64,000 bases of DNA from Planctomycetaceae bacterium (lineage in GTDB: Bacteria; Planctomycetota; Planctomycetia; Pirellulales; Pirellulaceae), in assembly GCA_002724245.1 (NCBI GenBank), contig PBOG01000214.1, forward strand, positions 29,885 through 93,884, given 5' to 3'. The notes under the pieces were generated by a model, which searched no databases, had not been told where the DNA came from, and saw only the letters and a list, made by a program, of their open reading frames with translations. This document shows, in pieces, positions 1-64,000 of this stretch (position 1 is its first letter; every line of letters starts with the position of its first letter). A program made the translations under genes and the position numbers.

Positions 1-252
1 TCCAACGGTGGACGCAACCACTGGCCACAAGTGTTTTCCGCGGTAATGGCTGGCGCAGGAATTCCGCGCGGAACCATTTTCGGCGAATCCGATCGCGATG
101 GCGCTTATCCAAAAGAATACCCTGTCTCGCCCCTTGATCTGGGAGCGACGATCCTTCATTTACTGGGGATCGACATCACCAGACACCTCTACGATCAAAC
201 GGAACGCCCCCATCAAATCTGCAAGGGACAACCCATCGAACAACTTCTCTAA
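1..252 (+). CDS. DUF1501 family protein, C-terminal fragment (truncated by window start)
   Basis: Frame 1 reads SNGGRNHWPQVFSAVMAGAGIPRGTIFGESDRDGAYPKEYPVSPLDLGATILHLLGID, the typical DUF1501 C-terminus (G-GR-HWP...). Confidence 0.85.
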   Translation, partial: SNGGRNHWPQVFSAVMAGAGIPRGTIFGESDRDGAYPKEYPVSPLDLGATILHLLGIDITRHLYDQTERPHQICKGQPIEQLL

Positions 253-405
253 GTTCCAGTCCCGGCTGGCACACGTAAAGTGCTTACAGCCCGCTCTCGA
301 TGCATCCAATCACGGCGGTATGACAATTCAGAACGCACTCCATGCGAAAGCATATTTTGTCTGAAAATTTGTAGAACCAGACCGGCAGGCCGCGGACAAA
401 ACAGC

Positions 406-1335
406 ATGACTCTCAATCCCACTCTTCCGCGACATATCCTCACAGGCCACACCAACTGGATCTACGACGCTGCTTTTTCACCTGACGGCAAGCGGTTGGC
501 TACCGGTGGATGGGACCACGTCATTCGTATCTGGTCGACCGAGTCAGGCGAGCTGGAAATGACGTTACGAGACCACCGCACGGAAATCTACTGCCTCGCA
601 TTCTCGCCCGACGGAGAAACTTTGGCATCAGGAAGTGCGAACAACGACAGTGATATTCGACTCTGGAATATTGCTACTGGCGCGCTGCTGGCCACATTAC
701 AAGGCCACAAGAACGTTGTTCATGACCTTGCCTTTTCCCCAGACGGGGAGAGTCTCGCTTCGGTTTCGTACGATAAGACGGTACGGATTTGGGATTGGCG
801 GAAACCACGCGCAGGGATGGTACTACAGGGCCACGAAAAACAAGTGGAATCGGTGGCATTTACCCCCGATAGCAAAGCACTCTGTTCAGCTGCTGCGGAC
901 ACCATCGCCAAACGATGGGACACCCACTCAGGAAAATTACTGAAAGAATACCCAGCAATCTTGCCCTGGGCACACAGCTCGGCATTTTCCCGCGATCTCT
1001 CTCTCTTGGCAGTCGGTTATGGACATCGCCCTCCCGGTAGCCGCCGCCCAGAAGGCATGGCAAAAGTCTGGAACCTGAGTGCCAATCAAGTGGTGCACAC
1101 GTTTCATGGACATCGCAACTGGATCTACTCGCTGGCCTTTTCATCTAATACCCAACAGCTGGCAACGGGAGGTTGGGACGGATCCGTAAAACTGTGGGAC
1201 CTGCGCCAAGGTGTGGAAATCTCGACCTTTGAGAATCACATCGACGTCGTCCGCACAGTTGCGTTTTCACCCGACGGCCGGCAACTCGTTTCCGCAGGTT
1301 ACGACCAGCGTGTCTGCCTTTGGGAAATTCAATAG
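406..1335 (+). CDS. WD40 repeat protein
   Basis: Repeated GH..WIYDAAFSPDGKRLATGGWDHVIRIW-type units; probable start MTLNPTLPRH at 406. Confidence 0.9.
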   Translation: MTLNPTLPRHILTGHTNWIYDAAFSPDGKRLATGGWDHVIRIWSTESGELEMTLRDHRTEIYCLAFSPDGETLASGSANNDSDIRLWNIATGALLATLQGHKNVVHDLAFSPDGESLASVSYDKTVRIWDWRKPRAGMVLQGHEKQVESVAFTPDSKALCSAAADTIAKRWDTHSGKLLKEYPAILPWAHSSAFSRDLSLLAVGYGHRPPGSRRPEGMAKVWNLSANQVVHTFHGHRNWIYSLAFSSNTQQLATGGWDGSVKLWDLRQGVEISTFENHIDVVRTVAFSPDGRQLVSAGYDQRVCLWEIQ

Positions 1336-1486
1336 GCCCATTGCAGCCTCATCCGGATCGCAAACGAAACTGACAGCCTCCTGGTCCCATAGATACCGCA
1401 AAACGGGGGCGGCGAACGCGTTGCGGTTTTGCCCGTGATGCAAACTGCCGGTCAAGAACCAGCCGCAACACCTACTAACGCGCTGT

Positions 1487-1816
1487 CTATTTTCGCGCTG
1501 CCACCTCGACCTCGCTGATACAGGTCGGCACCGGAAGCACGAACACTTTTCCATCCCCCATCCGTCCCGTACCGGCCACCTCGACGAGTTTTTGGATTAC
1601 TTCATCTGTGCGTTGGTCCTCGACCCACAGGTTGATCTCGACTTTTGGCAAGAACGCCTGCGAGTATTCGTTGTCACCGTACTGGTCCAGATAGTTTTTC
1701 TGCCGACCAAAACCCTTTACTTCACGTACGGTAAGCGCCTCCAGAGGAGCTCTCTTTAACGCTTCCAGCACACGTTCTGCCAGGTAGGGCTTGACGACTG
1801 CCACGATTTGTTTCAC
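1487..1816 (-). CDS. P-II family nitrogen regulatory protein
   Basis: VKQIVAVVKPYLAERVLEAL...TVREVKGFGRQKNYLDQYGDNEYSQAFLPKVEINLWV...GTGRMGDGKVFVLPV; T-loop Tyr retained (NEY). GTG start at 1816 fits P-II length better than the ATG at 1858. Confidence 0.9.
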   Translation of the reverse strand: MKQIVAVVKPYLAERVLEALKRAPLEALTVREVKGFGRQKNYLDQYGDNEYSQAFLPKVEINLWVEDQRTDEVIQKLVEVAGTGRMGDGKVFVLPVPTCISEVEVAARK

Positions 1817-1926
1817 CAGCAGTCTCCCCAGAACACACTGTCGCACCAAATTGAACACAAGGCCTGTTCAACCTGGAAGTTACCGACAGCAAAGCGCAAT
1901 CAGGGCCAACAGAGCGCAACTCTGGC

Positions 1927-2340
1927 CTAACTGAAAAAATTCTCGCCAAACAGGTTCAATGGAGGCTGTGATTCAACCTCAATGTCACCGTTTACAGTCG
2001 TCTGGCACGCCAATCGCATTTCTTCTTCATTGCCGACATAAGCCAGACTCGGAATCGGGTCGGGAATTGGCATCCACTTGAACTTGGCCTTCTCTCGATT
2101 GCTCAGGGAACTGGTATTTTCCATTCCCTTCTTCACCAGAACACGGCAGGTTCCACAAAGCCCAAAGCCGCGACAGTGGGTGAATTTCGAGACCGATTGG
2201 ACAAATTGATCCACGCCATCACTAATACCACTGATAGCGCAATTCAAATGTATCCCGGCTTTTTCAGCCTCGGCGCGAAGATTTGCACCTTCGGGCACCT
2301 CGATCTCTTTATTTTCCTTGAGAAATTTGACTACCGGCAT
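1927..2340 (-). CDS. 2Fe-2S ferredoxin
   Basis: MPVVKFLKENKEIEVPEGANLRAEAEKAGIHLNC...HCRGFGLCGTCRVLVKKG...RLACQTTVNGDIEV; CX5CX2C...C cluster ligands. Confidence 0.85.
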   Translation of the reverse strand: MPVVKFLKENKEIEVPEGANLRAEAEKAGIHLNCAISGISDGVDQFVQSVSKFTHCRGFGLCGTCRVLVKKGMENTSSLSNREKAKFKWMPIPDPIPSLAYVGNEEEMRLACQTTVNGDIEVESQPPLNLFGENFFS

Positions 2341-2708
2341 GGCACATCGAACAAGAACAGGAAAGGAAAACTGCGAGAAACACCGCCACGGATCCAGCGG
2401 TATCGTCGAATTCACAGGAAATTCGTTGAACCGACCGCTCCGCGAAAGAGTAATCGTACCAGCCACAGCCGTGAAAATCTACCTCCACTGCCAGTCGCCG
2501 CGCAGGAAGCTCGTGGGGTGAATTGTAGAAGCTTCTCGAGATCGTTAAACTGCGACATTACATCGACAAGAATCTCATTGTGGCGAACTCTCGTTACAGA
2601 GCCGATCAGGTGTAGTGTCATCGCTATGATCGGATTCCGTAGATCGAGAAGTTGGCGGGTTTCGTGCCACAGACGCCGCCAGTTTGCCCTTCGATGAAAG
2701 AAATCTCC

Positions 2709-3998
2709 ATGTCTGACGTCGCAAAGCTAACCCTTAACGACACTGCCATCGATCTTCCGGTCGTCGAAGGAACGGAACACGAACGTGGCTTAGACATCTC
2801 CAAATTACGAGCACAAACTGGCCTCGTCACGCTCGACGAAGGCTATGTGAACACGGGATCGACAACCAGCGATATCACTTTCTTGAATGGCGAACAGGGC
2901 ATTCTCCGTTACCGCGGCTACCCGATTGAATCGCTCGCCGCCAATTGTGATTTCGTGGAAGTCTGCTACCTGTTGATCTACGGTGAACTACCAACCACAG
3001 ACCAACTGGAAAACTTTCGTAGCGCCATCCGCCGCCACACGATGCTGCATGAAGATATGCGGTCCTTCTATAACGGGTTCCCGCGTGACGCTCACCCAAT
3101 GGCAATTCTCTCTTCAACCGTGAGTTGCTTGTCCACTTTCTATCAGGATTCTCTGGACCCACAAAACGAAGAACAAGTGGAAAACTCGGTTCTGCGTTTG
3201 ATTGCGAAACTTCCTACGATCGCGGCATACAGCTACAAAAAATCTTCCGGGCAGCCATTTATTTACCCACAAAACGACCTCAGCTACGTCGAGAATTTTC
3301 TGCAGATGATGTTCGGGGTGCCCAGTGAGCCATATGAAATGGACCCCGATTTTGTGGATGCCCTGAATCTTCTGTTGATCGTGCATGCCGACCACGAGCA
3401 AAACTGTAGTACCTCGACGGTTCGCATGGTCGGTTCTTCAAATGCTAATTTGTTTGCCTCGATCGCGGCCGGCATTTGCGCTTTGTGGGGTCCGTTGCAT
3501 GGCGGTGCCAATGAAGCGTGCGTCAACATGCTCGATCAGATCATTGCAGACGGCGCCAACGTCCAGAAATACGTCGATATGGCAAAGGACAAATCAAGTG
3601 GATTTCGACTGATGGGATTCGGCCACCGCGTTTACAAGAACTACGACCCACGCGCACGCATTATCAAAGTGGCTTGTGATAAATTGCTCGACAAACTGAA
3701 CATCGACGATCCGCTATTTGATGTTGCCCAACAGCTTGAAGAAGTCGCCTTGAATGATCCGTATTTTGTCGAAAAGAAACTCTACCCGAATGTCGACTTC
3801 TATTCTGGTGTCGTCTATCGAGCAATCGGGATTCCGGTGCAGATGTTTACGGTGCTGTTTGCGATGGGGCGTCTGCCAGGTTGGATTGCACATTGGATGG
3901 AAATGCACCGCTCGCCGACATTCCGCATCTGTCGCCCTCGCCAGATCTACACCGGCGCCCTGGACCGCGAATTCGTCCCCATCGACCAACGTAGCTAG
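2709..3998 (+). CDS. gltA: citrate synthase
   Basis: EGILRYRGYPIE, HADHEQNCSTSTVRMVGSSNANLFASIAAGICALWGPLHGGANEA, MGFGHRVYKNYDPRA, DFYSGVVYRAIGIP motifs. Confidence 0.96.
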   Translation: MSDVAKLTLNDTAIDLPVVEGTEHERGLDISKLRAQTGLVTLDEGYVNTGSTTSDITFLNGEQGILRYRGYPIESLAANCDFVEVCYLLIYGELPTTDQLENFRSAIRRHTMLHEDMRSFYNGFPRDAHPMAILSSTVSCLSTFYQDSLDPQNEEQVENSVLRLIAKLPTIAAYSYKKSSGQPFIYPQNDLSYVENFLQMMFGVPSEPYEMDPDFVDALNLLLIVHADHEQNCSTSTVRMVGSSNANLFASIAAGICALWGPLHGGANEACVNMLDQIIADGANVQKYVDMAKDKSSGFRLMGFGHRVYKNYDPRARIIKVACDKLLDKLNIDDPLFDVAQQLEEVALNDPYFVEKKLYPNVDFYSGVVYRAIGIPVQMFTVLFAMGRLPGWIAHWMEMHRSPTFRICRPRQIYTGALDREFVPIDQRS

Positions 3999-4590
3999 GT
4001 AATGCAATACGCGTCACAGGTGCAAGCTTACGTGGGACACCAGGAATCGATGGAATACGATCGCTGTTGGTCCCTCTGCTTGCTACGGAGAAAACGCTCG
4101 AAAATCGGACGTCTCTCGTCACATGCAATAGCGGATGGTGTCGACCAATGCGTTGAGTGGCCCAGGGGTTAGCAAATAGCAGCAGACCACTGGTACCAAT
4201 CTGTGCACATCTGCGGCATGAACCCCAAACCCCTGGGGGTGTCAAGAATCGATTCCCCGTTGTCGATACTAGACACAGGGAACGTAACAGGGATTAGCGA
4301 TCCCCTGGGATGACACAGCGCAGGTCACCTGTGGAAATACCCAGAATTCCACCCGTAGTCAGGCAAAACGGTCGCCACCCAGTGCATGGCAACAGTTTAC
4401 TGATGCAGCATAGTCCTCTCATTACCAGGTGCTGTTCAGTCATGGCGCACGCCAAAATACTACTGGCCTTCATCCGGCGAATTACCCGGCTCTTTCCAAG
4501 CACGTCCGCACGAACCAGCTACCGTCAACCGCAAGCCAGATCAGAACCGCGGGCGTCACCCTGCCTCTGTCCAACCTGTCGACATTGGCG

Positions 4591-4634
4591 AAAAACAGCC
4601 GGTCAGGCTGATCGAAATGCAGCCTGACTGACCG
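4591..4634 (-). terminator. Rho-independent terminator downstream of the EF-hand gene
   Basis: On the minus strand GTCAGGCTG (4620-4628) pairs with CAGCCTGAC (4602-4610) across a 9-nt loop, followed by GGCTGTTTTT; begins about 20 nt after the stop of the EF-hand ORF. Confidence 0.6.
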
Positions 4635-4651
4635 ACCCGCCATCGTTGCTC

Positions 4652-5347
4652 TCAATCATCCGCCTTCTTCCCACGGCGCTGGCGGAGGGCCTCTCTCGCG
4701 GCAGCTCTTTCCTCTTCGTTGAGACGACCGTCTCCATCCTTGTCAAACCGTTCGATCAACTTCTCCCGATCCACACGAGCGGGTCGCCGCCTGGACTCTC
4801 CTCTGTTTCGATCGCCGCGACCTCTCGGCTGGTCACCACCACCTTTTTTCTGGCCACCACGACCAGCCCCTTGGCGACTGGCGTCAGTGCGTTGACGTCG
4901 TAACGACTGTAGCAGGGCAGACAATTCTTCCCGATTCAACTTTTTGTCACCATCTTTGTCAAATCGCCGCAGAAGATTCTGCGCATTCAAACGCGGCTGC
5001 TCCGGACGCCGACGACCAGCACCTGCCCGTTGCGAATTACCCTGTTCGCGAGCTCGACGTGCCTGTGCACGCTCTTCGTCGTTGAGTTTGCCATCACCAT
5101 CCTTGTCAAACCTCTTGAGAACTTCAGCAAAACGGCCTTTTCCTTTCTTGGCGCGCTGCCTCCGTGCCGCAATCCGCTCTTCTTCATCGAGCCGACCGTC
5201 GCCATTCTTGTCAAACCGTTTGAGCAGTTCCTGCCGGTCAGCTCCTCGCCTGCCGGGGCGTTCGTTATCGTCTGCCAGAGTCCAATAGGCGCTACCTAAT
5301 ACGACAATCAAACACGCAAAACCGGCAAATCGCATAGCGTTCTCCAA
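4652..5347 (-). CDS. secreted EF-hand repeat protein
   Basis: N-terminal hydrophobic signal (MRFAGFACLIVVLGSAYWTLA), then RFDKNGDGRLDEEER, RFDKDGDGKLNDEER, RFDKDGDKKLNREEL, RFDKDGDGRLNEEER with Arg/Gln-rich linkers. Confidence 0.88.
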   Translation of the reverse strand: MENAMRFAGFACLIVVLGSAYWTLADDNERPGRRGADRQELLKRFDKNGDGRLDEEERIAARRQRAKKGKGRFAEVLKRFDKDGDGKLNDEERAQARRAREQGNSQRAGAGRRRPEQPRLNAQNLLRRFDKDGDKKLNREELSALLQSLRRQRTDASRQGAGRGGQKKGGGDQPRGRGDRNRGESRRRPARVDREKLIERFDKDGDGRLNEEERAAAREALRQRRGKKADD

Positions 5348-5502
5348 TGCACTCTATAAAGATTTTTTGGCTCTTTTCTCATCCTATTATGACACGTCAC
5401 AACTGGATTCATAGAACCACGGGCCAGCAGCAAAGTTTCGCCGGATGAGAAATAAAGACAGTGGGACAAGTAAGACACCGCTCCACTGGAACCAGAATCG
5501 GG

Positions 5503-6324
5503 TCAGGCTGCGGAAGAGACCGGTTGACCTGGCCGCTCCATTCGCGCAACCAGTTCGCCCGATAATCGGCGATAATCTTCAGCACCATTCGAATCGGGCG
5601 CGTACTGGAAAATTGACTGGCCGAAGCTAGGGGCCTCCGCCAGGCGAATATTACGACGGATTCGCGTGCTAAACAAATCTGCCCTCGCCCAGGGCCCACG
5701 GGACTGTTGATGTTCAGTAAAGAACTCAGAAACATCTTTCGCGACTTCGTTTGCCAACCGCGTACCCGCATCAAACATGCACAACACAACACCAATCAAC
5801 TCCAAATCCGGATTGAGTCGATCCGAAACGAGCTGAACCGTCTGCAGCAACTTACTGAGACCATGTAGCGCCAGAAAATGTGGCTGTAGCGGCAATAACA
5901 CCTCATGAACGGCGGTCAGCGCATTGAGGGTCAGAATACCCAACGAAGGAGGACAGTCCACGATCAGCGTATCGAAGTTCTCGGAATCACGTGCGATGCA
6001 ATCACTCAGGATCTTCTCTCTGCCAACCTCGCTTGCCAATTCCAATTCGGCTGCCGCCAGATCGAGATGCGAGGGAACCAGCCAAAATCGCTCTCCGACT
6101 ACCTGGCGCACATCGCCCACATCACGACGGCCTGTAAGGACCCCGTACACAGAATCAGCACTTTCTGAAATAGAAACACCCAGGTGCAGCGATGCGTGAG
6201 CCTGTGGATCCATATCGACCAGACAAACACGTTGCCCAGCATCAGCCAGCGCTGCAGCCAGATTGACGGCAGTCGTTGTCTTGCCCACCCCTCCCTTTTG
6301 ATTGATGATCGCAATCGAACGCAT
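5503..6324 (-). CDS. parA: ParA family chromosome-partitioning ATPase
   Basis: MRSIAIINQKGGVGKTTTAVNLAAAL deviant Walker A; LVDMDPQAHAS; TLIVDCPPSLGILTLNAL. Confidence 0.92.
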   Translation of the reverse strand: MRSIAIINQKGGVGKTTTAVNLAAALADAGQRVCLVDMDPQAHASLHLGVSISESADSVYGVLTGRRDVGDVRQVVGERFWLVPSHLDLAAAELELASEVGREKILSDCIARDSENFDTLIVDCPPSLGILTLNALTAVHEVLLPLQPHFLALHGLSKLLQTVQLVSDRLNPDLELIGVVLCMFDAGTRLANEVAKDVSEFFTEHQQSRGPWARADLFSTRIRRNIRLAEAPSFGQSIFQYAPDSNGAEDYRRLSGELVARMERPGQPVSSAA

Positions 6325-6518
6325 CGGAACTCCCTTTCCCACCTGCCGAGCAAACAGCTGTCTGCCGGCCTCCCGGTTGATTCACCAAAGTGGGCGAATT
6401 ATAGCGACTGAGGACGCTGAGTTCCTAGCGTATTCCGGCGCCCGGCGTTGGTGCTCATGGAAAAATGAGCTAAAACAGTCGGTTTCGGTTGGGATACCTT
6501 TGGGATCGGGATCGGTTC

Positions 6519-7499
6519 ATGAGGCATATTGGCACATTGCCGAATGAGAACGCAGCGCGACGTTTTACCGCGTTTCTCCTCACTCAGGACATTATCGCAT
6601 CATCAGAACAGGATGCGGAAGAATGGATAATCTGGGTACACGACGAAAATAACGTCGCGCACGGTCGCGAGGAACTGGCAAGCTTTCGCCAGGATCCAAA
6701 CGGAGAGATCTACCTGCAGGCCGAAACCGCGGCTGAGCAAATTGTCCGCAAACGCCTTGAAACGGAAAAACAAAATCAGAAAAACGTGCGCGATCTGCGT
6801 AGCCAATGGAGTCGGCAACCTGGCAGCCAAAAACGCCCGTTGACATTGTCTGTAGTCGTGTTGACTGTCCTCGTTTTCTTTTTCAGTAATGGTGGTTCCC
6901 CACGTCGCCGCTTGACCCGATCACCTTCCTCCGCGTCTGAAGGCCCTAGTTTTTCATTGAACGACACCCTGCGCTTTTGCAGTATTGCTGACTACGGCAG
7001 AACAGGGGATCCGCTGGTAAGCATCAAGAAAGGGCAAATCTGGAGACTGATTACGCCCATCTTGTTGCATCCTGGAGGCATCTGGCACCTGGTATTCAAC
7101 ATGCTTTGGCTGTGGCAGTTAGGAGGGATTATTGAATCCCGACGTAGCAAACTCACTCTGGCCTGGGTCCTTCTCCTCACAGCGGTTCTCTCTAACTTGG
7201 CACAGGCAATCATGCCTCTCGATCTTCCAGCGCCGCTAAGACCGTTCTCAGGGAACCCTATTTTCGGTGGTATGTCAGGCGTGGTTTACGGATTGTTAGG
7301 CTATCTTTGGGTAACCGGCCGCCTCGACCCGGGTAGCGGAATTTTTCTGCATCCCAATACGGTAATGCTAATGATCGGATGGGCCTGCTTGTGCCTCACC
7401 GGCTTGCTCGGACCGGTCGCCAATACCGCTCATTTTGCGGGACTTTTCGTTGGCATGGCGGTGGCCAATTTCACTTTGAACCCACGTCGACAGACCTGA
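6519..7499 (+). CDS. rhomboid family intramembrane serine protease with GlpG-like N-terminal domain
   Basis: HPGGIWHLVFNMLWLWQLGG (HxxxN), IFGGMSGVVYGLLGY (GxSG), NTAHFAGLFVGM (catalytic His). N-terminal about 110 aa soluble region. Confidence 0.9.
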   Translation: MRHIGTLPNENAARRFTAFLLTQDIIASSEQDAEEWIIWVHDENNVAHGREELASFRQDPNGEIYLQAETAAEQIVRKRLETEKQNQKNVRDLRSQWSRQPGSQKRPLTLSVVVLTVLVFFFSNGGSPRRRLTRSPSSASEGPSFSLNDTLRFCSIADYGRTGDPLVSIKKGQIWRLITPILLHPGGIWHLVFNMLWLWQLGGIIESRRSKLTLAWVLLLTAVLSNLAQAIMPLDLPAPLRPFSGNPIFGGMSGVVYGLLGYLWVTGRLDPGSGIFLHPNTVMLMIGWACLCLTGLLGPVANTAHFAGLFVGMAVANFTLNPRRQT

Positions 7500-7516
7500 C
7501 CAACAACAGCGAGCGG

Positions 7517-8077
7517 TCAATTTTCAAGTCGAGGTGACGCCTCACTCGTTCCGGGCAGTTCTTCGGCAAGGTTCGACATATGGGGCGTCACGAATTCGAC
7601 CACTCGATCCATCATCTGGGTAACGCGCACCACTTGGGTGCGCCCAGCAACACAGGCCAGTCGGCTGGCAGTCGCAAACACCAGCGTTGTCTGTTGTTCA
7701 CCGTCGCGGAAGTGCAATGCCAAATCCCACACTGCTGCCTGGTCTGCCGGTGCGGTTGACCAGTCGTAGTTGCGGTCAATGATCAATGCATGGCGTGCAT
7801 GCACCAATCCACGCAGACGGCTAATTTCTACCTGTTCCAGTATGGCCAGTGACTGTCCACTGACCTCTAACTGGGACCGACTTTGATCTGACTGTGGTCC
7901 CAATCGCCAAACTTCAACCTGATCAGCGTGGCGAATCAACATTGCCGTTTCCGAACCCCAGAACTCCAGGATTCGCCTTCCCTGCCGATAGTGATGCCAG
8001 ACCGCGAAGCCGCCCAGCACACATCCCAGCAAAACCATCGTCAAAATCGCCCACTTTCCTCGGCTCACAAAACCCAT
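7517..8077 (-). CDS. hypothetical protein, N-terminal signal/TM anchor
   Basis: 186-aa ORF with hydrophobic N-terminus (WAILTMVLLGCVLGGFAVW); no recognised domain. Confidence 0.6.
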   Translation of the reverse strand: MGFVSRGKWAILTMVLLGCVLGGFAVWHHYRQGRRILEFWGSETAMLIRHADQVEVWRLGPQSDQSRSQLEVSGQSLAILEQVEISRLRGLVHARHALIIDRNYDWSTAPADQAAVWDLALHFRDGEQQTTLVFATASRLACVAGRTQVVRVTQMMDRVVEFVTPHMSNLAEELPGTSEASPRLEN

Positions 8078-8235
8078 CCTCTTTCAATTCGACCTGTTCT
8101 ACAGTGGTTCCCCAGTTGCGCGGGCGTAAGTATACTTGGTGTCGGTTTACTTTTCGCCACCGGTTCAACAGATACTACACGAGCCGCCGGGCCTCAAATT
8201 GGCTGACTTGTCGATTTCACAGATCCTACCAGGAG

Positions 8236-8469
8236 ATGCCTCAGGTGCCTGACCAGTTCGACCCTTACCGCGAATCCTTGATCGTTGAAAAGAACACGGT
8301 CTGGTCCGAAGTAGATGCGGAATTGGACTCACAAGAAAAAACGCGGATTGCCGATGCGCTACACGCAGACCCGGAACAATGCGCCCATTTGGATTATGTA
8401 CGTGTGCACACAGGATTCTGTCGCCAGGTAACCGTTACCGAACACGACCTCAACCGCATCAACTATTAA
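8236..8469 (+). CDS. small conserved-looking hypothetical protein (77 aa)
   Basis: MPQVPDQFDPYRESLIVEKNTVWSEVDAELDSQEKTRIADALHADPEQCAHLDYVRVHTGFCRQVTVTEHDLNRINY, immediately preceded by an AGGAG-like ribosome-binding sequence. Confidence 0.6.
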   Translation: MPQVPDQFDPYRESLIVEKNTVWSEVDAELDSQEKTRIADALHADPEQCAHLDYVRVHTGFCRQVTVTEHDLNRINY

Positions 8470-8773
8470 TTCTCGCCATGAGAGTTCGTGGCAACCGGCT
8501 CGTTACGATCTGTGGTCACTCAAGGCTGGATCGATGCGCATGTCCTGCTGGTTGGGGTTTTGACAAACACGTCTTCACGAAACTACAGCGACGACGGCGA
8601 AGCCAGGCCATTGAGGGGCGAGCAACCTGTTAGACTCGACCAGGCGATACAGCTGTCCACAGTAGAACGCGGAATCGCGGGAAACGTAGGTTTGGCTGTC
8701 ACTCGCAACAGCTATCAGGCTCTTCTTTTTATATTGTGACAATCACAAACCCTGCGGCGAGGCAATAGAGCGC

Positions 8774-9874
8774 ATGACTGCCAGCGCATCGCAAAACATC
8801 GTGCGAGTTCCACTGCATGAACGCGCTTATGACATTGATATCGGAGCCGGAAATCTCCCAGACACGGGGACATTCGCTGCCCGTCGCGCTACGTTATCTC
8901 ACGCCATCGTGATCACTGATGAACACGTACACTCACTTCACGCAACAAAAGTTGCTACCAGTCTCGAGACACATTGCCAACGTGTCGACCTGGTGACTGT
9001 TAAAGCGGGTGAAAAAAGCAAATCGATCGAACAGGCCCAATGGCTGTGGAACAAACTGCTACAGCTAAAAACGGATCGCAAGTCGATCATTGTTGCTGTG
9101 GGTGGCGGAGTCATCGGTGACCTGGCAGGGTTTGTTGCGGCAACGTTTGCTCGTGGCCTTACTTTCTTTCAGGTTCCCACTACGTTACTAGCCCAAGTCG
9201 ACAGCAGCGTCGGTGGCAAAGTCGGCATCAACCTCCCAGAAGCGAAGAACATGATCGGCGCATTCTGGCAGCCGCATGGGGTCGTCATCGATGTGCAAGT
9301 TCTCGAGACACTGCCAATTCGTGAATACCGTGCGGGCCTCGCCGAGGTCGTCAAGTACGGTGTAATTCTGGATGCTGCGTTCTTTCAACTACTTGAAGAA
9401 AATACCGCAGACGTAAATCGTCGTGATCCTCAGATCTTGCGCGCCATCATCACACGCTGCTGTGAACTAAAGGCAGAAGTGGTGTCGCAGGACGAACGGG
9501 AGGAAAGCGGACTGCGGGCAGTGCTTAATTATGGCCACACCTTTTGCCACGCTTTTGAATATGTCACGGGTTACGGACAACTTCTTCACGGCGAAGCTGT
9601 CTCCATCGGTATGTTGTGCGCATCTCGCCTGGCGGAAAGAGTTGGCCGTATTGACAAGACATTAACCGAACGGCAGAAACAACTTCTCGTTGCATTGGGA
9701 TTACCAACTGCGGTACCCGACGTGGACCACGACGATATTATGGCGGCAATGCAACGAGACAAGAAAGTGGCCCATGGCAAATTGAGATTCGTTTTGCCGA
9801 CGCAGCTTGGCCATGTTGAACTCGTCGATGACATCAAACCGGAAGTCGCGCGAGAAATACTACAACAAGCCTGA
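8774..9874 (+). CDS. aroB: 3-dehydroquinate synthase
   Basis: KSIIVAVGGGVIGDLAGFVAATFARGLTFFQVPTTLLAQVDSSVGGKVGINLPEAKNMIGAFWQP; LNYGHTFCHAFE. Confidence 0.97.
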   Translation: MTASASQNIVRVPLHERAYDIDIGAGNLPDTGTFAARRATLSHAIVITDEHVHSLHATKVATSLETHCQRVDLVTVKAGEKSKSIEQAQWLWNKLLQLKTDRKSIIVAVGGGVIGDLAGFVAATFARGLTFFQVPTTLLAQVDSSVGGKVGINLPEAKNMIGAFWQPHGVVIDVQVLETLPIREYRAGLAEVVKYGVILDAAFFQLLEENTADVNRRDPQILRAIITRCCELKAEVVSQDEREESGLRAVLNYGHTFCHAFEYVTGYGQLLHGEAVSIGMLCASRLAERVGRIDKTLTERQKQLLVALGLPTAVPDVDHDDIMAAMQRDKKVAHGKLRFVLPTQLGHVELVDDIKPEVAREILQQA

Positions 9875-10056
9875 CCCGGGTGTCGCACAATACAGCAGGG
9901 CACAAGTACCCCCTGCTCGGAGATGCAGACTGCGTTTGCAGTTATAAGCCAGTCTCCTGGCATTACGACCGCTCTTCTACCCTGGTGCCACACCAGGAAA
10001 CACCGCCGGTCGGGGCAACTGGGATTCCGAAAAAGCATGGCAGTCGCCTCCCTGAC

Positions 10057-10087
10057 TTGACTCTGACCTTCAGAAAATAGCTATAAT
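10057..10087 (+). promoter_or_regulatory. sigma70-like promoter upstream of dprA
   Basis: TTGACT (10057-10062), 19-bp spacer, TATAAT (10082-10087), about 37 bp before the GTG start. Confidence 0.45.
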
Positions 10088-10123
10088 GGGTGGCAGGCAA
10101 GGCTCCCCCTCCATCAGTCACTT

Positions 10124-11242
10124 GTGCGCGTGTACCCCGCAGAACACCACATCGCAGCGACCCTTCGCCTGGCACTGGTTCCCGGTATTGGTCCGCAGCT
10201 CTGGAAACAGCTACTGGCACATTTTCGGACACCGCAAGCGGTCTTGGCTGCATCTCCGCAGGAACTCCGACAGATTCAGGGAATTGGAATACAAACAAGC
10301 CAGGCCATCCTGGCCGCAGACCTTGACCGGAGTGCCGAAGAGACGCTGACAGTGTGCCAGCAACATGGAATTGAAGTTCTTACGGACTCCGAAACCAGCT
10401 ACCCGCAACCCTTGCGCGAGATTCCCGCCCCACCCAGCTTGTTGTTTCTACGTGGCTCCTTGCACCCGTGTGACACTCTGGCAATCGCCATTGTTGGAAC
10501 CCGCAGAGCGACAAACTACGGACGCTGCCAGGCACAACGGTTCGCGGCGGAATTGTCCCGGGCTGGCTTGACCATCGTCAGCGGCTTGGCACGTGGTGTC
10601 GATGCGACCGCGCACCAGGCTGCACTTGATACAGGCGGCCGAACCATTGCCGTCATGGGATCTGGCTTGCTACACATCTACCCGCCAGAACACCGGTCCC
10701 TGGCCCGCCGAATCCAGGATTGCGGAGCTTTGCTCAGCGAGTTCCCTCCGAATCAGAAACCATCGCGTAGCACATTCCCTCAACGCAACCGCATTATCAC
10801 GGGACTCTGTCTGGGAGTCCTCGTCGTCGAAGCACCAGCAAAAAGCGGGGCTCTCATTTCTGCGCAACATGCGCTGGAGCAGGGGCGTGACATCTTTGTC
10901 ATACCGGGCCCGGTCAATCAGAAAAACTCACGTGGCTGCCACCAACTGCTACGTGACGGCGCAACGCTAGTCGAATCTCCACAAGATGTACTCGATGAAC
11001 TGGGGCCACTCTGCAAAGAAATTCCACAGTCGGATGGACGCGTGATCCGGCACCCTGCAGAGCTCAGTCTCAACACGCAAGAACAGGCTGTACTGAACGC
11101 AATTCCGACAACACCCACCCACATCGATACGGTCATTACAGAGAGCCAACTGGCACCGAACCAGGTTTTGTCCACCATTAGCGCATTGGAAATTCGCCAA
11201 CTCGTACGTCGGCTCACAGGTCAGCAGGTCGTCCGCAACTAG
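10124..11242 (+). CDS. dprA: DNA-processing protein DprA
   Basis: AIVGTRRATNYGRCQAQRFAAELSRAGLTIVSGLARGVDATAHQAAL...GRTIAVMGSGLLHIYPPEHRSLA; GTG start. Confidence 0.95.
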   Translation: MRVYPAEHHIAATLRLALVPGIGPQLWKQLLAHFRTPQAVLAASPQELRQIQGIGIQTSQAILAADLDRSAEETLTVCQQHGIEVLTDSETSYPQPLREIPAPPSLLFLRGSLHPCDTLAIAIVGTRRATNYGRCQAQRFAAELSRAGLTIVSGLARGVDATAHQAALDTGGRTIAVMGSGLLHIYPPEHRSLARRIQDCGALLSEFPPNQKPSRSTFPQRNRIITGLCLGVLVVEAPAKSGALISAQHALEQGRDIFVIPGPVNQKNSRGCHQLLRDGATLVESPQDVLDELGPLCKEIPQSDGRVIRHPAELSLNTQEQAVLNAIPTTPTHIDTVITESQLAPNQVLSTISALEIRQLVRRLTGQQVVRN

Positions 11243-11496
11243 GCCAGCATCCCGGTCACACCGTAGCAGACGCCGAGAATGAGCGGGGATGGTGGAACAA
11301 GCCATGGAAAGCACTTCCCCGTCGCCTCATTCATGCGCACACAGAGACCACACCCTGGTTCTGAAAACACAGCTTCACCGATCAGACCATTCCTGTCTGA
11401 TACGCAGCGTGATTCTGTCACACTTTTCACACTGCAACAAAGGCCGCCCTGCAACAAAACAGTGCCACGGTAGCGAATCCGTCCCACAACCCCCAT

Positions 11497-13431
11497 TTAA
11501 CGGATCACGCCACGATCCTGAAACAACTGAAGAATCTGGTCAACACAATCAGTAACAGACAATTCTCCAGAAGCCAGTGTCAGGTCAGGTTTGTCAGGAA
11601 CTTCGTATGCCGTCGACACACCAGGAAAGTTGGCAATCACTCCTTCATCCGCCTGGCGATAAGCGTCGGGAACCCGCTGACGGCAAATCTCTACCGGCGC
11701 GGCAAGATGGATCAATAGGAAACGCTCATCACCTATGGCTTCCGCCGCCCGCTGACGAATTTCCGCACTGGGCGCGATGAACGCCGCCACACAAATCAAC
11801 CCTGCATCATTCATAAGTCGAGCAACTTCCGCGGTGCGCCGCAGGTTTTCGCTACGATCCTCATCAGAAAACCCCAGGTCGCGACTCATTCGCAAGCGCA
11901 TATTCTGACCGTCTAATACCGCAACCGAGCGGCCTTGATCGAACAATTTCCGTTCCAATGCATAAGCAACCGTGCTCTTTCCGGCGCCCGTTAAACCCGT
12001 CAACAAAACCGTGACCGGACGTTGACCAAAACGAGCAGAACGTTCTTCTGTCGAGACATTGCTGTGCTCTTGATGCAGTTGCGTGCTTTGTGGCTCGAGA
12101 TCCCAATGATCGGCCCGTTGATCACCCGTAACACGATCCAAAATCATTGCCGCACCAACGGTTACGTTACTAATCCGGTCAACAAGAATCAGACCTCCCG
12201 TCAAACGGTTTCGACGATAGTCGTCGTAACAGATCGGTTCATTGAGAATAATACGGCAACGGCCAATCTCATTGAGATTCAAAATCGGTGCATCGGAGCG
12301 GTGAAGTGTATTGACATCCACCTGATACCGAAGTGTTTCCACGGTACCCATAACACTCTTGGCGGCATGCTTGAAAAGATAATTTTTGCCAGGAACAAGC
12401 GGCTCGTCGTGCATCCAAATAACCATGGCATCAAATGCCTGCTCCATGCGCGGAACATTACCCGGGCGGACAATGATATCGCCACGACTCACATCGATCT
12501 CATCCGAAAAACGAAGTGTTACCGCTTGGGGACAGAACGCTTCTTCCACCTCTCCGTCAAACGTAACAATCGACTCGACACGGCTGGTTTTGCGCGATGG
12601 CAAAGCCATGATTTCGTCACCTCGACGGACAATTCCTGAAGCCAGCGTGCCACAGAACCCACGAAAGTCGGCGTCTGGTCGATTGACATATTGAACAGGG
12701 AACCGAAAGTCTTCCAGATTGCGATCGGACCCGATGTAGACGGAATCCAGGAAATTCATCAATGTCGCACCGCCGTACCAGGGCATGTTCTGGCTGGGCT
12801 CCACGATGTTATCACCGAACAGAGCTGAGATCGGGATAAAGTGAAGATCCGGCACATCCAAACGCGCCGAAAAACTCTTGTACGAGTTACGAATCTCCTC
12901 AAAAACCTCCTGGCGATGGTCGACGAGATCCATCTTATTGATGGCCACCAGGACATGCTTGATTCCCAGTAATGAGACGATAAAACTGTGGCGTTTCGTC
13001 TGGGTAACGACTCCGCGCCGGGCGTCGATAAGGATGATCGCCAGATCACAGTTGGATGCACCCGTAGCCATATTCCTGGTGTACTGCTCGTGGCCGGGCG
13101 TATCGGCAATGATGAATTTCCGCCGCGCTGTCGAAAAATATCGATAAGCCACATCGATGGTAATGCCTTGCTCGCGTTCCGCCTTGAGTCCATCGGTAAA
13201 CAAGGCTGGATCCAAAGCACCACCGGTCGTCCCATGTGTAACGGAGTCGGCTTCCAGCGATTTGAGCGTGTCTTCAAAAATCAACTTGGCATCATAGAAC
13301 AGACGGCCAATTAGCGTGCTTTTGCCGTCATCCACGCTGCCACAAGTCAAGAAACGCAACAGCTCTTTCTGTTCGTGCTGTGCCAAATAAGCATCGATGT
13401 CGGTCGCGATCAATTCCGATTGGTGAGACAT
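11497..13431 (-). CDS. cysNC: bifunctional sulfate adenylyltransferase subunit 1 / adenylylsulfate kinase
   Basis: N-terminal GTPase (TCGSVDDGKSTLIGRL, ADTPGHEQYTRNMATGAS, NKMDLVD) fused to APS kinase (VTVLLTGLTGAGKSTVAYALE, VLDGQNMRLRMSRDLGFSDEDRSENLRR). Confidence 0.96.
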   Translation of the reverse strand: MSHQSELIATDIDAYLAQHEQKELLRFLTCGSVDDGKSTLIGRLFYDAKLIFEDTLKSLEADSVTHGTTGGALDPALFTDGLKAEREQGITIDVAYRYFSTARRKFIIADTPGHEQYTRNMATGASNCDLAIILIDARRGVVTQTKRHSFIVSLLGIKHVLVAINKMDLVDHRQEVFEEIRNSYKSFSARLDVPDLHFIPISALFGDNIVEPSQNMPWYGGATLMNFLDSVYIGSDRNLEDFRFPVQYVNRPDADFRGFCGTLASGIVRRGDEIMALPSRKTSRVESIVTFDGEVEEAFCPQAVTLRFSDEIDVSRGDIIVRPGNVPRMEQAFDAMVIWMHDEPLVPGKNYLFKHAAKSVMGTVETLRYQVDVNTLHRSDAPILNLNEIGRCRIILNEPICYDDYRRNRLTGGLILVDRISNVTVGAAMILDRVTGDQRADHWDLEPQSTQLHQEHSNVSTEERSARFGQRPVTVLLTGLTGAGKSTVAYALERKLFDQGRSVAVLDGQNMRLRMSRDLGFSDEDRSENLRRTAEVARLMNDAGLICVAAFIAPSAEIRQRAAEAIGDERFLLIHLAAPVEICRQRVPDAYRQADEGVIANFPGVSTAYEVPDKPDLTLASGELSVTDCVDQILQLFQDRGVIR

Positions 13432-13478
13432 AAAGGTCGCTTGCTCGGAGACAGGAGGACTGTCAGCGCAATCCTCGA

Positions 13479-14393
13479 TTAGAAATAACCACGTTTCTTT
13501 TTCTCTTCCATCCCCGCACCACCCTCATCCTGGTCAATCAACCGACCCTGTCGCTCTGAAGTCTTGCACAGCAGCATCTCCTGGATGATCATCGGCAATG
13601 TCGTGGCGTCGGAGTCAACCGCACCAGACAAGGGATAGCAACCCAGAGTCCTGAACCGAACTCGACGCAACTCAGGCTCTTCGCCCGGTTCCAATTTCAA
13701 GCGTTCGTCGTCGACAAGGATCATCGTTCCATCACGATGAACAATCGGACGCGGTTTGGAAAAATACAATGGCACGATGGGAATCTGCTCCAAATGAATG
13801 TACTGCCATACATCCAGTTCCGTCCAATTCGAAAGAGGAAAAACGCGAATGCTCTCCCCCTTATTCACTTTGGTATTGAACAAATTCCACAATTCGGGTC
13901 GCTGATTCTTGGGGTCCCAGCGATGAAAACGATCCCGAAACGAAAAAACACGTTCCTTGGCGCGCGACTTTTCTTCATCCCGGCGTGCTCCCCCGAAAGC
14001 GGCATCAAATCCCCATTTATCCAATGCCTGCTTGAGCGCGTCGGTCTTCATTAACTCGGTGTGCTTCTCGCTGTCATCCAGAGGCTGGATATTAATCTCC
14101 CGACCCTCTGCATTGGTGTACACAAGTACCTCCAGGCCGAGTTCTTTCCGAGCATAATTTTCACGAAATTCAATCATCTCCCGAAATTTCCATGTCGTAT
14201 CAACATGGAGCAATGGGAATGGTGGCTTGGCAGGGTAAAAAGCCTTCTGGGCAAGACGGACCATCACGGATGAATCCTTGCCAATGGAATAGAGCATCAC
14301 TGGATTGTGAAACTCAGAAGCCACTTCACGGATGATGTGGATGCTCTCCGCTTCCAACTCTTTGAGATGCGTGAGATTGTAGTTGGTAGCCAT
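13479..14393 (-). CDS. cysD: sulfate adenylyltransferase subunit 2
   Basis: [76 protein letters not shown]. Confidence 0.96.
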
Positions 14394-14430
14394 GTGGAAT
14401 TTGCGCTGGTCTGACAAACATATCGCGAGT

Positions 14431-14455
14431 GTCCCCTCCGTTACGCGGAGGGGAC
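14431..14455 (-). promoter_or_regulatory. 10-bp perfect hairpin in the 5' leader of cysD
   Basis: GTCCCCTCCG-ttacg-CGGAGGGGAC, located 38-62 nt upstream of the cysD start. Confidence 0.45.
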
Positions 14456-14610
14456 CGCCATAGCTGGTCAACTATAAAGCCGTAGTGGTGTTTTCTCAAC
14501 GCGGCCTGCGCCATTTTAGATTGCCGACTTTCCTTGCCAGCTACGATCTTGCTCAGCCAACACCACTGTAAAATCCCGGCAGGGTGTAACTAGTATGCTG
14601 CCAAAGAGTC

Positions 14611-14681
14611 CCGCGCCGAAGGCGCGGCGCGTGCAAACCACCCAAAACGGTCTGAGCGGGCAATCAGCAGGCAGGCCTGCC
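14611..14681. repeat. palindrome-rich intergenic segment
   Basis: CCGCGCC-gaa-GGCGCGG hairpin (14611-14627) and perfect palindrome GGCAGGCCTGCC (14670-14681), in the cysD/peroxiredoxin divergent intergenic region. Confidence 0.4.
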
Positions 14682-14844
14682 CCTACCGATTTCCAGCCCA
14701 ATCAGATATATTGCCCGTGTTGCAGATTGACATTCCTGCGCACCGGCTTGCCCTTGCAGCTCGCTCTATGAATCCACCGCGGCCAGTCACCGCACCGGCT
14801 GTGGCATCCTCTTGATTACGAACTTTGCGACGGAGAAAAGATCG

Positions 14845-15369
14845 ATGACACTCGTAGGACAACCCGCGCCCACCTGGAGCGGAACCGCATATGACAATGG
14901 AAATGAAGCCTCTCTCAGCAGCAGTGACCTGAACGGCAAGTGGTATGTACTGTACTGGTATCCGCTCGATTTCACCTTTGTCTGTCCTACGGAAATCATC
15001 TCATTCCAGGAACTGGCAGACGATTTTGCTGATGACAACGTCCGCGTGATCGGTGTGAGCACCGACTCGTTCTTCAGTCATAAGGCCTGGTTCTCCTGCC
15101 GTGAGACCTTTCCCCAGGAAATCACACATCCCGTACTTGCCGACACCAATCACGAGATCAGCCGAGCCTTTGGTGTCCTCAAGGAGGACTTGGGCGTTGG
15201 TTATCGGGCAACCGTGATCGTGGACAATGAGGGTAACGTACGCTCAATGGCAGTGAACGATCTAAGTGTCGGCCGCAGCCCCAAGGAAGTTCTGCGGACA
15301 GTACAGGCGTTGCAGAGTGGAAAACTATGTGGTGCCAACTGGAACAAAGGTGACGATCACGTAGGTTAG
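14845..15369 (+). CDS. 2-Cys peroxiredoxin (AhpC/TSA family)
   Basis: YPLDFTFVCPTEIISFQ...VIGVSTDSFFSHKAW; C-terminal resolving Cys region SGKLCGANWNKGDD. Confidence 0.93.
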   Translation: MTLVGQPAPTWSGTAYDNGNEASLSSSDLNGKWYVLYWYPLDFTFVCPTEIISFQELADDFADDNVRVIGVSTDSFFSHKAWFSCRETFPQEITHPVLADTNHEISRAFGVLKEDLGVGYRATVIVDNEGNVRSMAVNDLSVGRSPKEVLRTVQALQSGKLCGANWNKGDDHVG

Positions 15370-15372
15370 ACG

Positions 15373-15738
15373 ATGGATCGGCTGATTATCCTGGACCGTG
15401 ACAACTGGCGCGAATTTCTGGCCGCCCCGTCCGCGGTTTTGATGCTGGGAAAATCGAATTGTGATGCCTGCGCGGAATGGACCAAGCAGCTCCAGGGTTT
15501 CCTGGAAACTGACCAGGAATGGCAACATGTTGCCTTCGGCAAGCTAGAACTCGACCGTCCTGGGCTAGGGTCGTTCAAGAAGGCGAATACCTGGCTGAGC
15601 GAGGTAGATGACCTCCCCTTTACGATTCTCTACATTGCGGGCGACCGGAAAAAGGACTTTGTCGGGGCAGGAATCGAACGTTTGGTGAACCGCATGAACC
15701 GTGTGTTCGGCCCTTTGACTGAAAACGGTGCAACGTAA
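15373..15738 (+). CDS. thioredoxin-like protein
   Basis: AVLMLGKSNCDACAEWTKQLQGFL... with CDAC redox motif, and ...DLPFTILYIAGDRKKDFVGAG; begins 4 nt after the peroxiredoxin stop. Confidence 0.75.
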   Translation: MDRLIILDRDNWREFLAAPSAVLMLGKSNCDACAEWTKQLQGFLETDQEWQHVAFGKLELDRPGLGSFKKANTWLSEVDDLPFTILYIAGDRKKDFVGAGIERLVNRMNRVFGPLTENGAT

Positions 15739-15841
15739 GCCCCCGAGCGAAATCTAATCTGAGCGTGGATAAACTCCGTATTTTGCGGATACATGTGCTG
15801 GTCTCTTGGTTCATAGAAATTCAATCCCGGATCCCAAATCC

Positions 15842-17122
15842 ATGAACGCGATCCATCGGCAAGACCCTGATTTGTGGGCAGCAATTCAGTCCGAAACTCA
15901 TCGGCAACAGGATAGTCTGGAGATGATCGCGAGTGAGAACTATACCAGCCCCGCGGTCATGGAAGCGGCTGGAAGTGTGCTCACCAACAAATATGCCGAA
16001 GGGTATCCCGGACGGCGCTACTACGGTGGTTGCGAACATGTCGATACCGTCGAATTGCTCGCCAGGGAACGCGCTGAAAAGTTGTTCTCCGCGGAATTTT
16101 CGAATGTACAGCCGCACTCTGGATCACAAGCAAATCAAGCCGTCTACCTGACGGCACTGGAACCTGGAGACCATGTTCTAGGACTCGATCTGGCACATGG
16201 GGGTCATTTGACCCACGGTATGAAGCTCAACGTAAGCGGTCGCCTTTACCATTTCCACCACTACGGTGTGACTCCGGACACCCATCGCATTGATTTCGAC
16301 CAGGTTGCGCAGTTAGCACGTGAACATCGCCCGAAGCTGATTGTGGCTGGCGCCAGCGCCTACCCAAGAGAAATTGAACACGAGAAATTTGCGGAAATCG
16401 CGAACGATGTCGGCGCCAAACTGTTTGTCGATATGGCGCACTACTCCGGACTCGTTGCGGCCGGCCTGCACCACAACCCTGTCGAAGTTGCTGATTTTGT
16501 TACAACAACCACACATAAAACGCTGCGAGGCCCACGCTCCGGCCTGATTCTCTGCCGAGAAGAATACAGCAAAGGTATTAACCGCAGCGTTTTCCCTGGC
16601 CTACAGGGTGGTCCGTTGATGCATATTGTGGCAGCGAAAGCCATTTGTTTTGCGGAAGCCATGACAGACGATTTCAAGCGTTATGGCCAGTCTGTCATTA
16701 CCAATGCAAAGCAGCTCGCAGAAACCCTGACAGCGGGCGGCCTCCGTTTGATCAGTGGTGGAACCGACAATCATTTAATGCTCGTCGATGTGACTCCTTT
16801 ATCGATTGGGGGCAAAGTCGCAGAAGAGGCGCTCGACCAATGCGGCATTACTGTCAACAAGAACATGATTCCATTCGATGAGCGCAAGCCGGCCGACCCG
16901 TCGGGCATTCGAATTGGAACACCTGCGCTCACAACTCGGGGCATGGGTTCGAGTGAATTTGAACAAATCGGACGCTGGATTCTGGATGCCCTGAAACATG
17001 TCGATGATGAAGCGCGTCTCTCACAAATCCAACAGGCAATTTCTGAGCTTTGCCAGCATTTTCCAGTTCCTGGATCCCAGCAAGAGTCGGTAGAATTAGC
17101 AGCGCCAACGAACAGCATCTGA
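15842..17122 (+). CDS. glyA: serine hydroxymethyltransferase
   Basis: [63 protein letters not shown]. Confidence 0.97.
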
Positions 17123-17231
17123 AGCATTCCAGCCGTGGGATGCGATCACGATGTTTCCAATCGGATTCCCCGTGTTAGCAAGACCGCTTCGCTAAACGGC
17201 ACGATTCGTCTTCCGCCATAGACACGCTAAT

Positions 17232-17684
17232 ATGTCAGATCGAATCCTTATCGCAGATGACAACCAGGCAAATCGCGAACTACTGGAAGCCTACTTGTCG
17301 GGTATTGATTGCGAAGTCCGCGTTGCGGCGGATGGGCAAGAGACGCTTGACCTGATTGCTTCGTTCCAGCCGGACTTGATCTTGCTGGACATCATGATGC
17401 CCAAGCGAAGTGGATTTGAGGTGTGCTCTCAGGTCAAAAGCGAGGCACACACAAAACACATCATGATCTTGATGGTGACCGCGCTGAATGAACGCGGCGA
17501 CATCGAACGCGCCGTCGATTCTGGGACGGACGACTTTCTTTCCAAGCCAATTGAGCGAATCGAACTACTGCAGCGTGTCAAGAATATGCTGGAACTCAAA
17601 GGTGTTCGCGACGAAAACGAGCGATTGCGGCAATATATCCAGAGAATGGAAGATACTCCGCCCGACACCGATTCGCCAGCTTAA
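17232..17684 (+). CDS. single-domain response regulator (REC) with C-terminal helix
   Basis: RILIADDNQANRELLEAYL...PDLILLDIMMPKRSGFEVC...VTALNERGDIERAVDSGTDDFLSKPI. Confidence 0.92.
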   Translation: MSDRILIADDNQANRELLEAYLSGIDCEVRVAADGQETLDLIASFQPDLILLDIMMPKRSGFEVCSQVKSEAHTKHIMILMVTALNERGDIERAVDSGTDDFLSKPIERIELLQRVKNMLELKGVRDENERLRQYIQRMEDTPPDTDSPA

Positions 17685-17841
17685 GTGTGGATGCGACAAA
17701 ATCTTGTTGTCTGGCCGTGTACAGGCCAAAAACACGGCTCTCTGGTCCTCACTGCCAGCGAAAAAGCAGATCTACTGGCATGCTTGTCTTGCTCCGAGAC
17801 GTTTCCCTGCGGTATTCTGGGAACCGTGTTGATAAACGCTG

Positions 17842-19725
17842 ATGGGAGCTGTGGAAATGGAACCGCATTCCAGCCTCAAACGGTCGATACCCGCTACCTG
17901 CATCGGCTTGATATTGCTCGGGGTTCTTTTTGCACAAGCAGAAGCCCCACCCTCCCCTGTTTCCACTGCGGGTGAGGACAAACACCTGGGGGAACTGATT
18001 CAACAGTTGGGATCTGGGCTCTACAGCAACCGCGAAAAAGCACAAATTGAGCTACAAAGGCTGGGCCTTGTCGCATTTGATGCCCTGTTCGAGGCCCGTC
18101 ACCATGACGATATCGAAATTGGGATGCGCGCGCGTTTTCTAATCCGCTCAATGCAGGTTTCCTGGTCGGATGAAAACGATACTGCTGCAGTCGTCGAGGT
18201 ATTACGCAACTACAACGAACAAAACGAAGCCAACAGACGGAGCCGCCTGGACCGCTTGTCCCGTCTGGAGAACTATGCGGGTGTACCCGCGCTCTGCCGT
18301 CTGGCGCGATTTGAAACCAGCTCACAACTTTCCAAGTACGCCGCGTTAGGAATTCTCCGACAACCTCGCCCCCAAACACGTACAAGGCAATCCGCATTAG
18401 CAGATCAAATCACACGTAGCGCAGGCAACAGCCGGCGCACAGCTGCAACGTGGGTGCGCGCCTATGCAGAAACACTCGACGCACCCAACAAATCGCTCCC
18501 GACCTGGCAACACCTGACTCAGCTTGAACTGCGAGCTGTCGGCGAACAGCCGGAACATGTGAATCGAGAAATCACCCGGGACCTCCTGCGCTGGTATGCG
18601 GAACTTCTATTCGAGTTGAATCTGCCGATGGACTCGCAGGATGTCGTGCGACGCACATTCGACTTGAACGACAACACCAATCGACAGTTAATTGACACCG
18701 CCGGATGGCTGCTCAATCAGCAATGGCCAGATCTGATTGACGAGCTGTATGAACGGTTTGAAGATCGTTTTTCTAGTAGCGCGGTATTACTGTATCGACT
18801 CGCAGAGTCGCAGCGCATGCGCAAACAATCCGACCGAGCCAATACAACCGCCCAACTCGCACGTGAACTCGATCCTCAACAGCCGAAAGTACATACGGAA
18901 GTCGCCTACGGACTGCAGGATCGAGGCCTCTTCGATTGGGCCGAACAGGAATATCGTTACTCACTCGAACACGCACATCCCGGATCATTTGAAGATATCA
19001 GAGCTCGATATTTTCTGTCCGAAATGCTCCACGACCACGGTAATGACCAAGCCGCTGCTCAAACGCTACAGGGTGTTATTGACGCTGCAGCTAAAGATGC
19101 CACCGTGAATAAACGCATGAATGGTTTTTTTCGGCAAGCAGCCGGTTTTCACTCACGCTGCCACTATTTTTATGCGCAGCATCTTCACGCTCTGAAACAA
19201 TATAAAAAAGAACGCGAACGATTAGACCAGGCTCTGGCCGCAGATCCTACGGATGCAGATGTCCTCATCGCCCTCTACCGAATCCCAGACAGTAACGCGA
19301 GCGAGCGGAAGAGAGTTCTCACTTTGATTGGCAAAGCAGCCAGTGAGTTCCGACTGGAAATCGAAAAGTATCAACGCGAACTTGACCGGCAGCAGACCCC
19401 TGGTCAATTGCGAACGTTTCTGGAAGGTCGTCTTGCCTCTGCGAATAATTTGTTTGCCTGGCTGGTAAGCAACACAGAAGGCAACCTGGATGAGGCACTT
19501 CAATGCTCCCACCGATCTCTCGAAATTCGGCCTGAATCGGCAGGTTTCTATGACACGTTGGGACGCTGCTATTTTGCCAAGGGTGATATCCCCAACGCGA
19601 TCAAGTTCCAGTCGCGCGCGGCAAAACTCGAGCCACACTCCGGCATGATCCAGAAACAGTTGAAACAATTCATGCAAGCGCAAGTGGAAACCAGGTCACC
19701 TGAACTGCCCGACCGGTCGAACTGA
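17842..19725 (+). CDS. secreted HEAT/TPR-repeat protein
   Basis: Signal-like N-terminus (IPATCIGLILLGVLFAQAEA); TPR-like C-terminus (AGFYDTLGRCYFAKGDIPNAIKFQSRAAKLEPHS). Confidence 0.7.
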   Translation: MGAVEMEPHSSLKRSIPATCIGLILLGVLFAQAEAPPSPVSTAGEDKHLGELIQQLGSGLYSNREKAQIELQRLGLVAFDALFEARHHDDIEIGMRARFLIRSMQVSWSDENDTAAVVEVLRNYNEQNEANRRSRLDRLSRLENYAGVPALCRLARFETSSQLSKYAALGILRQPRPQTRTRQSALADQITRSAGNSRRTAATWVRAYAETLDAPNKSLPTWQHLTQLELRAVGEQPEHVNREITRDLLRWYAELLFELNLPMDSQDVVRRTFDLNDNTNRQLIDTAGWLLNQQWPDLIDELYERFEDRFSSSAVLLYRLAESQRMRKQSDRANTTAQLARELDPQQPKVHTEVAYGLQDRGLFDWAEQEYRYSLEHAHPGSFEDIRARYFLSEMLHDHGNDQAAAQTLQGVIDAAAKDATVNKRMNGFFRQAAGFHSRCHYFYAQHLHALKQYKKERERLDQALAADPTDADVLIALYRIPDSNASERKRVLTLIGKAASEFRLEIEKYQRELDRQQTPGQLRTFLEGRLASANNLFAWLVSNTEGNLDEALQCSHRSLEIRPESAGFYDTLGRCYFAKGDIPNAIKFQSRAAKLEPHSGMIQKQLKQFMQAQVETRSPELPDRSN

Positions 19726-19959
19726 CCGCGGGTCCCCGAGCGGGTGAAACCCGATTCTGCGGATAACGGCCCGTTAACACTGCTGGAAGATTCGATGCGG
19801 GAATCTCGCTCAAAGGCAACGCGCGCAGTACAATAACGCACTGTCGCCGTATCGTGTGGATCCGCTGTCGCCAGCAATTCATCCCCTGCGAAAATCATTT
19901 CCCACCGGCGTTGCGCAACGCAAACGAGAATCATACGCCCCTTCTCACGGTCCTAATGC

Positions 19960-20445
19960 GTGCAGTATCTGCATCACTCTTCGCCGTCGGATAAGTTCAT
20001 TGAAGGGCTACCGGAACCATTTCCGCGAATCCCAGAGAGTTATCACAGAATTTGGTTCATAGGCGCACTACTGATTCTGTTGGGTTCGCTCGTTATGGGC
20101 ATCCAGGACAACCGTGAAACGGTTTCTTTGCTGGGAGTCGCTGTACCTGAAACATGCACGTTCAAGAGGGTGGTGGGGTACGGCTGTCCAGGATGTGGGC
20201 TGACACGTTCGTTTATCTCCCTTTCACATGGCCAGGTGATCGAAGCGCTCTATTTCAACGCCGTGGGATTACCTTTGTATTTGTTAGTCATCGCACAGAT
20301 TCCGTATCGCCTCGTTCTGATGCATCGAATTCGCCAGGGGCAATCGACCTGGCAACTGAGCCAGGCTGGAACGTGGGTCGCGTGCTTGTTGTCGATCCTG
20401 CTCATTGTGCAGTGGATTACCCGGATTTGCTTCGCGTGGAATTGA
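19960..20445 (+). CDS. DUF2752 domain membrane protein
   Basis: PETCTFKRVVGYGCPGCGLTRSFISLSHGQVIEALYFNAVGLPLYLLVI. Confidence 0.8.
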   Translation: MQYLHHSSPSDKFIEGLPEPFPRIPESYHRIWFIGALLILLGSLVMGIQDNRETVSLLGVAVPETCTFKRVVGYGCPGCGLTRSFISLSHGQVIEALYFNAVGLPLYLLVIAQIPYRLVLMHRIRQGQSTWQLSQAGTWVACLLSILLIVQWITRICFAWN

Positions 20446-20448
20446 CCA

Positions 20449-21240
20449 ATGACGAATATCAATGTTGGAGAGCTGTGTTGGAATGTAGTCGACCAGGGTG
20501 TGGGTCAACCGCTTTTGCTGATTCACGGATTTCCACTCGACCATACGATGTGGCAATTCCAGATCGAAGACCTCTCCCGCGATTTTCGTATCATTGCTCC
20601 TGATCTACGTGGCTTTGGATCAAGTGACTTAAGTGATGCCCCGATGTCTATGGCTGACTTTGCAGACGATTTGGAACGGTTGCTGACCGAGCTCGGCATA
20701 GACTCTCCGGTCAACATATGTGGTCTCTCCATGGGCGGCTATATTGCCTGGGAATTCTGGCACCGTCACCCACAACGTCTAAGTCGCTTGATCCTCTGTG
20801 ACACGCGCGCGGCTGCAGACAATACAGAAACACAAAACACCCGACGGGCTACCGCCGAACGCGTGTTGCGAGATGGCACTGACTTCCTTGCCAAAATGAT
20901 GATTCCGAAACTGTTCGACCAGGAAACGCTTGCGCAAAACTCCGCACTCGTCGAGGCAACGCGGCAAGTGCTACTTGGTACCAGTCCTGTCGCCATTGCC
21001 GCCGCTCTTAACGGCATGGCAGAACGTGAAGATGCGACCGACTGGCTGCCTGACATTCGAATCCCCGCATTGCTTCTCTGCGGCGTTTCCGACTCTATCA
21101 CTCCAGCTGAAGAAATGCAGCGAATCGCAGAACAAATGTCCGATTCACAGTATGTAACGATTCCACAAGCAGGCCACATGGCACCGCTAGAAAACCCGCA
21201 GGTCTGTAACCGTGCATTGCGCGATTTCCTGGGAGCGTGA
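20449..21240 (+). CDS. alpha/beta hydrolase
   Basis: PLLLIHGFPLDHTMW; NICGLSMGGYIAWEF nucleophile elbow; IPQAGHMAPLENP catalytic His. Confidence 0.9.
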   Translation: MTNINVGELCWNVVDQGVGQPLLLIHGFPLDHTMWQFQIEDLSRDFRIIAPDLRGFGSSDLSDAPMSMADFADDLERLLTELGIDSPVNICGLSMGGYIAWEFWHRHPQRLSRLILCDTRAAADNTETQNTRRATAERVLRDGTDFLAKMMIPKLFDQETLAQNSALVEATRQVLLGTSPVAIAAALNGMAEREDATDWLPDIRIPALLLCGVSDSITPAEEMQRIAEQMSDSQYVTIPQAGHMAPLENPQVCNRALRDFLGA

Positions 21241-21363
21241 GGTCACCCCTGACCGTTAGCAACTGCAGCACGACCAATGCAATGGAATCTGTTCGGTCGG
21301 CCGTAGAACCCGCCCTGCCGAATAATCTGCTGCACCGGAAACCAACCCGGATCACACTCATCG

Positions 21364-22413
21364 TCAGGCAGGAACAACCCGAATTGGAGTCGACTCCGAG
21401 GGGGATCCCGCAACCACCCCATTGACCAGCGAGGCACTGAAGCTCTGGGATGAGATCTTGATTACGTCACCCGCTTCATACACCCAGTCGCGCGTCCCGT
21501 AACTCAATTTGCTCGTACCAAAAAAATGGACATGCACATTACCAGGATGGCGGTGCTGGGCAAATTTGAAATGATGGTCTTCGCAATTAGAGAGGGAATG
21601 ACACATGTGGCGTTCGCCACTCCACAACTCGCCGCTGTCGTAAATCGTATCACCGTTACGGAGTACCGTGCACTGTAGCGAAAGCTCCTGGAAGTCGCAG
21701 TCAAGAATCAACTCCGGTCCTATCGCACACTGGCGCAGCTTCGATGGCGCAAGGTACAGATAATTCAATTTTTCGGTTGCATGGTCTGACCACTCGTTTC
21801 CCAGCGCAAATCCCAAACGTCTTGCCTGTCCTGTCGCATCAATGACGTAACATCCTGCCAGCTCTGCTTCTTCTCCGCCATCTCGAGCGTAAGCTGGCAG
21901 CGTCAAATCCTGTCGATGCGATCTCAACACATGGCCATTCCCCTTGTAGAACCACTCGGGGGCAACGCCCCGCACCTCTCCAGCAGGCTTGCCTTCGGCG
22001 ATTCCCATGGCAAACATCCGTTTCGAATCCGTCATCTCTGCTGATGACGATTCCTCTGCGGTGTGCATCTCATCACGTGATTGCATACTCCCCAAATGTG
22101 TTAACCCAGTACCCGAAACAAGCGTCCAATGAGGATCGGGATGATCCACGGGTAAATGCAAGAACGGAACGTCTTCGTTAGGCCCGCTGTTGAGCATCGA
22201 CAGATAGTCAAGACGTTCTATCCCCGGACGCGACATCGCGTCCGCAAATAGTTCACGTAACGCACAGCCTGCTCGCTCGGATTCCTGAAACACGTCAATC
22301 ACGCGTTGCCAATCGGAACGCACCGAGGTGATATCACATACTTCGTTTTCCGAATCCACAACCACACCAACTCGGCGACCGGCCCCAGGAATCTCGAACT
22401 GCACAACCCGCAT
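21364..22413 (-). CDS. fumarylacetoacetate hydrolase-like protein (GguC/AraD1-type)
   Basis: MRVVQFEIPGAGRRVGVVVDSENEVCDIT...VLRSHRQDLTLPAYARDGGEEAELAGCYVID...GDVIKISS. Confidence 0.7.
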   Translation of the reverse strand: MRVVQFEIPGAGRRVGVVVDSENEVCDITSVRSDWQRVIDVFQESERAGCALRELFADAMSRPGIERLDYLSMLNSGPNEDVPFLHLPVDHPDPHWTLVSGTGLTHLGSMQSRDEMHTAEESSSAEMTDSKRMFAMGIAEGKPAGEVRGVAPEWFYKGNGHVLRSHRQDLTLPAYARDGGEEAELAGCYVIDATGQARRLGFALGNEWSDHATEKLNYLYLAPSKLRQCAIGPELILDCDFQELSLQCTVLRNGDTIYDSGELWSGERHMCHSLSNCEDHHFKFAQHRHPGNVHVHFFGTSKLSYGTRDWVYEAGDVIKISSQSFSASLVNGVVAGSPSESTPIRVVPA

Positions 22414-22425
22414 GTTTGCTCCTTG

Positions 22426-22459
22426 AAAAAAAGCCTGTCTGCCAAAAGGCGGACAGGCT
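22426..22459 (-). terminator. Rho-independent terminator downstream of the DUF1501 gene
   Basis: Minus strand AGCCTGTCCGCC-TTTT-GGCAGACAGGCT (12 bp stem, one G-U) followed by TTTTTTT. Confidence 0.85.
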
Positions 22460-22499
22460 ATTGAACGTCAATAAAGAGACCAACCAAATATCGCAAAAA

Positions 22500-23846
22500 C
22501 TAGATCAACTCAGCCATCGGCTCGCGGTGCTCTAGTAAATAACGCGGCCGTCCGGACAAATCCGGTACCGTGGTGGTCATCGTATCGATCCCCAGCTGAC
22601 GGTAGAGGGTGGCAAACACCTCCTGATAATGCACAGGACGATCTTTGGGAACCTCTCCCAAGCGATTCGTCGATCCAATTACTTGTCCCACGCGCAATCC
22701 GCCACCAGCGAGTAAACCGCAAGACACCTGCGGCCAATGATCGCGACCACCACCCTTGTTGATCCGCGGTGTCCGACCAAACTCTCCCCAAGCGACGACG
22801 CTAACATCATCCTGCAGTCCCCGATCGTGCAAATCCTGGACTAATGCGGTGATACCTTGATCAAAGCGTGCGAGCTGCACAGGCAGTCGTGTGAAATTGG
22901 CACCGTGTCGGTCCCAGCTACCGAATGAAAGTGTCACGCAACGCACTCCGGCTTCGACTAGACGCCGCGCCATGAGAAACTGATCCATACAGTGAGGGCC
23001 GGCATCTTCACCAAAAGCTGGCGCCAATTCACCACGGCCATAACGATCTCTAAGTGCCTTATCCTCACGCTCCAAATCCATCGCTTCTACCAGGCGACTC
23101 GAGGTCAGCACATCAAACGCGCGTTGGGAAAATGCATCTAAACCATCATACGCCTGGTCTGCCTCGCGTCGAAATGCATCAAAACTCGTCAATAAATTCT
23201 GGCGTTCACTCAAGCGATCAAGCGTGATCCCTTGCAACTTCATATTGGCCATTCCGGCACCATCTGGCTGAAACGGCGCGTCAGCCTTGCCGAGAAATCC
23301 GGGAAACCCTGGGTTGGAATAGGGGTTATGGCGACTCTTGATGCTGAGGCCGACAAACGGTGGAATCGCGCGATCCACTGGACCAAACTTATTGGAAACC
23401 ACGGCACCCAACGACGGACGACCCGATTGACGCTGACCGGTACTGATCGGCCAACCGCTCATGCAAAGATCGGAGGCGTGTTGATCCGGACAACCATGCA
23501 AAGAACGAATGATGGCAACTTTGTCCATCATCTTCGACAGACGCGGCATATGCTCACATATCTGTGTGCCCGCCAGGTTCGTCGAAATAGGTTTGAAAGT
23601 TCCACGAATCTCTTTCGGCGCGTTCATCTTGAGATCGTACATGTCTTGGTGCGAAGGACCACCAGACAAGTAAATCATGATTACCGCTTTGTGGGGCAAT
23701 TTTGATCCGCGCGCAGTACCTTGGGACTCTGCCTGGAGTATCTGCGGCAACGACAATCCACCCAGGGCCAAACCACCGATACGGAGAAAATGCCTGCGCG
23801 ATGCGCCATCGCACATGCTGCGACGATTACCCAAGATCTCAAGCAT
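22500..23846 (-). CDS. DUF1501 family secreted protein (Tat signal)
   Basis: SRRHFLRIGGLALGGLSLPQIL twin-Arg signal; MIYLSGGPSHQDMYDLK; WGEFGRTPRINKGGGRDHWP. Confidence 0.93.
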   Translation of the reverse strand: MLEILGNRRSMCDGASRRHFLRIGGLALGGLSLPQILQAESQGTARGSKLPHKAVIMIYLSGGPSHQDMYDLKMNAPKEIRGTFKPISTNLAGTQICEHMPRLSKMMDKVAIIRSLHGCPDQHASDLCMSGWPISTGQRQSGRPSLGAVVSNKFGPVDRAIPPFVGLSIKSRHNPYSNPGFPGFLGKADAPFQPDGAGMANMKLQGITLDRLSERQNLLTSFDAFRREADQAYDGLDAFSQRAFDVLTSSRLVEAMDLEREDKALRDRYGRGELAPAFGEDAGPHCMDQFLMARRLVEAGVRCVTLSFGSWDRHGANFTRLPVQLARFDQGITALVQDLHDRGLQDDVSVVAWGEFGRTPRINKGGGRDHWPQVSCGLLAGGGLRVGQVIGSTNRLGEVPKDRPVHYQEVFATLYRQLGIDTMTTTVPDLSGRPRYLLEHREPMAELI

Positions 23847-24005
23847 GCCGTTGCCTCCCGGTCCAAACAGTGCGTGGCCTAACAACTGCCCCTGCAGGAG
23901 CTTATCGAATCGATAAGACCCGACGCAATACAAAAGTTTACCACACCAAAACAGAAACCTCCAACTCGTGGAGTGCTGGCATTCTCTCGACTGCTCACCG
24001 CTACG

Positions 24006-26213
24006 TTAATCCGCCAATAACCAGTTAGCGATAGCGACGGGGATCGCTGTCGCGGGTCCATTGAATGCCTCAATCTGCTCTGGCACACCAGCCGCAGCAA
24101 AGGCCTGCCGAGCGAGTTGCGGAACGCCCCCGGCTTCACCCGCAATCCACAGACGGTGGGGAGCCGACAAGGCCAGTAGGCCAGGCAAATCGCCATACTT
24201 TACTGCACCGGGAAGAAAATTGACGTCTCTGAACGACTTTAAATCGACAAACCGAAAACCCTGAGTGTCTATCGCAGCACGCTGCACTTGCTTACCCGCC
24301 TGACTGCGCGCAGCTGCAACCAGCGGGCCGGCACCATTTACGCCAACCAGGTGAATCGCGTCGGCGCCGTGTTCGTCGTTTCCACCCCAAGCAATTAATG
24401 TCAACAAATCCTGTGTGCGCTGGACAAAGACGGAGTCGTTGTAGCCATGGGTATAGCCAGCATAAGGGCTCGTAGAAACCGTACGGGATTGCTGCAGGGT
24501 TTTTCCATCTACGAGAAACTCTCCCTGGTAAATCAGATCGGCAGCCATGACGGCCGCGCCGCCATTCAATAACGCCTGAATGGGTGCGCGAGGCTTATCC
24601 GTTTCGTCATACAGGCCAGCCTTTCCTATGCCATCCACCCACACCACGACTTGTTTATTCCATTGGACTTGCTTGGGAAAGAGCGAGACTACTGGCAACT
24701 CCTGTCCGCTCGATGGCTTGCGCACGAGATCGGTGAATTCATAATAGTCACCGCGATCGGTCTTGGTACGTTTCTCGCGCTGCAACGGGTCCGAGGCCAA
24801 ATCCTGGTTGTTGAGAATAACTCGAAATGCATTGCCCACAACCCTTCGGTACTCGCGCAACTCTGCGGGATTTGCTGGAACCAGCCTGGCCAATTGTCGA
24901 TCCGAAACCTCCGACAGGTACCGCATCAAGTCCAGCTCATACTGGACCCCACCCGTTGGTTGCGGGTGGTCTTGGTTCCACACCGTTTTTTCTTCGTTGG
25001 CAAGCGGCTCCCAATCTTCTTCCACAATGGGTTCTGTCAATCCTAAATTCAGATACTTGTTGAACCAGGAGTACATCACTGCCCTGGTTACATAGTTGTA
25101 GTTGTGTGGAAAGTGTGTCAACGATTTGCAGAGCACACGATCCTGAACTCCTAGCATGCCGTACAAAGCTTGTAACTGCGGATATCCACTGGTCATCATC
25201 TCCTTGGTCCAGTCATCTGCCGCCGTCATCGCCTGGGGACGGGGTGCGAAAAGCGCTGTCAATTCTACGTTGCCAGTACCAACGCGCAACAAACAACAAT
25301 TCTCACAGGTGCACCCCCCCTGCATCGACGTAGATACCATTCCCTGGGGAAAAGAAACAACCGGGCGTGAATCCAGCGCACCGACCAGTATGGTCTGCGT
25401 GCCACCGCCGCTACCTCCGGTCACGCCAAGGCGACGTGCATCGACGTCAGGCAGACTACACAGGAAATCAAGCGCCCGAATTGAATTCCAGGTCTGTAAC
25501 GCCATCATACTCTGGAGCCGTAATTCAGCTTGCGTACTGTAGAGCCCCCAACGTTCTTTGGTGTCGACAATCGGACGCTGATCCGGTCGCAAGCGATGCG
25601 GAATTTGCACGCTATCCGCGTATCCCACCATATCGTAAATGAACGTAACGCATCCCATTCTCGCCAACTGCGCACAACGCGCAATCTTGGGAAAACGTCC
25701 ACTCCCTTCAAATCGTTCATGCCCCTGGACGATAAACTGTCGGATTCCATCAGCACCATGATCCTGCAACCGCCCCCCATGGCCGTGGGGACAAAGCACA
25801 GCTGGAAGCTTGCCTTTTTTTCCGCTTGGTCGAAAAAGTAAACCGGTGACAAAATGCTCAGGAACACTCTCGAAATAGACTTTTTCGACCGTGAAACCAG
25901 GCCGTTCCACGCGTCCGTGCACAACAGCATTGAGAGGCGTTCTTTCCGGTAAAGGCCAGAGTCCAGTCGCGACCTGGACTCTTAACCGCAATTGGCTGGC
26001 GCGCTCCTCCCAAGCGGCTTTGGTCGACGGCACTTTAAAAGGAAAAAAACCATTGAGGTTCGTCAGATCGCCCAGGCGGCGATCCTGAGGGACTTTTCCT
26101 TGAGGGAACACACGTGGACCAGCAGATTGGCCAATCGTCGCACTGACCAACACCGCCAGAAACAAAGACCATTGCATGGTCGTAATGAACAGGGATCTCC
26201 AAATCGATTTCAT
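24006..26213 (-). CDS. secreted acetyl xylan esterase-like / alpha-beta hydrolase (735 aa)
   Basis: Signal sequence; GLLFRPSGKKGKLPAVLCPHGHGG; RRLGVTGGSGGGTQTILVGALD (GxSGG elbow). Confidence 0.8.
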   Translation of the reverse strand: MKSIWRSLFITTMQWSLFLAVLVSATIGQSAGPRVFPQGKVPQDRRLGDLTNLNGFFPFKVPSTKAAWEERASQLRLRVQVATGLWPLPERTPLNAVVHGRVERPGFTVEKVYFESVPEHFVTGLLFRPSGKKGKLPAVLCPHGHGGRLQDHGADGIRQFIVQGHERFEGSGRFPKIARCAQLARMGCVTFIYDMVGYADSVQIPHRLRPDQRPIVDTKERWGLYSTQAELRLQSMMALQTWNSIRALDFLCSLPDVDARRLGVTGGSGGGTQTILVGALDSRPVVSFPQGMVSTSMQGGCTCENCCLLRVGTGNVELTALFAPRPQAMTAADDWTKEMMTSGYPQLQALYGMLGVQDRVLCKSLTHFPHNYNYVTRAVMYSWFNKYLNLGLTEPIVEEDWEPLANEEKTVWNQDHPQPTGGVQYELDLMRYLSEVSDRQLARLVPANPAELREYRRVVGNAFRVILNNQDLASDPLQREKRTKTDRGDYYEFTDLVRKPSSGQELPVVSLFPKQVQWNKQVVVWVDGIGKAGLYDETDKPRAPIQALLNGGAAVMAADLIYQGEFLVDGKTLQQSRTVSTSPYAGYTHGYNDSVFVQRTQDLLTLIAWGGNDEHGADAIHLVGVNGAGPLVAAARSQAGKQVQRAAIDTQGFRFVDLKSFRDVNFLPGAVKYGDLPGLLALSAPHRLWIAGEAGGVPQLARQAFAAAGVPEQIEAFNGPATAIPVAIANWLLAD

Positions 26214-26535
26214 TTTCGTCTCCTGGTCGTTTCCCCGGGGAAAGTGCTAAGTCAAGCTCTCTTACTGTTCTGCATTCCGACTACGGCGTCAAGCAACCAT
26301 CGGGAGAGATTCATGCCGCTTCGTCTCCAGAATGCTCCTCATTTCGAGAAAGACAGCGAATCTGAAGGGACAGGAATGCGCGTTGCGAGACCGACAGCCC
26401 CATTTCAGACGTCGCCTGCTACCAGACCCAATCGCCTCCCCTTACCGTGCGTTTGGTGGTTTGACACTGTGAGCAAAGATCGCCAGGCACCGGCTGATTC
26501 GGTTTACACGCTTCTGTATCTGCCCAACAAAATCT

Positions 26536-27411
26536 TTATGTCTCCTCTGACTCCCGCAGCGCTGGCGCCAGGTAGTCAAGTAAATCACTAGCGATCAAGG
26601 AAATTTGCCCTAGTTGCCGGGCGGCCAGGTCACCTGCACGTCCATGCACATGAACTCCCAACTGCGCCGCATCCCACGCCGACAATCCCTGACTGATCAA
26701 GGCGGCAATTACCCCAGTCAAGACATCTCCCGATCCAGCTGTCGCCATACCTGGGTTACCCGTCGCATTTCGGACCGACCGGCGGCCGTCTGTAATCAAT
26801 GTTTGTGAACCTTTTAGCACCAATACAATGCGATGTCGCAGGGCGAGTTTTGCAGCCGCCTCTTCGGCCGTCAGCGATTCCAAGGCAGCCTGCTCCTGCA
26901 ACCGCCGAAACTCGCCTAAGTGCGGCGTGAGCACACGTTCGCCTCCCGGAGCAGCAACTCCATCGCGCCGCGCCGCCAGCGCATTCAGTGCATCCGCATC
27001 GACAACCATTGGTTTCTGTAACGTCTGATACAATTCGTCAACAAAGGAAACCAATTCAGGAGACCGGCCTAAACCAGGTCCACAGGCAACGCACGTCGCC
27101 CGCTCGACCAGTGGCACCAACTGGTCAAGACTCGTAGCGGCGATGCGGCCTTCTCCGTCCGAATGCAAGGGTGTCGTCATATAACAAGGTTCAAAGCCGG
27201 CTACCGTTTCCAGACAAACATCGGGAACCGCCAAGGTGACCAATCCAGCGCCACCTCGCAAAGTAGCTTTGCCAGCCAGAGCAATCGCACCACTCATACC
27301 GCGAGACCCACCAATCAACAACGCCCTGCCGTAGTCTCCCTTGTGCGCGGAAGGCAGACGCGGGGCCAGTCGCGGCAAACCAGGCCCTGGCGATGGCGTT
27401 CGCTCGCTCAT
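26536..27411 (-). CDS. nnrD: ADP-dependent NAD(P)H-hydrate dehydratase
   Basis: HKGDYGRALLIGGSRGMSGAIALAGKATLRGGAGLVTLAVP; VVDADALNALA; LTPHLGEFRRL; NATGNPGMATAGSGDVLTGVIAALI. Confidence 0.95.
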   Translation of the reverse strand: MSERTPSPGPGLPRLAPRLPSAHKGDYGRALLIGGSRGMSGAIALAGKATLRGGAGLVTLAVPDVCLETVAGFEPCYMTTPLHSDGEGRIAATSLDQLVPLVERATCVACGPGLGRSPELVSFVDELYQTLQKPMVVDADALNALAARRDGVAAPGGERVLTPHLGEFRRLQEQAALESLTAEEAAAKLALRHRIVLVLKGSQTLITDGRRSVRNATGNPGMATAGSGDVLTGVIAALISQGLSAWDAAQLGVHVHGRAGDLAARQLGQISLIASDLLDYLAPALRESEET

Positions 27412-28181
27412 GGCTGATCAGACCGGTGCTTACGCGTCGCAATCAATCCCGCGATGTAACCTGCCTTGAATCCAGCATCGATGTTGACAACGGTCACATT
27501 CGCAGAACAACTATTGAGCATTGCCAGCAAGGCAGTCACTCCCCCAAAACTGGTACCGTATCCAACACTACTCGGCACACCAATCACAGGACAATCGACG
27601 TAACCTCCCACGACACTTGGTAAAGCACCCTCGAGTCCTGCCACTACAATCACTGCATCCGATCCGCGGATCTCGCCAAGTCGTTCTGGCAGTCGGTGAG
27701 GACCCGCTACGCCAACATCCTGAATCAACGGTGCTTCGATGCCCATCCATTGCAGTGTCTCGCAGCTCTCCTCCGCCACATGCCGGTCCGTCGTTCCTGC
27801 CGTGATGACCGCCACTCTGCCAGCGGTCACTGCCTCTTGCCTGGATTCAACAGCAATCCGAAAAGTCCGCGCCAGTTCGTTGTAGTGTCCTTGCGGGAAG
27901 GTCTCCTGCAAACCCTCTGCCTGGCCTTCATCGATCCGTGTTACCAATACGGCTTGTTCAGCTTGCAACAGCCGGTGCACGATTTCTTGAATCACGGACA
28001 GAGACTTACCTTCGCCAAAAACCGCCTCGGGAAATCCGCAGCGGGCTTCACGGTTAAGGTCGAGTGTTACCGGGGATGTCTGTTGAGAAACTTCACTGGC
28101 CAAGTGTGAAACAATGTCCTCCAGGGGCAACTTTTCGTGTGACACATCTTCTCCGATCGGTCCAGCTTTTTCAGTTTCCAT
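27408..28181 (-). CDS. larB: nickel-pincer cofactor biosynthesis protein LarB (AIR carboxylase-like)
   Basis: REARCGFPEAVFGEGKS; AGRVAVITAGTTDRHVAEES; DVGVAGPHRL; VVAGLEGALPSVVGGYVDCPVIGVPSSVGYGTSFGGVTALLAMLNSCSANVTVVNIDAGFKAGYIAG. Confidence 0.92.
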   Translation of the reverse strand: METEKAGPIGEDVSHEKLPLEDIVSHLASEVSQQTSPVTLDLNREARCGFPEAVFGEGKSLSVIQEIVHRLLQAEQAVLVTRIDEGQAEGLQETFPQGHYNELARTFRIAVESRQEAVTAGRVAVITAGTTDRHVAEESCETLQWMGIEAPLIQDVGVAGPHRLPERLGEIRGSDAVIVVAGLEGALPSVVGGYVDCPVIGVPSSVGYGTSFGGVTALLAMLNSCSANVTVVNIDAGFKAGYIAGLIATRKHRSDQP

Positions 28182-28412
28182 GCCTCCATACTAACGCGTT
28201 TTCCCCGTAGCAGCGACCGGCAGCCAAAATCTCTTGGACTCGTCCTCTTGCCGGCCCACCAGCTATGATTGAAAACTAGGAATCGCCCAGTCTCACATTC
28301 ACGTGTAACCGCAGTGAAGGCATACATGCCAAGCCTCAACTGCTCGCCGGAATCGTCAGGCGCGACCTGTGAGGCAGGAAGCTTTCTCACGCAATTCATG
28401 ACAGGTAGTTTG

Positions 28413-28955
28413 ATGAACATCTTTCTGATCGGTTATCGGGGAACCGGAAAATCAACGGTGGCAGAACGGCTCTCGGCCAAAACTCAAATGCCCTGGATTG
28501 ACGCCGATGAGTCCATCGAAACGCTGGCTGGGTCCTCGATCAAGGAGATTTTCTCGGAGCAAGGTGAAAGCGTCTTTCGAGACCTGGAAACAACGGTATT
28601 GGAAAACTTGCAACAACGCGATGGCTGGATTCTCGCCTTGGGTGGAGGGGTCATTGTACGCAATCAAAATCGACGCATCCTGTCTCAAACAAGTCCGGTA
28701 TTCTGGTTAACTGCCCAGGTTGGCACGATCCAATCACGACTGTCCGCGGATCCCAATACGGACCAACGCCGTCCGGACCTCACCGCCGCTGGCGGCGTTG
28801 AAGAAATCAACGAAATGCTAGAGCGGAGGGAACCTCTATACCGCCAGTGCGCCGACCACATCGTGCCCACAGATAACCGGACATCCGACGCGATTGCGGA
28901 TCAGATTGTCGAGCTCCTGTCGCAAGAGCCACATGCTGGGAACCCTCTTGACTGA
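28413..28955 (+). CDS. aroK: shikimate kinase
   Basis: MNIFLIGYRGTGKSTVAERLSAKTQMPWIDADESIE...GESVFRDLETTVL...ALGGGVIVRNQNR. Confidence 0.94.
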   Translation: MNIFLIGYRGTGKSTVAERLSAKTQMPWIDADESIETLAGSSIKEIFSEQGESVFRDLETTVLENLQQRDGWILALGGGVIVRNQNRRILSQTSPVFWLTAQVGTIQSRLSADPNTDQRRPDLTAAGGVEEINEMLERREPLYRQCADHIVPTDNRTSDAIADQIVELLSQEPHAGNPLD

Positions 28956-29277
28956 AATCTCTTGTCTGAACCGGTTCAGAGTAAGGAAGACAGGCCAAGA
29001 GAGAGTGCTGGTAACGGCGTGAACTAAGCTGCTACCGCGCATGCTGACGGCCGCAGTGGCCTGCCCAGCAGGGGTACAAGATTGGCTCGGTGTTCGATTT
29101 CGCGCGTGTTCGGTATGCTCTGTAAGATAGTCAACGTCATTACACGATGCTATTCGCTGCGAGCAGGTCCGGTTTTCCAGTACTGCGTTACCCGCAAAAC
29201 GCCGTCACCCTTGAACCGTCGTCCTGACTTACTCCCCATTACCCCGAGCACGCCGCAACACCCCACAGGGCGCTAGT

Positions 29278-30528
29278 GTGGACTTGATCCTGGACATCAA
29301 CCCGACTTGGAGATTGGTCTGCCTGTTCGTACTGGGGACCGTCCTGGGCGGTCAAATCAATCGGGGAATCTACCGGCTCGCCTGGTTCCCCCGTGCCATT
29401 GGCCCCTGGTCGAAACCCCACGCAGACGCGACCCAGCGGCGTTGGTTCGACTATCTGCCCGTAGCGGGCTGGTTGACCTTGCGTCGCGAATGCCATCTCC
29501 ACGGTGCCGCGTACTGGCTGCGGCCCCTTGCTCTCGAAATCCTGGCAGGCCTGGGCCTGGCTGGCCTCTATTGGTGGGAAGTTCTCTCCGATGGGTTGGC
29601 GCCCGTGGGTCCCTGGCAAAGCCGATCAATACTCCAGCTTCACGGCCAGTTTCTGTCACATGCACTACTACTTTGCTTGATGACCGTCGCAACATTCATC
29701 GACTTTGACGAAAAGACCATTCCCGACACGATCACCGTTCCCGGAACTCTCTGTGGACTTTTTCTTGCTGCCCTCCTGCCAGCATCTCCCTTGCCAGTTC
29801 CACACCCTGACAACGGCCAGGTTGTCACGCTGCTGACAACCACTCCTAACATCTGGCCCGACTGGCTAACTCCTTCTCGTGGGCTCCTACTGGGATTGGG
29901 TATCTACGCATGCTGGTGTTTCGCTCTGGCACCAAAAACATGGACGCTGCGATACGGCTGGAGACGAGCCTGCTCGCTACTAGTTGCCAGCATGATCAAG
30001 AACGGTCGTTACCGGATACCACTGGGATTGCTCTTTGGTGGGCTGGCCAGCATTCCCTTGGCCTGGCTGGTGTTGGAGCAAGGCTGGCCAACGCTCTTCA
30101 GTGCGTTGGTCGGTCTGGCTTTTGGCGGCGGACTCGTCTGGTCTGTTCGCATTATTGCCGGAGTCGTACTTGGCAAAGAAGCGATGGGATTTGGTGATGT
30201 CACCTTGATGTCGATGATCGGCGCATTTCTCGGCTGGCAAACTGGACTGCTGACATTCTTTCTGGCTCCAGGCGCGGCCGCCTTGATCTCGATCGGACAG
30301 TGGTTTCTGACTCGAAATCGTGAAATCGCGTTTGGACCTTATCTTTGCTTGTCTGCTTCGATCTTGCTCGTCAGTTGGCGTTGGGTGTGGGCCGCAACAG
30401 GCATGTACTTTGAACTTGGCTGGTATATCCCGTTGTTAATCCTGCTTTCACTCGTTCTGATGTCACTATTCCTGGGAGGCTGGCGTCTGATTGAAAGCTT
30501 TTTATTTTACCCGAGGGACTCACGCTAG
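29278..30528 (+). CDS. prepilin peptidase (A24 family) multi-pass membrane protein
   Basis: TFIDFDEKTIPDTITVPGTLCGL (first Asp) and GKEAMGFGDVTLMSMIGAFLGWQ (GxGD); multiple TM segments. Confidence 0.85.
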   Translation: MDLILDINPTWRLVCLFVLGTVLGGQINRGIYRLAWFPRAIGPWSKPHADATQRRWFDYLPVAGWLTLRRECHLHGAAYWLRPLALEILAGLGLAGLYWWEVLSDGLAPVGPWQSRSILQLHGQFLSHALLLCLMTVATFIDFDEKTIPDTITVPGTLCGLFLAALLPASPLPVPHPDNGQVVTLLTTTPNIWPDWLTPSRGLLLGLGIYACWCFALAPKTWTLRYGWRRACSLLVASMIKNGRYRIPLGLLFGGLASIPLAWLVLEQGWPTLFSALVGLAFGGGLVWSVRIIAGVVLGKEAMGFGDVTLMSMIGAFLGWQTGLLTFFLAPGAAALISIGQWFLTRNREIAFGPYLCLSASILLVSWRWVWAATGMYFELGWYIPLLILLSLVLMSLFLGGWRLIESFLFYPRDSR

Positions 30529-30711
30529 TTTACTGGTTCAGTACCCGGCACACTGAGTTTGGAAAACCACGAACCGTTTTCCTCCCTCTTCAGGGATTTC
30601 TGTCGCTTCAATGACAGAGTTTTTTTCCGTACACCAATTCCATTTTGGCGTTCTTTGGTAAAACAAGCAGATAAGAATCACAGGTCTTTATACGCAGACT
30701 GGCACATACCT

Positions 30712-31650
30712 ATGCAAACCAGCACGATTACGTCCGACACCCTTTCTTCTTCAGTGATTGCGGTTCCTCCGCTGGCTCGCAATAGCGATGAAACCCTGAA
30801 CACACCAGAAAATGAAAAACAAATTCGACACCTTGAATCGGGGGGCGTGACTACCCTTCTCTACGGCGGCAATGCCATTCTCTACCATGTTGCGCTCAGT
30901 GAATATGCAAGTCTGTTGGAATTACTGGCTACGGCGGCAGCCGAAAACACACTTGTAATTCCGTCCGTTGGCCCAGCGTATGGAACAATGATGGAGCAGG
31001 CCGCTGTACTTCGCGAGTTCGCTTTTCCCACAGCCATGATCCTCCCACAGCGCGATGTCACCACATCAAGTGGTGTCGCTAGTGCAGTCCGCAGGTTTGT
31101 GGAAAAGATAGAACGCCCGGCGTTGCTCTACATCAAGCACGAAGGTTACATCGACGTGGCGGATGTCCGCAATTTGATCGAGGACAACCTGCTCTCTGGA
31201 ATCAAATATGCGATTGTCCGAGACGACCCCAGCGAAGACAACTACCTGCGATCTTTGACAGACAATGTTGATACGGGACGCGTGGTGAGTGGCATCGGCG
31301 AACAACCGGCTTTGATTCATCTGCGCGACTTCAAACTCTCCGGTTTTACCTCAGGCTGTGTCTGTATTGCCCCCTATCGGTCAATGGAGTTGTTGCACGC
31401 TCTGAAATCGGGAGACTACCCAACTGCAGCGAAGATCCAGAACTCCTTCCGTCCACTGGAAGATCTCCGCAATTCCATAAACCCAGTCCGCGTGTTGCAT
31501 CGCGCTGTAGAGCTCGCTGGAATCGCCCAAATGGGACCCTTGCTGCCACTCTTGTCCGATGTCGATCCCGGCCAGGCTTCGGGTATCCAAGATGCGGCCT
31601 GTCAGTTACTTGAATGGGAACGACAAGGCGCGAAGTCGTCCGCCTCTTGA
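30712..31650 (+). CDS. dihydrodipicolinate synthase (DapA) family protein
   Basis: GGVTTLLYGGNAILYHVALSEYASLLE...IPSVGPAYG...LLYIKHEGY...SGIKYAIVRDDPSEDNYL; TIM-barrel DapA architecture with candidate Lys. Confidence 0.8.
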   Translation: MQTSTITSDTLSSSVIAVPPLARNSDETLNTPENEKQIRHLESGGVTTLLYGGNAILYHVALSEYASLLELLATAAAENTLVIPSVGPAYGTMMEQAAVLREFAFPTAMILPQRDVTTSSGVASAVRRFVEKIERPALLYIKHEGYIDVADVRNLIEDNLLSGIKYAIVRDDPSEDNYLRSLTDNVDTGRVVSGIGEQPALIHLRDFKLSGFTSGCVCIAPYRSMELLHALKSGDYPTAAKIQNSFRPLEDLRNSINPVRVLHRAVELAGIAQMGPLLPLLSDVDPGQASGIQDAACQLLEWERQGAKSSAS

Positions 31651-31723
31651 GTAAAGACCTGTTCGCAAGAACGTTATTCGGTGTTTTGGGACAGTCTCAC
31701 GATCCCTGCGGTGGCACCATACA

Positions 31724-33241
31724 TCAAAGTGTTCCAGCCTCTTCGTGCAAACTTCGGATACCAGCCTGCCCTGAGAGAATGCGCTGGCGCACCCAGCAAA
31801 AATAGATCAGCACACCACCCAGGCAAAGACTCAATGACGTCCACGTCGCGCGACGAAATTGCATCGGAATGCTGAGAATCGAAATGATCAGTAGCAACCA
31901 GATAATCGCGACCAACGCGACTCCAGGACCGCTCCGGCCTAGCGAAAAGGTCCCAAAGCGAGGAGACATCGCATGGCGTCCCCGCAAATAGGAACAAATC
32001 GTGACCAGATAGATCACCGCCGGTAAAACCGCAGCTGACTGAATGAGGTCTTGCAGCGAGTCTGAGAACAGCTCTGCCAGAATGCCAACTAACAGTACCA
32101 GCACGACGGCCGCAACGGGTACGGAAGTTTTCGAGGGCACTTGTTTGAAAACATTACTAAACGGAAACACATTGTCACGAGCCATCGCGTAAATCAGGCG
32201 CGAACCAGACGCCATGATGATCAATCCGCAAGCAAATATGGAGACGCCAACCAGGACAAAAAAACCGGCTCCAACCAGGCTTCCCAAGTTGCTTTCAATA
32301 ATCGTCGGTAGTGGGTACGGTTCCTTTTTCACAGCTTCCAGATCCTCGATCCCCAGCGACGTCAAGACCAGGAACAAGGTTCCTACGGTACCGCTGACCA
32401 CGACGGACCAAACGACCGCCTTGGGAACGGTTCTTTCGGCATTGACGGTTTCTTCGGACAGGTTGGCCGCAGATTCAAATCCGACCAGTGTGTAAGCACC
32501 CATCAAACAGGCCATCAGAAAGGCCTGCCAGTAAGGTCCCTCCTGCTCGACAGCCGCAGGTACCGAGGGCGTTTCTGGACCAGAAAGTTCACCCGCCGAT
32601 TCAAACTGGGCACCGCGTTCCCAGAGGATTTCCCCAGACGGTTGTTTGTAGATCATCAGACCAGCAAACAAGACAACTAATCCAACCATGCCAACGACTT
32701 CGGTAAAGACGGCAACCGAATTAATGAGATTGGCCAGTCGCACTCCAAGCACGTGGATTAATGCCTGAGTCACCATCGTCATACAAACGATAACCTTGAG
32801 CCAAAGTGAAGATTCATCAACTCCCGCAACATAACCAATGACCGACGCCAAGGCGTGATCGACTGAGGGCACGACGATGATCAGAAAACAAACCGCAACC
32901 CAACCGGTAAACCAACCCCAACCAGGACCCGCCAGCCGCGTCACCCACTGGTAGGAATAACCCGTCAAAGGCATTCTGCCAGCCAATTCAGCAAAAACGA
33001 GAGCCACCAGTAACTGGCCAATCGTAACAATGGGCCAGGTCCAGAAACCAGCTGGGCCAGCACCGTCGAGAACAAGCGAGTAGTTCAGAAAGATGCCAGT
33101 CGTGATCGAAATAAACGAAAACGCAACGGCAAAGGAACCGAACAAGCGAATAGTACGTCGCAGTTCCTGCTTGTAGTGGAAGGTCGCCATGACCTGCTGA
33201 TCACTTTCGGATCCCCGTTGTTCCCCATTCAACACAATCAA
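31724..33241 (-). CDS. APC family amino-acid permease
   Basis: Multi-pass membrane protein; FAVAFSFISITTGIFLNYSLVL...GPAGFWTWPIV, ELAGRMPLTGYSYQWVTRLAGPGWGWFTGW. Confidence 0.9.
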   Translation of the reverse strand: MIVLNGEQRGSESDQQVMATFHYKQELRRTIRLFGSFAVAFSFISITTGIFLNYSLVLDGAGPAGFWTWPIVTIGQLLVALVFAELAGRMPLTGYSYQWVTRLAGPGWGWFTGWVAVCFLIIVVPSVDHALASVIGYVAGVDESSLWLKVIVCMTMVTQALIHVLGVRLANLINSVAVFTEVVGMVGLVVLFAGLMIYKQPSGEILWERGAQFESAGELSGPETPSVPAAVEQEGPYWQAFLMACLMGAYTLVGFESAANLSEETVNAERTVPKAVVWSVVVSGTVGTLFLVLTSLGIEDLEAVKKEPYPLPTIIESNLGSLVGAGFFVLVGVSIFACGLIIMASGSRLIYAMARDNVFPFSNVFKQVPSKTSVPVAAVVLVLLVGILAELFSDSLQDLIQSAAVLPAVIYLVTICSYLRGRHAMSPRFGTFSLGRSGPGVALVAIIWLLLIISILSIPMQFRRATWTSLSLCLGGVLIYFCWVRQRILSGQAGIRSLHEEAGTL

Positions 33242-33685
33242 GTTCCTTCATCAACTTGCTGACAAATCACACGGTTCGATGCGCCACATCCATGACCTGA
33301 TCCACTGGGTCCATAAACAACTGACCTGGCGGATCCCACAATGAACCGGGAAATGGGCACTCTGTAAAGCAGCAAACACAAGAAAGCTCAAAACACACCC
33401 CGCATTCACCTGCTGGTGAAAAGGCGGCTTGCGCGCACTGCAAGCCCGCTCAACGGTGGTTTTCAGGTGCCCTGGTAAGACTCTCTGCCAAATCGTTATT
33501 TGCTTCCATGACACCTGGCAAGAATCCATCGGACAACGAGTGTACTCAAAAAGATTCTTCGTCCCAGCGCTGTGAATCGGCTCAACGCTGCAGAATTCAC
33601 GGGGCGCAGCAGTAAATTCCGCCGCCTGGGACCACCTGAAGCAACCGACCTCCCAGTGGCACATGTTCTGCAAGGAAGTCTATCG

Positions 33686-34363
33686 ATGTGGAAAAGTTTC
33701 CTCTATAGAAAGTCCCATGCCATGCTGAGAACTCCCCTCCCGCTACTCTACGCATCGCTAATCTTTCTGGCCTGGTTGCCTTTGGGCAATGCGGAGAAGC
33801 GACCGCGACAAATGGGACAATTTCAACCAGCACACAAGGAAGACGTTGCTATCCCTGTCCCCAGGAACGAGCAACGTGACTGGCTGGCAGAACGACTGCT
33901 GGAAAATGTTTCATCCCGGCGACAACGTCAAGTGATACGTACCAGGCTGGAACGAATGTCAGCGGACCAGATCGAAACGCTGGCACGGTTCTACATGCGC
34001 CAGCTACGGCACACGGTAGCACAACTCGAAGACATCCCAAGGCGGCGTCATCATCTCCGGCGCCACGCGGACCACCTCTTCTGGAACCAGCGCATAAGGT
34101 ACGTTCCAGTGATCAGCTGGCTACCGCAAGGAACCAGTTTCCAAGCGTCAGGTCTTATCTCTGCCGACCGAAGATCCATACGAGTCTCAGCCACTCCAGT
34201 CTTTTCTAGAATCGACCGTGTCGATCTGTATCCACTCTACCGCTACCCACAACCAAACTTCCAACCACGACAACGCCGCACACGTACCACACAGCCGCAA
34301 GTCTGGTACGACGGATTACGGACTCGCACCGGCAGTTTGCCCGTGAACACAAACCGTCGATGA
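33686..34363 (+). CDS. hypothetical secreted basic protein
   Basis: Hydrophobic N-terminus (LPLLYASLIFLAWLPLGNA) then Arg/Gln-rich sequence; no recognised domain. Confidence 0.55.
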   Translation: MWKSFLYRKSHAMLRTPLPLLYASLIFLAWLPLGNAEKRPRQMGQFQPAHKEDVAIPVPRNEQRDWLAERLLENVSSRRQRQVIRTRLERMSADQIETLARFYMRQLRHTVAQLEDIPRRRHHLRRHADHLFWNQRIRYVPVISWLPQGTSFQASGLISADRRSIRVSATPVFSRIDRVDLYPLYRYPQPNFQPRQRRTRTTQPQVWYDGLRTRTGSLPVNTNRR

Positions 34364-34527
34364 ACGCTCGACGATCACACACGTTAACGATGCGCCCGTT
34401 GACCGCAACCCTGCGGCACAGAAACAAATCATGATGTGTGCTCTCGCAGCAACAGGGTGTACCGGCAAATTACCCCAAGTCGCTGAAGACAGCCAACTAC
34501 CATCCGTCAGCCCCTTCCTTGACAACA

Positions 34528-36900
34528 TCAGTCTGGCTGTTTCAAGGAAATGCCTGAGGGCCATTTCGCCCCCTGGTTAATCCAGTCTGCCAACAGTCGG
34601 ACTTGTTGACTGGTCAATGCCGGAAACTTTCCACGGCTACGCAACGGGGGCATCTCCAAGTCCTCAATCTGATCTGCAACCTGTCGAAGCAAGCGACTTT
34701 GTGCTGCCTGGCCAGGTACAATCGGAGGCAAATCACTCTCACCACCTGCAATCAAGAACGCGCGACGCGTTATACGAAACCCCGCTTCAGGTCTTGAACC
34801 ACTATGGCACCCTACGCATGACCGCTCCAGAATCGGCTGGATCTGTTTGACAAAGTCCACTGTCTTTGCAGGACCAACAGGCTTTGGCTCACTGGAAACC
34901 ACAGACGGTTTCCGATTCGTAACCGCTGAAGTCGCGTAATCGATATCGACGACTGGCCCAATGGGCTGCATGGCAAGTAACAATGCCATAGAAGCCCAAG
35001 CTGTCGCCGGCGCAGAAATCCACTGATGTTCGTCGTGTGGAAATTCACTGTCAAAGTGCGTCTGGAAAGGCCAGGTACGACTCTCAACGTACCAAGACCC
35101 ATCAGTAAATTGGGTACGGAGTAGAAATCTCATCCCACTCTGATACACCTGGTGTGTTACTGGCACGCCACCAGCGACACGCAACGCCACCAGAGCCTGT
35201 CCCGTCGCCCAGGCGTCACTCTCCAATCCAGAAAGTTGGGCCCATCCGCCATCCGCCCGTTGTTGCTCAACCAATTTGTCAACTAAATCCACCAGTTCGG
35301 GGGCAGGGACACCGGCCCAACTTAGGCCCAGTAATTTCAGTGCATGTTCCTGTTGCAATATGGGGTCAGCACGTTGCAACCACTTGCGGGCACGATCAAT
35401 CCGACTAGCTGTTTCCTCTTCTCTGCCCTCCAACGCGTAAAGCTGCAGTGAGCGCATCGCTAATACGGTCGCTAAGATCTCAGATCCACCCAAGGGAGGC
35501 CGCAGCATCCCGGGAACCCAATGCCCATCCGGACGTTGAATGTTAGCGAGGTACCAAACCAGTGCATCAGTTACTTCATCGCGAGGATATCCCAGCATGG
35601 CAAATCCCAACATGCCATAACCGATGAAACGAGGTGCGACGGGAACAGGCCTGTCCATCTGGTAAGCCCGCTCAATGCGTGGACGCCAGGACTTCAACTG
35701 TCCACGAATCATGCGGTCTATCGACTCGTCATCAACCAGCAATCCTCGATCTCGCGCCCATCCAATGGCCACGGATGGCAAGTTCTGGTGATGACAAGAG
35801 ACACAGTTTTTGCGTTTCTCCAGAAAAACATCCGAGCTGTGTTGCAGTAGAGAAATCGAAGCCTGCAAACGACGCTTGAGCATTAATTGCATGTCTGCGG
35901 GATCGAGACTGTCCACACGATCAGGAATTTCGGGCCGCTGCCTGTCTACAGGATCACTGGCTTCATGTCTCGCCAGTAACTCCAGAACTCGTGGAAAGCC
36001 TCGCTTCTTCGCCCAGGTCAGTACCGTCTCGCCCCGTTCATTACGAACATTCAGGTCCGCTCCTTTATCAACCATACGTTTAATGATCTCAGCGTCCCCC
36101 ACTTCACTGTACGCGGACAGAACCACAGGCGGCACACCACCGGGATTAAGGTGGCGATCCAATCGCGCCCCTGCTTCCAGCAACCTCTTGATGATCGCTG
36201 GTTTTTGCGCCAGCAGTGCGGCAGTTAAAGCACTACGTCCTTTTTCATGATTCGGATCTGCGCCATGACCTAACAACAGTTCCACCATTTGCTGGTCACC
36301 TCGGCCGGCCGCCAGCGACAGGTCCGAGGCTCCGTTGGTTTCAGAATTCTGCCGGGCACCACGATTGAGTAACACCTTGGCAGTTTCCAGTTCACCCGCT
36401 CGAACAGCATTGCGAAGTGCACTAGTACCTCTGCGATTCGTCACGTGCAGGTCTGCGTTACGCTCCAACAGTAAACGCACGACGTCGACTGAGGAAGCGT
36501 GTGCTGCGGCGATGATCAAGGGCGTATTTCCCAGCCTGGTCTGAACATTCGGGGCTGCCCCTGCGTCAAGTAGCATGCGAACTTTTGCGAGTTCGCGCAC
36601 ACCCCATACAAGCGCGGTCACACCAGCTTGATTAGTTACATTCGGATCGGCGCCATATTTCAACAACAAACGCACGCTAGTCTCACTGCCTCGCAACGCA
36701 GCATAGGCCAAAGGACTCGTCCCGTCCTGCATGCGCAAGCTGACAGGTGTTCCTTGGCGCAATAAACTGTCCAGCAGGTCTGTTTGATCACGACGAATCG
36801 CCTGAAATAGCGGATGGTCCGCAACGGCGGCAGTCACGCTTCCGAACAACAACCCTGTGATCACAAGAACACGCAACAATTTCACAGCTCGATCACACAT
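34528..36900 (-). CDS. secreted ankyrin-repeat / CxxCH / squalene-cyclase-like / Planctomycete-cytochrome-c fusion protein
   Basis: Signal peptide; about 8-9 ankyrin repeats (DGTSPLAYAALRGSETSVRLLLKYGADPNV...); KNCVSCHHQNLP; repeats of NIQRPDGHWV, QRADGGWAQL, QFTDGSWYV (QxxDGxW); C-terminal IQPILERSCVGCHSG...LEMPP. Confidence 0.85.
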   Translation of the reverse strand: MCDRAVKLLRVLVITGLLFGSVTAAVADHPLFQAIRRDQTDLLDSLLRQGTPVSLRMQDGTSPLAYAALRGSETSVRLLLKYGADPNVTNQAGVTALVWGVRELAKVRMLLDAGAAPNVQTRLGNTPLIIAAAHASSVDVVRLLLERNADLHVTNRRGTSALRNAVRAGELETAKVLLNRGARQNSETNGASDLSLAAGRGDQQMVELLLGHGADPNHEKGRSALTAALLAQKPAIIKRLLEAGARLDRHLNPGGVPPVVLSAYSEVGDAEIIKRMVDKGADLNVRNERGETVLTWAKKRGFPRVLELLARHEASDPVDRQRPEIPDRVDSLDPADMQLMLKRRLQASISLLQHSSDVFLEKRKNCVSCHHQNLPSVAIGWARDRGLLVDDESIDRMIRGQLKSWRPRIERAYQMDRPVPVAPRFIGYGMLGFAMLGYPRDEVTDALVWYLANIQRPDGHWVPGMLRPPLGGSEILATVLAMRSLQLYALEGREEETASRIDRARKWLQRADPILQQEHALKLLGLSWAGVPAPELVDLVDKLVEQQRADGGWAQLSGLESDAWATGQALVALRVAGGVPVTHQVYQSGMRFLLRTQFTDGSWYVESRTWPFQTHFDSEFPHDEHQWISAPATAWASMALLLAMQPIGPVVDIDYATSAVTNRKPSVVSSEPKPVGPAKTVDFVKQIQPILERSCVGCHSGSRPEAGFRITRRAFLIAGGESDLPPIVPGQAAQSRLLRQVADQIEDLEMPPLRSRGKFPALTSQQVRLLADWINQGAKWPSGISLKQPD

Positions 36901-37178
36901 GGAACTTGATCTCCTCGTGTCAGCGCACGCACCAGTAAGCCATCACGACTGGCACATCTTATGAAATTTACCCAGCAACGCACAATTAAACGAGAACGCT
37001 CTTCAGGCCCACTGGATAACTGAGCATTCCAGTGAGCCTCAATCTATAGCCTGCCTCAGAAAAAGACCGGAAAAGGTGATTCACTCACTGCGTTCCATAA
37101 ACGATCATATGTAGTTTCAATACGGAAATAACGTCTGCCGAGCGCAAGAACAAGGAACGGGTTCCTCCCGCAGAATAC

Positions 37179-38066
37179 ATGAGACATCCCATTTCAGGAA
37201 TTATTCCCCCGCTGGTCACCCCTTTCCGCTCCGATGGAACTATCGATGAACATGCCTTACGTTCGGAAACTGCTTATCTCGTCGAGACCGCCAAGGTGCA
37301 CGGGCTGGCGGTCTGCGGAAGTACGGGGGAAGGTCACACCTTGTCGACGAGCGAAACACGTCTGATCACAAAAATCGTAACGGACGAAACCTCGGGACAA
37401 GTGCCAATCATCACCGGCATCATCGCTAACAGCACAGAGACGGTGATCGAACGTGGAAAAAGTGTAGAGGATCTCGGTGTGCAAGCACTTCAGGTGACAC
37501 CACCCCATTACCTGTTTCGACCTGATGACGATGCGATGGAGCAACATTTCGCTCGTATCGCGAAAGCCACACAAACACCTGTCATGATCTATAACGTGGT
37601 ACCTTGGGCCTATCTGTCACCAGACCTGCTGGTTCGCATCCTCAACCAGGTCGAAGGCGTCATCGGTGTCAAGCAAAGTGCGGGTGACTTGAAGTTGCTA
37701 GCCGATCTCATCACCAGAGCAGGCCCTGACGCGCGCATCATGACCGCCGTGGACGCTCTGTTGTTTCCATCGTTTTCACTGGGTGCCGTGGGTGCAATTG
37801 CCGCGATCCTGACCGCAGTTCCTCAACTATGCGTCGCGTTGTGGGATGCGGTAAATGCGCATGAAATTGAGCGAGCGAAAGAACTACACGAGCACCTGCT
37901 ACCAATCTGGGACGCGATTTTTGACGACAATTTGCCCGCCAATGTCCGTTATTGCATGGAATTGCAGGGACGCGAGGGTGGCGTCCCACGCGCTCCGATG
38001 CCTGCTACGGGAGTTCATCAACAGCAGCCCATTCGGGAAGCTCTTGCTGCAGCAGGAGTCATCTGA
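37179..38066 (+). CDS. dihydrodipicolinate synthase family protein with canonical active site
   Basis: GIIPPLVTPFRSDGTIDE; VCGSTGEGHTLS; VMIYNVVPWA (Tyr); GVIGVKQSAGDLKLL (Schiff-base Lys). Confidence 0.92.
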   Translation: MRHPISGIIPPLVTPFRSDGTIDEHALRSETAYLVETAKVHGLAVCGSTGEGHTLSTSETRLITKIVTDETSGQVPIITGIIANSTETVIERGKSVEDLGVQALQVTPPHYLFRPDDDAMEQHFARIAKATQTPVMIYNVVPWAYLSPDLLVRILNQVEGVIGVKQSAGDLKLLADLITRAGPDARIMTAVDALLFPSFSLGAVGAIAAILTAVPQLCVALWDAVNAHEIERAKELHEHLLPIWDAIFDDNLPANVRYCMELQGREGGVPRAPMPATGVHQQQPIREALAAAGVI

Positions 38067-38188
38067 AGCATCATTTCGACAGCGGCTCTGTCCAGCTCAG
38101 CCCCCGTGGCGCCAAGTACCCGCAGTGACTCGTACAATAGACTATAGGCTGTCCGCTGATTCGCAACGCGATAGGATCTTTCCGCGCT

Positions 38189-38737
38189 ATGCCCCCGCCA
38201 GACACGGACCCAAAACCGCAACCGATCTACCGAGAAGTAACGTCTCTCGGGCTTTGGGGAGAAACGCTGGCGACTGCCTCCCCCTCGTTGAAGAGCAATT
38301 GCCCCGCCTGCCACGCCGCCGCCGTGTACTTCGAGACTGTCTCGCTCTCCCACACGATTCGCTTTCTGGTGTTTCCGGTATGGACGTTCCGTAAGACGCT
38401 GGCCACATGCAGCGAATGCCAGGTGCGTTCTCGAGTGTCGGTTGAAAACGTACAACAACTGTCTACGTTCTCGGCAGATCGTATTGCAGAGACACTCGTT
38501 CCTGAACGCCATCAACCGTGGACCGGACAAAGCACGGTATGGGCATTGGCCGCCGTCAGCTTCTGCTGGTTTCCAATAATCGGCCTGATTATGTGCATAC
38601 TCGCATGGCGGAACACAAAACAGGTGCAAGGGGGACTGGGTATTCTTTTGATCGTCGCCTCGGGCATTGTTGCGTCCCTCTTCACCGCACCCATACTCGT
38701 TGGGCTTACCGTGTGGGGGATCGGTGCAATCATGTGA
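38189..38737 (+). CDS. hypothetical membrane protein with N-terminal zinc-ribbon-like CxxC pairs
   Basis: NCPACH...ATCSECQ followed by two hydrophobic segments at the C-terminus. Confidence 0.65.
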   Translation: MPPPDTDPKPQPIYREVTSLGLWGETLATASPSLKSNCPACHAAAVYFETVSLSHTIRFLVFPVWTFRKTLATCSECQVRSRVSVENVQQLSTFSADRIAETLVPERHQPWTGQSTVWALAAVSFCWFPIIGLIMCILAWRNTKQVQGGLGILLIVASGIVASLFTAPILVGLTVWGIGAIM

Positions 38738-38817
38738 TTCGCAGCCACTCTGTTTATCGCGATTTGATTTTTCTTTCCAGGATCAGTTTTTTCATCATTG
38801 TCGCACAACGAAGTGTC

Positions 38818-40713
38818 ATGTCGCCCATTGACGTTCCCACCCCATCAGATCGCCACTCCTGGCTGCAACGGACAGCCAAGCAAATCCAACAACCGTTATT
38901 CTATTGGGCGATCTGCGCCGCTTTCCTGGCCAGCAGTGTGCAACGCGGCCCTGACTTTATGCAGTACCTGGACTGGTCGCGGGCAGCTGTACACGGGGAT
39001 ATTTTCTTGCTCGATTCTTTTGTGGAATCACCGCAGGGTGTCCCCTTGTCACAATGGTGCGCCGGACCCGGACTGGCAAGTGCAACAGCTGTTGCCCTGT
39101 GCGAAACGTTTGGACCGCTGGGGTTCGTTGCAAAACACGGCGTATTTGTGACTGCGGCGTTTTTTTCAATGGTCTTCTGGTGGAGTTTCACAAAACTGCT
39201 CGCCACGCTAACCGGTGGACAACGAAGCACAGTTCTCTATGGGCTCTGTGCCGGGTTTCTCGGCACACACCTCGGATACTATTCGATTACCAGCGGTTCG
39301 GAGCTCTTGGCGCTAGCACCCGTATCAGTACTGGCAGTCGAATTAGTTCAACCAATGTATCGGCGGGCCAATAGCGTCATCCTGGTTGGGTGTTGCACTG
39401 CAATTCTGATTATGATTCGCCCCTATCTAGTTCTCTATGCGCTGCCCACCCTGACGATGACCGCAGTTCGGTTGCTGCAGGAACCACGCATCCTCCTGCG
39501 CATCTCTTATTTGTTTTTGTTGGCCAGTCCACTTGTCGCCAGTTGTTTTCAAGTCGGACAGGTTAATTCCTGGATGACGGGAGAATGGACACAGTCGCCG
39601 TACGTCTTTGGCAATCATGACTTCCACAGCTTCGACTTCACCTCACCCGAGATTATGGCTGTCCTCTTTCACCCACTACATGGATGGCTCATTTATCACC
39701 CCCTGTACGCGTTAGGATTTGTCGCTGCCTCCGTCCTGGTAATGACGGCTACAGACCGTCGCGAGCGTCTACTCTGGGCAACATCCCTGCTGCTCGTCGG
39801 AATCCATCTCCTGATCCAATCGGCCTGGTATTGTTGGTGGCTGGCAGCGGATTGGTCCTTTGGCATGCGCGGCATGACACCGGCCGCAATACCAGCTATC
39901 GCTGCGATTGCTCGACTTTACACTCAGATTTCGCAGCGTCATACAAGCCATTCGTGCCAACCGAAGTCGCTGACAATCATTCGCACAATCACCGTGCTTT
40001 GCTGCCTGTGGTCGTGGCTTCTGATGATTCAGGGAATCACTGCCTTTCATTCCTACACCGCCCTGATGGAAGCGCAATGGTCAAGCCTGCAAATGAACGC
40101 CACGTCAGGTGGCACGCTACTGGGGCCCTATGTAGATCCATACAATCGGATCATTAGCCTTAGCTTCGCGGGCCTGTTCGCATTCCTTTCATTGGGCAAG
40201 CACGCCCTCGCCACTTCGCCCGAAAACGAGCCCGCTCAACGTAACATGCGGGTGTCTGGTCAGCCCTTTACTAACCTCTTGCTGGCGACCTTCGTCCTCG
40301 ATTATCTCGTCTGGGGATGGCTCGCCAATACCTGGGGACTCGTCCAGTACGCCACACTTGTCGGTGCATTGGCGCTACTTGTTTTGACCACCGGGCGCTG
40401 GCAAGTCGAACGATTTCAACAAGCGATGCCAGCTGTTGCAAGCGCAGCTACCGCATTGGTATTCACGCTGATGCTCGTCTGGTTTGTTCGCGTTGCGTTT
40501 CCTACGGAGGCTTATCTTGCTTCCGGATCTGTAGCACCCCGATCCTTTCGGTGGAAAACTGATTTCTACGTACCTGCGGCTCAAGGCCATTACGAAGAAC
40601 TGCTATTACTTGCTTCCCGTGAATCCAAGAAACAGAAGTTACGTCAGTTTCTCGCACCCTACGGACCCAAGGCAGATGGCCGCCTCTTGAGCCCCAGCAC
40701 ATCAACGCCGTGA
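38818..40713 (+). CDS. large multi-pass membrane protein (glycosyltransferase/dolichyl-mannosyltransferase-like topology)
   Basis: 631-aa ORF, many TM segments, acidic/aromatic first loop (SVQRGPDFMQYLDWSRAAVHGD...). Confidence 0.65.
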   Translation: MSPIDVPTPSDRHSWLQRTAKQIQQPLFYWAICAAFLASSVQRGPDFMQYLDWSRAAVHGDIFLLDSFVESPQGVPLSQWCAGPGLASATAVALCETFGPLGFVAKHGVFVTAAFFSMVFWWSFTKLLATLTGGQRSTVLYGLCAGFLGTHLGYYSITSGSELLALAPVSVLAVELVQPMYRRANSVILVGCCTAILIMIRPYLVLYALPTLTMTAVRLLQEPRILLRISYLFLLASPLVASCFQVGQVNSWMTGEWTQSPYVFGNHDFHSFDFTSPEIMAVLFHPLHGWLIYHPLYALGFVAASVLVMTATDRRERLLWATSLLLVGIHLLIQSAWYCWWLAADWSFGMRGMTPAAIPAIAAIARLYTQISQRHTSHSCQPKSLTIIRTITVLCCLWSWLLMIQGITAFHSYTALMEAQWSSLQMNATSGGTLLGPYVDPYNRIISLSFAGLFAFLSLGKHALATSPENEPAQRNMRVSGQPFTNLLLATFVLDYLVWGWLANTWGLVQYATLVGALALLVLTTGRWQVERFQQAMPAVASAATALVFTLMLVWFVRVAFPTEAYLASGSVAPRSFRWKTDFYVPAAQGHYEELLLLASRESKKQKLRQFLAPYGPKADGRLLSPSTSTP

Positions 40714-40829
40714 CCGTCTGACCGCCAACCTGCGAGCATATCCAGATCTGAATTCAATCACCCGAAGCACAAGCAACGGGGAACTGCAGTCACTCGCAAC
40801 AGAGGCATTCGGAACGACAAGGACACGAC

Positions 40830-41978
40830 ATGTCAGAGCCAGAGCCCCTGCGTCCTGCGCGTCGACCGCGCATCCCGCTAACGCGAAAACTCCTTTATTC
40901 ATGTTTGATTACGGGAAGTCTATGTTTGTCACTGGAATACTTATTGCGTTGGATCATCGACGATAATCCAACGGAAGCAACTGCTGAATCGTTGCACACG
41001 GAATACGACCCACAGATAGGCTGGGTCAATAAGGCCGATTTTTTCGCAGCGGATTTATACGGCGCGGGCAAACACTTGCAAACCAATTCCCAACGCTTGC
41101 GCGCCGCGGACAACTACTCTCCGCATCCTCCGTCCAACAAAATACGCCTGATTTGTTCCGGCGATTCCTTCACACTGGGATACGGCGTCGGCAATCAACA
41201 CACCTGGTGTGCACAGCTTGAAACGCTCGATCCAGGAATTCAAACCGTAAACATGGGCCAGGGTGGTTATGGTATCGACCAAGCGTACCTCTGGTACCAG
41301 ACAATGAAGAGTCAACTCCGGCACCACGTGCATGTGTTTTCTTTCATCTCTATAGATTTTATGCGTGCGACGAAAACAGAGTTCCTCGGATATGGTAAAC
41401 CTCTCTTGCGTGTCAATGACAACCGGTTGCAGGTCACCAATACTCCTGTTCCAGACCAAAACACCGCCTTGAGGAAATGGATGGATCGTTCCGGTACATT
41501 CCGTTTATTGCGCAACTTTCGTTCCAGGATGCCGGCCCGAGAAGAATCCAGCCAACATGCCGAGGAATTGGCCGTCTATCTCTTCAACCAATTGCACACG
41601 GAACATCACGCAAGAAATCGAACACTCGTGCTGGTACACCTTCCGCTGCGTGACGACTACTTTAGAGGCGCCGACTCGTGGCGTCGTTTTCTGAAAACTC
41701 AAGCAAGAAAACACAAGTGGATCTACATCGATTTGCTGGCGGGATTTCAAGAACTTGCGTTACCAGAGATCGAGTCGATGTATTTAGGGCATGACCTGCC
41801 CTTTGCGGGCGCGGCTGGACACTACAACGAAAAAGGCAATCGCTTCGTAGCTGAGTTACTGCTTCCTGAACTCTTGAACATCCCTATGATTCGGGAACAG
41901 TACCGCGGGTTAACTGCGGCATCAGCAGGATCACCCAGCGCACCTTCACCTGCTCCCGGCGATACTTCTGGACCTTGA
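40830..41978 (+). CDS. SGNH/GDSL-like hydrolase, membrane anchored
   Basis: RLICSGDSFTLGYGVGNQHTWCAQLE (GDSF block I); VNMGQGGYGIDQAYLWYQ; AGHYNEKGNRFVAELL (DxxH-like C-terminal region). Confidence 0.75.
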   Translation: MSEPEPLRPARRPRIPLTRKLLYSCLITGSLCLSLEYLLRWIIDDNPTEATAESLHTEYDPQIGWVNKADFFAADLYGAGKHLQTNSQRLRAADNYSPHPPSNKIRLICSGDSFTLGYGVGNQHTWCAQLETLDPGIQTVNMGQGGYGIDQAYLWYQTMKSQLRHHVHVFSFISIDFMRATKTEFLGYGKPLLRVNDNRLQVTNTPVPDQNTALRKWMDRSGTFRLLRNFRSRMPAREESSQHAEELAVYLFNQLHTEHHARNRTLVLVHLPLRDDYFRGADSWRRFLKTQARKHKWIYIDLLAGFQELALPEIESMYLGHDLPFAGAAGHYNEKGNRFVAELLLPELLNIPMIREQYRGLTAASAGSPSAPSPAPGDTSGP

Positions 41979-42218
41979 GATTGCACCGGAAACGGAAGCA
42001 GCACAGGTTATGACAGCCGCTACTGCATCAAAGCGTACTCGGCGGACAATCCGTGTCCATGATCAATGTAACCGTCCGCACACACGGAAAGCACTTCCCG
42101 CGATTACAATGCCCCCGCTGCCATGGGGCATCAACGCTGCTATTTCCATGTACTGGCGTGGACGTCCATTTGGATTGATGACAAATCAGCGAGATCACCG
42201 TTTCAGAATGCAAAGCAG

Positions 42219-43316
42219 ATGAGAACGCGCATCAAATACTGGTTCTTCTGCCCTTGCTGTGACCGCCGCATTAGCGCCCCCAGCAAGGTGTTCGGAAAAA
42301 TCGCTAAATGTCCCGCTTGCCGGAAAAAGATCCAATTGCCAGCCAGTCATCCAGCCCAAACTGAGGTTGCGCAGCGCACAAGTACACGGCGTCGCCACAT
42401 CAACTCTCCACAACGCAAGCCTCCAGTGCTTGTCGGTCGTTCGCGATCAAACCAACCCACGGCCCCTGAACCACGCAAGCAAACCAAACTGCGATTTGGA
42501 TCATCATCCCAATCTACGGGCCGTGTCACTGCATCTCGCTTGCGCGTAAAGGGTGAAATTGAGCTACTAGCGGTGGCCGTTTTCCTGGCCACGCTCCTGT
42601 CGATCGGTACGTTAGGTCTGATGCTCGTGTTATTGGTCATTGCGGTCATCCGCATCAAGATGACGGAACGTCGTGAGAGACAGATGTCGACTCCCATTGA
42701 CGCCACGAATTTTCCAGAAATCCACCAACTGTCGGTTGAAGCGGCCAAACGGCTCGAAATGCACTTACCACCGATCTACTTGATGGAAGTGGACGCAATC
42801 AACGCGCACGCACTTGGTTTCATGAGTGAGGGCAGCGTGGTTCTCTACCGAGGACTCGTCAATCGCATGACATCTGCAGAATTACAATTTATTATTGGAC
42901 ACGAGCTGGCACATATTAAATGCGGTCACACGAGTTGGTTAGCGCTCACACATTCGACCAGCAGTGCGATGGCGGGGCGCAGCCTGTACCTGATCTTTCA
43001 CTTGCTGTTTCGGGCCTGGAGCCGCAGGTGCGAGTTCACTTGCGATCGCGGTGGCTTGCTGGCGTGCGCCAATCCACAAGTTGCCGCCCGGACACTTGCC
43101 AGACTCGAGGTTCCTGATCCTGTTCAAGCTGAGTCATTTGTCGAACAAGTCTCTAGATCACCTGCTGCTGCCAGATCGCTCGAAGACCTGGCAGCAACAC
43201 ATCCGCGAACTGGAAAACGAATTCGAGCGGTACTCGAATTCAGCCGTACGCAGACTTACTGTGAACTCATCACCACTGGATTTGCGCAATCCTCAGGACA
43301 AACTGAAACACCATAA
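42219..43316 (+). CDS. M48 family metallopeptidase with N-terminal zinc ribbon
   Basis: CPCCDRRISAPSKVFGKIAKCPACRKKIQLP; FIIGHELAHIKCGH (HExxH); CEFTCDRGGLLACANP. Confidence 0.9.
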   Translation: MRTRIKYWFFCPCCDRRISAPSKVFGKIAKCPACRKKIQLPASHPAQTEVAQRTSTRRRHINSPQRKPPVLVGRSRSNQPTAPEPRKQTKLRFGSSSQSTGRVTASRLRVKGEIELLAVAVFLATLLSIGTLGLMLVLLVIAVIRIKMTERRERQMSTPIDATNFPEIHQLSVEAAKRLEMHLPPIYLMEVDAINAHALGFMSEGSVVLYRGLVNRMTSAELQFIIGHELAHIKCGHTSWLALTHSTSSAMAGRSLYLIFHLLFRAWSRRCEFTCDRGGLLACANPQVAARTLARLEVPDPVQAESFVEQVSRSPAAARSLEDLAATHPRTGKRIRAVLEFSRTQTYCELITTGFAQSSGQTETP

Positions 43317-43369
43317 GTGCGGTACCGATTCTGGCAACGGAATGAAAACCATCGCCAATGCGGGAACGA

Positions 43370-43846
43370 TCACTTGCGTCGATCACTTCGTCCCACAATT
43401 TTCCCGGAACGGTCGTAAAATGTGGTACGGCTGCCAGAGGTGCGACTACTGCCTGTACGACGGCCGCTGCGGTCGTAATACGACGTCCGCTTACCCTGGA
43501 CACGACTATAGCCTGTAGTGCGTCCGGTACGGTCATAATACGACGTCCGCTTCCCCGAAGTTCTGCTACGTTCCTGCGTCCGGCCATTACGGTCGACGAA
43601 TGTCGTCCGCCGTTGATTGCCGCGTCGAACTCCGCTGACGCGACCACTTCGGTCGTAGTAAGTCGTCCGATTTCCGATGCTCCGGCTACTGCCGACCCGC
43701 TTGCCGGTCCGGTCGTAATAATTCACCCTCCCGGATCGCGCGCCGGCCGCAGTCCGCCTGACGAACGGGTTCGGATCAGCGGCCACTGCTGTCGATAACA
43801 CTCCCCACACCACAAACAGGCTAACGGTTGTCATCACACGTTTCAT
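43370..43846 (-). CDS. secreted basic protein of six 20-aa YD-like tandem repeats
   Basis: Signal peptide MKRVMTTVSLFVVWGVLSTAVAA; repeats such as RTSYYDRTGRTTGYSRVQGK, RTSYYDRSGRRTGSSRTSGS. Confidence 0.85.
   Translation of the reverse strand: MKRVMTTVSLFVVWGVLSTAVAADPNPFVRRTAAGARSGRVNYYDRTGKRVGSSRSIGNRTTYYDRSGRVSGVRRGNQRRTTFVDRNGRTQERSRTSGKRTSYYDRTGRTTGYSRVQGKRTSYYDRSGRRTGSSRTSGSRTTFYDRSGKIVGRSDRRK
43373..43729 (-). repeat. 60-bp coding tandem repeat, six units
   Basis: Six in-phase 20-aa units (last 19 aa) of consensus RTTYYDRSGRxxGxSRxxGK. Confidence 0.85.
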
Positions 43847-44094
43847 CGCTTAATTCCTTTTCGCTGGAGTAATAAATCCATCGCCATCAATAGCAAATCA
43901 CATGCCGGTAACGCGATCAGAAAATCGCTGCATCTATCAATGGCTGATATGCTGTCGCTGAACAAAACCGTCTCGTCATCCAATTGTGGCCGGATGTCAT
44001 CCAATCGATCACAGGCGAGCTTTTCGTGACCAACTAGTGACCGCACACGACAAACGAGACGACTCGCAGCCAGCTCGGCAAATGCGTGGGACAT
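43843..44094 (-). CDS. small hypothetical protein, translationally coupled to the repeat protein
   Basis: 83-aa ORF whose TGA overlaps the ATG of the downstream repeat protein (ATGA at 43843-43846). Confidence 0.4.
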   Translation of the reverse strand: MSHAFAELAASRLVCRVRSLVGHEKLACDRLDDIRPQLDDETVLFSDSISAIDRCSDFLIALPACDLLLMAMDLLLQRKGIKR

Positions 44095-44198
44095 TATTTG
44101 ACCGCGTCTCGATCAGTATCCTGCTGAGAGACAGGTACACCGGTCACGGTCTCCGGCCGTAGAGAACCTCACTGCCCCGGTCGAAAACACCCACAGGA

Positions 44199-45191
44199 TC
44201 AGGGCATCTTGATCTGAGCCAGATAAATACTGGCCTTGCCTTCGTGTGATGAGTAGTAGCTCATCCACAGCAACCCATCATGCCAAACCATACCGGGGTA
44301 ACTATTGTCACCACCACTGGGCAATGTCAGCACGGGTTGGTACGCGTCACGGGCCATCCGCGCCAAAACCGTAACGCGTTTTTTTCCGTACTGCCGGGCA
44401 GCCGCCCAAAGTTGTCCGTTCGGCAAACGAATGAAATTGGGGCCACCAACATTTTCCCCGATCTTCGTCCACGACCATTCTTTGTACGGCGGTCGACTCG
44501 TACCAATCCAATGCGGTCGAGTCAACGCAATCAACTCACCATCTGGCATAAATCTCAATGTCGTTTCACTGGCATTCCAGGTATTGTTCGGAAGTCGAAA
44601 CTCGGTGATCCACTCCCAATCAAGCCCATCGCTACTTCGATAAAGCATTCCTCGACGAGGGTCACTCCCTTCTCCCAGTTTACTGACACTCCAGGCCTGG
44701 CCTTTGTGCCAAGTCACGCGCCATAACCAGTGGTCTTCCGCTAGTAGCTTAGCTGGCTCTGTCCATTGCCGACCATCCTTGGAAAAAGAAACTCGCGGGG
44801 ATCGCGTACCATACTTGCTGGTATCGTAGATACTCCCTCCCATTATGAGCATCAATCGTCCATCAGGCATTACAGACAATTTGGGATCACGCAAATCAAC
44901 TCCGCGCTGACTAATTAGCGCTGCCGAATCCCAGTTCTCCCCATCTGCCGAGACAATGACTCTGACTTTCCCATTACTTTTGCCATGTTTTTCCGCTTCT
45001 CGAAACGTGACCCACCAGCAATTGTGATGGCGCGCCAGATCAGTAAACGCATTGTGTTTCCCCGCATCCCAGATCTTCTTGACCGAGAGAAGTTGCGGAT
45101 CCGCCGCAGTCAGTTCAGGAGAGACCGTGAGCGAAAACCCGATCACAGCCAATAAAGTCAACGGTCGAAACACAGTTCCATACCTCTGCAA
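44199..45191 (-). CDS. secreted sialidase/neuraminidase-like protein (exo-sialidase superfamily)
   Basis: Signal peptide; WVTFREAEKHG; VSADGENWDSAALI; DLRDPKLSVMPDGRLMLIMG; SFSKDGRQWTEPAKLL; RSSDGLDWEWI (Asp-box-like SxDGxxW). Confidence 0.75.
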   Translation of the reverse strand: MQRYGTVFRPLTLLAVIGFSLTVSPELTAADPQLLSVKKIWDAGKHNAFTDLARHHNCWWVTFREAEKHGKSNGKVRVIVSADGENWDSAALISQRGVDLRDPKLSVMPDGRLMLIMGGSIYDTSKYGTRSPRVSFSKDGRQWTEPAKLLAEDHWLWRVTWHKGQAWSVSKLGEGSDPRRGMLYRSSDGLDWEWITEFRLPNNTWNASETTLRFMPDGELIALTRPHWIGTSRPPYKEWSWTKIGENVGGPNFIRLPNGQLWAAARQYGKKRVTVLARMARDAYQPVLTLPSGGDNSYPGMVWHDGLLWMSYYSSHEGKASIYLAQIKMP

Positions 45192-45514
45192 GAAACGGGA
45201 ACGTACGCGAATTCATCAAGACAAAAACTTGGGGTCTGTACCACAGATCGTACAACACCCCAGACAGCTGGTGGCATAGCTCGTAGCGGTAACGCAGCTC
45301 AAACAACAGTGTACGACAGCGAGAAACGGTTCTCCACTCGACAGTACCGAAAGCGGCACATCGCAAGACTCAAATCTGCCCCAAAACCCCAGCAACACCA
45401 CTGGCATGGGCACACCCTGATGTTACACAGTCCTGAGCCACCGTATGATAACGGTCACTTGTTGCCCACTCGAACCACCGAGCAACACCTCCGTTTTACC
45501 CCTGGAAAAGTGTC

Positions 45515-46411
45515 GTGGCGATACCCCAACAAGACCCCATCATCGTCGCTCCCAGCCCCACCCCGTTCCGTCACGACGACAAGGTCGATTTCCCCGCCAT
45601 CGAGCACAATGTTGCCCGTTGGATGAAAACACCCTTGTCAGGTTTTGTGCTGAATTCTGAGAACGGGGAAGAGGCTTTTCTCTCCGAATCCGACCGGCTG
45701 GAAATTATCCGTACGGTCCAGTGCGTCAATCAAGGACAAAAACTCTTGATCGCTGGAGTCGATAGCCCTTCGACCAGTGAAACACTGAGAATAGCCAATC
45801 GATTTGTCGAGGCGGGAGCTGAGTTGATCCGAATTCGAATCCCTCGCCTGACGGCAAACATTGATGACTATTTCAGCGCTGTGATTCCGCGCATCGAAGT
45901 ACCTGTGCTAATCATTCATCAAATGATGCCCGGAACTTTTCTCAGCACGAGTACGCCTGCTGGTGCTGAAGCCGAGCAAATTGGTACCTGGCTCGCGCAA
46001 GAAAATGTCTTCGGTTACATCGCATCTGCCGACTTACGATTCGAGGCTCGTGTGCGGAGATTTGTTTCCACGTCGAAACGGTTTTGGATCGGAAATGGAA
46101 GCCTGTTGCTGGCCGGTGTGATGCTTGGAGCAGATGGTGCCTGTATGATGTTAGGAAACATCGCGCCCCGCGAGTGCTACGACATCATGCACTCTGGTAT
46201 GACTGGACACCTCGATCAGGCGAGAGCCATCCAGGACCGCGTACTGGAACTGGACTGGCAAGTCCTCACTCGCCGGGCCGCTGGACTCAAGGCCGCACTG
46301 CAACTGCTCGGTTTCGAGAGTGGCCTACCGCGAGCCCCATCACTGGCATGCAACCCACAGGACATTCAACAAATCCAAGCAGGCATGCGCCTCGCCAGGC
46401 TGATTGCTTGA
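45515..46411 (+). CDS. DapA-family protein lacking the catalytic lysine
   Basis: IIVAPSPTPFRHDDKVDFPAIEHNV..., FVLNSENGEEAFLSESDRLEII, GNGSLLLAGVMLGADGACMMLGNIAP; but IIHQMMPGT and VFGYIASADLR replace the Tyr and Lys motifs. Confidence 0.8.
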   Translation: MAIPQQDPIIVAPSPTPFRHDDKVDFPAIEHNVARWMKTPLSGFVLNSENGEEAFLSESDRLEIIRTVQCVNQGQKLLIAGVDSPSTSETLRIANRFVEAGAELIRIRIPRLTANIDDYFSAVIPRIEVPVLIIHQMMPGTFLSTSTPAGAEAEQIGTWLAQENVFGYIASADLRFEARVRRFVSTSKRFWIGNGSLLLAGVMLGADGACMMLGNIAPRECYDIMHSGMTGHLDQARAIQDRVLELDWQVLTRRAAGLKAALQLLGFESGLPRAPSLACNPQDIQQIQAGMRLARLIA

Positions 46412-46478
46412 ACCCTCCGCCGGATTCCATCAACGGCGCCAGTGATAACGACACTTTCGCCTCCCACAGCTCGAGAAC

Positions 46479-47324
46479 TCATGATCTCCCCCAGATAGTC
46501 GCTACGCTTCGCGTCATTCTTGCGAGTTCATCAGGCGACTCACCCTGCCGTCCCTGCACTGCTTCAAAGGTCCAATTTGCTGCGTAGCCGATTTCGGCAA
46601 GCGCTGCCCGGATCGCATCCCAATCCAATCCTCCATGGGTCGGTACCCAGTGATCATCATTCGGTGTGACTGCATCAACATCTTGTAGATGGGTGCCCTG
46701 CAGACGGCCACCCGCAAAATGGATCTCCGCAACCGGGTCATTACCGATCGTCCAGGCATGTCCGGTATCGAGAATCAATGCCACGTGTTCAGCCGGATAC
46801 TCATCCACAAGTGGCCGGAGCTGACGCATACTCAATAAAGGATAATCACAGTGGTAGGGTAAGTTCTCAAGAAGAATACAGGTCCCCACCTCAGCTGCAA
46901 TCGGGACCAACTCATCCAGGGAACGCCGCACCGCATCCTGCATGAGTGTATCCAATGGACCAATCTGGGGATCCGAAACAAAGATCGGGTTCGGTACGGG
47001 GTGCACAATCAGCCCGCGAGAACCAAGAGCACCACTGAATCGCACAAAGCGTTCCAGGGTCTTTACGCTCTCCTTTCGCCAATCCTCATCTGGAGCCCCG
47101 GGAACATTACGTTTGGCTGGTGCGTGCACAGTCCAAGATCTGAACCCGCGGTCTTCCAGCCGTCCTCGAAACACCCTGAGCGCGTTCCCCTGTGGTGGCT
47201 CATCGAGATGCGGTGCCTGGCCCAGGATCTCAACGCCAGCGAATCCAGCATCCGCAATCGCATCCAAAGCCGCTTCCAGACTGCGATCGCTAAACCCTAA
47301 CGTGCTGTAGCTTGTTTCACTCAT
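46479..47324 (-). CDS. sugar phosphate isomerase/epimerase (xylose isomerase-like TIM barrel)
   Basis: MSETSYSTLGFSDRSLEAALDAIADAGFAGVEILGQAPHLDEP; CILLENLPYHCDYPLLS; HVALILDTGHAWTIGND; GTHLQDVD. Confidence 0.85.
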   Translation of the reverse strand: MSETSYSTLGFSDRSLEAALDAIADAGFAGVEILGQAPHLDEPPQGNALRVFRGRLEDRGFRSWTVHAPAKRNVPGAPDEDWRKESVKTLERFVRFSGALGSRGLIVHPVPNPIFVSDPQIGPLDTLMQDAVRRSLDELVPIAAEVGTCILLENLPYHCDYPLLSMRQLRPLVDEYPAEHVALILDTGHAWTIGNDPVAEIHFAGGRLQGTHLQDVDAVTPNDDHWVPTHGGLDWDAIRAALAEIGYAANWTFEAVQGRQGESPDELARMTRSVATIWGRS

Positions 47325-47588
47325 CCCCGGTACCACTGGTGCAACAGGCACTAAGGTCTTTCTTGCTGGTGACAACTTCCCGTATTCAACCACCGCACGT
47401 GAATGCGCTCGACGACTCGATGCAGACCACAATTGTGTCCACTCTAGCTGCTGATCTGGCCGCCGTCGCCCCCCTCGACCCGAGCCCAACACAACGCCAT
47501 CCCAGAAACTCCGATCTCGGACCCTATAACATCTACAGGTTATCGTTGCCCATCTCGTCGTTTTTCGCCGAGCGACAGGTAACGCGTC

Positions 47589-47866
47589 GTGATTCACGAT
47601 CCGACGGTCAAGCGAACTACCAACGGAAGTGGTAGAGTATCAGACATGCCCCTGGATAAGATCCGTAAGAGTGGTTCCACCCAAGATTCTCCGGTCTGAA
47701 GCTCCCGACGCTTGACGAAGTCTTGCGACTCATTTGGGAGAAACGGCCTCACCCTGTCTGGGTTACCAGCAAACTGAAAGTCGTCTCACCGGGGATCCAC
47801 CAATATGACTGGCTCGAACAGATCTGGCTAAGTCTTCAGATCGGCCTCAAACGCTCAGACATCTGA
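47589..47866 (+). pseudogene. frameshifted, truncated glycerophosphodiester phosphodiesterase remnant
   Basis: Frame from 47589: VIHDPTVKRTTNGSGRVSDMPLDKIRK, then frame shift, from 47672: WFHPRFSGLKLPTLDEVLRLIWEKRPHPVWV...KRSDI*. Together these match the GDPD signature vIHDxtvdRTTnGsGrvsdmtl.eiR.ld.gswf.p.f.g..iPTLdEvl. Confidence 0.65.
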
Positions 47867-48002
47867 GGGCGGGCCCACGCCAGCCAGCTCGATGGAATTT
47901 GTACCGACTCGTCCTTGGATTGCCGTTTCGACTGGCAATCCTACAAATAAATCAAACGCGCGCAGCAAAACAACAGGCCTACTCCGATTCCGATACGCCA
48001 CC

Positions 48003-48734
48003 TCACTCGCGTTTGATTTTGATCACCGCCGGTCGAGTCATCTTGGCAGGAATAAACTTCATGGAAATCGAGTTGACGCAATGGCGAGTGTTCTTGGCCG
48101 TAAATCCTTCGCCGAGAAACACGTGCCCCAAATGGCCACTGCAATTACGACAGGTGATCTCGGTTCGGCGTCCGTCCGCGTCCGTATGGCGATCCACCGC
48201 ATTGGCAATCTCATCGTCGAAACTGGGCCAACCACACTGACTGTCGAACTTGTCGTCCGAACGATAAAGTGGTGCATTACAGCGGCGACAGATATAGATC
48301 CCAGCTGCTTTATTGTCGGTATACTCGCCGGTAAACGGCCGTTCGGTACCCTTGTCAACAATCACATAGGACTCTGCCGCGGTCAGCTGGTTGTACGTCG
48401 TCTGCACGCTTTCCTTCGGCTGTATCTCCTCCGCCGGCTGCGCTTTATCTGTTTGTTGCTCTACTTTGGTAGCAGTCTCTGTCAGCGGCGGATTCCCAGG
48501 GTTTACACGTTTCTCGTCAGCCACGTCTTGCTCCGTATTCCCAGGGTTTACACGTTTCTCGTCAGTCACGTCTTGCTCCGTATTCCCAGGCGATGCTTCC
48601 TCTGTTTCTAATGCTGCGGTCTCTGTCGACGTACTGGACACAGGCAGAACACGGGGCTCCGCAGTACAGCCGATGGCCGCCAAGCAGGTCACCAAGCAGG
48701 TTGTTCGCAATCTCGGCACTATTTGACTTTGCAA
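48003..48734 (-). CDS. msrB: lipoprotein-type peptide-methionine (R)-S-oxide reductase
   Basis: Lipobox-like CLAAIGC; MsrB domain [41 protein letters not shown]...[12 protein letters not shown]...[11 protein letters not shown]. Confidence 0.92.
48492..48590 (-). repeat. 45-bp in-frame tandem repeat (two units plus partial) in the MsrB linker
   Basis: attcccagggtttacacgtttctcgtcagccacgtcttgctccgt repeated at 48492 and 48537 with one substitution, plus partial attcccagg at 48582. Confidence 0.9.
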
Positions 48735-49030
48735 GATATCACCCCATGCAAGCTGGTTGAGATTTTGACACTGTCAAGAACACATCCACATGACTAAGCG
48801 CAGTATACCTCGGCCAAGATGGCAAGCATATATAGATTACTGAATGCCGGATCGCTACCGGACACTGACCGTTTACTTTGACGAACTACTGTCCATTCAC
48901 CTGTATCTCCTGCGCATCTTGTCACGCAGTACAATGAGAGTCCAGATTACTGGTTGACGCACGCTGTGATCTAAACCGTCTGGACACCTCTTCACCGGTG
49001 TAACACTAGAACCGCAGATTGACCATAACG

Positions 49031-49684
49031 ATGAAAAAACACGAGAGAGCCTGTTACATCTCAGCCAAACTACAAGAGCTTTATCCGAACATTGCAGTTC
49101 CACTGGACCACCGCGATCCATACACCTTACTGGTCGCTGTGGTATTGAGCGCGCAATGCACCGACAAACGTGTTAACGAAGTTACCCCTCTTCTCTTTGC
49201 ACAAGCGGACTGCCCTGCGGAAATGGCCTGTTTACGCGTCGCACAAATCAAAAAGTGCATCAAGACATGTGGGCTGGCGCAGCAAAAAGCAAAAGCGATC
49301 CGTGAATTGTCGCGCATTCTGGTCGATCAATACGACGGACGTGTTCCAGAAACATTCGAAGATCTGGAAACCCTGCCGGGAGTCGGCCACAAAACAGCCA
49401 GTGTGGTAATGGCCCAGGCTTTCGGAAAACCGGCGTTTCCGGTCGACACGCACATTCATCGACTGGCACAACGCTGGGGACTTACCAATGGCAAGAACGT
49501 CACAAGAACAGAAAATGACTTGAAGAAATTGTTCCCACAAGATTCCTGGAACCGACTCCACTTGCAATTTATCTACTACGGTCGCGAACACTGCACAGCC
49601 CGCGGTTGCGATGGCACCACATGCGTCATTTGCCGCACGTGTTATCCGAAACGACGCAATCCTGTGGTAACACAAAAAGCATGA
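49031..49684 (+). CDS. nth: endonuclease III
   Basis: LLVAVVLSAQCTDKRVNEVTP; ETLPGVGHKTASVVMAQAFGKPAFPVDTHIHRLAQRWGL; C-terminal Fe-S cysteines HCTARGCDGTTCVICRTC. Confidence 0.96.
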   Translation: MKKHERACYISAKLQELYPNIAVPLDHRDPYTLLVAVVLSAQCTDKRVNEVTPLLFAQADCPAEMACLRVAQIKKCIKTCGLAQQKAKAIRELSRILVDQYDGRVPETFEDLETLPGVGHKTASVVMAQAFGKPAFPVDTHIHRLAQRWGLTNGKNVTRTENDLKKLFPQDSWNRLHLQFIYYGREHCTARGCDGTTCVICRTCYPKRRNPVVTQKA

Positions 49685-49801
49685 AGACGCCGGCTTCTGC
49701 CTGGGCCTTTCCTGTGACAATCCAATTCTCTGCGCCACAAACAATCAACAGGAACGATCGTCAACAAGAACGAGGGAACGGACAACCCTGGGATCCTGAC
49801 T

Positions 49802-50677
49802 CTACCCCAGTAATCGAGCAAGATACGCACCGTACGGATTGTTCAACCGATCGGCCAATTCCTGTAATTGCCCGCGGTCGATAAATCCCTGGCGAAACGC
49901 GATTTCCTCGATGCAGGCAATTTTCAGTCCCTGTCGATCTTCGACGGTCTTGACGAAATTACCTGCGTCAATCAACGCCGCTTCTGTTCCCGTGTCCAGC
50001 CAGGCAAATCCCCGCGACAGCCGCTTGACCTTGAGTTTGCCCCGTTGCAAATAGACCTCATTCACAGCCGTGATTTCCAACTCACCGCGTGGGGAAGGCT
50101 GAAGTCCTTCCGCAATTTCGACCACGTCGTTGTCATAAAAATACAACCCGGTAACAGCCAAATTGGAAGGTGGATCTTGCGGTTTTTCAACGATCCGTAC
50201 AGGCCGCCCGTTGGAATCCAGTTCAACAACACCAAACCTTGCGGGATCTGCGACTTCATAACTGAACACGGTGGCACCATCCGGTTGAGCAGCTGCCTCT
50301 TGCAGATAATTCTGCAGACCGTGTCCGTAGAAAATATTGTCGCCTAGAATCAGGCTCACGGGACTGTCCGCGACAAACTCGCGACCAACCAGAAAGGCGT
50401 CCGCCAAACCACGTGGTTCAGGCTGCACTGCGTAACTGATCGACAATCCCAAAACATTGCCGTCACCCAACAAACGTTCAAAGCCTCCAATATCATCAGG
50501 TGTTGAAATGATCAGGATCTCGCGGATCCCTGCGAGCATCAACACCGACAACGGATAATAGATCATGGGCTTGTCATAAATTGGCAAGAGCTGCTTGCTG
50601 ACAGCGCGCGTGATCGGATAAAGCCGAGTTCCAGCACCACCTGCAAGAATAATGCCTTTATTTTCTTTCATTTCCAT
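49802..50677 (-). CDS. rfbA: glucose-1-phosphate thymidylyltransferase
   Basis: [77 protein letters not shown]. Confidence 0.96.
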
Positions 50678-51169
50678 AGCCGGCGACCCTTAAGGGTAAA
50701 TTGGTGACCGAGCACTCGCTTTCAATCACGACAGCCCGCCTCTCAGGGCAGCTCACGTGAAGTCCCTCCTGCGGTGTCTTCTGCCAGTCTATTGACCTGC
50801 TCCTATCATACGCCAGGAACACGCCATCGAGCTGCCGCATTTTCCGTTTTTGGATAGCCGTCGCCCCTCTGTCATAGAAGAACTATCCGGCGTCGTGACT
50901 TCGCAGCCTACCCACACTTTTGCACGAAACAAAGTGCCATGCCACCACCTTCTGCTTGCCGCTGATCTGAGTGTGTGTCCCAGAGAAGCAGGTCGCTGCA
51001 CATCGGCAACTTGTTGCTCAAGCGATCGCTCACAGGCAAGGCGCCCTCACTGCAGAAATCGAGTACTCGACAACCTGTCTCTCTAATGAAGTGCAGCGGT
51101 CATCGAGAAAGAATCCCGAAGTGATTGTCGTCAGATTGTCGCAGTATCCCAAGAAGTTCGAGCGGAGCA

Positions 51170-52516
51170 CTATTCGTGCCGCAGCGCTTCAATCGGATCC
51201 AGGTAGGCGGCCTGGAAAGCCGGATAGAGTCCGGAAATCAATCCCACAACCAGGGAAATGCCGAGCGACAAACCAACCGACCAGGGAGCAATCCGAGGTT
51301 CAAGCGCGTTGACAATCGGTGGTAGCAAATCTGCAGAGAAGCTACTGACCAAATCTCTCAGCCCGCTAAAGATCGGCCCACACATCAAACCAAATCCCAC
51401 ACCCAGCAGTCCACCACCGGCCGTCAACACCACGGTCTCCACCAGGAACTGCTCTATAATCCGCGTCCGTGTTGCCCCGAGCGCGCGTCGAATCCCAATT
51501 TCACGAGTACGTTCGGTCACCGTCGCCAACATAATATTCATGATACCGATGCCACCAACGAACAACGAGATCCCCGCAATGACAACCAGTAATACGTTGA
51601 ACATCATGCGAGTGCGTTCGGCTTGGCGCAACAGTTCCTTGGGAACTACGACCGAGTAATCTTCTTCCTCGTGGTACTGCTCCAGCATCGTTTCAATGAT
51701 CGCTGCTGTTTCATCTACTTGGTCAAGGTTAGCAACCGTTACAGTAATCTGTGACAGCTCAACAATTTCACCATTCATACTCGAGCGCGTGCGTCGCATG
51801 ATGAAATCACCGATCCGACGCTGTAATGTACTCAGTGGAATGTACGCATCCAGGTTGTACTCACGGGCATCCAGACTGCCACCAATCGCAGCCGAAGCAG
51901 CGCGAGCGCGTGTCTGGCCGATCACAGTGTAAATATCACTTCCGTAACTAGCCCCCACTCGAATCGCCTTGCCAATTGGATTTTCATGGGGGAACAGTCG
52001 TTTGGCGGTACCGTCCGCCAGGACCACAACGTTCTCTTTTTCATCACGCTTGTTGAACCAGCGGCCGCGTGCCATTTCAAGCGTATTCAAAATCCGATAG
52101 TTGTCATCGCAACCCACCAACTTGCTATCAACCGCATGGTCTTGATAACGCAACTCACGTTTAAGTTCGCGCATCGGCACAACGCGAGTCAGGTTAGGAA
52201 GGTTCGAAGAAATCCGGCGGAGATCGGAACGCAACAAACCGTATCTGGCGACCCGTTCGTCCGTTTTCTTTCCACCCTTCTTGGAACTGGTGGGCTTGAT
52301 ACTGCGGACAATAATATTGGTCGCGCCCAGCTCTTTGATCTGTTGTTGCGCCTGGTAGCTGACGCCCTCTCCCATCGCCACCAGCCAAATTACCGTGGCG
52401 GTCCCAATAAAGATGCCTAGCGCCGCCAGGCCCGCGCGCAGCTTCTGCAACAACAGGCTCTTTAAGCCGACCTGGAACGTCTGTAGGAAACCACTAATCA
52501 CAGGAAACAACACCAA
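51170..52516 (-). CDS. ABC transporter permease (MacB/FtsX type, no ATPase domain)
   Basis: LRAGLAALGIFIGTATVIWLVAMGEG; FVGGIGIMNIMLATVTERTREIGIRRALGATRTRIIEQFLVE. Confidence 0.9.
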   Translation of the reverse strand: MVLFPVISGFLQTFQVGLKSLLLQKLRAGLAALGIFIGTATVIWLVAMGEGVSYQAQQQIKELGATNIIVRSIKPTSSKKGGKKTDERVARYGLLRSDLRRISSNLPNLTRVVPMRELKRELRYQDHAVDSKLVGCDDNYRILNTLEMARGRWFNKRDEKENVVVLADGTAKRLFPHENPIGKAIRVGASYGSDIYTVIGQTRARAASAAIGGSLDAREYNLDAYIPLSTLQRRIGDFIMRRTRSSMNGEIVELSQITVTVANLDQVDETAAIIETMLEQYHEEEDYSVVVPKELLRQAERTRMMFNVLLVVIAGISLFVGGIGIMNIMLATVTERTREIGIRRALGATRTRIIEQFLVETVVLTAGGGLLGVGFGLMCGPIFSGLRDLVSSFSADLLPPIVNALEPRIAPWSVGLSLGISLVVGLISGLYPAFQAAYLDPIEALRHE

Positions 52517-52693
52517 TTGTTAAGGGAAAAACGTGTCTAGTTTCGTAGCAGTGCCACTCGGTAAATGGTCATGCAGAACCCAGGCTTGATCGATTAACTG
52601 GTCTGCGATCGCAGGTACTACAACCGAACAAGCACCGGGTGGTCGGCCTGATCAGCCAACACCAACAACCATCCCAGCCACGGACCGACTCCG

Positions 52694-54256
52694 CTAAGGC
52701 TTGCTAGGTTTTTTGGGCTTGGGCTTGGGCTTGTCACCTTGTGGTTTCTTGGGCTTGTCACCTTGTGGTTTCTTGGGCTTGTCAGCTTGTGGTTTCTTGG
52801 GCTTGTCAGCCGCAGATTTCTCTTCCGCAGACGCTGTCGGTTCCAGGCCCTCGCGCTGTGCCTCTTCGATATAAGCCCGCGGATTGAGCACGACTTTATC
52901 GCCAGCTTTCACACCGGTTTTCACCACCATGAACTCATCATCACTGTCCCCTACATCCAGCACACGTTTCTGCGTCTGGTTTCCCTCTTTGACCCAACAG
53001 TGATAGACGCCGTTGGTCTCGACCACCGCAGCCACGGGAATCGTGAGCACGTCGACATGTTCTGCCAGGATAATATCGACCGAAGCACTCATTCCGGGTC
53101 TGTACGTCGAATCTTCGCCTACATCAATTTTGATCACGGTGTCATACTTCACCATATTGCCAGTCCACCACCCGGATCGTCTGGCGATAGAGGCAATCGT
53201 CGAGACCTCCGCTTCAATGGTCTCTGCAAGCAGGGTAACACGAGCGCGCATACCCGGCTTGAGGCGGTCCACATAGGCTTCATGAACCCCTACCTTGACC
53301 TGCATTTGCCTGAGATCGGGAATCTGTAACAACACCTGATCTTCACGGACTGTCGCACCCTCTTCCACATCGGGTGTTGATTTCCAGTCTGCCATGGAAG
53401 GAAAAATCACCATCCCGGAGGAATCTGCTGTGATCACGCAATTCTCGAGTTGTTTCTCCTCACGATCCAGCTTCGATTTCTCCAAATCAAGATTTGCCTT
53501 GTCAGACTTCATCTTTGCTTGCTTGGCCTTAAGCTTGCCACGCAAATCGGTCAACGTCTTTTCCTTTGTAAATCGCTGCAAGGCCTCCAACTGAGTGTTG
53601 GCCACTTCTAATTCCAGATTGGCTCGCTGCAAGGAAAAAGTATTGCCTTCAACTTCCAAGGTACTGACGTACCCTTTGGTAAACATATCCTGGCTGTGCT
53701 CAAGGATATTTTCCGCGGAACGCAAGTTTGACTTGGCAATCGCCACGTCTTTTTGTTTCGTCTTGAGTTCTGAAGCGTACGTTCCTTCTATGTACTCCTG
53801 GATGTCAATTTCTGCCACCTGGACATCACTTTCAGATTGGGCGTACGTCGCCATCGCCGTCTGATAAGAAATCTTCTTGGTGCTGATGTTGTCTTCAATT
53901 GTGGAAGAGTCGAGCTTGACAAGCTCGTCACCAGGCTTGACGTCCGTACCGGTTTCAATGACCCAGAGGACTGTTGCCTGGCCGCGCACTTTGCACTTGA
54001 TCTCTTTGTTGCTGGAACTCTCCAACATCCCCTGTTCAGTCACCATCACAGACAAATCACCGCGCGAGATGGTGTGCGTCAACGTGGTACTCAAATCCTC
54101 AGACGCATCATCACTGCCGCACCCAACGACCGCGATCACCATGACACCCAGGATTCCCGCTAACACGACCTGCCGACAGCTGGCACCAAAAACAAAGGGA
54201 CCCACCGCAACCAATCGTTGGCGAACCGTGGTAAATCGTCGTGTTTCAGTCGTCAT
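52694..54256 (-). CDS. HlyD/MacA-like periplasmic adaptor (lipoprotein) with KP-rich C-terminal repeats
   Basis: AVVGCGSDD lipobox; barrel-sandwich and long coiled coil; C-terminus ADKPKKPQADKPKKPQGDKPKKPQGDKPKPKPKKPSKP. Confidence 0.88.
   Translation of the reverse strand: MTTETRRFTTVRQRLVAVGPFVFGASCRQVVLAGILGVMVIAVVGCGSDDASEDLSTTLTHTISRGDLSVMVTEQGMLESSSNKEIKCKVRGQATVLWVIETGTDVKPGDELVKLDSSTIEDNISTKKISYQTAMATYAQSESDVQVAEIDIQEYIEGTYASELKTKQKDVAIAKSNLRSAENILEHSQDMFTKGYVSTLEVEGNTFSLQRANLELEVANTQLEALQRFTKEKTLTDLRGKLKAKQAKMKSDKANLDLEKSKLDREEKQLENCVITADSSGMVIFPSMADWKSTPDVEEGATVREDQVLLQIPDLRQMQVKVGVHEAYVDRLKPGMRARVTLLAETIEAEVSTIASIARRSGWWTGNMVKYDTVIKIDVGEDSTYRPGMSASVDIILAEHVDVLTIPVAAVVETNGVYHCWVKEGNQTQKRVLDVGDSDDEFMVVKTGVKAGDKVVLNPRAYIEEAQREGLEPTASAEEKSAADKPKKPQADKPKKPQGDKPKKPQGDKPKPKPKKPSKP
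52727..52810 (-). repeat. 24-bp coding tandem repeat
   Basis: gggcttgtcaccttgtggtttctt at 52727, 52751 and (one change) 52775, then partial; encodes DKPKKPQ(G/A). Confidence 0.9.
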
Positions 54257-54604
54257 AAACCTGTCTCCGTCGCGCTTTTCCGCACCAGGCGTGTCAAGTA
54301 ACCAGTCACGTGTTACGTGACCTTACAGATTCGGCATTATCCGCTTCGGACGAGCTATCAAAAGCCCATGGCGGCAGCACCGACAGCACCTCAGTTAGTA
54401 TAACCTAACTCCCAAAGAGTGTTCACAGACCCCCTTTTTTTCGAAACCCTGCCTTTTTAGACAGGATCTTCACCTCTTTATGGCGAAACGGCGGCGCGTA
54501 GTTACAAGAAACCACGACAATCTGCCCAATGAATCGGCGCCTGTGGCGATGCAAATACATGCCACTAAACCGTTTTACCTGCGCCATTTGTCTGGAAAGT
54601 GGTG

Positions 54605-55888
54605 TTACACAGAGAACAGGGGCGCGATCGGTGTCCCATCCCGGACCAGCATAATGGGGCGGCCGACGTTGGTCTGAAACTCCGTCCGCGGATCGATGCC
54701 GAGATTGTGAAAAAAGGAAGCCGCCAGATCGTCCGGTGAATAAGCCTGCCCCGCTGGTTCCGCGGCCTGTGAATCCGATTCGCCGACGACTTGCCCCCCC
54801 TGAATTGCTCCGCCGGCCATCAAAGCGCACATCGCACGCGCCCAGTGATCCCGACCACCGCCGCCGTTGACCGTCGGAGTCCGACCGAACTCACCGGTCA
54901 TGAAAATCGCCGTGGAATCCAAGCGCCCTCGGTCTTGTAGTCGGTCGAGCAAGCCCGCAAACCCGCGATCCAAAGGCGGTAGTAACGTGCGCAATTTGGG
55001 GAAGTTCTCCGCATGGGTATCAAAGTCGAATTCCGCTGGCCGGAGGCGCACCGTGACAAAATGCACCCCCGCTTCGATCAAGCGCGCGGCAAGCAGCAGC
55101 GTCTGCCCGAATTCATGCTTGCCAAAACGATCTATTTCCGATCGCTTTTCCTGCGACAAATCGAAGGCTAACCTTGTGCGCCGCGAGCTAATGATGTCGT
55201 ACGCCTGTTCCGAAAAACGATCGAGACCACGAACTTGATCATCGAGATCGTCAAACCCGCGAAAAGCAACGTCTAAATCATCAAGCAACTTCTTCTGCCT
55301 GGTGAATTTTGCCACCGTCAGACCTTCTTCCAGCGATACACCACGAACCTTGTAGGGAAACCCGTGACGCGGCTTTTCCGCCGTCAACGGGCTATACTGC
55401 GAGCCCAAATAGCCCGGTCCTACAAAAGACTCGTCGATGGAAACATAGGTCGGCAAGTCAGCGGCGGATGGAAATTGGCGACTGACAATGCTGCCATATT
55501 CGGGATAACTCACCGTCTGTGATGGCTTGTTCCCGGTGAGCAGATACTTCTTGCCAATACCGTGGTCTGCCAGATTATGAGACACACCTCGAAGGATCGC
55601 ATACTTGTCGGCGCGCTGTGCCAGCATCGGCAGGTGTTCGCAAATTTGCACACCACTGACATTTGTCCGTATTGGATTGAATTCACCCCGTACAGCTGCG
55701 GGTGCATCCGGCTTCAGATCAAAGGTGTCTTGATGCGAAGGCCCCCCCTCCAGAAATATAAAAATGGCGGATCGCAACACCGGTTTACCAGGTGCAGCGG
55801 CCTGCAAACGCAAATATTGGGAGAGTGTGAGACCAGCCCCCAGGGCGCCAACGCTCAACCATTGCCGACGCGTCAGCGGACTACCCAT
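54605..55888 (-). CDS. DUF1501 family secreted protein (Tat signal)
   Basis: LTRRQWLSVGALGAGLTLSQYL; FIFLEGGPSHQDTFDLKPDAPAAVRGEF; MTGEFGRTPTVNGGGGRDHWARAM. Confidence 0.93.
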   Translation of the reverse strand: MGSPLTRRQWLSVGALGAGLTLSQYLRLQAAAPGKPVLRSAIFIFLEGGPSHQDTFDLKPDAPAAVRGEFNPIRTNVSGVQICEHLPMLAQRADKYAILRGVSHNLADHGIGKKYLLTGNKPSQTVSYPEYGSIVSRQFPSAADLPTYVSIDESFVGPGYLGSQYSPLTAEKPRHGFPYKVRGVSLEEGLTVAKFTRQKKLLDDLDVAFRGFDDLDDQVRGLDRFSEQAYDIISSRRTRLAFDLSQEKRSEIDRFGKHEFGQTLLLAARLIEAGVHFVTVRLRPAEFDFDTHAENFPKLRTLLPPLDRGFAGLLDRLQDRGRLDSTAIFMTGEFGRTPTVNGGGGRDHWARAMCALMAGGAIQGGQVVGESDSQAAEPAGQAYSPDDLAASFFHNLGIDPRTEFQTNVGRPIMLVRDGTPIAPLFSV

Positions 55889-55982
55889 CGAATCGCCTCT
55901 TATTACATTCTGGATTACAGTGTGGCTCATTACCGTGTGGCTTTCTCACAGTGTGTCGTTCCACGTTATCTTGTATCGTTGG

Positions 55983-58694
55983 TCAGTGATTGAGAAGAAA
56001 TTCTTTCGTGTTCAACATCGCCCACATCAGGTCGGTGACGCCTTCAACAATCGAATCAACCGATGCTAGATGCTTGACAGCGCGAGCAATCTCGTCCTCG
56101 TCAGGCAGGCGATTCACTGTCCTGAGCCATACCTGTTTGACAAGCTCTTTTTCGCCGACAGCTCGACCTGCTGCGACCGCCTCTTCGATCTGAATGATCC
56201 AGCCACTGTCAGCTAACCGCATACGGACGAGTGGGTCGTTCTGAACAAAAATCGCCTGCAGCAGTGTCGGTTCGTTGACACGTTCACAATCACAGTTAAT
56301 CGCCCGCGCCGGTTTACCGAACACCTTCATCGCGTGCGTGCCCGCCATACGCATCGACAAATGTCCTGATGCCCTGCGTTTCAGATTCGCTCGAACTGCG
56401 TCAAGTTGTTCGGTAGCGGCCGTCGCTTGTTTCATGGCATCGTAGATGACTTCCGCGGGAATCCGGCGGGGAATAGCTCGACTGAAATTTCGGCGATCCT
56501 GTCGATTGGTCGCATTCGGCTTCCAGCTTCGCTGGTACGTCGCGCTGCGAGTAATTTGTCGATGCAACCACTTCATATCGTATGCGCTGTCGAGAAAACC
56601 ACGCGTCAGCCAATCGAGAAGCTGGGGATTACTGGGGGGGTTGGCAGGTGTAAATTGATCTGGTGGCTCGACAATTCCCACATGGAAATAGCCGGCCCAC
56701 ACACGATTCACAAAAGCCCTGGCAAACCACGGGTTGTCTTGCTCCCGCATCCACTTCATCAGCACCGCCCGGGGATCCTCGCCGGCCGCAATGGTCACCT
56801 GACCGCTCCGCAAGAGGCCCAATGTCTTGTCCGCTCCTTTCCCCACAGACAGTTCCGGCCAGTTGACGATCTTACCGCGTTGGGCGGCAGCAAACGCTGG
56901 AAAACCCATACGACCCCGCGCTGTCAGATCTTCAAAGAACCGCGTAAAGTCACTGAAATCACTCTGCGTCCATTTATCGAATGGGTGCTTGTGGCACTCC
57001 GCGCATTGCAATTGAATGCCCAGGAAACTGTGCGCAAACGCCAAGGCCTTGTCTTTGGCTTCACTGACCGTTGCCCGTGTCCAATAGTGCGGCATCGTTT
57101 TTCGCAGCGAAAAATCGGCTGGCGATTCCTGCCGCACATAGGATGACATTTCGGTGGCGTAATCTTCTCTGGACTGATCCGGCCCACGACTTTGCGCCAG
57201 TACGATTCCTGCGACGAGTTGGTCGTACGGCATGTTACTGGCGACGCGACGGTGAATCCAATCGTACCACTGCGTCGAGTAGCCGTGCCCCACTTCGAGT
57301 ACCGTCTGTTCACCAAATGCGCTGGGACTGCACCCGGTAAAATCACAAAGCTTGTTGGTCCACCAGGCCGCATAGGCCGGGCGGTTCAACAACTCGTTGA
57401 TTTTTCGCTCACGTTTGTCAGCCGCATCGTCCATCAGAAAGGCGGTCACTTCATCCGGCGCAGGCAGTGTACCCGTGACGTCAATACTCACCCTCCTGAG
57501 AAACTCCGCGTCGTCACAGAGTGCGGAAGGTCTCAATCCAAGCTTGGAGAGCTTGCCTAAAACCAATCGATCAACAGGGTTCACGTTTTCCGGCAAGCTG
57601 ACCACACTCTGATTTTTTGAGTAGGGTCGCAGCACCGGTATCGCCAGCACACCGTTATCATAAAAAGCCACGATGTGGGTATCTCCTGGTCCGACGGCGT
57701 GCGCCAGCCCCTTTGCATCGATGGTGACCACCGCATCATCATTGCTGCGAAAACGCGTCAAACAGGTCACATCCTCGTGGCGCCCGTCTTCCCACTGAGC
57801 AACCACTCTGATTGCCCGCGAATCTCCTGCTGCGGAGAACAGGATTTCCTGTGGCTCGCAATGCAGCTGGACGAGCACTTTCGCTTCAATCGCGGCAGAC
57901 GCAACAGGCCGGCTCCGCCACGGCGCTCCCATGCGAACCCACGCTTCCAGATCTGCAATCTGGCCGTCAGCCAGTTTACGCTGTGGTGGCATGCGCAAAT
58001 CTGGACTGCGATGCCGCACCGCCTGAACCAACAAGCTACCTTCCGGATCACCCGGCGTGATGGCCGGTCCCGAATCCCCCCCAGCAAGCAGAAGCTCACG
58101 GGTTTTCAGCTGCAAATTGCCTTTGCGATTGTTGAATCCATGACATTCATAGCAATTCTTCTCAAACAGGGGCTCGATCTTTTGTTCGAAAAATCGAATC
58201 CCCTGGGGGGAGAACTGGGTTTGCTGCACTACTTCGGTGCTGGCAACCGCTTGTGCTTCCACACCTTTGGCACCAGACTCAATCCAACGCAACAGCAGGT
58301 GGTGCTCCCAGGAACCTGGCTTGAAACGCTGGCCACCCTCATGATCGATCTGGGCCGTGGCCTTCAAGAGAATAAGGCTCTGCTCTGGTGCATCTGCAGA
58401 AATGCGCATGCCTTCTTCCGTGGTCGCCTCGGCCACCAAAGCCGCATGATCGGCAGCAAAATCAAAGCCGAACAACGATAATCGAAAATCGGCTTGGCCC
58501 TGAAAGGAACCATGGCATTTCGCGGAATTGCATCCGAGACGCCCCAGCAGAGGCACGACATGCCGCTGAAAGTCGGGAACGACCCGCGTTTCACGATCCT
58601 GGAAGCGTCTGTTCGCAGAGGGCACGACCGGAGGTGGCGCCGCTGCTACGACACTCGCAACACTCATCATAAGGCCCAGCAAATACTTCATCAT
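55983..58694 (-). CDS. DUF1549/DUF1553 protein with Planctomycete cytochrome c domains
   Basis: VPLLGRLGCNSAKCHGSFQGQADFRLSLFGFD; NCYECHGFNNRKGNLQL; NPVDRLVLGKLSKLGLRPS; GIQLQCAECHKHPFDKWTQ; NPWFARAFVNRVWAGYFHVGIVEPPDQF. Confidence 0.95.
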   Translation of the reverse strand: MMKYLLGLMMSVASVVAAAPPPVVPSANRRFQDRETRVVPDFQRHVVPLLGRLGCNSAKCHGSFQGQADFRLSLFGFDFAADHAALVAEATTEEGMRISADAPEQSLILLKATAQIDHEGGQRFKPGSWEHHLLLRWIESGAKGVEAQAVASTEVVQQTQFSPQGIRFFEQKIEPLFEKNCYECHGFNNRKGNLQLKTRELLLAGGDSGPAITPGDPEGSLLVQAVRHRSPDLRMPPQRKLADGQIADLEAWVRMGAPWRSRPVASAAIEAKVLVQLHCEPQEILFSAAGDSRAIRVVAQWEDGRHEDVTCLTRFRSNDDAVVTIDAKGLAHAVGPGDTHIVAFYDNGVLAIPVLRPYSKNQSVVSLPENVNPVDRLVLGKLSKLGLRPSALCDDAEFLRRVSIDVTGTLPAPDEVTAFLMDDAADKRERKINELLNRPAYAAWWTNKLCDFTGCSPSAFGEQTVLEVGHGYSTQWYDWIHRRVASNMPYDQLVAGIVLAQSRGPDQSREDYATEMSSYVRQESPADFSLRKTMPHYWTRATVSEAKDKALAFAHSFLGIQLQCAECHKHPFDKWTQSDFSDFTRFFEDLTARGRMGFPAFAAAQRGKIVNWPELSVGKGADKTLGLLRSGQVTIAAGEDPRAVLMKWMREQDNPWFARAFVNRVWAGYFHVGIVEPPDQFTPANPPSNPQLLDWLTRGFLDSAYDMKWLHRQITRSATYQRSWKPNATNRQDRRNFSRAIPRRIPAEVIYDAMKQATAATEQLDAVRANLKRRASGHLSMRMAGTHAMKVFGKPARAINCDCERVNEPTLLQAIFVQNDPLVRMRLADSGWIIQIEEAVAAGRAVGEKELVKQVWLRTVNRLPDEDEIARAVKHLASVDSIVEGVTDLMWAMLNTKEFLLNH

Positions 58695-58842
58695 CAAGTC
58701 CCTCAATGCTCCGCCCGTTTGCACATCCGGACCAACTGGGTATCAAACCATTGGATCGCAAATGGTTTTGATGCAAACTTCATGCGCGAAACCAGAAGTT
58801 CGTGCAAAACGACAACACACCTTCTCTTGAGCGCCGCTTGAA

Positions 58843-60003
58843 TCACTTCGCCTCGACGGCTTCCAGGATCTGCATCACTTCCAGGCCATCCGTCTCTGGC
58901 ACGCGGTGTGCCGCACCAACACGAATCGTGTCGCCAATCCGCAAATCCCCGAACTTTTCACGAAAGACTGCGTTGGTAAAGAAACCGCCCATATTCATCA
59001 GCCGCCCCTCGATCGATTCTGGATTGGTGGCCCGATTACCGGCGAATGTCGAATCCACATTCTTGACGCGGATCGTCAGATCATATCCCTGATCTGACTT
59101 GCTCTCGATGGTCCCTACCACGACCCCCTGAAAGCCACGAAACGCCTCCGGAGGGATCGGATACGTTTCCGGATCAAACGGTGCGGCGCGTTCGAACACC
59201 GTCGCTTTCGGTGAAAGCGAAAGCGAGGTTCCATTTAATGTGCCACTGCGCATTTTGAGTGTTTCGCCACGTTTGATCAGTAACAGCTTGTCAATCCAAG
59301 GACCTGACAGCCCTTTGACCTTGACGGTCTTTCCGATGATCGTGTCCTTGAGTCGACGATCACCGTAAATCGACGTGACATAATCAACATCCATAGTGAA
59401 CTCACCGAGTTCAATGTCCTTGGTCTTCAGTCGACCGATAACAATCGCGTAAAACGAATCGTTGTTCCCTTTCCGCTTCGCCTTACGGGTCTTCTTGCCC
59501 TTACCTGCAGACGTAGCTGCAACCTTCCGATATTCCGCCAGGGCATCTGCTTTGGTCATCTCACCGGCCGCGACGGCAGCCGTCAGCCGTTCCCTGAGCG
59601 CAGCCAGGTCAACTTTTTTCTTGCCACGCGCCTCTTTTTGCTTCCCCACGCCAACGGCAGCTTGCTTGTATTTGGCCAGCGCATCTGCTTCAGTCATCTC
59701 ACCCGCTGCGACCGCCGCTTTGAGCTTGCGACCAAGGGCCTCCAGATCGATCGCTGGCTGAGTATCCTTTGTTTTTTTCACCGCCGGACCTGCAACCAAT
59801 GCGTAGAGCTCACGCGCTTCGTCTTCGGTGAGTTTACCCGACGCCACCAGCGTTTTGAGCCGTGCGTTGAGGGCCGCTAATTTGCTGTTCTCCGCAAGCG
59901 GCCGAGCAGTCTTCTGAGGAGCAGTCTTCCGCTCCTCTGCCACCGCGCAAAATGGACCTCCAACGAGAATCACCAGCACGGTGCAACACAGATTTCGACA
60001 CAT
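58843..60003 (-). CDS. secreted hypothetical protein with three helical A-G-E-M-T-x-A-D-A repeats
   Basis: Signal peptide; LKTLVASGKLTEDEARELYALV, LKAAVAAGEMTEADALAKYKQA, LTAAVAAGEMTKADALAEYRKV. Confidence 0.75.
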   Translation of the reverse strand: MCRNLCCTVLVILVGGPFCAVAEERKTAPQKTARPLAENSKLAALNARLKTLVASGKLTEDEARELYALVAGPAVKKTKDTQPAIDLEALGRKLKAAVAAGEMTEADALAKYKQAAVGVGKQKEARGKKKVDLAALRERLTAAVAAGEMTKADALAEYRKVAATSAGKGKKTRKAKRKGNNDSFYAIVIGRLKTKDIELGEFTMDVDYVTSIYGDRRLKDTIIGKTVKVKGLSGPWIDKLLLIKRGETLKMRSGTLNGTSLSLSPKATVFERAAPFDPETYPIPPEAFRGFQGVVVGTIESKSDQGYDLTIRVKNVDSTFAGNRATNPESIEGRLMNMGGFFTNAVFREKFGDLRIGDTIRVGAAHRVPETDGLEVMQILEAVEAK

Positions 60004-60178
60004 AATCCACTCCCGGTTGTGCTTTATTTCTCTAGTAGACAGACGATCCAATACACGACGTATACCGCCTGTGGCGTGCCATCAAGTAGAACGTTCGCAG
60101 CCAGCAAACCGGACAACGAATCGACCTGGCGACACAAATCGTTCGAGACGACCTCTGCGCCGTCTTATAGCGAAGACT

Positions 60179-62545
60179 CTATTTACTCACCACCTTAATC
60201 ACGTTCCAATAAGCCCATTCACAATTCCAGTTATTCGCTCTGTTCTCCAGCGACAGCTTGATTTTCTGACCGGCAAAGCCTGTCAAATCAACTTGGACCT
60301 CCGCCCACTCATTCTTGCTCACGGTTTTGGGTCCAATAATCTGGTCCGCCAGCACTCGCTTGCCCGCCAGGACGCGCAGCTGCCAGTCACCGTGCGGATG
60401 ATGGCTCACCTGCAGGTGCAGCGCGGTCTTCTTGCCCTTCGGCACCTCGATTTGGCGATGAATGACACAAGGGGTTTCCCGGTCCAGGGGATGCGTCTGC
60501 ACTGCCGTAAGATTACGGAATGTCTTGTGGTAAACAACGCCACCTTCACCCACGTCGTTCACCGTGAAGCCTTTGGCAACCCTACGGATGGTGCGCAGTT
60601 GCTCACCACGGGACTGCGCCTGTGAACCTTTGCGATTGGTGGCGATATCACCACCGATCATGCGACGGGCGACAAATTCAGGCAGCTTGGGAAACTTGCT
60701 TTGCACTGCCAGGCTCAGCGCCTGCTCTGCATTATCGGGAACCATGGGTTCCAGGGCGTACCAGACCATACGGGGAAGATTGCGATCTTCTGCATCTTCG
60801 GTGCGCTGTGACAACGGTAAGAGAATCGGCCACCGGTCGGCGTACGGTAACCGCTGCGCAATGGCAGCCAGGTGCAGCCGCACCACGGCCGACGGATCCT
60901 CACTGGCCATGTCGGCAAGCTGTTGCAAGACTTTCGATGGCAGCACGGGCTGCTCACTGGTGGCCTGAGGTTGAAATGCATTGATCGGGCTTTCGTCGGC
61001 CAGTAATTGCACCGCCCAGGCACGCAGGTGTTCATCTTCATGACCCAGCAGGGCAACCAATCGCTGGCGGCTGAGCACGCCACTGACATGCATCGCCCAC
61101 AAAGCGCGCAATTTTTTTCCGGAAGTCGGTGCTGACTTGATTTGCTCTTCGAGCAACGGTCGCACGACCGACGCATCGAGTTCTCCGGCAGCGGCCCGCG
61201 TATGCAACTGCAACCGTGCCTGCCGAACGTACCAGTCGTTCGAGTGCTGCTGAAGTGCCACCAGCCCGGCATCCGAAAGCGATCGCAAATCCGGGGCCGA
61301 CGTGCGTTTGGCACCCTTTGGCATAATGCGATAGACGCGTCCTGAATTCGGGAAGTTCACTTTATTGCCACACACGTCCGTGTCATGCCAGTCCAGAATA
61401 TACACACCACCTTCCGGACCGATCTCGACACTGAACCCAACCCAGGCCAGGTCATTGGTTGGCATGAAGTCGTCACCGTGCTGTCCCACAAAACTGGAAC
61501 CTTCGGGCACCAGCACGTCCGTCAGTACCGCGTGTTCATGAATATTGCACATGAACAAGCGATTTCGGTACTGCGACGGAAACGTATCTGCCAGGTAGAT
61601 ACGTGCCCCACCATGCGCCGACAGGTGATTGTGGTCACGAATGGTCTTGATGTCATCGTAAACATGGGGATTCACGTGCGGCTTGCTCTGCTTGTGGTAA
61701 ACACCTCCCTGCACAACATGGAAGAGGTGCGGAATCACACAGCAGGTCGCAAATCCCTGGCCATGATCATCAAAATCAAATCCCCAGGGATTGGAGAGGC
61801 CACGGGCAAACACTTCAAATTTCTGTTTGACGGGATGATAGCGCCAGACGCCTCCGTCAATGAACTGACGATCCGCAGCGGGCGTGGCAGGCTTTCCTAC
61901 CTGAGACCGAGTGAAAACTCCGTGGCAACCATAAAGCCATCCATCCGGACCCCAATTGAAACTGTTCAGTGTTTCATGGCGGTCATTGATCCCCCAACCA
62001 TCCAGCAAGACTTGTGGTGGACCGTCCGGAACATCATCGCCATCTGCATCAGGGATGAACGACAGGTTCGGAGGGGAACCAACAAACACACCGCCAAAAC
62101 CCAAGGCGATGCCCGAAGTAAATGTAAGCTTGTCAGTAAAGGTCTTCTTTTTATCGAACACACCATCGCGGTCAACATCTTCGAGAATTTGAACCCGCGT
62201 CACCTGGTCCTGTGTATGACGTCCCCGGGTGCGGTAGTTGTAGTTCTCGACGACCCAAATACGACCGCGGTCATCAAAACAAAAAGCAATGGGCTCACCG
62301 ATGTCCGGCTCGGAAGCAAAGATCGATACCTCAAAGCCGTCAGGGATCGACATCTTCTCTACCGCGGCCTGCGGTTTCAAAAAGGGCGCGTTACTGGTCG
62401 AGTGCTGTCGTTTCGGCAAGCGATTTCGCTGTGAATCCGCAGCCAAAGCCACCAGTGAAACGAGCACGAGCGAACCCAAAATCAATCCGGCGAAACGGAT
62501 TTTCATAGAGAATCTGTGCATCAGTCGTTTTGCTCCTGGGATCAT
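60179..62545 (-). CDS. membrane-bound dehydrogenase-type beta-propeller + HEAT protein (PVC family)
   Basis: MSIPDGFEVSIFASEPDIGEPIAFCFDDRGRIWVVENYNYRTRG...DVDRDGVFDKKKTF...GVFVGSPPNLSFIPDADGDDVPDGPPQVLLDGWG; ATG overlaps upstream stop (ATGA, 62542-62545). Confidence 0.9.
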   Translation of the reverse strand: MIPGAKRLMHRFSMKIRFAGLILGSLVLVSLVALAADSQRNRLPKRQHSTSNAPFLKPQAAVEKMSIPDGFEVSIFASEPDIGEPIAFCFDDRGRIWVVENYNYRTRGRHTQDQVTRVQILEDVDRDGVFDKKKTFTDKLTFTSGIALGFGGVFVGSPPNLSFIPDADGDDVPDGPPQVLLDGWGINDRHETLNSFNWGPDGWLYGCHGVFTRSQVGKPATPAADRQFIDGGVWRYHPVKQKFEVFARGLSNPWGFDFDDHGQGFATCCVIPHLFHVVQGGVYHKQSKPHVNPHVYDDIKTIRDHNHLSAHGGARIYLADTFPSQYRNRLFMCNIHEHAVLTDVLVPEGSSFVGQHGDDFMPTNDLAWVGFSVEIGPEGGVYILDWHDTDVCGNKVNFPNSGRVYRIMPKGAKRTSAPDLRSLSDAGLVALQQHSNDWYVRQARLQLHTRAAAGELDASVVRPLLEEQIKSAPTSGKKLRALWAMHVSGVLSRQRLVALLGHEDEHLRAWAVQLLADESPINAFQPQATSEQPVLPSKVLQQLADMASEDPSAVVRLHLAAIAQRLPYADRWPILLPLSQRTEDAEDRNLPRMVWYALEPMVPDNAEQALSLAVQSKFPKLPEFVARRMIGGDIATNRKGSQAQSRGEQLRTIRRVAKGFTVNDVGEGGVVYHKTFRNLTAVQTHPLDRETPCVIHRQIEVPKGKKTALHLQVSHHPHGDWQLRVLAGKRVLADQIIGPKTVSKNEWAEVQVDLTGFAGQKIKLSLENRANNWNCEWAYWNVIKVVSK

Positions 62546-64000
62546 GGCGCCACCTCTACTTGTTCCACCGTTTGCAGATAACGGATCAGGTCAATCACTT
62601 CCTGTGGTTTCATCTGGTCGAATTGGCCATCGGGCATAATCGACTTTTTCGAAACCGTGCGGTTGTCAATGTCTTCCTTGAGAATCACGACGCGGGGCTG
62701 CTGCACTGTTTTCAAGATCACTCGCTGGGCGTTCTCCTCCGCGATCACACCATTCAAAACGCGCCCGTCGACCGTCTGGATCACAACCATTTTGTAGCCT
62801 TCCGGAACATCGTAACTAGGGTCGACGCTATTGAGCAGGATGTAGTCGAGATTGGCCCGATTCGACCCAGTCAAATCAGGACCGATTTTGCCTCCGGTAT
62901 CGTATAAGACGTGACAGGAAGCACACGTCTTGTTGAAGACAACACGGCCCCTGGAAGGGTCAGCAGCATCCAATGCATCCTCTGTAATGAGATTCTTGTA
63001 CTTCGCAATCAACGTCGTCCGATCCGCAGACAACTGACGCACATCACCAAAGACCTTGACAAACTCATCGCCGATCAGGAAATCAAGCGAGCGGGCCACA
63101 TGGGCCGGCACGTCGGCCCTGGGAACCTGCTTGCTGGTGATCGCCGCCAGTAATGCTTCGCCGTATCGCTTGCGCGTGGCCAGCGTCTCGATTACCGCTT
63201 TACGATCCTCAACCGGCAACTTCTTGTAACGACCAAGCAGGATGTCGGGAGCCTGCCGATTCTCGATCGCCGCATAACCACGAATCGCGTCACGTCGCAG
63301 TGCAGGTTCATCCAAGAGCGATTCCAACAGACCGGACACTTGCTCATTTTTTTGCGTCAGCAGTCCGTGTAACGCGCGACGCCGCTGCCCAGCCGGGGCC
63401 GAAGTGTCCTTGACCGTAGCCAGTGCTCGCGCGACCGCGGCCTCATCGCCAAAAATCTGCGAGAGTTCGGAAGTCAATTCACGGACATCAGCGCTACTAC
63501 TTTTGGCAAGAATGGCTGCCACTCGTGTCCAGGCCCGCGGTGGATTGACATCCCGGCGACCGGTCAGTGCCGTGAGCATCCCTTCCAGCAGAGAAGCCTG
63601 AACCCCACTCTCCTGCACCTTTCCTAGCGTCGAAACCAGCAAGCGAAGTGCCTTCGCCTCGTCCTGAACCGACGCACGCGGGACCTCAGCCTCCTTGGTG
63701 GTCTGGGCATTGTTGGAGTAATCGGCAATCACTTGAGCTTCTTTGAGATCCAGGAACCCGTCTTTGTTCCGATCAAGCTGGTCGAAAAAGCCCTTCAAGC
63801 CTTCCGATGTCTCGTTTTTGCTAACTTTCCCATCCTTGTTGGCGTCCATCGAAGCAATGATCGATTTGGCTGTAACTTTGTTGGCACCCTTCTTGGCTCC
63901 GTCCAGGTTTTCTTCGATGGCTTTCTTGGATGGTGTCTCCGAAGGGCAACCGTCCGCTGGTACGTCGACGTGGGCAGTCCAGAGAATGGCATTCAGGACA
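62542..64000 (-). CDS. ThuA / EF-hand / HEAT / c-type cytochrome fusion (5' end beyond window)
   Basis: Reading frame stays open to the window edge: VLNAILWTAHVDVPADGCPSETPSKKAIEENLDG... (ThuA C-terminus), DANKDGKVSKNE and DRNKDGFLDLKE (EF-hands), FNKTCASCHVLYDTGGKIGPDLTGSNRANLDYILLNSVDPSYDVPEGYKMV...MPDGQFDQMKPQEVIDLIRYLQT (PVC cytochrome). Confidence 0.9.
   Translation of the reverse strand, partial: VLNAILWTAHVDVPADGCPSETPSKKAIEENLDGAKKGANKVTAKSIIASMDANKDGKVSKNETSEGLKGFFDQLDRNKDGFLDLKEAQVIADYSNNAQTTKEAEVPRASVQDEAKALRLLVSTLGKVQESGVQASLLEGMLTALTGRRDVNPPRAWTRVAAILAKSSSADVRELTSELSQIFGDEAAVARALATVKDTSAPAGQRRRALHGLLTQKNEQVSGLLESLLDEPALRRDAIRGYAAIENRQAPDILLGRYKKLPVEDRKAVIETLATRKRYGEALLAAITSKQVPRADVPAHVARSLDFLIGDEFVKVFGDVRQLSADRTTLIAKYKNLITEDALDAADPSRGRVVFNKTCASCHVLYDTGGKIGPDLTGSNRANLDYILLNSVDPSYDVPEGYKMVVIQTVDGRVLNGVIAEENAQRVILKTVQQPRVVILKEDIDNRTVSKKSIMPDGQFDQMKPQEVIDLIRYLQTVEQVEVAP

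Follow-up and report, generated by a model that had tools for sequence, protein, structure and literature searches.

The gene at positions 34528-36900 of the window (the whole stretch of 64,000 nucleotides that was analyzed) encodes a protein in which nine ankyrin repeats (ANK), an α/α toroid of the squalene-hopene cyclase type (TOR) and a planctomycete cytochrome domain (PSCyt1, here CYT) follow one another. New here are a conserved haem motif built into a known toroid fold and the recurrent union of known folds. With a probability of about 0.5, we read the product as an exported di-haem c-type protein in which the ankyrins would dock, PSCyt1 would relay electrons and the toroid haem would be accessible to ligands, the modules having been joined repeatedly.

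The gene is one uninterrupted reading frame of 790 amino acids on the minus strand, as are all of its features given below, with the stop codon at 34528-34530 and the start on the side of 36900. An earlier note had placed a single polypeptide at exactly these positions, with no strand. By its sequence the protein is exported: residues 1-27 (36820-36900; MCDRAVKLLRVLVITGLLFGSVTAAVA) form the signal peptide that the note had proposed, recognized from the sequence and the N-terminal hydropathy and ending in an AVA cleavage site (AVA-D). The ankyrin part (residues 30-311; 35968-36813), for which about eight to nine repeats had been claimed, has nine. Tandem 33-residue helix-loop-helix repeats are evident both from Pfam (Ank_2, Ank and Ank_4, with E values as low as 7e-40) and from the nine helix pairs of an AlphaFold2 model. 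The names AnkH, MzaA and PDC-M72A, returned by PADLOC and NCBIfam, were rejected as ankyrin-repeat matches only, all NCBIfam ones being far under cut-off. TOR (residues 334-643; 34972-35901) contains three QxxDGxW repeats, QRPDGHW (455-461), QRADGGW (547-553) and QFTDGSW (597-603), and a candidate haem-c site, CVSCH (366-370; 35791-35805), whose CxxCH pattern is invariant across the family and which here extends to CVSCHH (366-371). A disordered linker (residues 646-680; 34861-34965) leads to PSCyt1 (approximately residues 681-779; 34564-34860), which carries CVGCH (695-699) and a C-terminal MPP within LEMPP (748-752, including Met750). It scored 54.1 bits with PF07635 against a gathering score of 22 (E 2.4e-14 over residues 695-752). 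These motifs and the C-terminal domain are thus as the note had described them.

The model, built on an 80-row alignment (A2), had a mean pLDDT of 88.8 and a pTM of 0.81. The ankyrin and toroid parts were mostly above 90, most of the linker was below 50, and PSCyt1 was mixed, at 49-91 by block; a single-sequence model with a pLDDT of 41 was discarded. Compared with an 85% identical relative, the whole reading frame had a dN/dS of 0.15, with 0.14 for ANK, 0.10 for TOR, 0.12 for CYT and a near-neutral 0.97 for the TOR-CYT linker. Purifying selection thus acts on the reading frame as a whole and on each of its three domains, which are held together by a loosely constrained tether.

The kinship of the middle region was established with an 11-row TOR profile (A1), which matched solved squalene-hopene cyclases at E 3e-24 over many repeats. 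All 11 members of A1 matched SQHop_cyclase_N and SQHop_cyclase_C in Pfam, while the window protein itself matched SQHop_cyclase_N at E 5.5e-6, right at the Pfam cut-off. An α6/α6 barrel is expected to have 12 helices, and TOR has 12 in the model. Among the matches listed by Foldseek for the whole model against the PDB and a viral library there were only ankyrins, a result that does not bear on the toroid. The profile match, Pfam and the helix pattern together assign TOR to the toroids of squalene-hopene cyclase type, and the α/α toroid suggested earlier for this region is borne out. Apart from marginal cyclase repeats, no Pfam or NCBIfam model covers TOR above cut-off; it is an unannotated family.

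The profile likeness might suggest a terpene or triterpene cyclase, or a lipid-modifying enzyme, with decorative cytochromes. However, the DxDD catalytic acid motif was found in none of 120 near-complete TOR modules, and because it is missing in every row TOR is not a class II cyclase. The module is also a single toroid, only half as large as a squalene cyclase, and it is exported. The window protein scored 18 bits with the model of the full-length squalene-hopene cyclase (TIGR01507), against a cut-off of 431. The CGEQ thioester motif was likewise absent (0/120), and the toroid lacks a catalytic cysteine of the zinc prenyltransferase type: the mature protein has four cysteines, every one inside the two CxxCH motifs. 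A cyclase or lipid-modifying enzyme is extremely improbable, and the earlier suggestion of a scaffold rather than a cyclase gains support. We infer that the cyclase fold has been reused to hold haem.

CxxCH stood at the same place in 80/80 rows of A2 and in 120/120 near-complete modules, so that the motif, whose loss from relatives would have counted against the earlier note, is kept. The patterns of the collection scan were built from two toroid motifs only, CxxCH not among them, and brought no bias toward it. The module HMM used to collect the rows did contain CxxCH, and of 191 relatives the best 80 were retained by the scan, which may have introduced a mild bias toward the motif; its frequency in TOR is far above chance. 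Remote TOR subfamilies scoring 70-136 bits also retain it. In the model it sits in the loop after the first toroid helix, and the first CxxCH is part of the toroid module and not of a separate cytochrome domain. Further invariant residues in A2 are R467, P469, G551, G552, W553, D562, T566, L593, G601, W603 and P621. Besides H370, no His or Met of TOR was invariant in the 80 rows; position 622 is His in 61, Tyr in 17 and Phe in 2. Because no distal ligand is conserved, a toroid haem would have an open site. In PSCyt1, C695, C698, H699 and M750 were invariant in the seven ANK-TOR-CYT rows, and Met750 of LEMPP is the likely sixth ligand of that haem.

TOR thus has the sequence mark of a c-type cytochrome, a conserved CxxCH in an exported protein, and covalent haem is predicted at both motifs. 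CxxCH can serve ends other than haem attachment, and it is quite unlikely, though conceivable, that the toroid motif is a redox disulfide or a metal site and that PSCyt1 alone carries haem. The lack of an invariant distal His or Met would fit such a site, as would the variable residue after CxxCH (H, N, Q, S, A or G). Against this, the His of the motif is as invariant as its cysteines (80/80), which a disulfide does not need, and there is no other conserved Cys to make a metal site. Moreover, exported CxxCH proteins normally receive haem where the organism has cytochrome c assembly, and a cytochrome c assembly protein (PF01578) is encoded in the same genome.

The collection scan, a pattern search of 84,980 species genomes, returned 80 loci. 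By record title, TOR loci were found in Planctomycetota, Verrucomicrobia, Acidobacteria, Armatimonadetes, Bacteroidetes and Gemmatimonadetes, while single records bore other titles. When genomes of the phylum were sampled, 22 of 246 carried TOR. Stand-alone TOR proteins of about 350 amino acids with CxxCH occur elsewhere in the same genome (L002 and L108) and in relatives. A further toroid paralogue of this genome (L003/L007; C65:53396-54216) is split into two frames by a frameshift and a stop, and is either a pseudogene or an assembly error. The remote subfamilies L121-L137, which may be distinct enzymes, have no FPHxxDQFIS segment, although CxxCH is retained in them.

Domain orders among the first loci were TOR (46), ANK-TOR (23), CYT-ANK-TOR (15), ANK-TOR-CYT (12), TOR-ANK (8) and TOR-CYT (1). 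The last was a fragment, and a complete TOR-CYT protein was found later (L119). Related genomes encode full-length ANK-TOR-CYT proteins that are 85, 72, 49 and 47% identical to the window protein, and the same order was found in Opitutaceae at about 40% identity. The modules also occur as adjacent genes. In Bacteroidetes an ankyrin gene directly precedes TOR (L053, L064 and L065, where L064 meets a contig end), and two Acidobacteria have a PSCyt1-ankyrin gene in that position (L067 and L081); the TOR genes of these pairs carry their own signal-like N termini. Pfam confirmed the architecture of ten proteins, among them those of the split pairs L053, L067 and L081 and the proteins L092 and L119. 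The combination that had been called odd does exist, but it is no one-off, since several orders recur across phyla. In L092 (5806-8481; Singulisphaera acidiphila) a CxxCH toroid is fused with an amidohydrolase (Amidohydro_3), which may hint at a substrate.

On a quick tree of the 120 modules, six changes were needed for CYT-ANK-TOR, two for ANK-TOR-CYT and one for TOR-ANK; these counts are approximate, as deep branches had weak support and some long branches met. Counting well-supported branches only, the minima were at least four, at least two and at least one, respectively. Within the precision of these counts, the joins arose repeatedly. CYT accompanied 28 of the 64 ankyrin-bearing modules and 1 of the 54 that lack ankyrins (p 2e-8 by Fisher's test, kinship ignored). 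It is very improbable that the unions reflect domain shuffling without functional meaning, aided by abundant PSCyt1 and ankyrin genes. PSCyt1 has more than 100 matches in this genome and is so abundant that some fusions could be due to chance, but the joins were repeated in different orders and also exist as adjacent split genes, CYT is almost confined to ankyrin-bearing modules, and dN/dS is low in all three domains. The recurrence of ANK, TOR and CYT in several orders and phyla suggests that they make up a haem machine outside the cytoplasm that has not been described before.

No gene neighbor conserved beyond the genus was found that would identify a substrate or partner; the neighbors of the window gene are common to the genus only. 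Facing it lies a gene (33512-34360, plus strand) with no Pfam match and genus-wide conservation of 44-69%. In L069 and L071, CYT-ANK-TOR is followed on the same strand, within about 25 bases or less, by a large gene with CxxCH, behind which lies a gene of the DUF1501 cluster, an operon-like layout with the planctomycete cytochrome set. Neighbor clustering placed DUF1501 and PSCyt1/PSCyt2/PSD1 genes near some TOR loci, these two included, but such genes were given no weight as evidence because they are very common in these genomes. The window itself has a PSCyt1-PSCyt2-PSD1 gene beside a DUF1501 gene (54608-58742, minus strand), a pair common in these bacteria. Another DUF1501 gene (22503-24005) adjoins a gene with weak esterase-type Pfam matches and not a PSCyt gene. 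A small exported protein with short repeats of the type YYDRTGKRxGSSRxxGxRTT is encoded at 43373-43849 (minus strand).

In the di-haem reading, each of the two CxxCH motifs would bind haem covalently outside the cytoplasm. That of PSCyt1 (His699/Met750) would serve as an electron-transfer center on a flexible tether, and the ankyrin stack as a docking surface that recruits a partner protein. The toroid haem, in or at a tryptophan-rich pocket, would act on, or report, a small or hydrophobic ligand. Most stand-alone TOR proteins have no cytochrome alongside, which means that the toroid cannot depend on PSCyt1 in every case. A wider and more tentative proposal, to which we give somewhat less than even odds, is that TOR defines a previously unrecognized structural class among extracytoplasmic c-type haem proteins, in which a terpene-cyclase fold with a covalent, open-site haem is the catalytic or ligand-binding core and ankyrin and cytochrome plug-ins provide docking and electron supply.

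Were the haem confirmed, the cyclase toroid would join the short list of non-classical folds that hold c-type haem. A family that is widespread but unannotated would gain testable biochemistry. PSCyt domains, abundant in these bacteria, gain concrete partner modules to test, and the TOR proteins clearly exemplify ankyrin repeats that are linked to redox parts outside the cytoplasm. In the literature searched, no paper described ankyrins combined with a haem-motif toroid and PSCyt1.

Exported ankyrins tied to haem enzymes are exemplified by the periplasmic proteins AnkB, Cj1386 and Leptospira Ank; according to PMC7567364, ankyrin proteins are needed for catalase activity, probably via haem binding, and ank-katE operons exist. 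On this precedent, and with a putative open haem site in TOR, the window protein could be a factor for haem delivery or haem-protein maturation, with ankyrins that capture a haem enzyme outside the cytoplasm and a toroid haem that is cargo or marks a chaperone site. We consider this unlikely: covalent CxxCH attachment is ill suited to cargo, no catalase adjoins the TOR genes at the loci examined, and stand-alone TOR has no ankyrins. Unlike the window protein, these catalase partners are ankyrin-only, with no toroid or CxxCH module reported in the passages covered.

The sCache_heme domain (DUF3365/Tll0287), for which haem binding has been shown, resembles TOR in being exported, in having a fold other than that of a cytochrome, in its invariant CxxCH and in often standing alone (PMC12889525), although the folds differ and haem in TOR is inferred only. 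The shared logic would suit a sensor of NO, oxygen or redox state, in which a ligand-binding fold gained c-type haem. Such a role holds a small share of our credence, as none of the architectures examined included a kinase, a transducer or a membrane output domain, and the window protein itself lacks any transmembrane output.

Planctomycete proteins with PSCyt1-3 and PSD1-5 are known in many combinations with function unknown (PMC5615132, a text with no occurrence of ankyrin or squalene and thus no ANK/TOR combination). The C-terminal domain of the window protein is likewise PSCyt1, but PSCyt2 and PSD1 are missing, and PSCyt1 is joined instead to ankyrins and a haem-motif toroid. With the squalene-hopene cyclases and the terpene cyclase-prenyltransferase toroids (PF13243, PF13249 and PF00432), TOR shares the α/α toroid and the QxxDGxW repeats; in contrast to squalene-hopene cyclase, it is a single exported toroid of about 300 residues that has no DxDD and carries CxxCH after its first helix.
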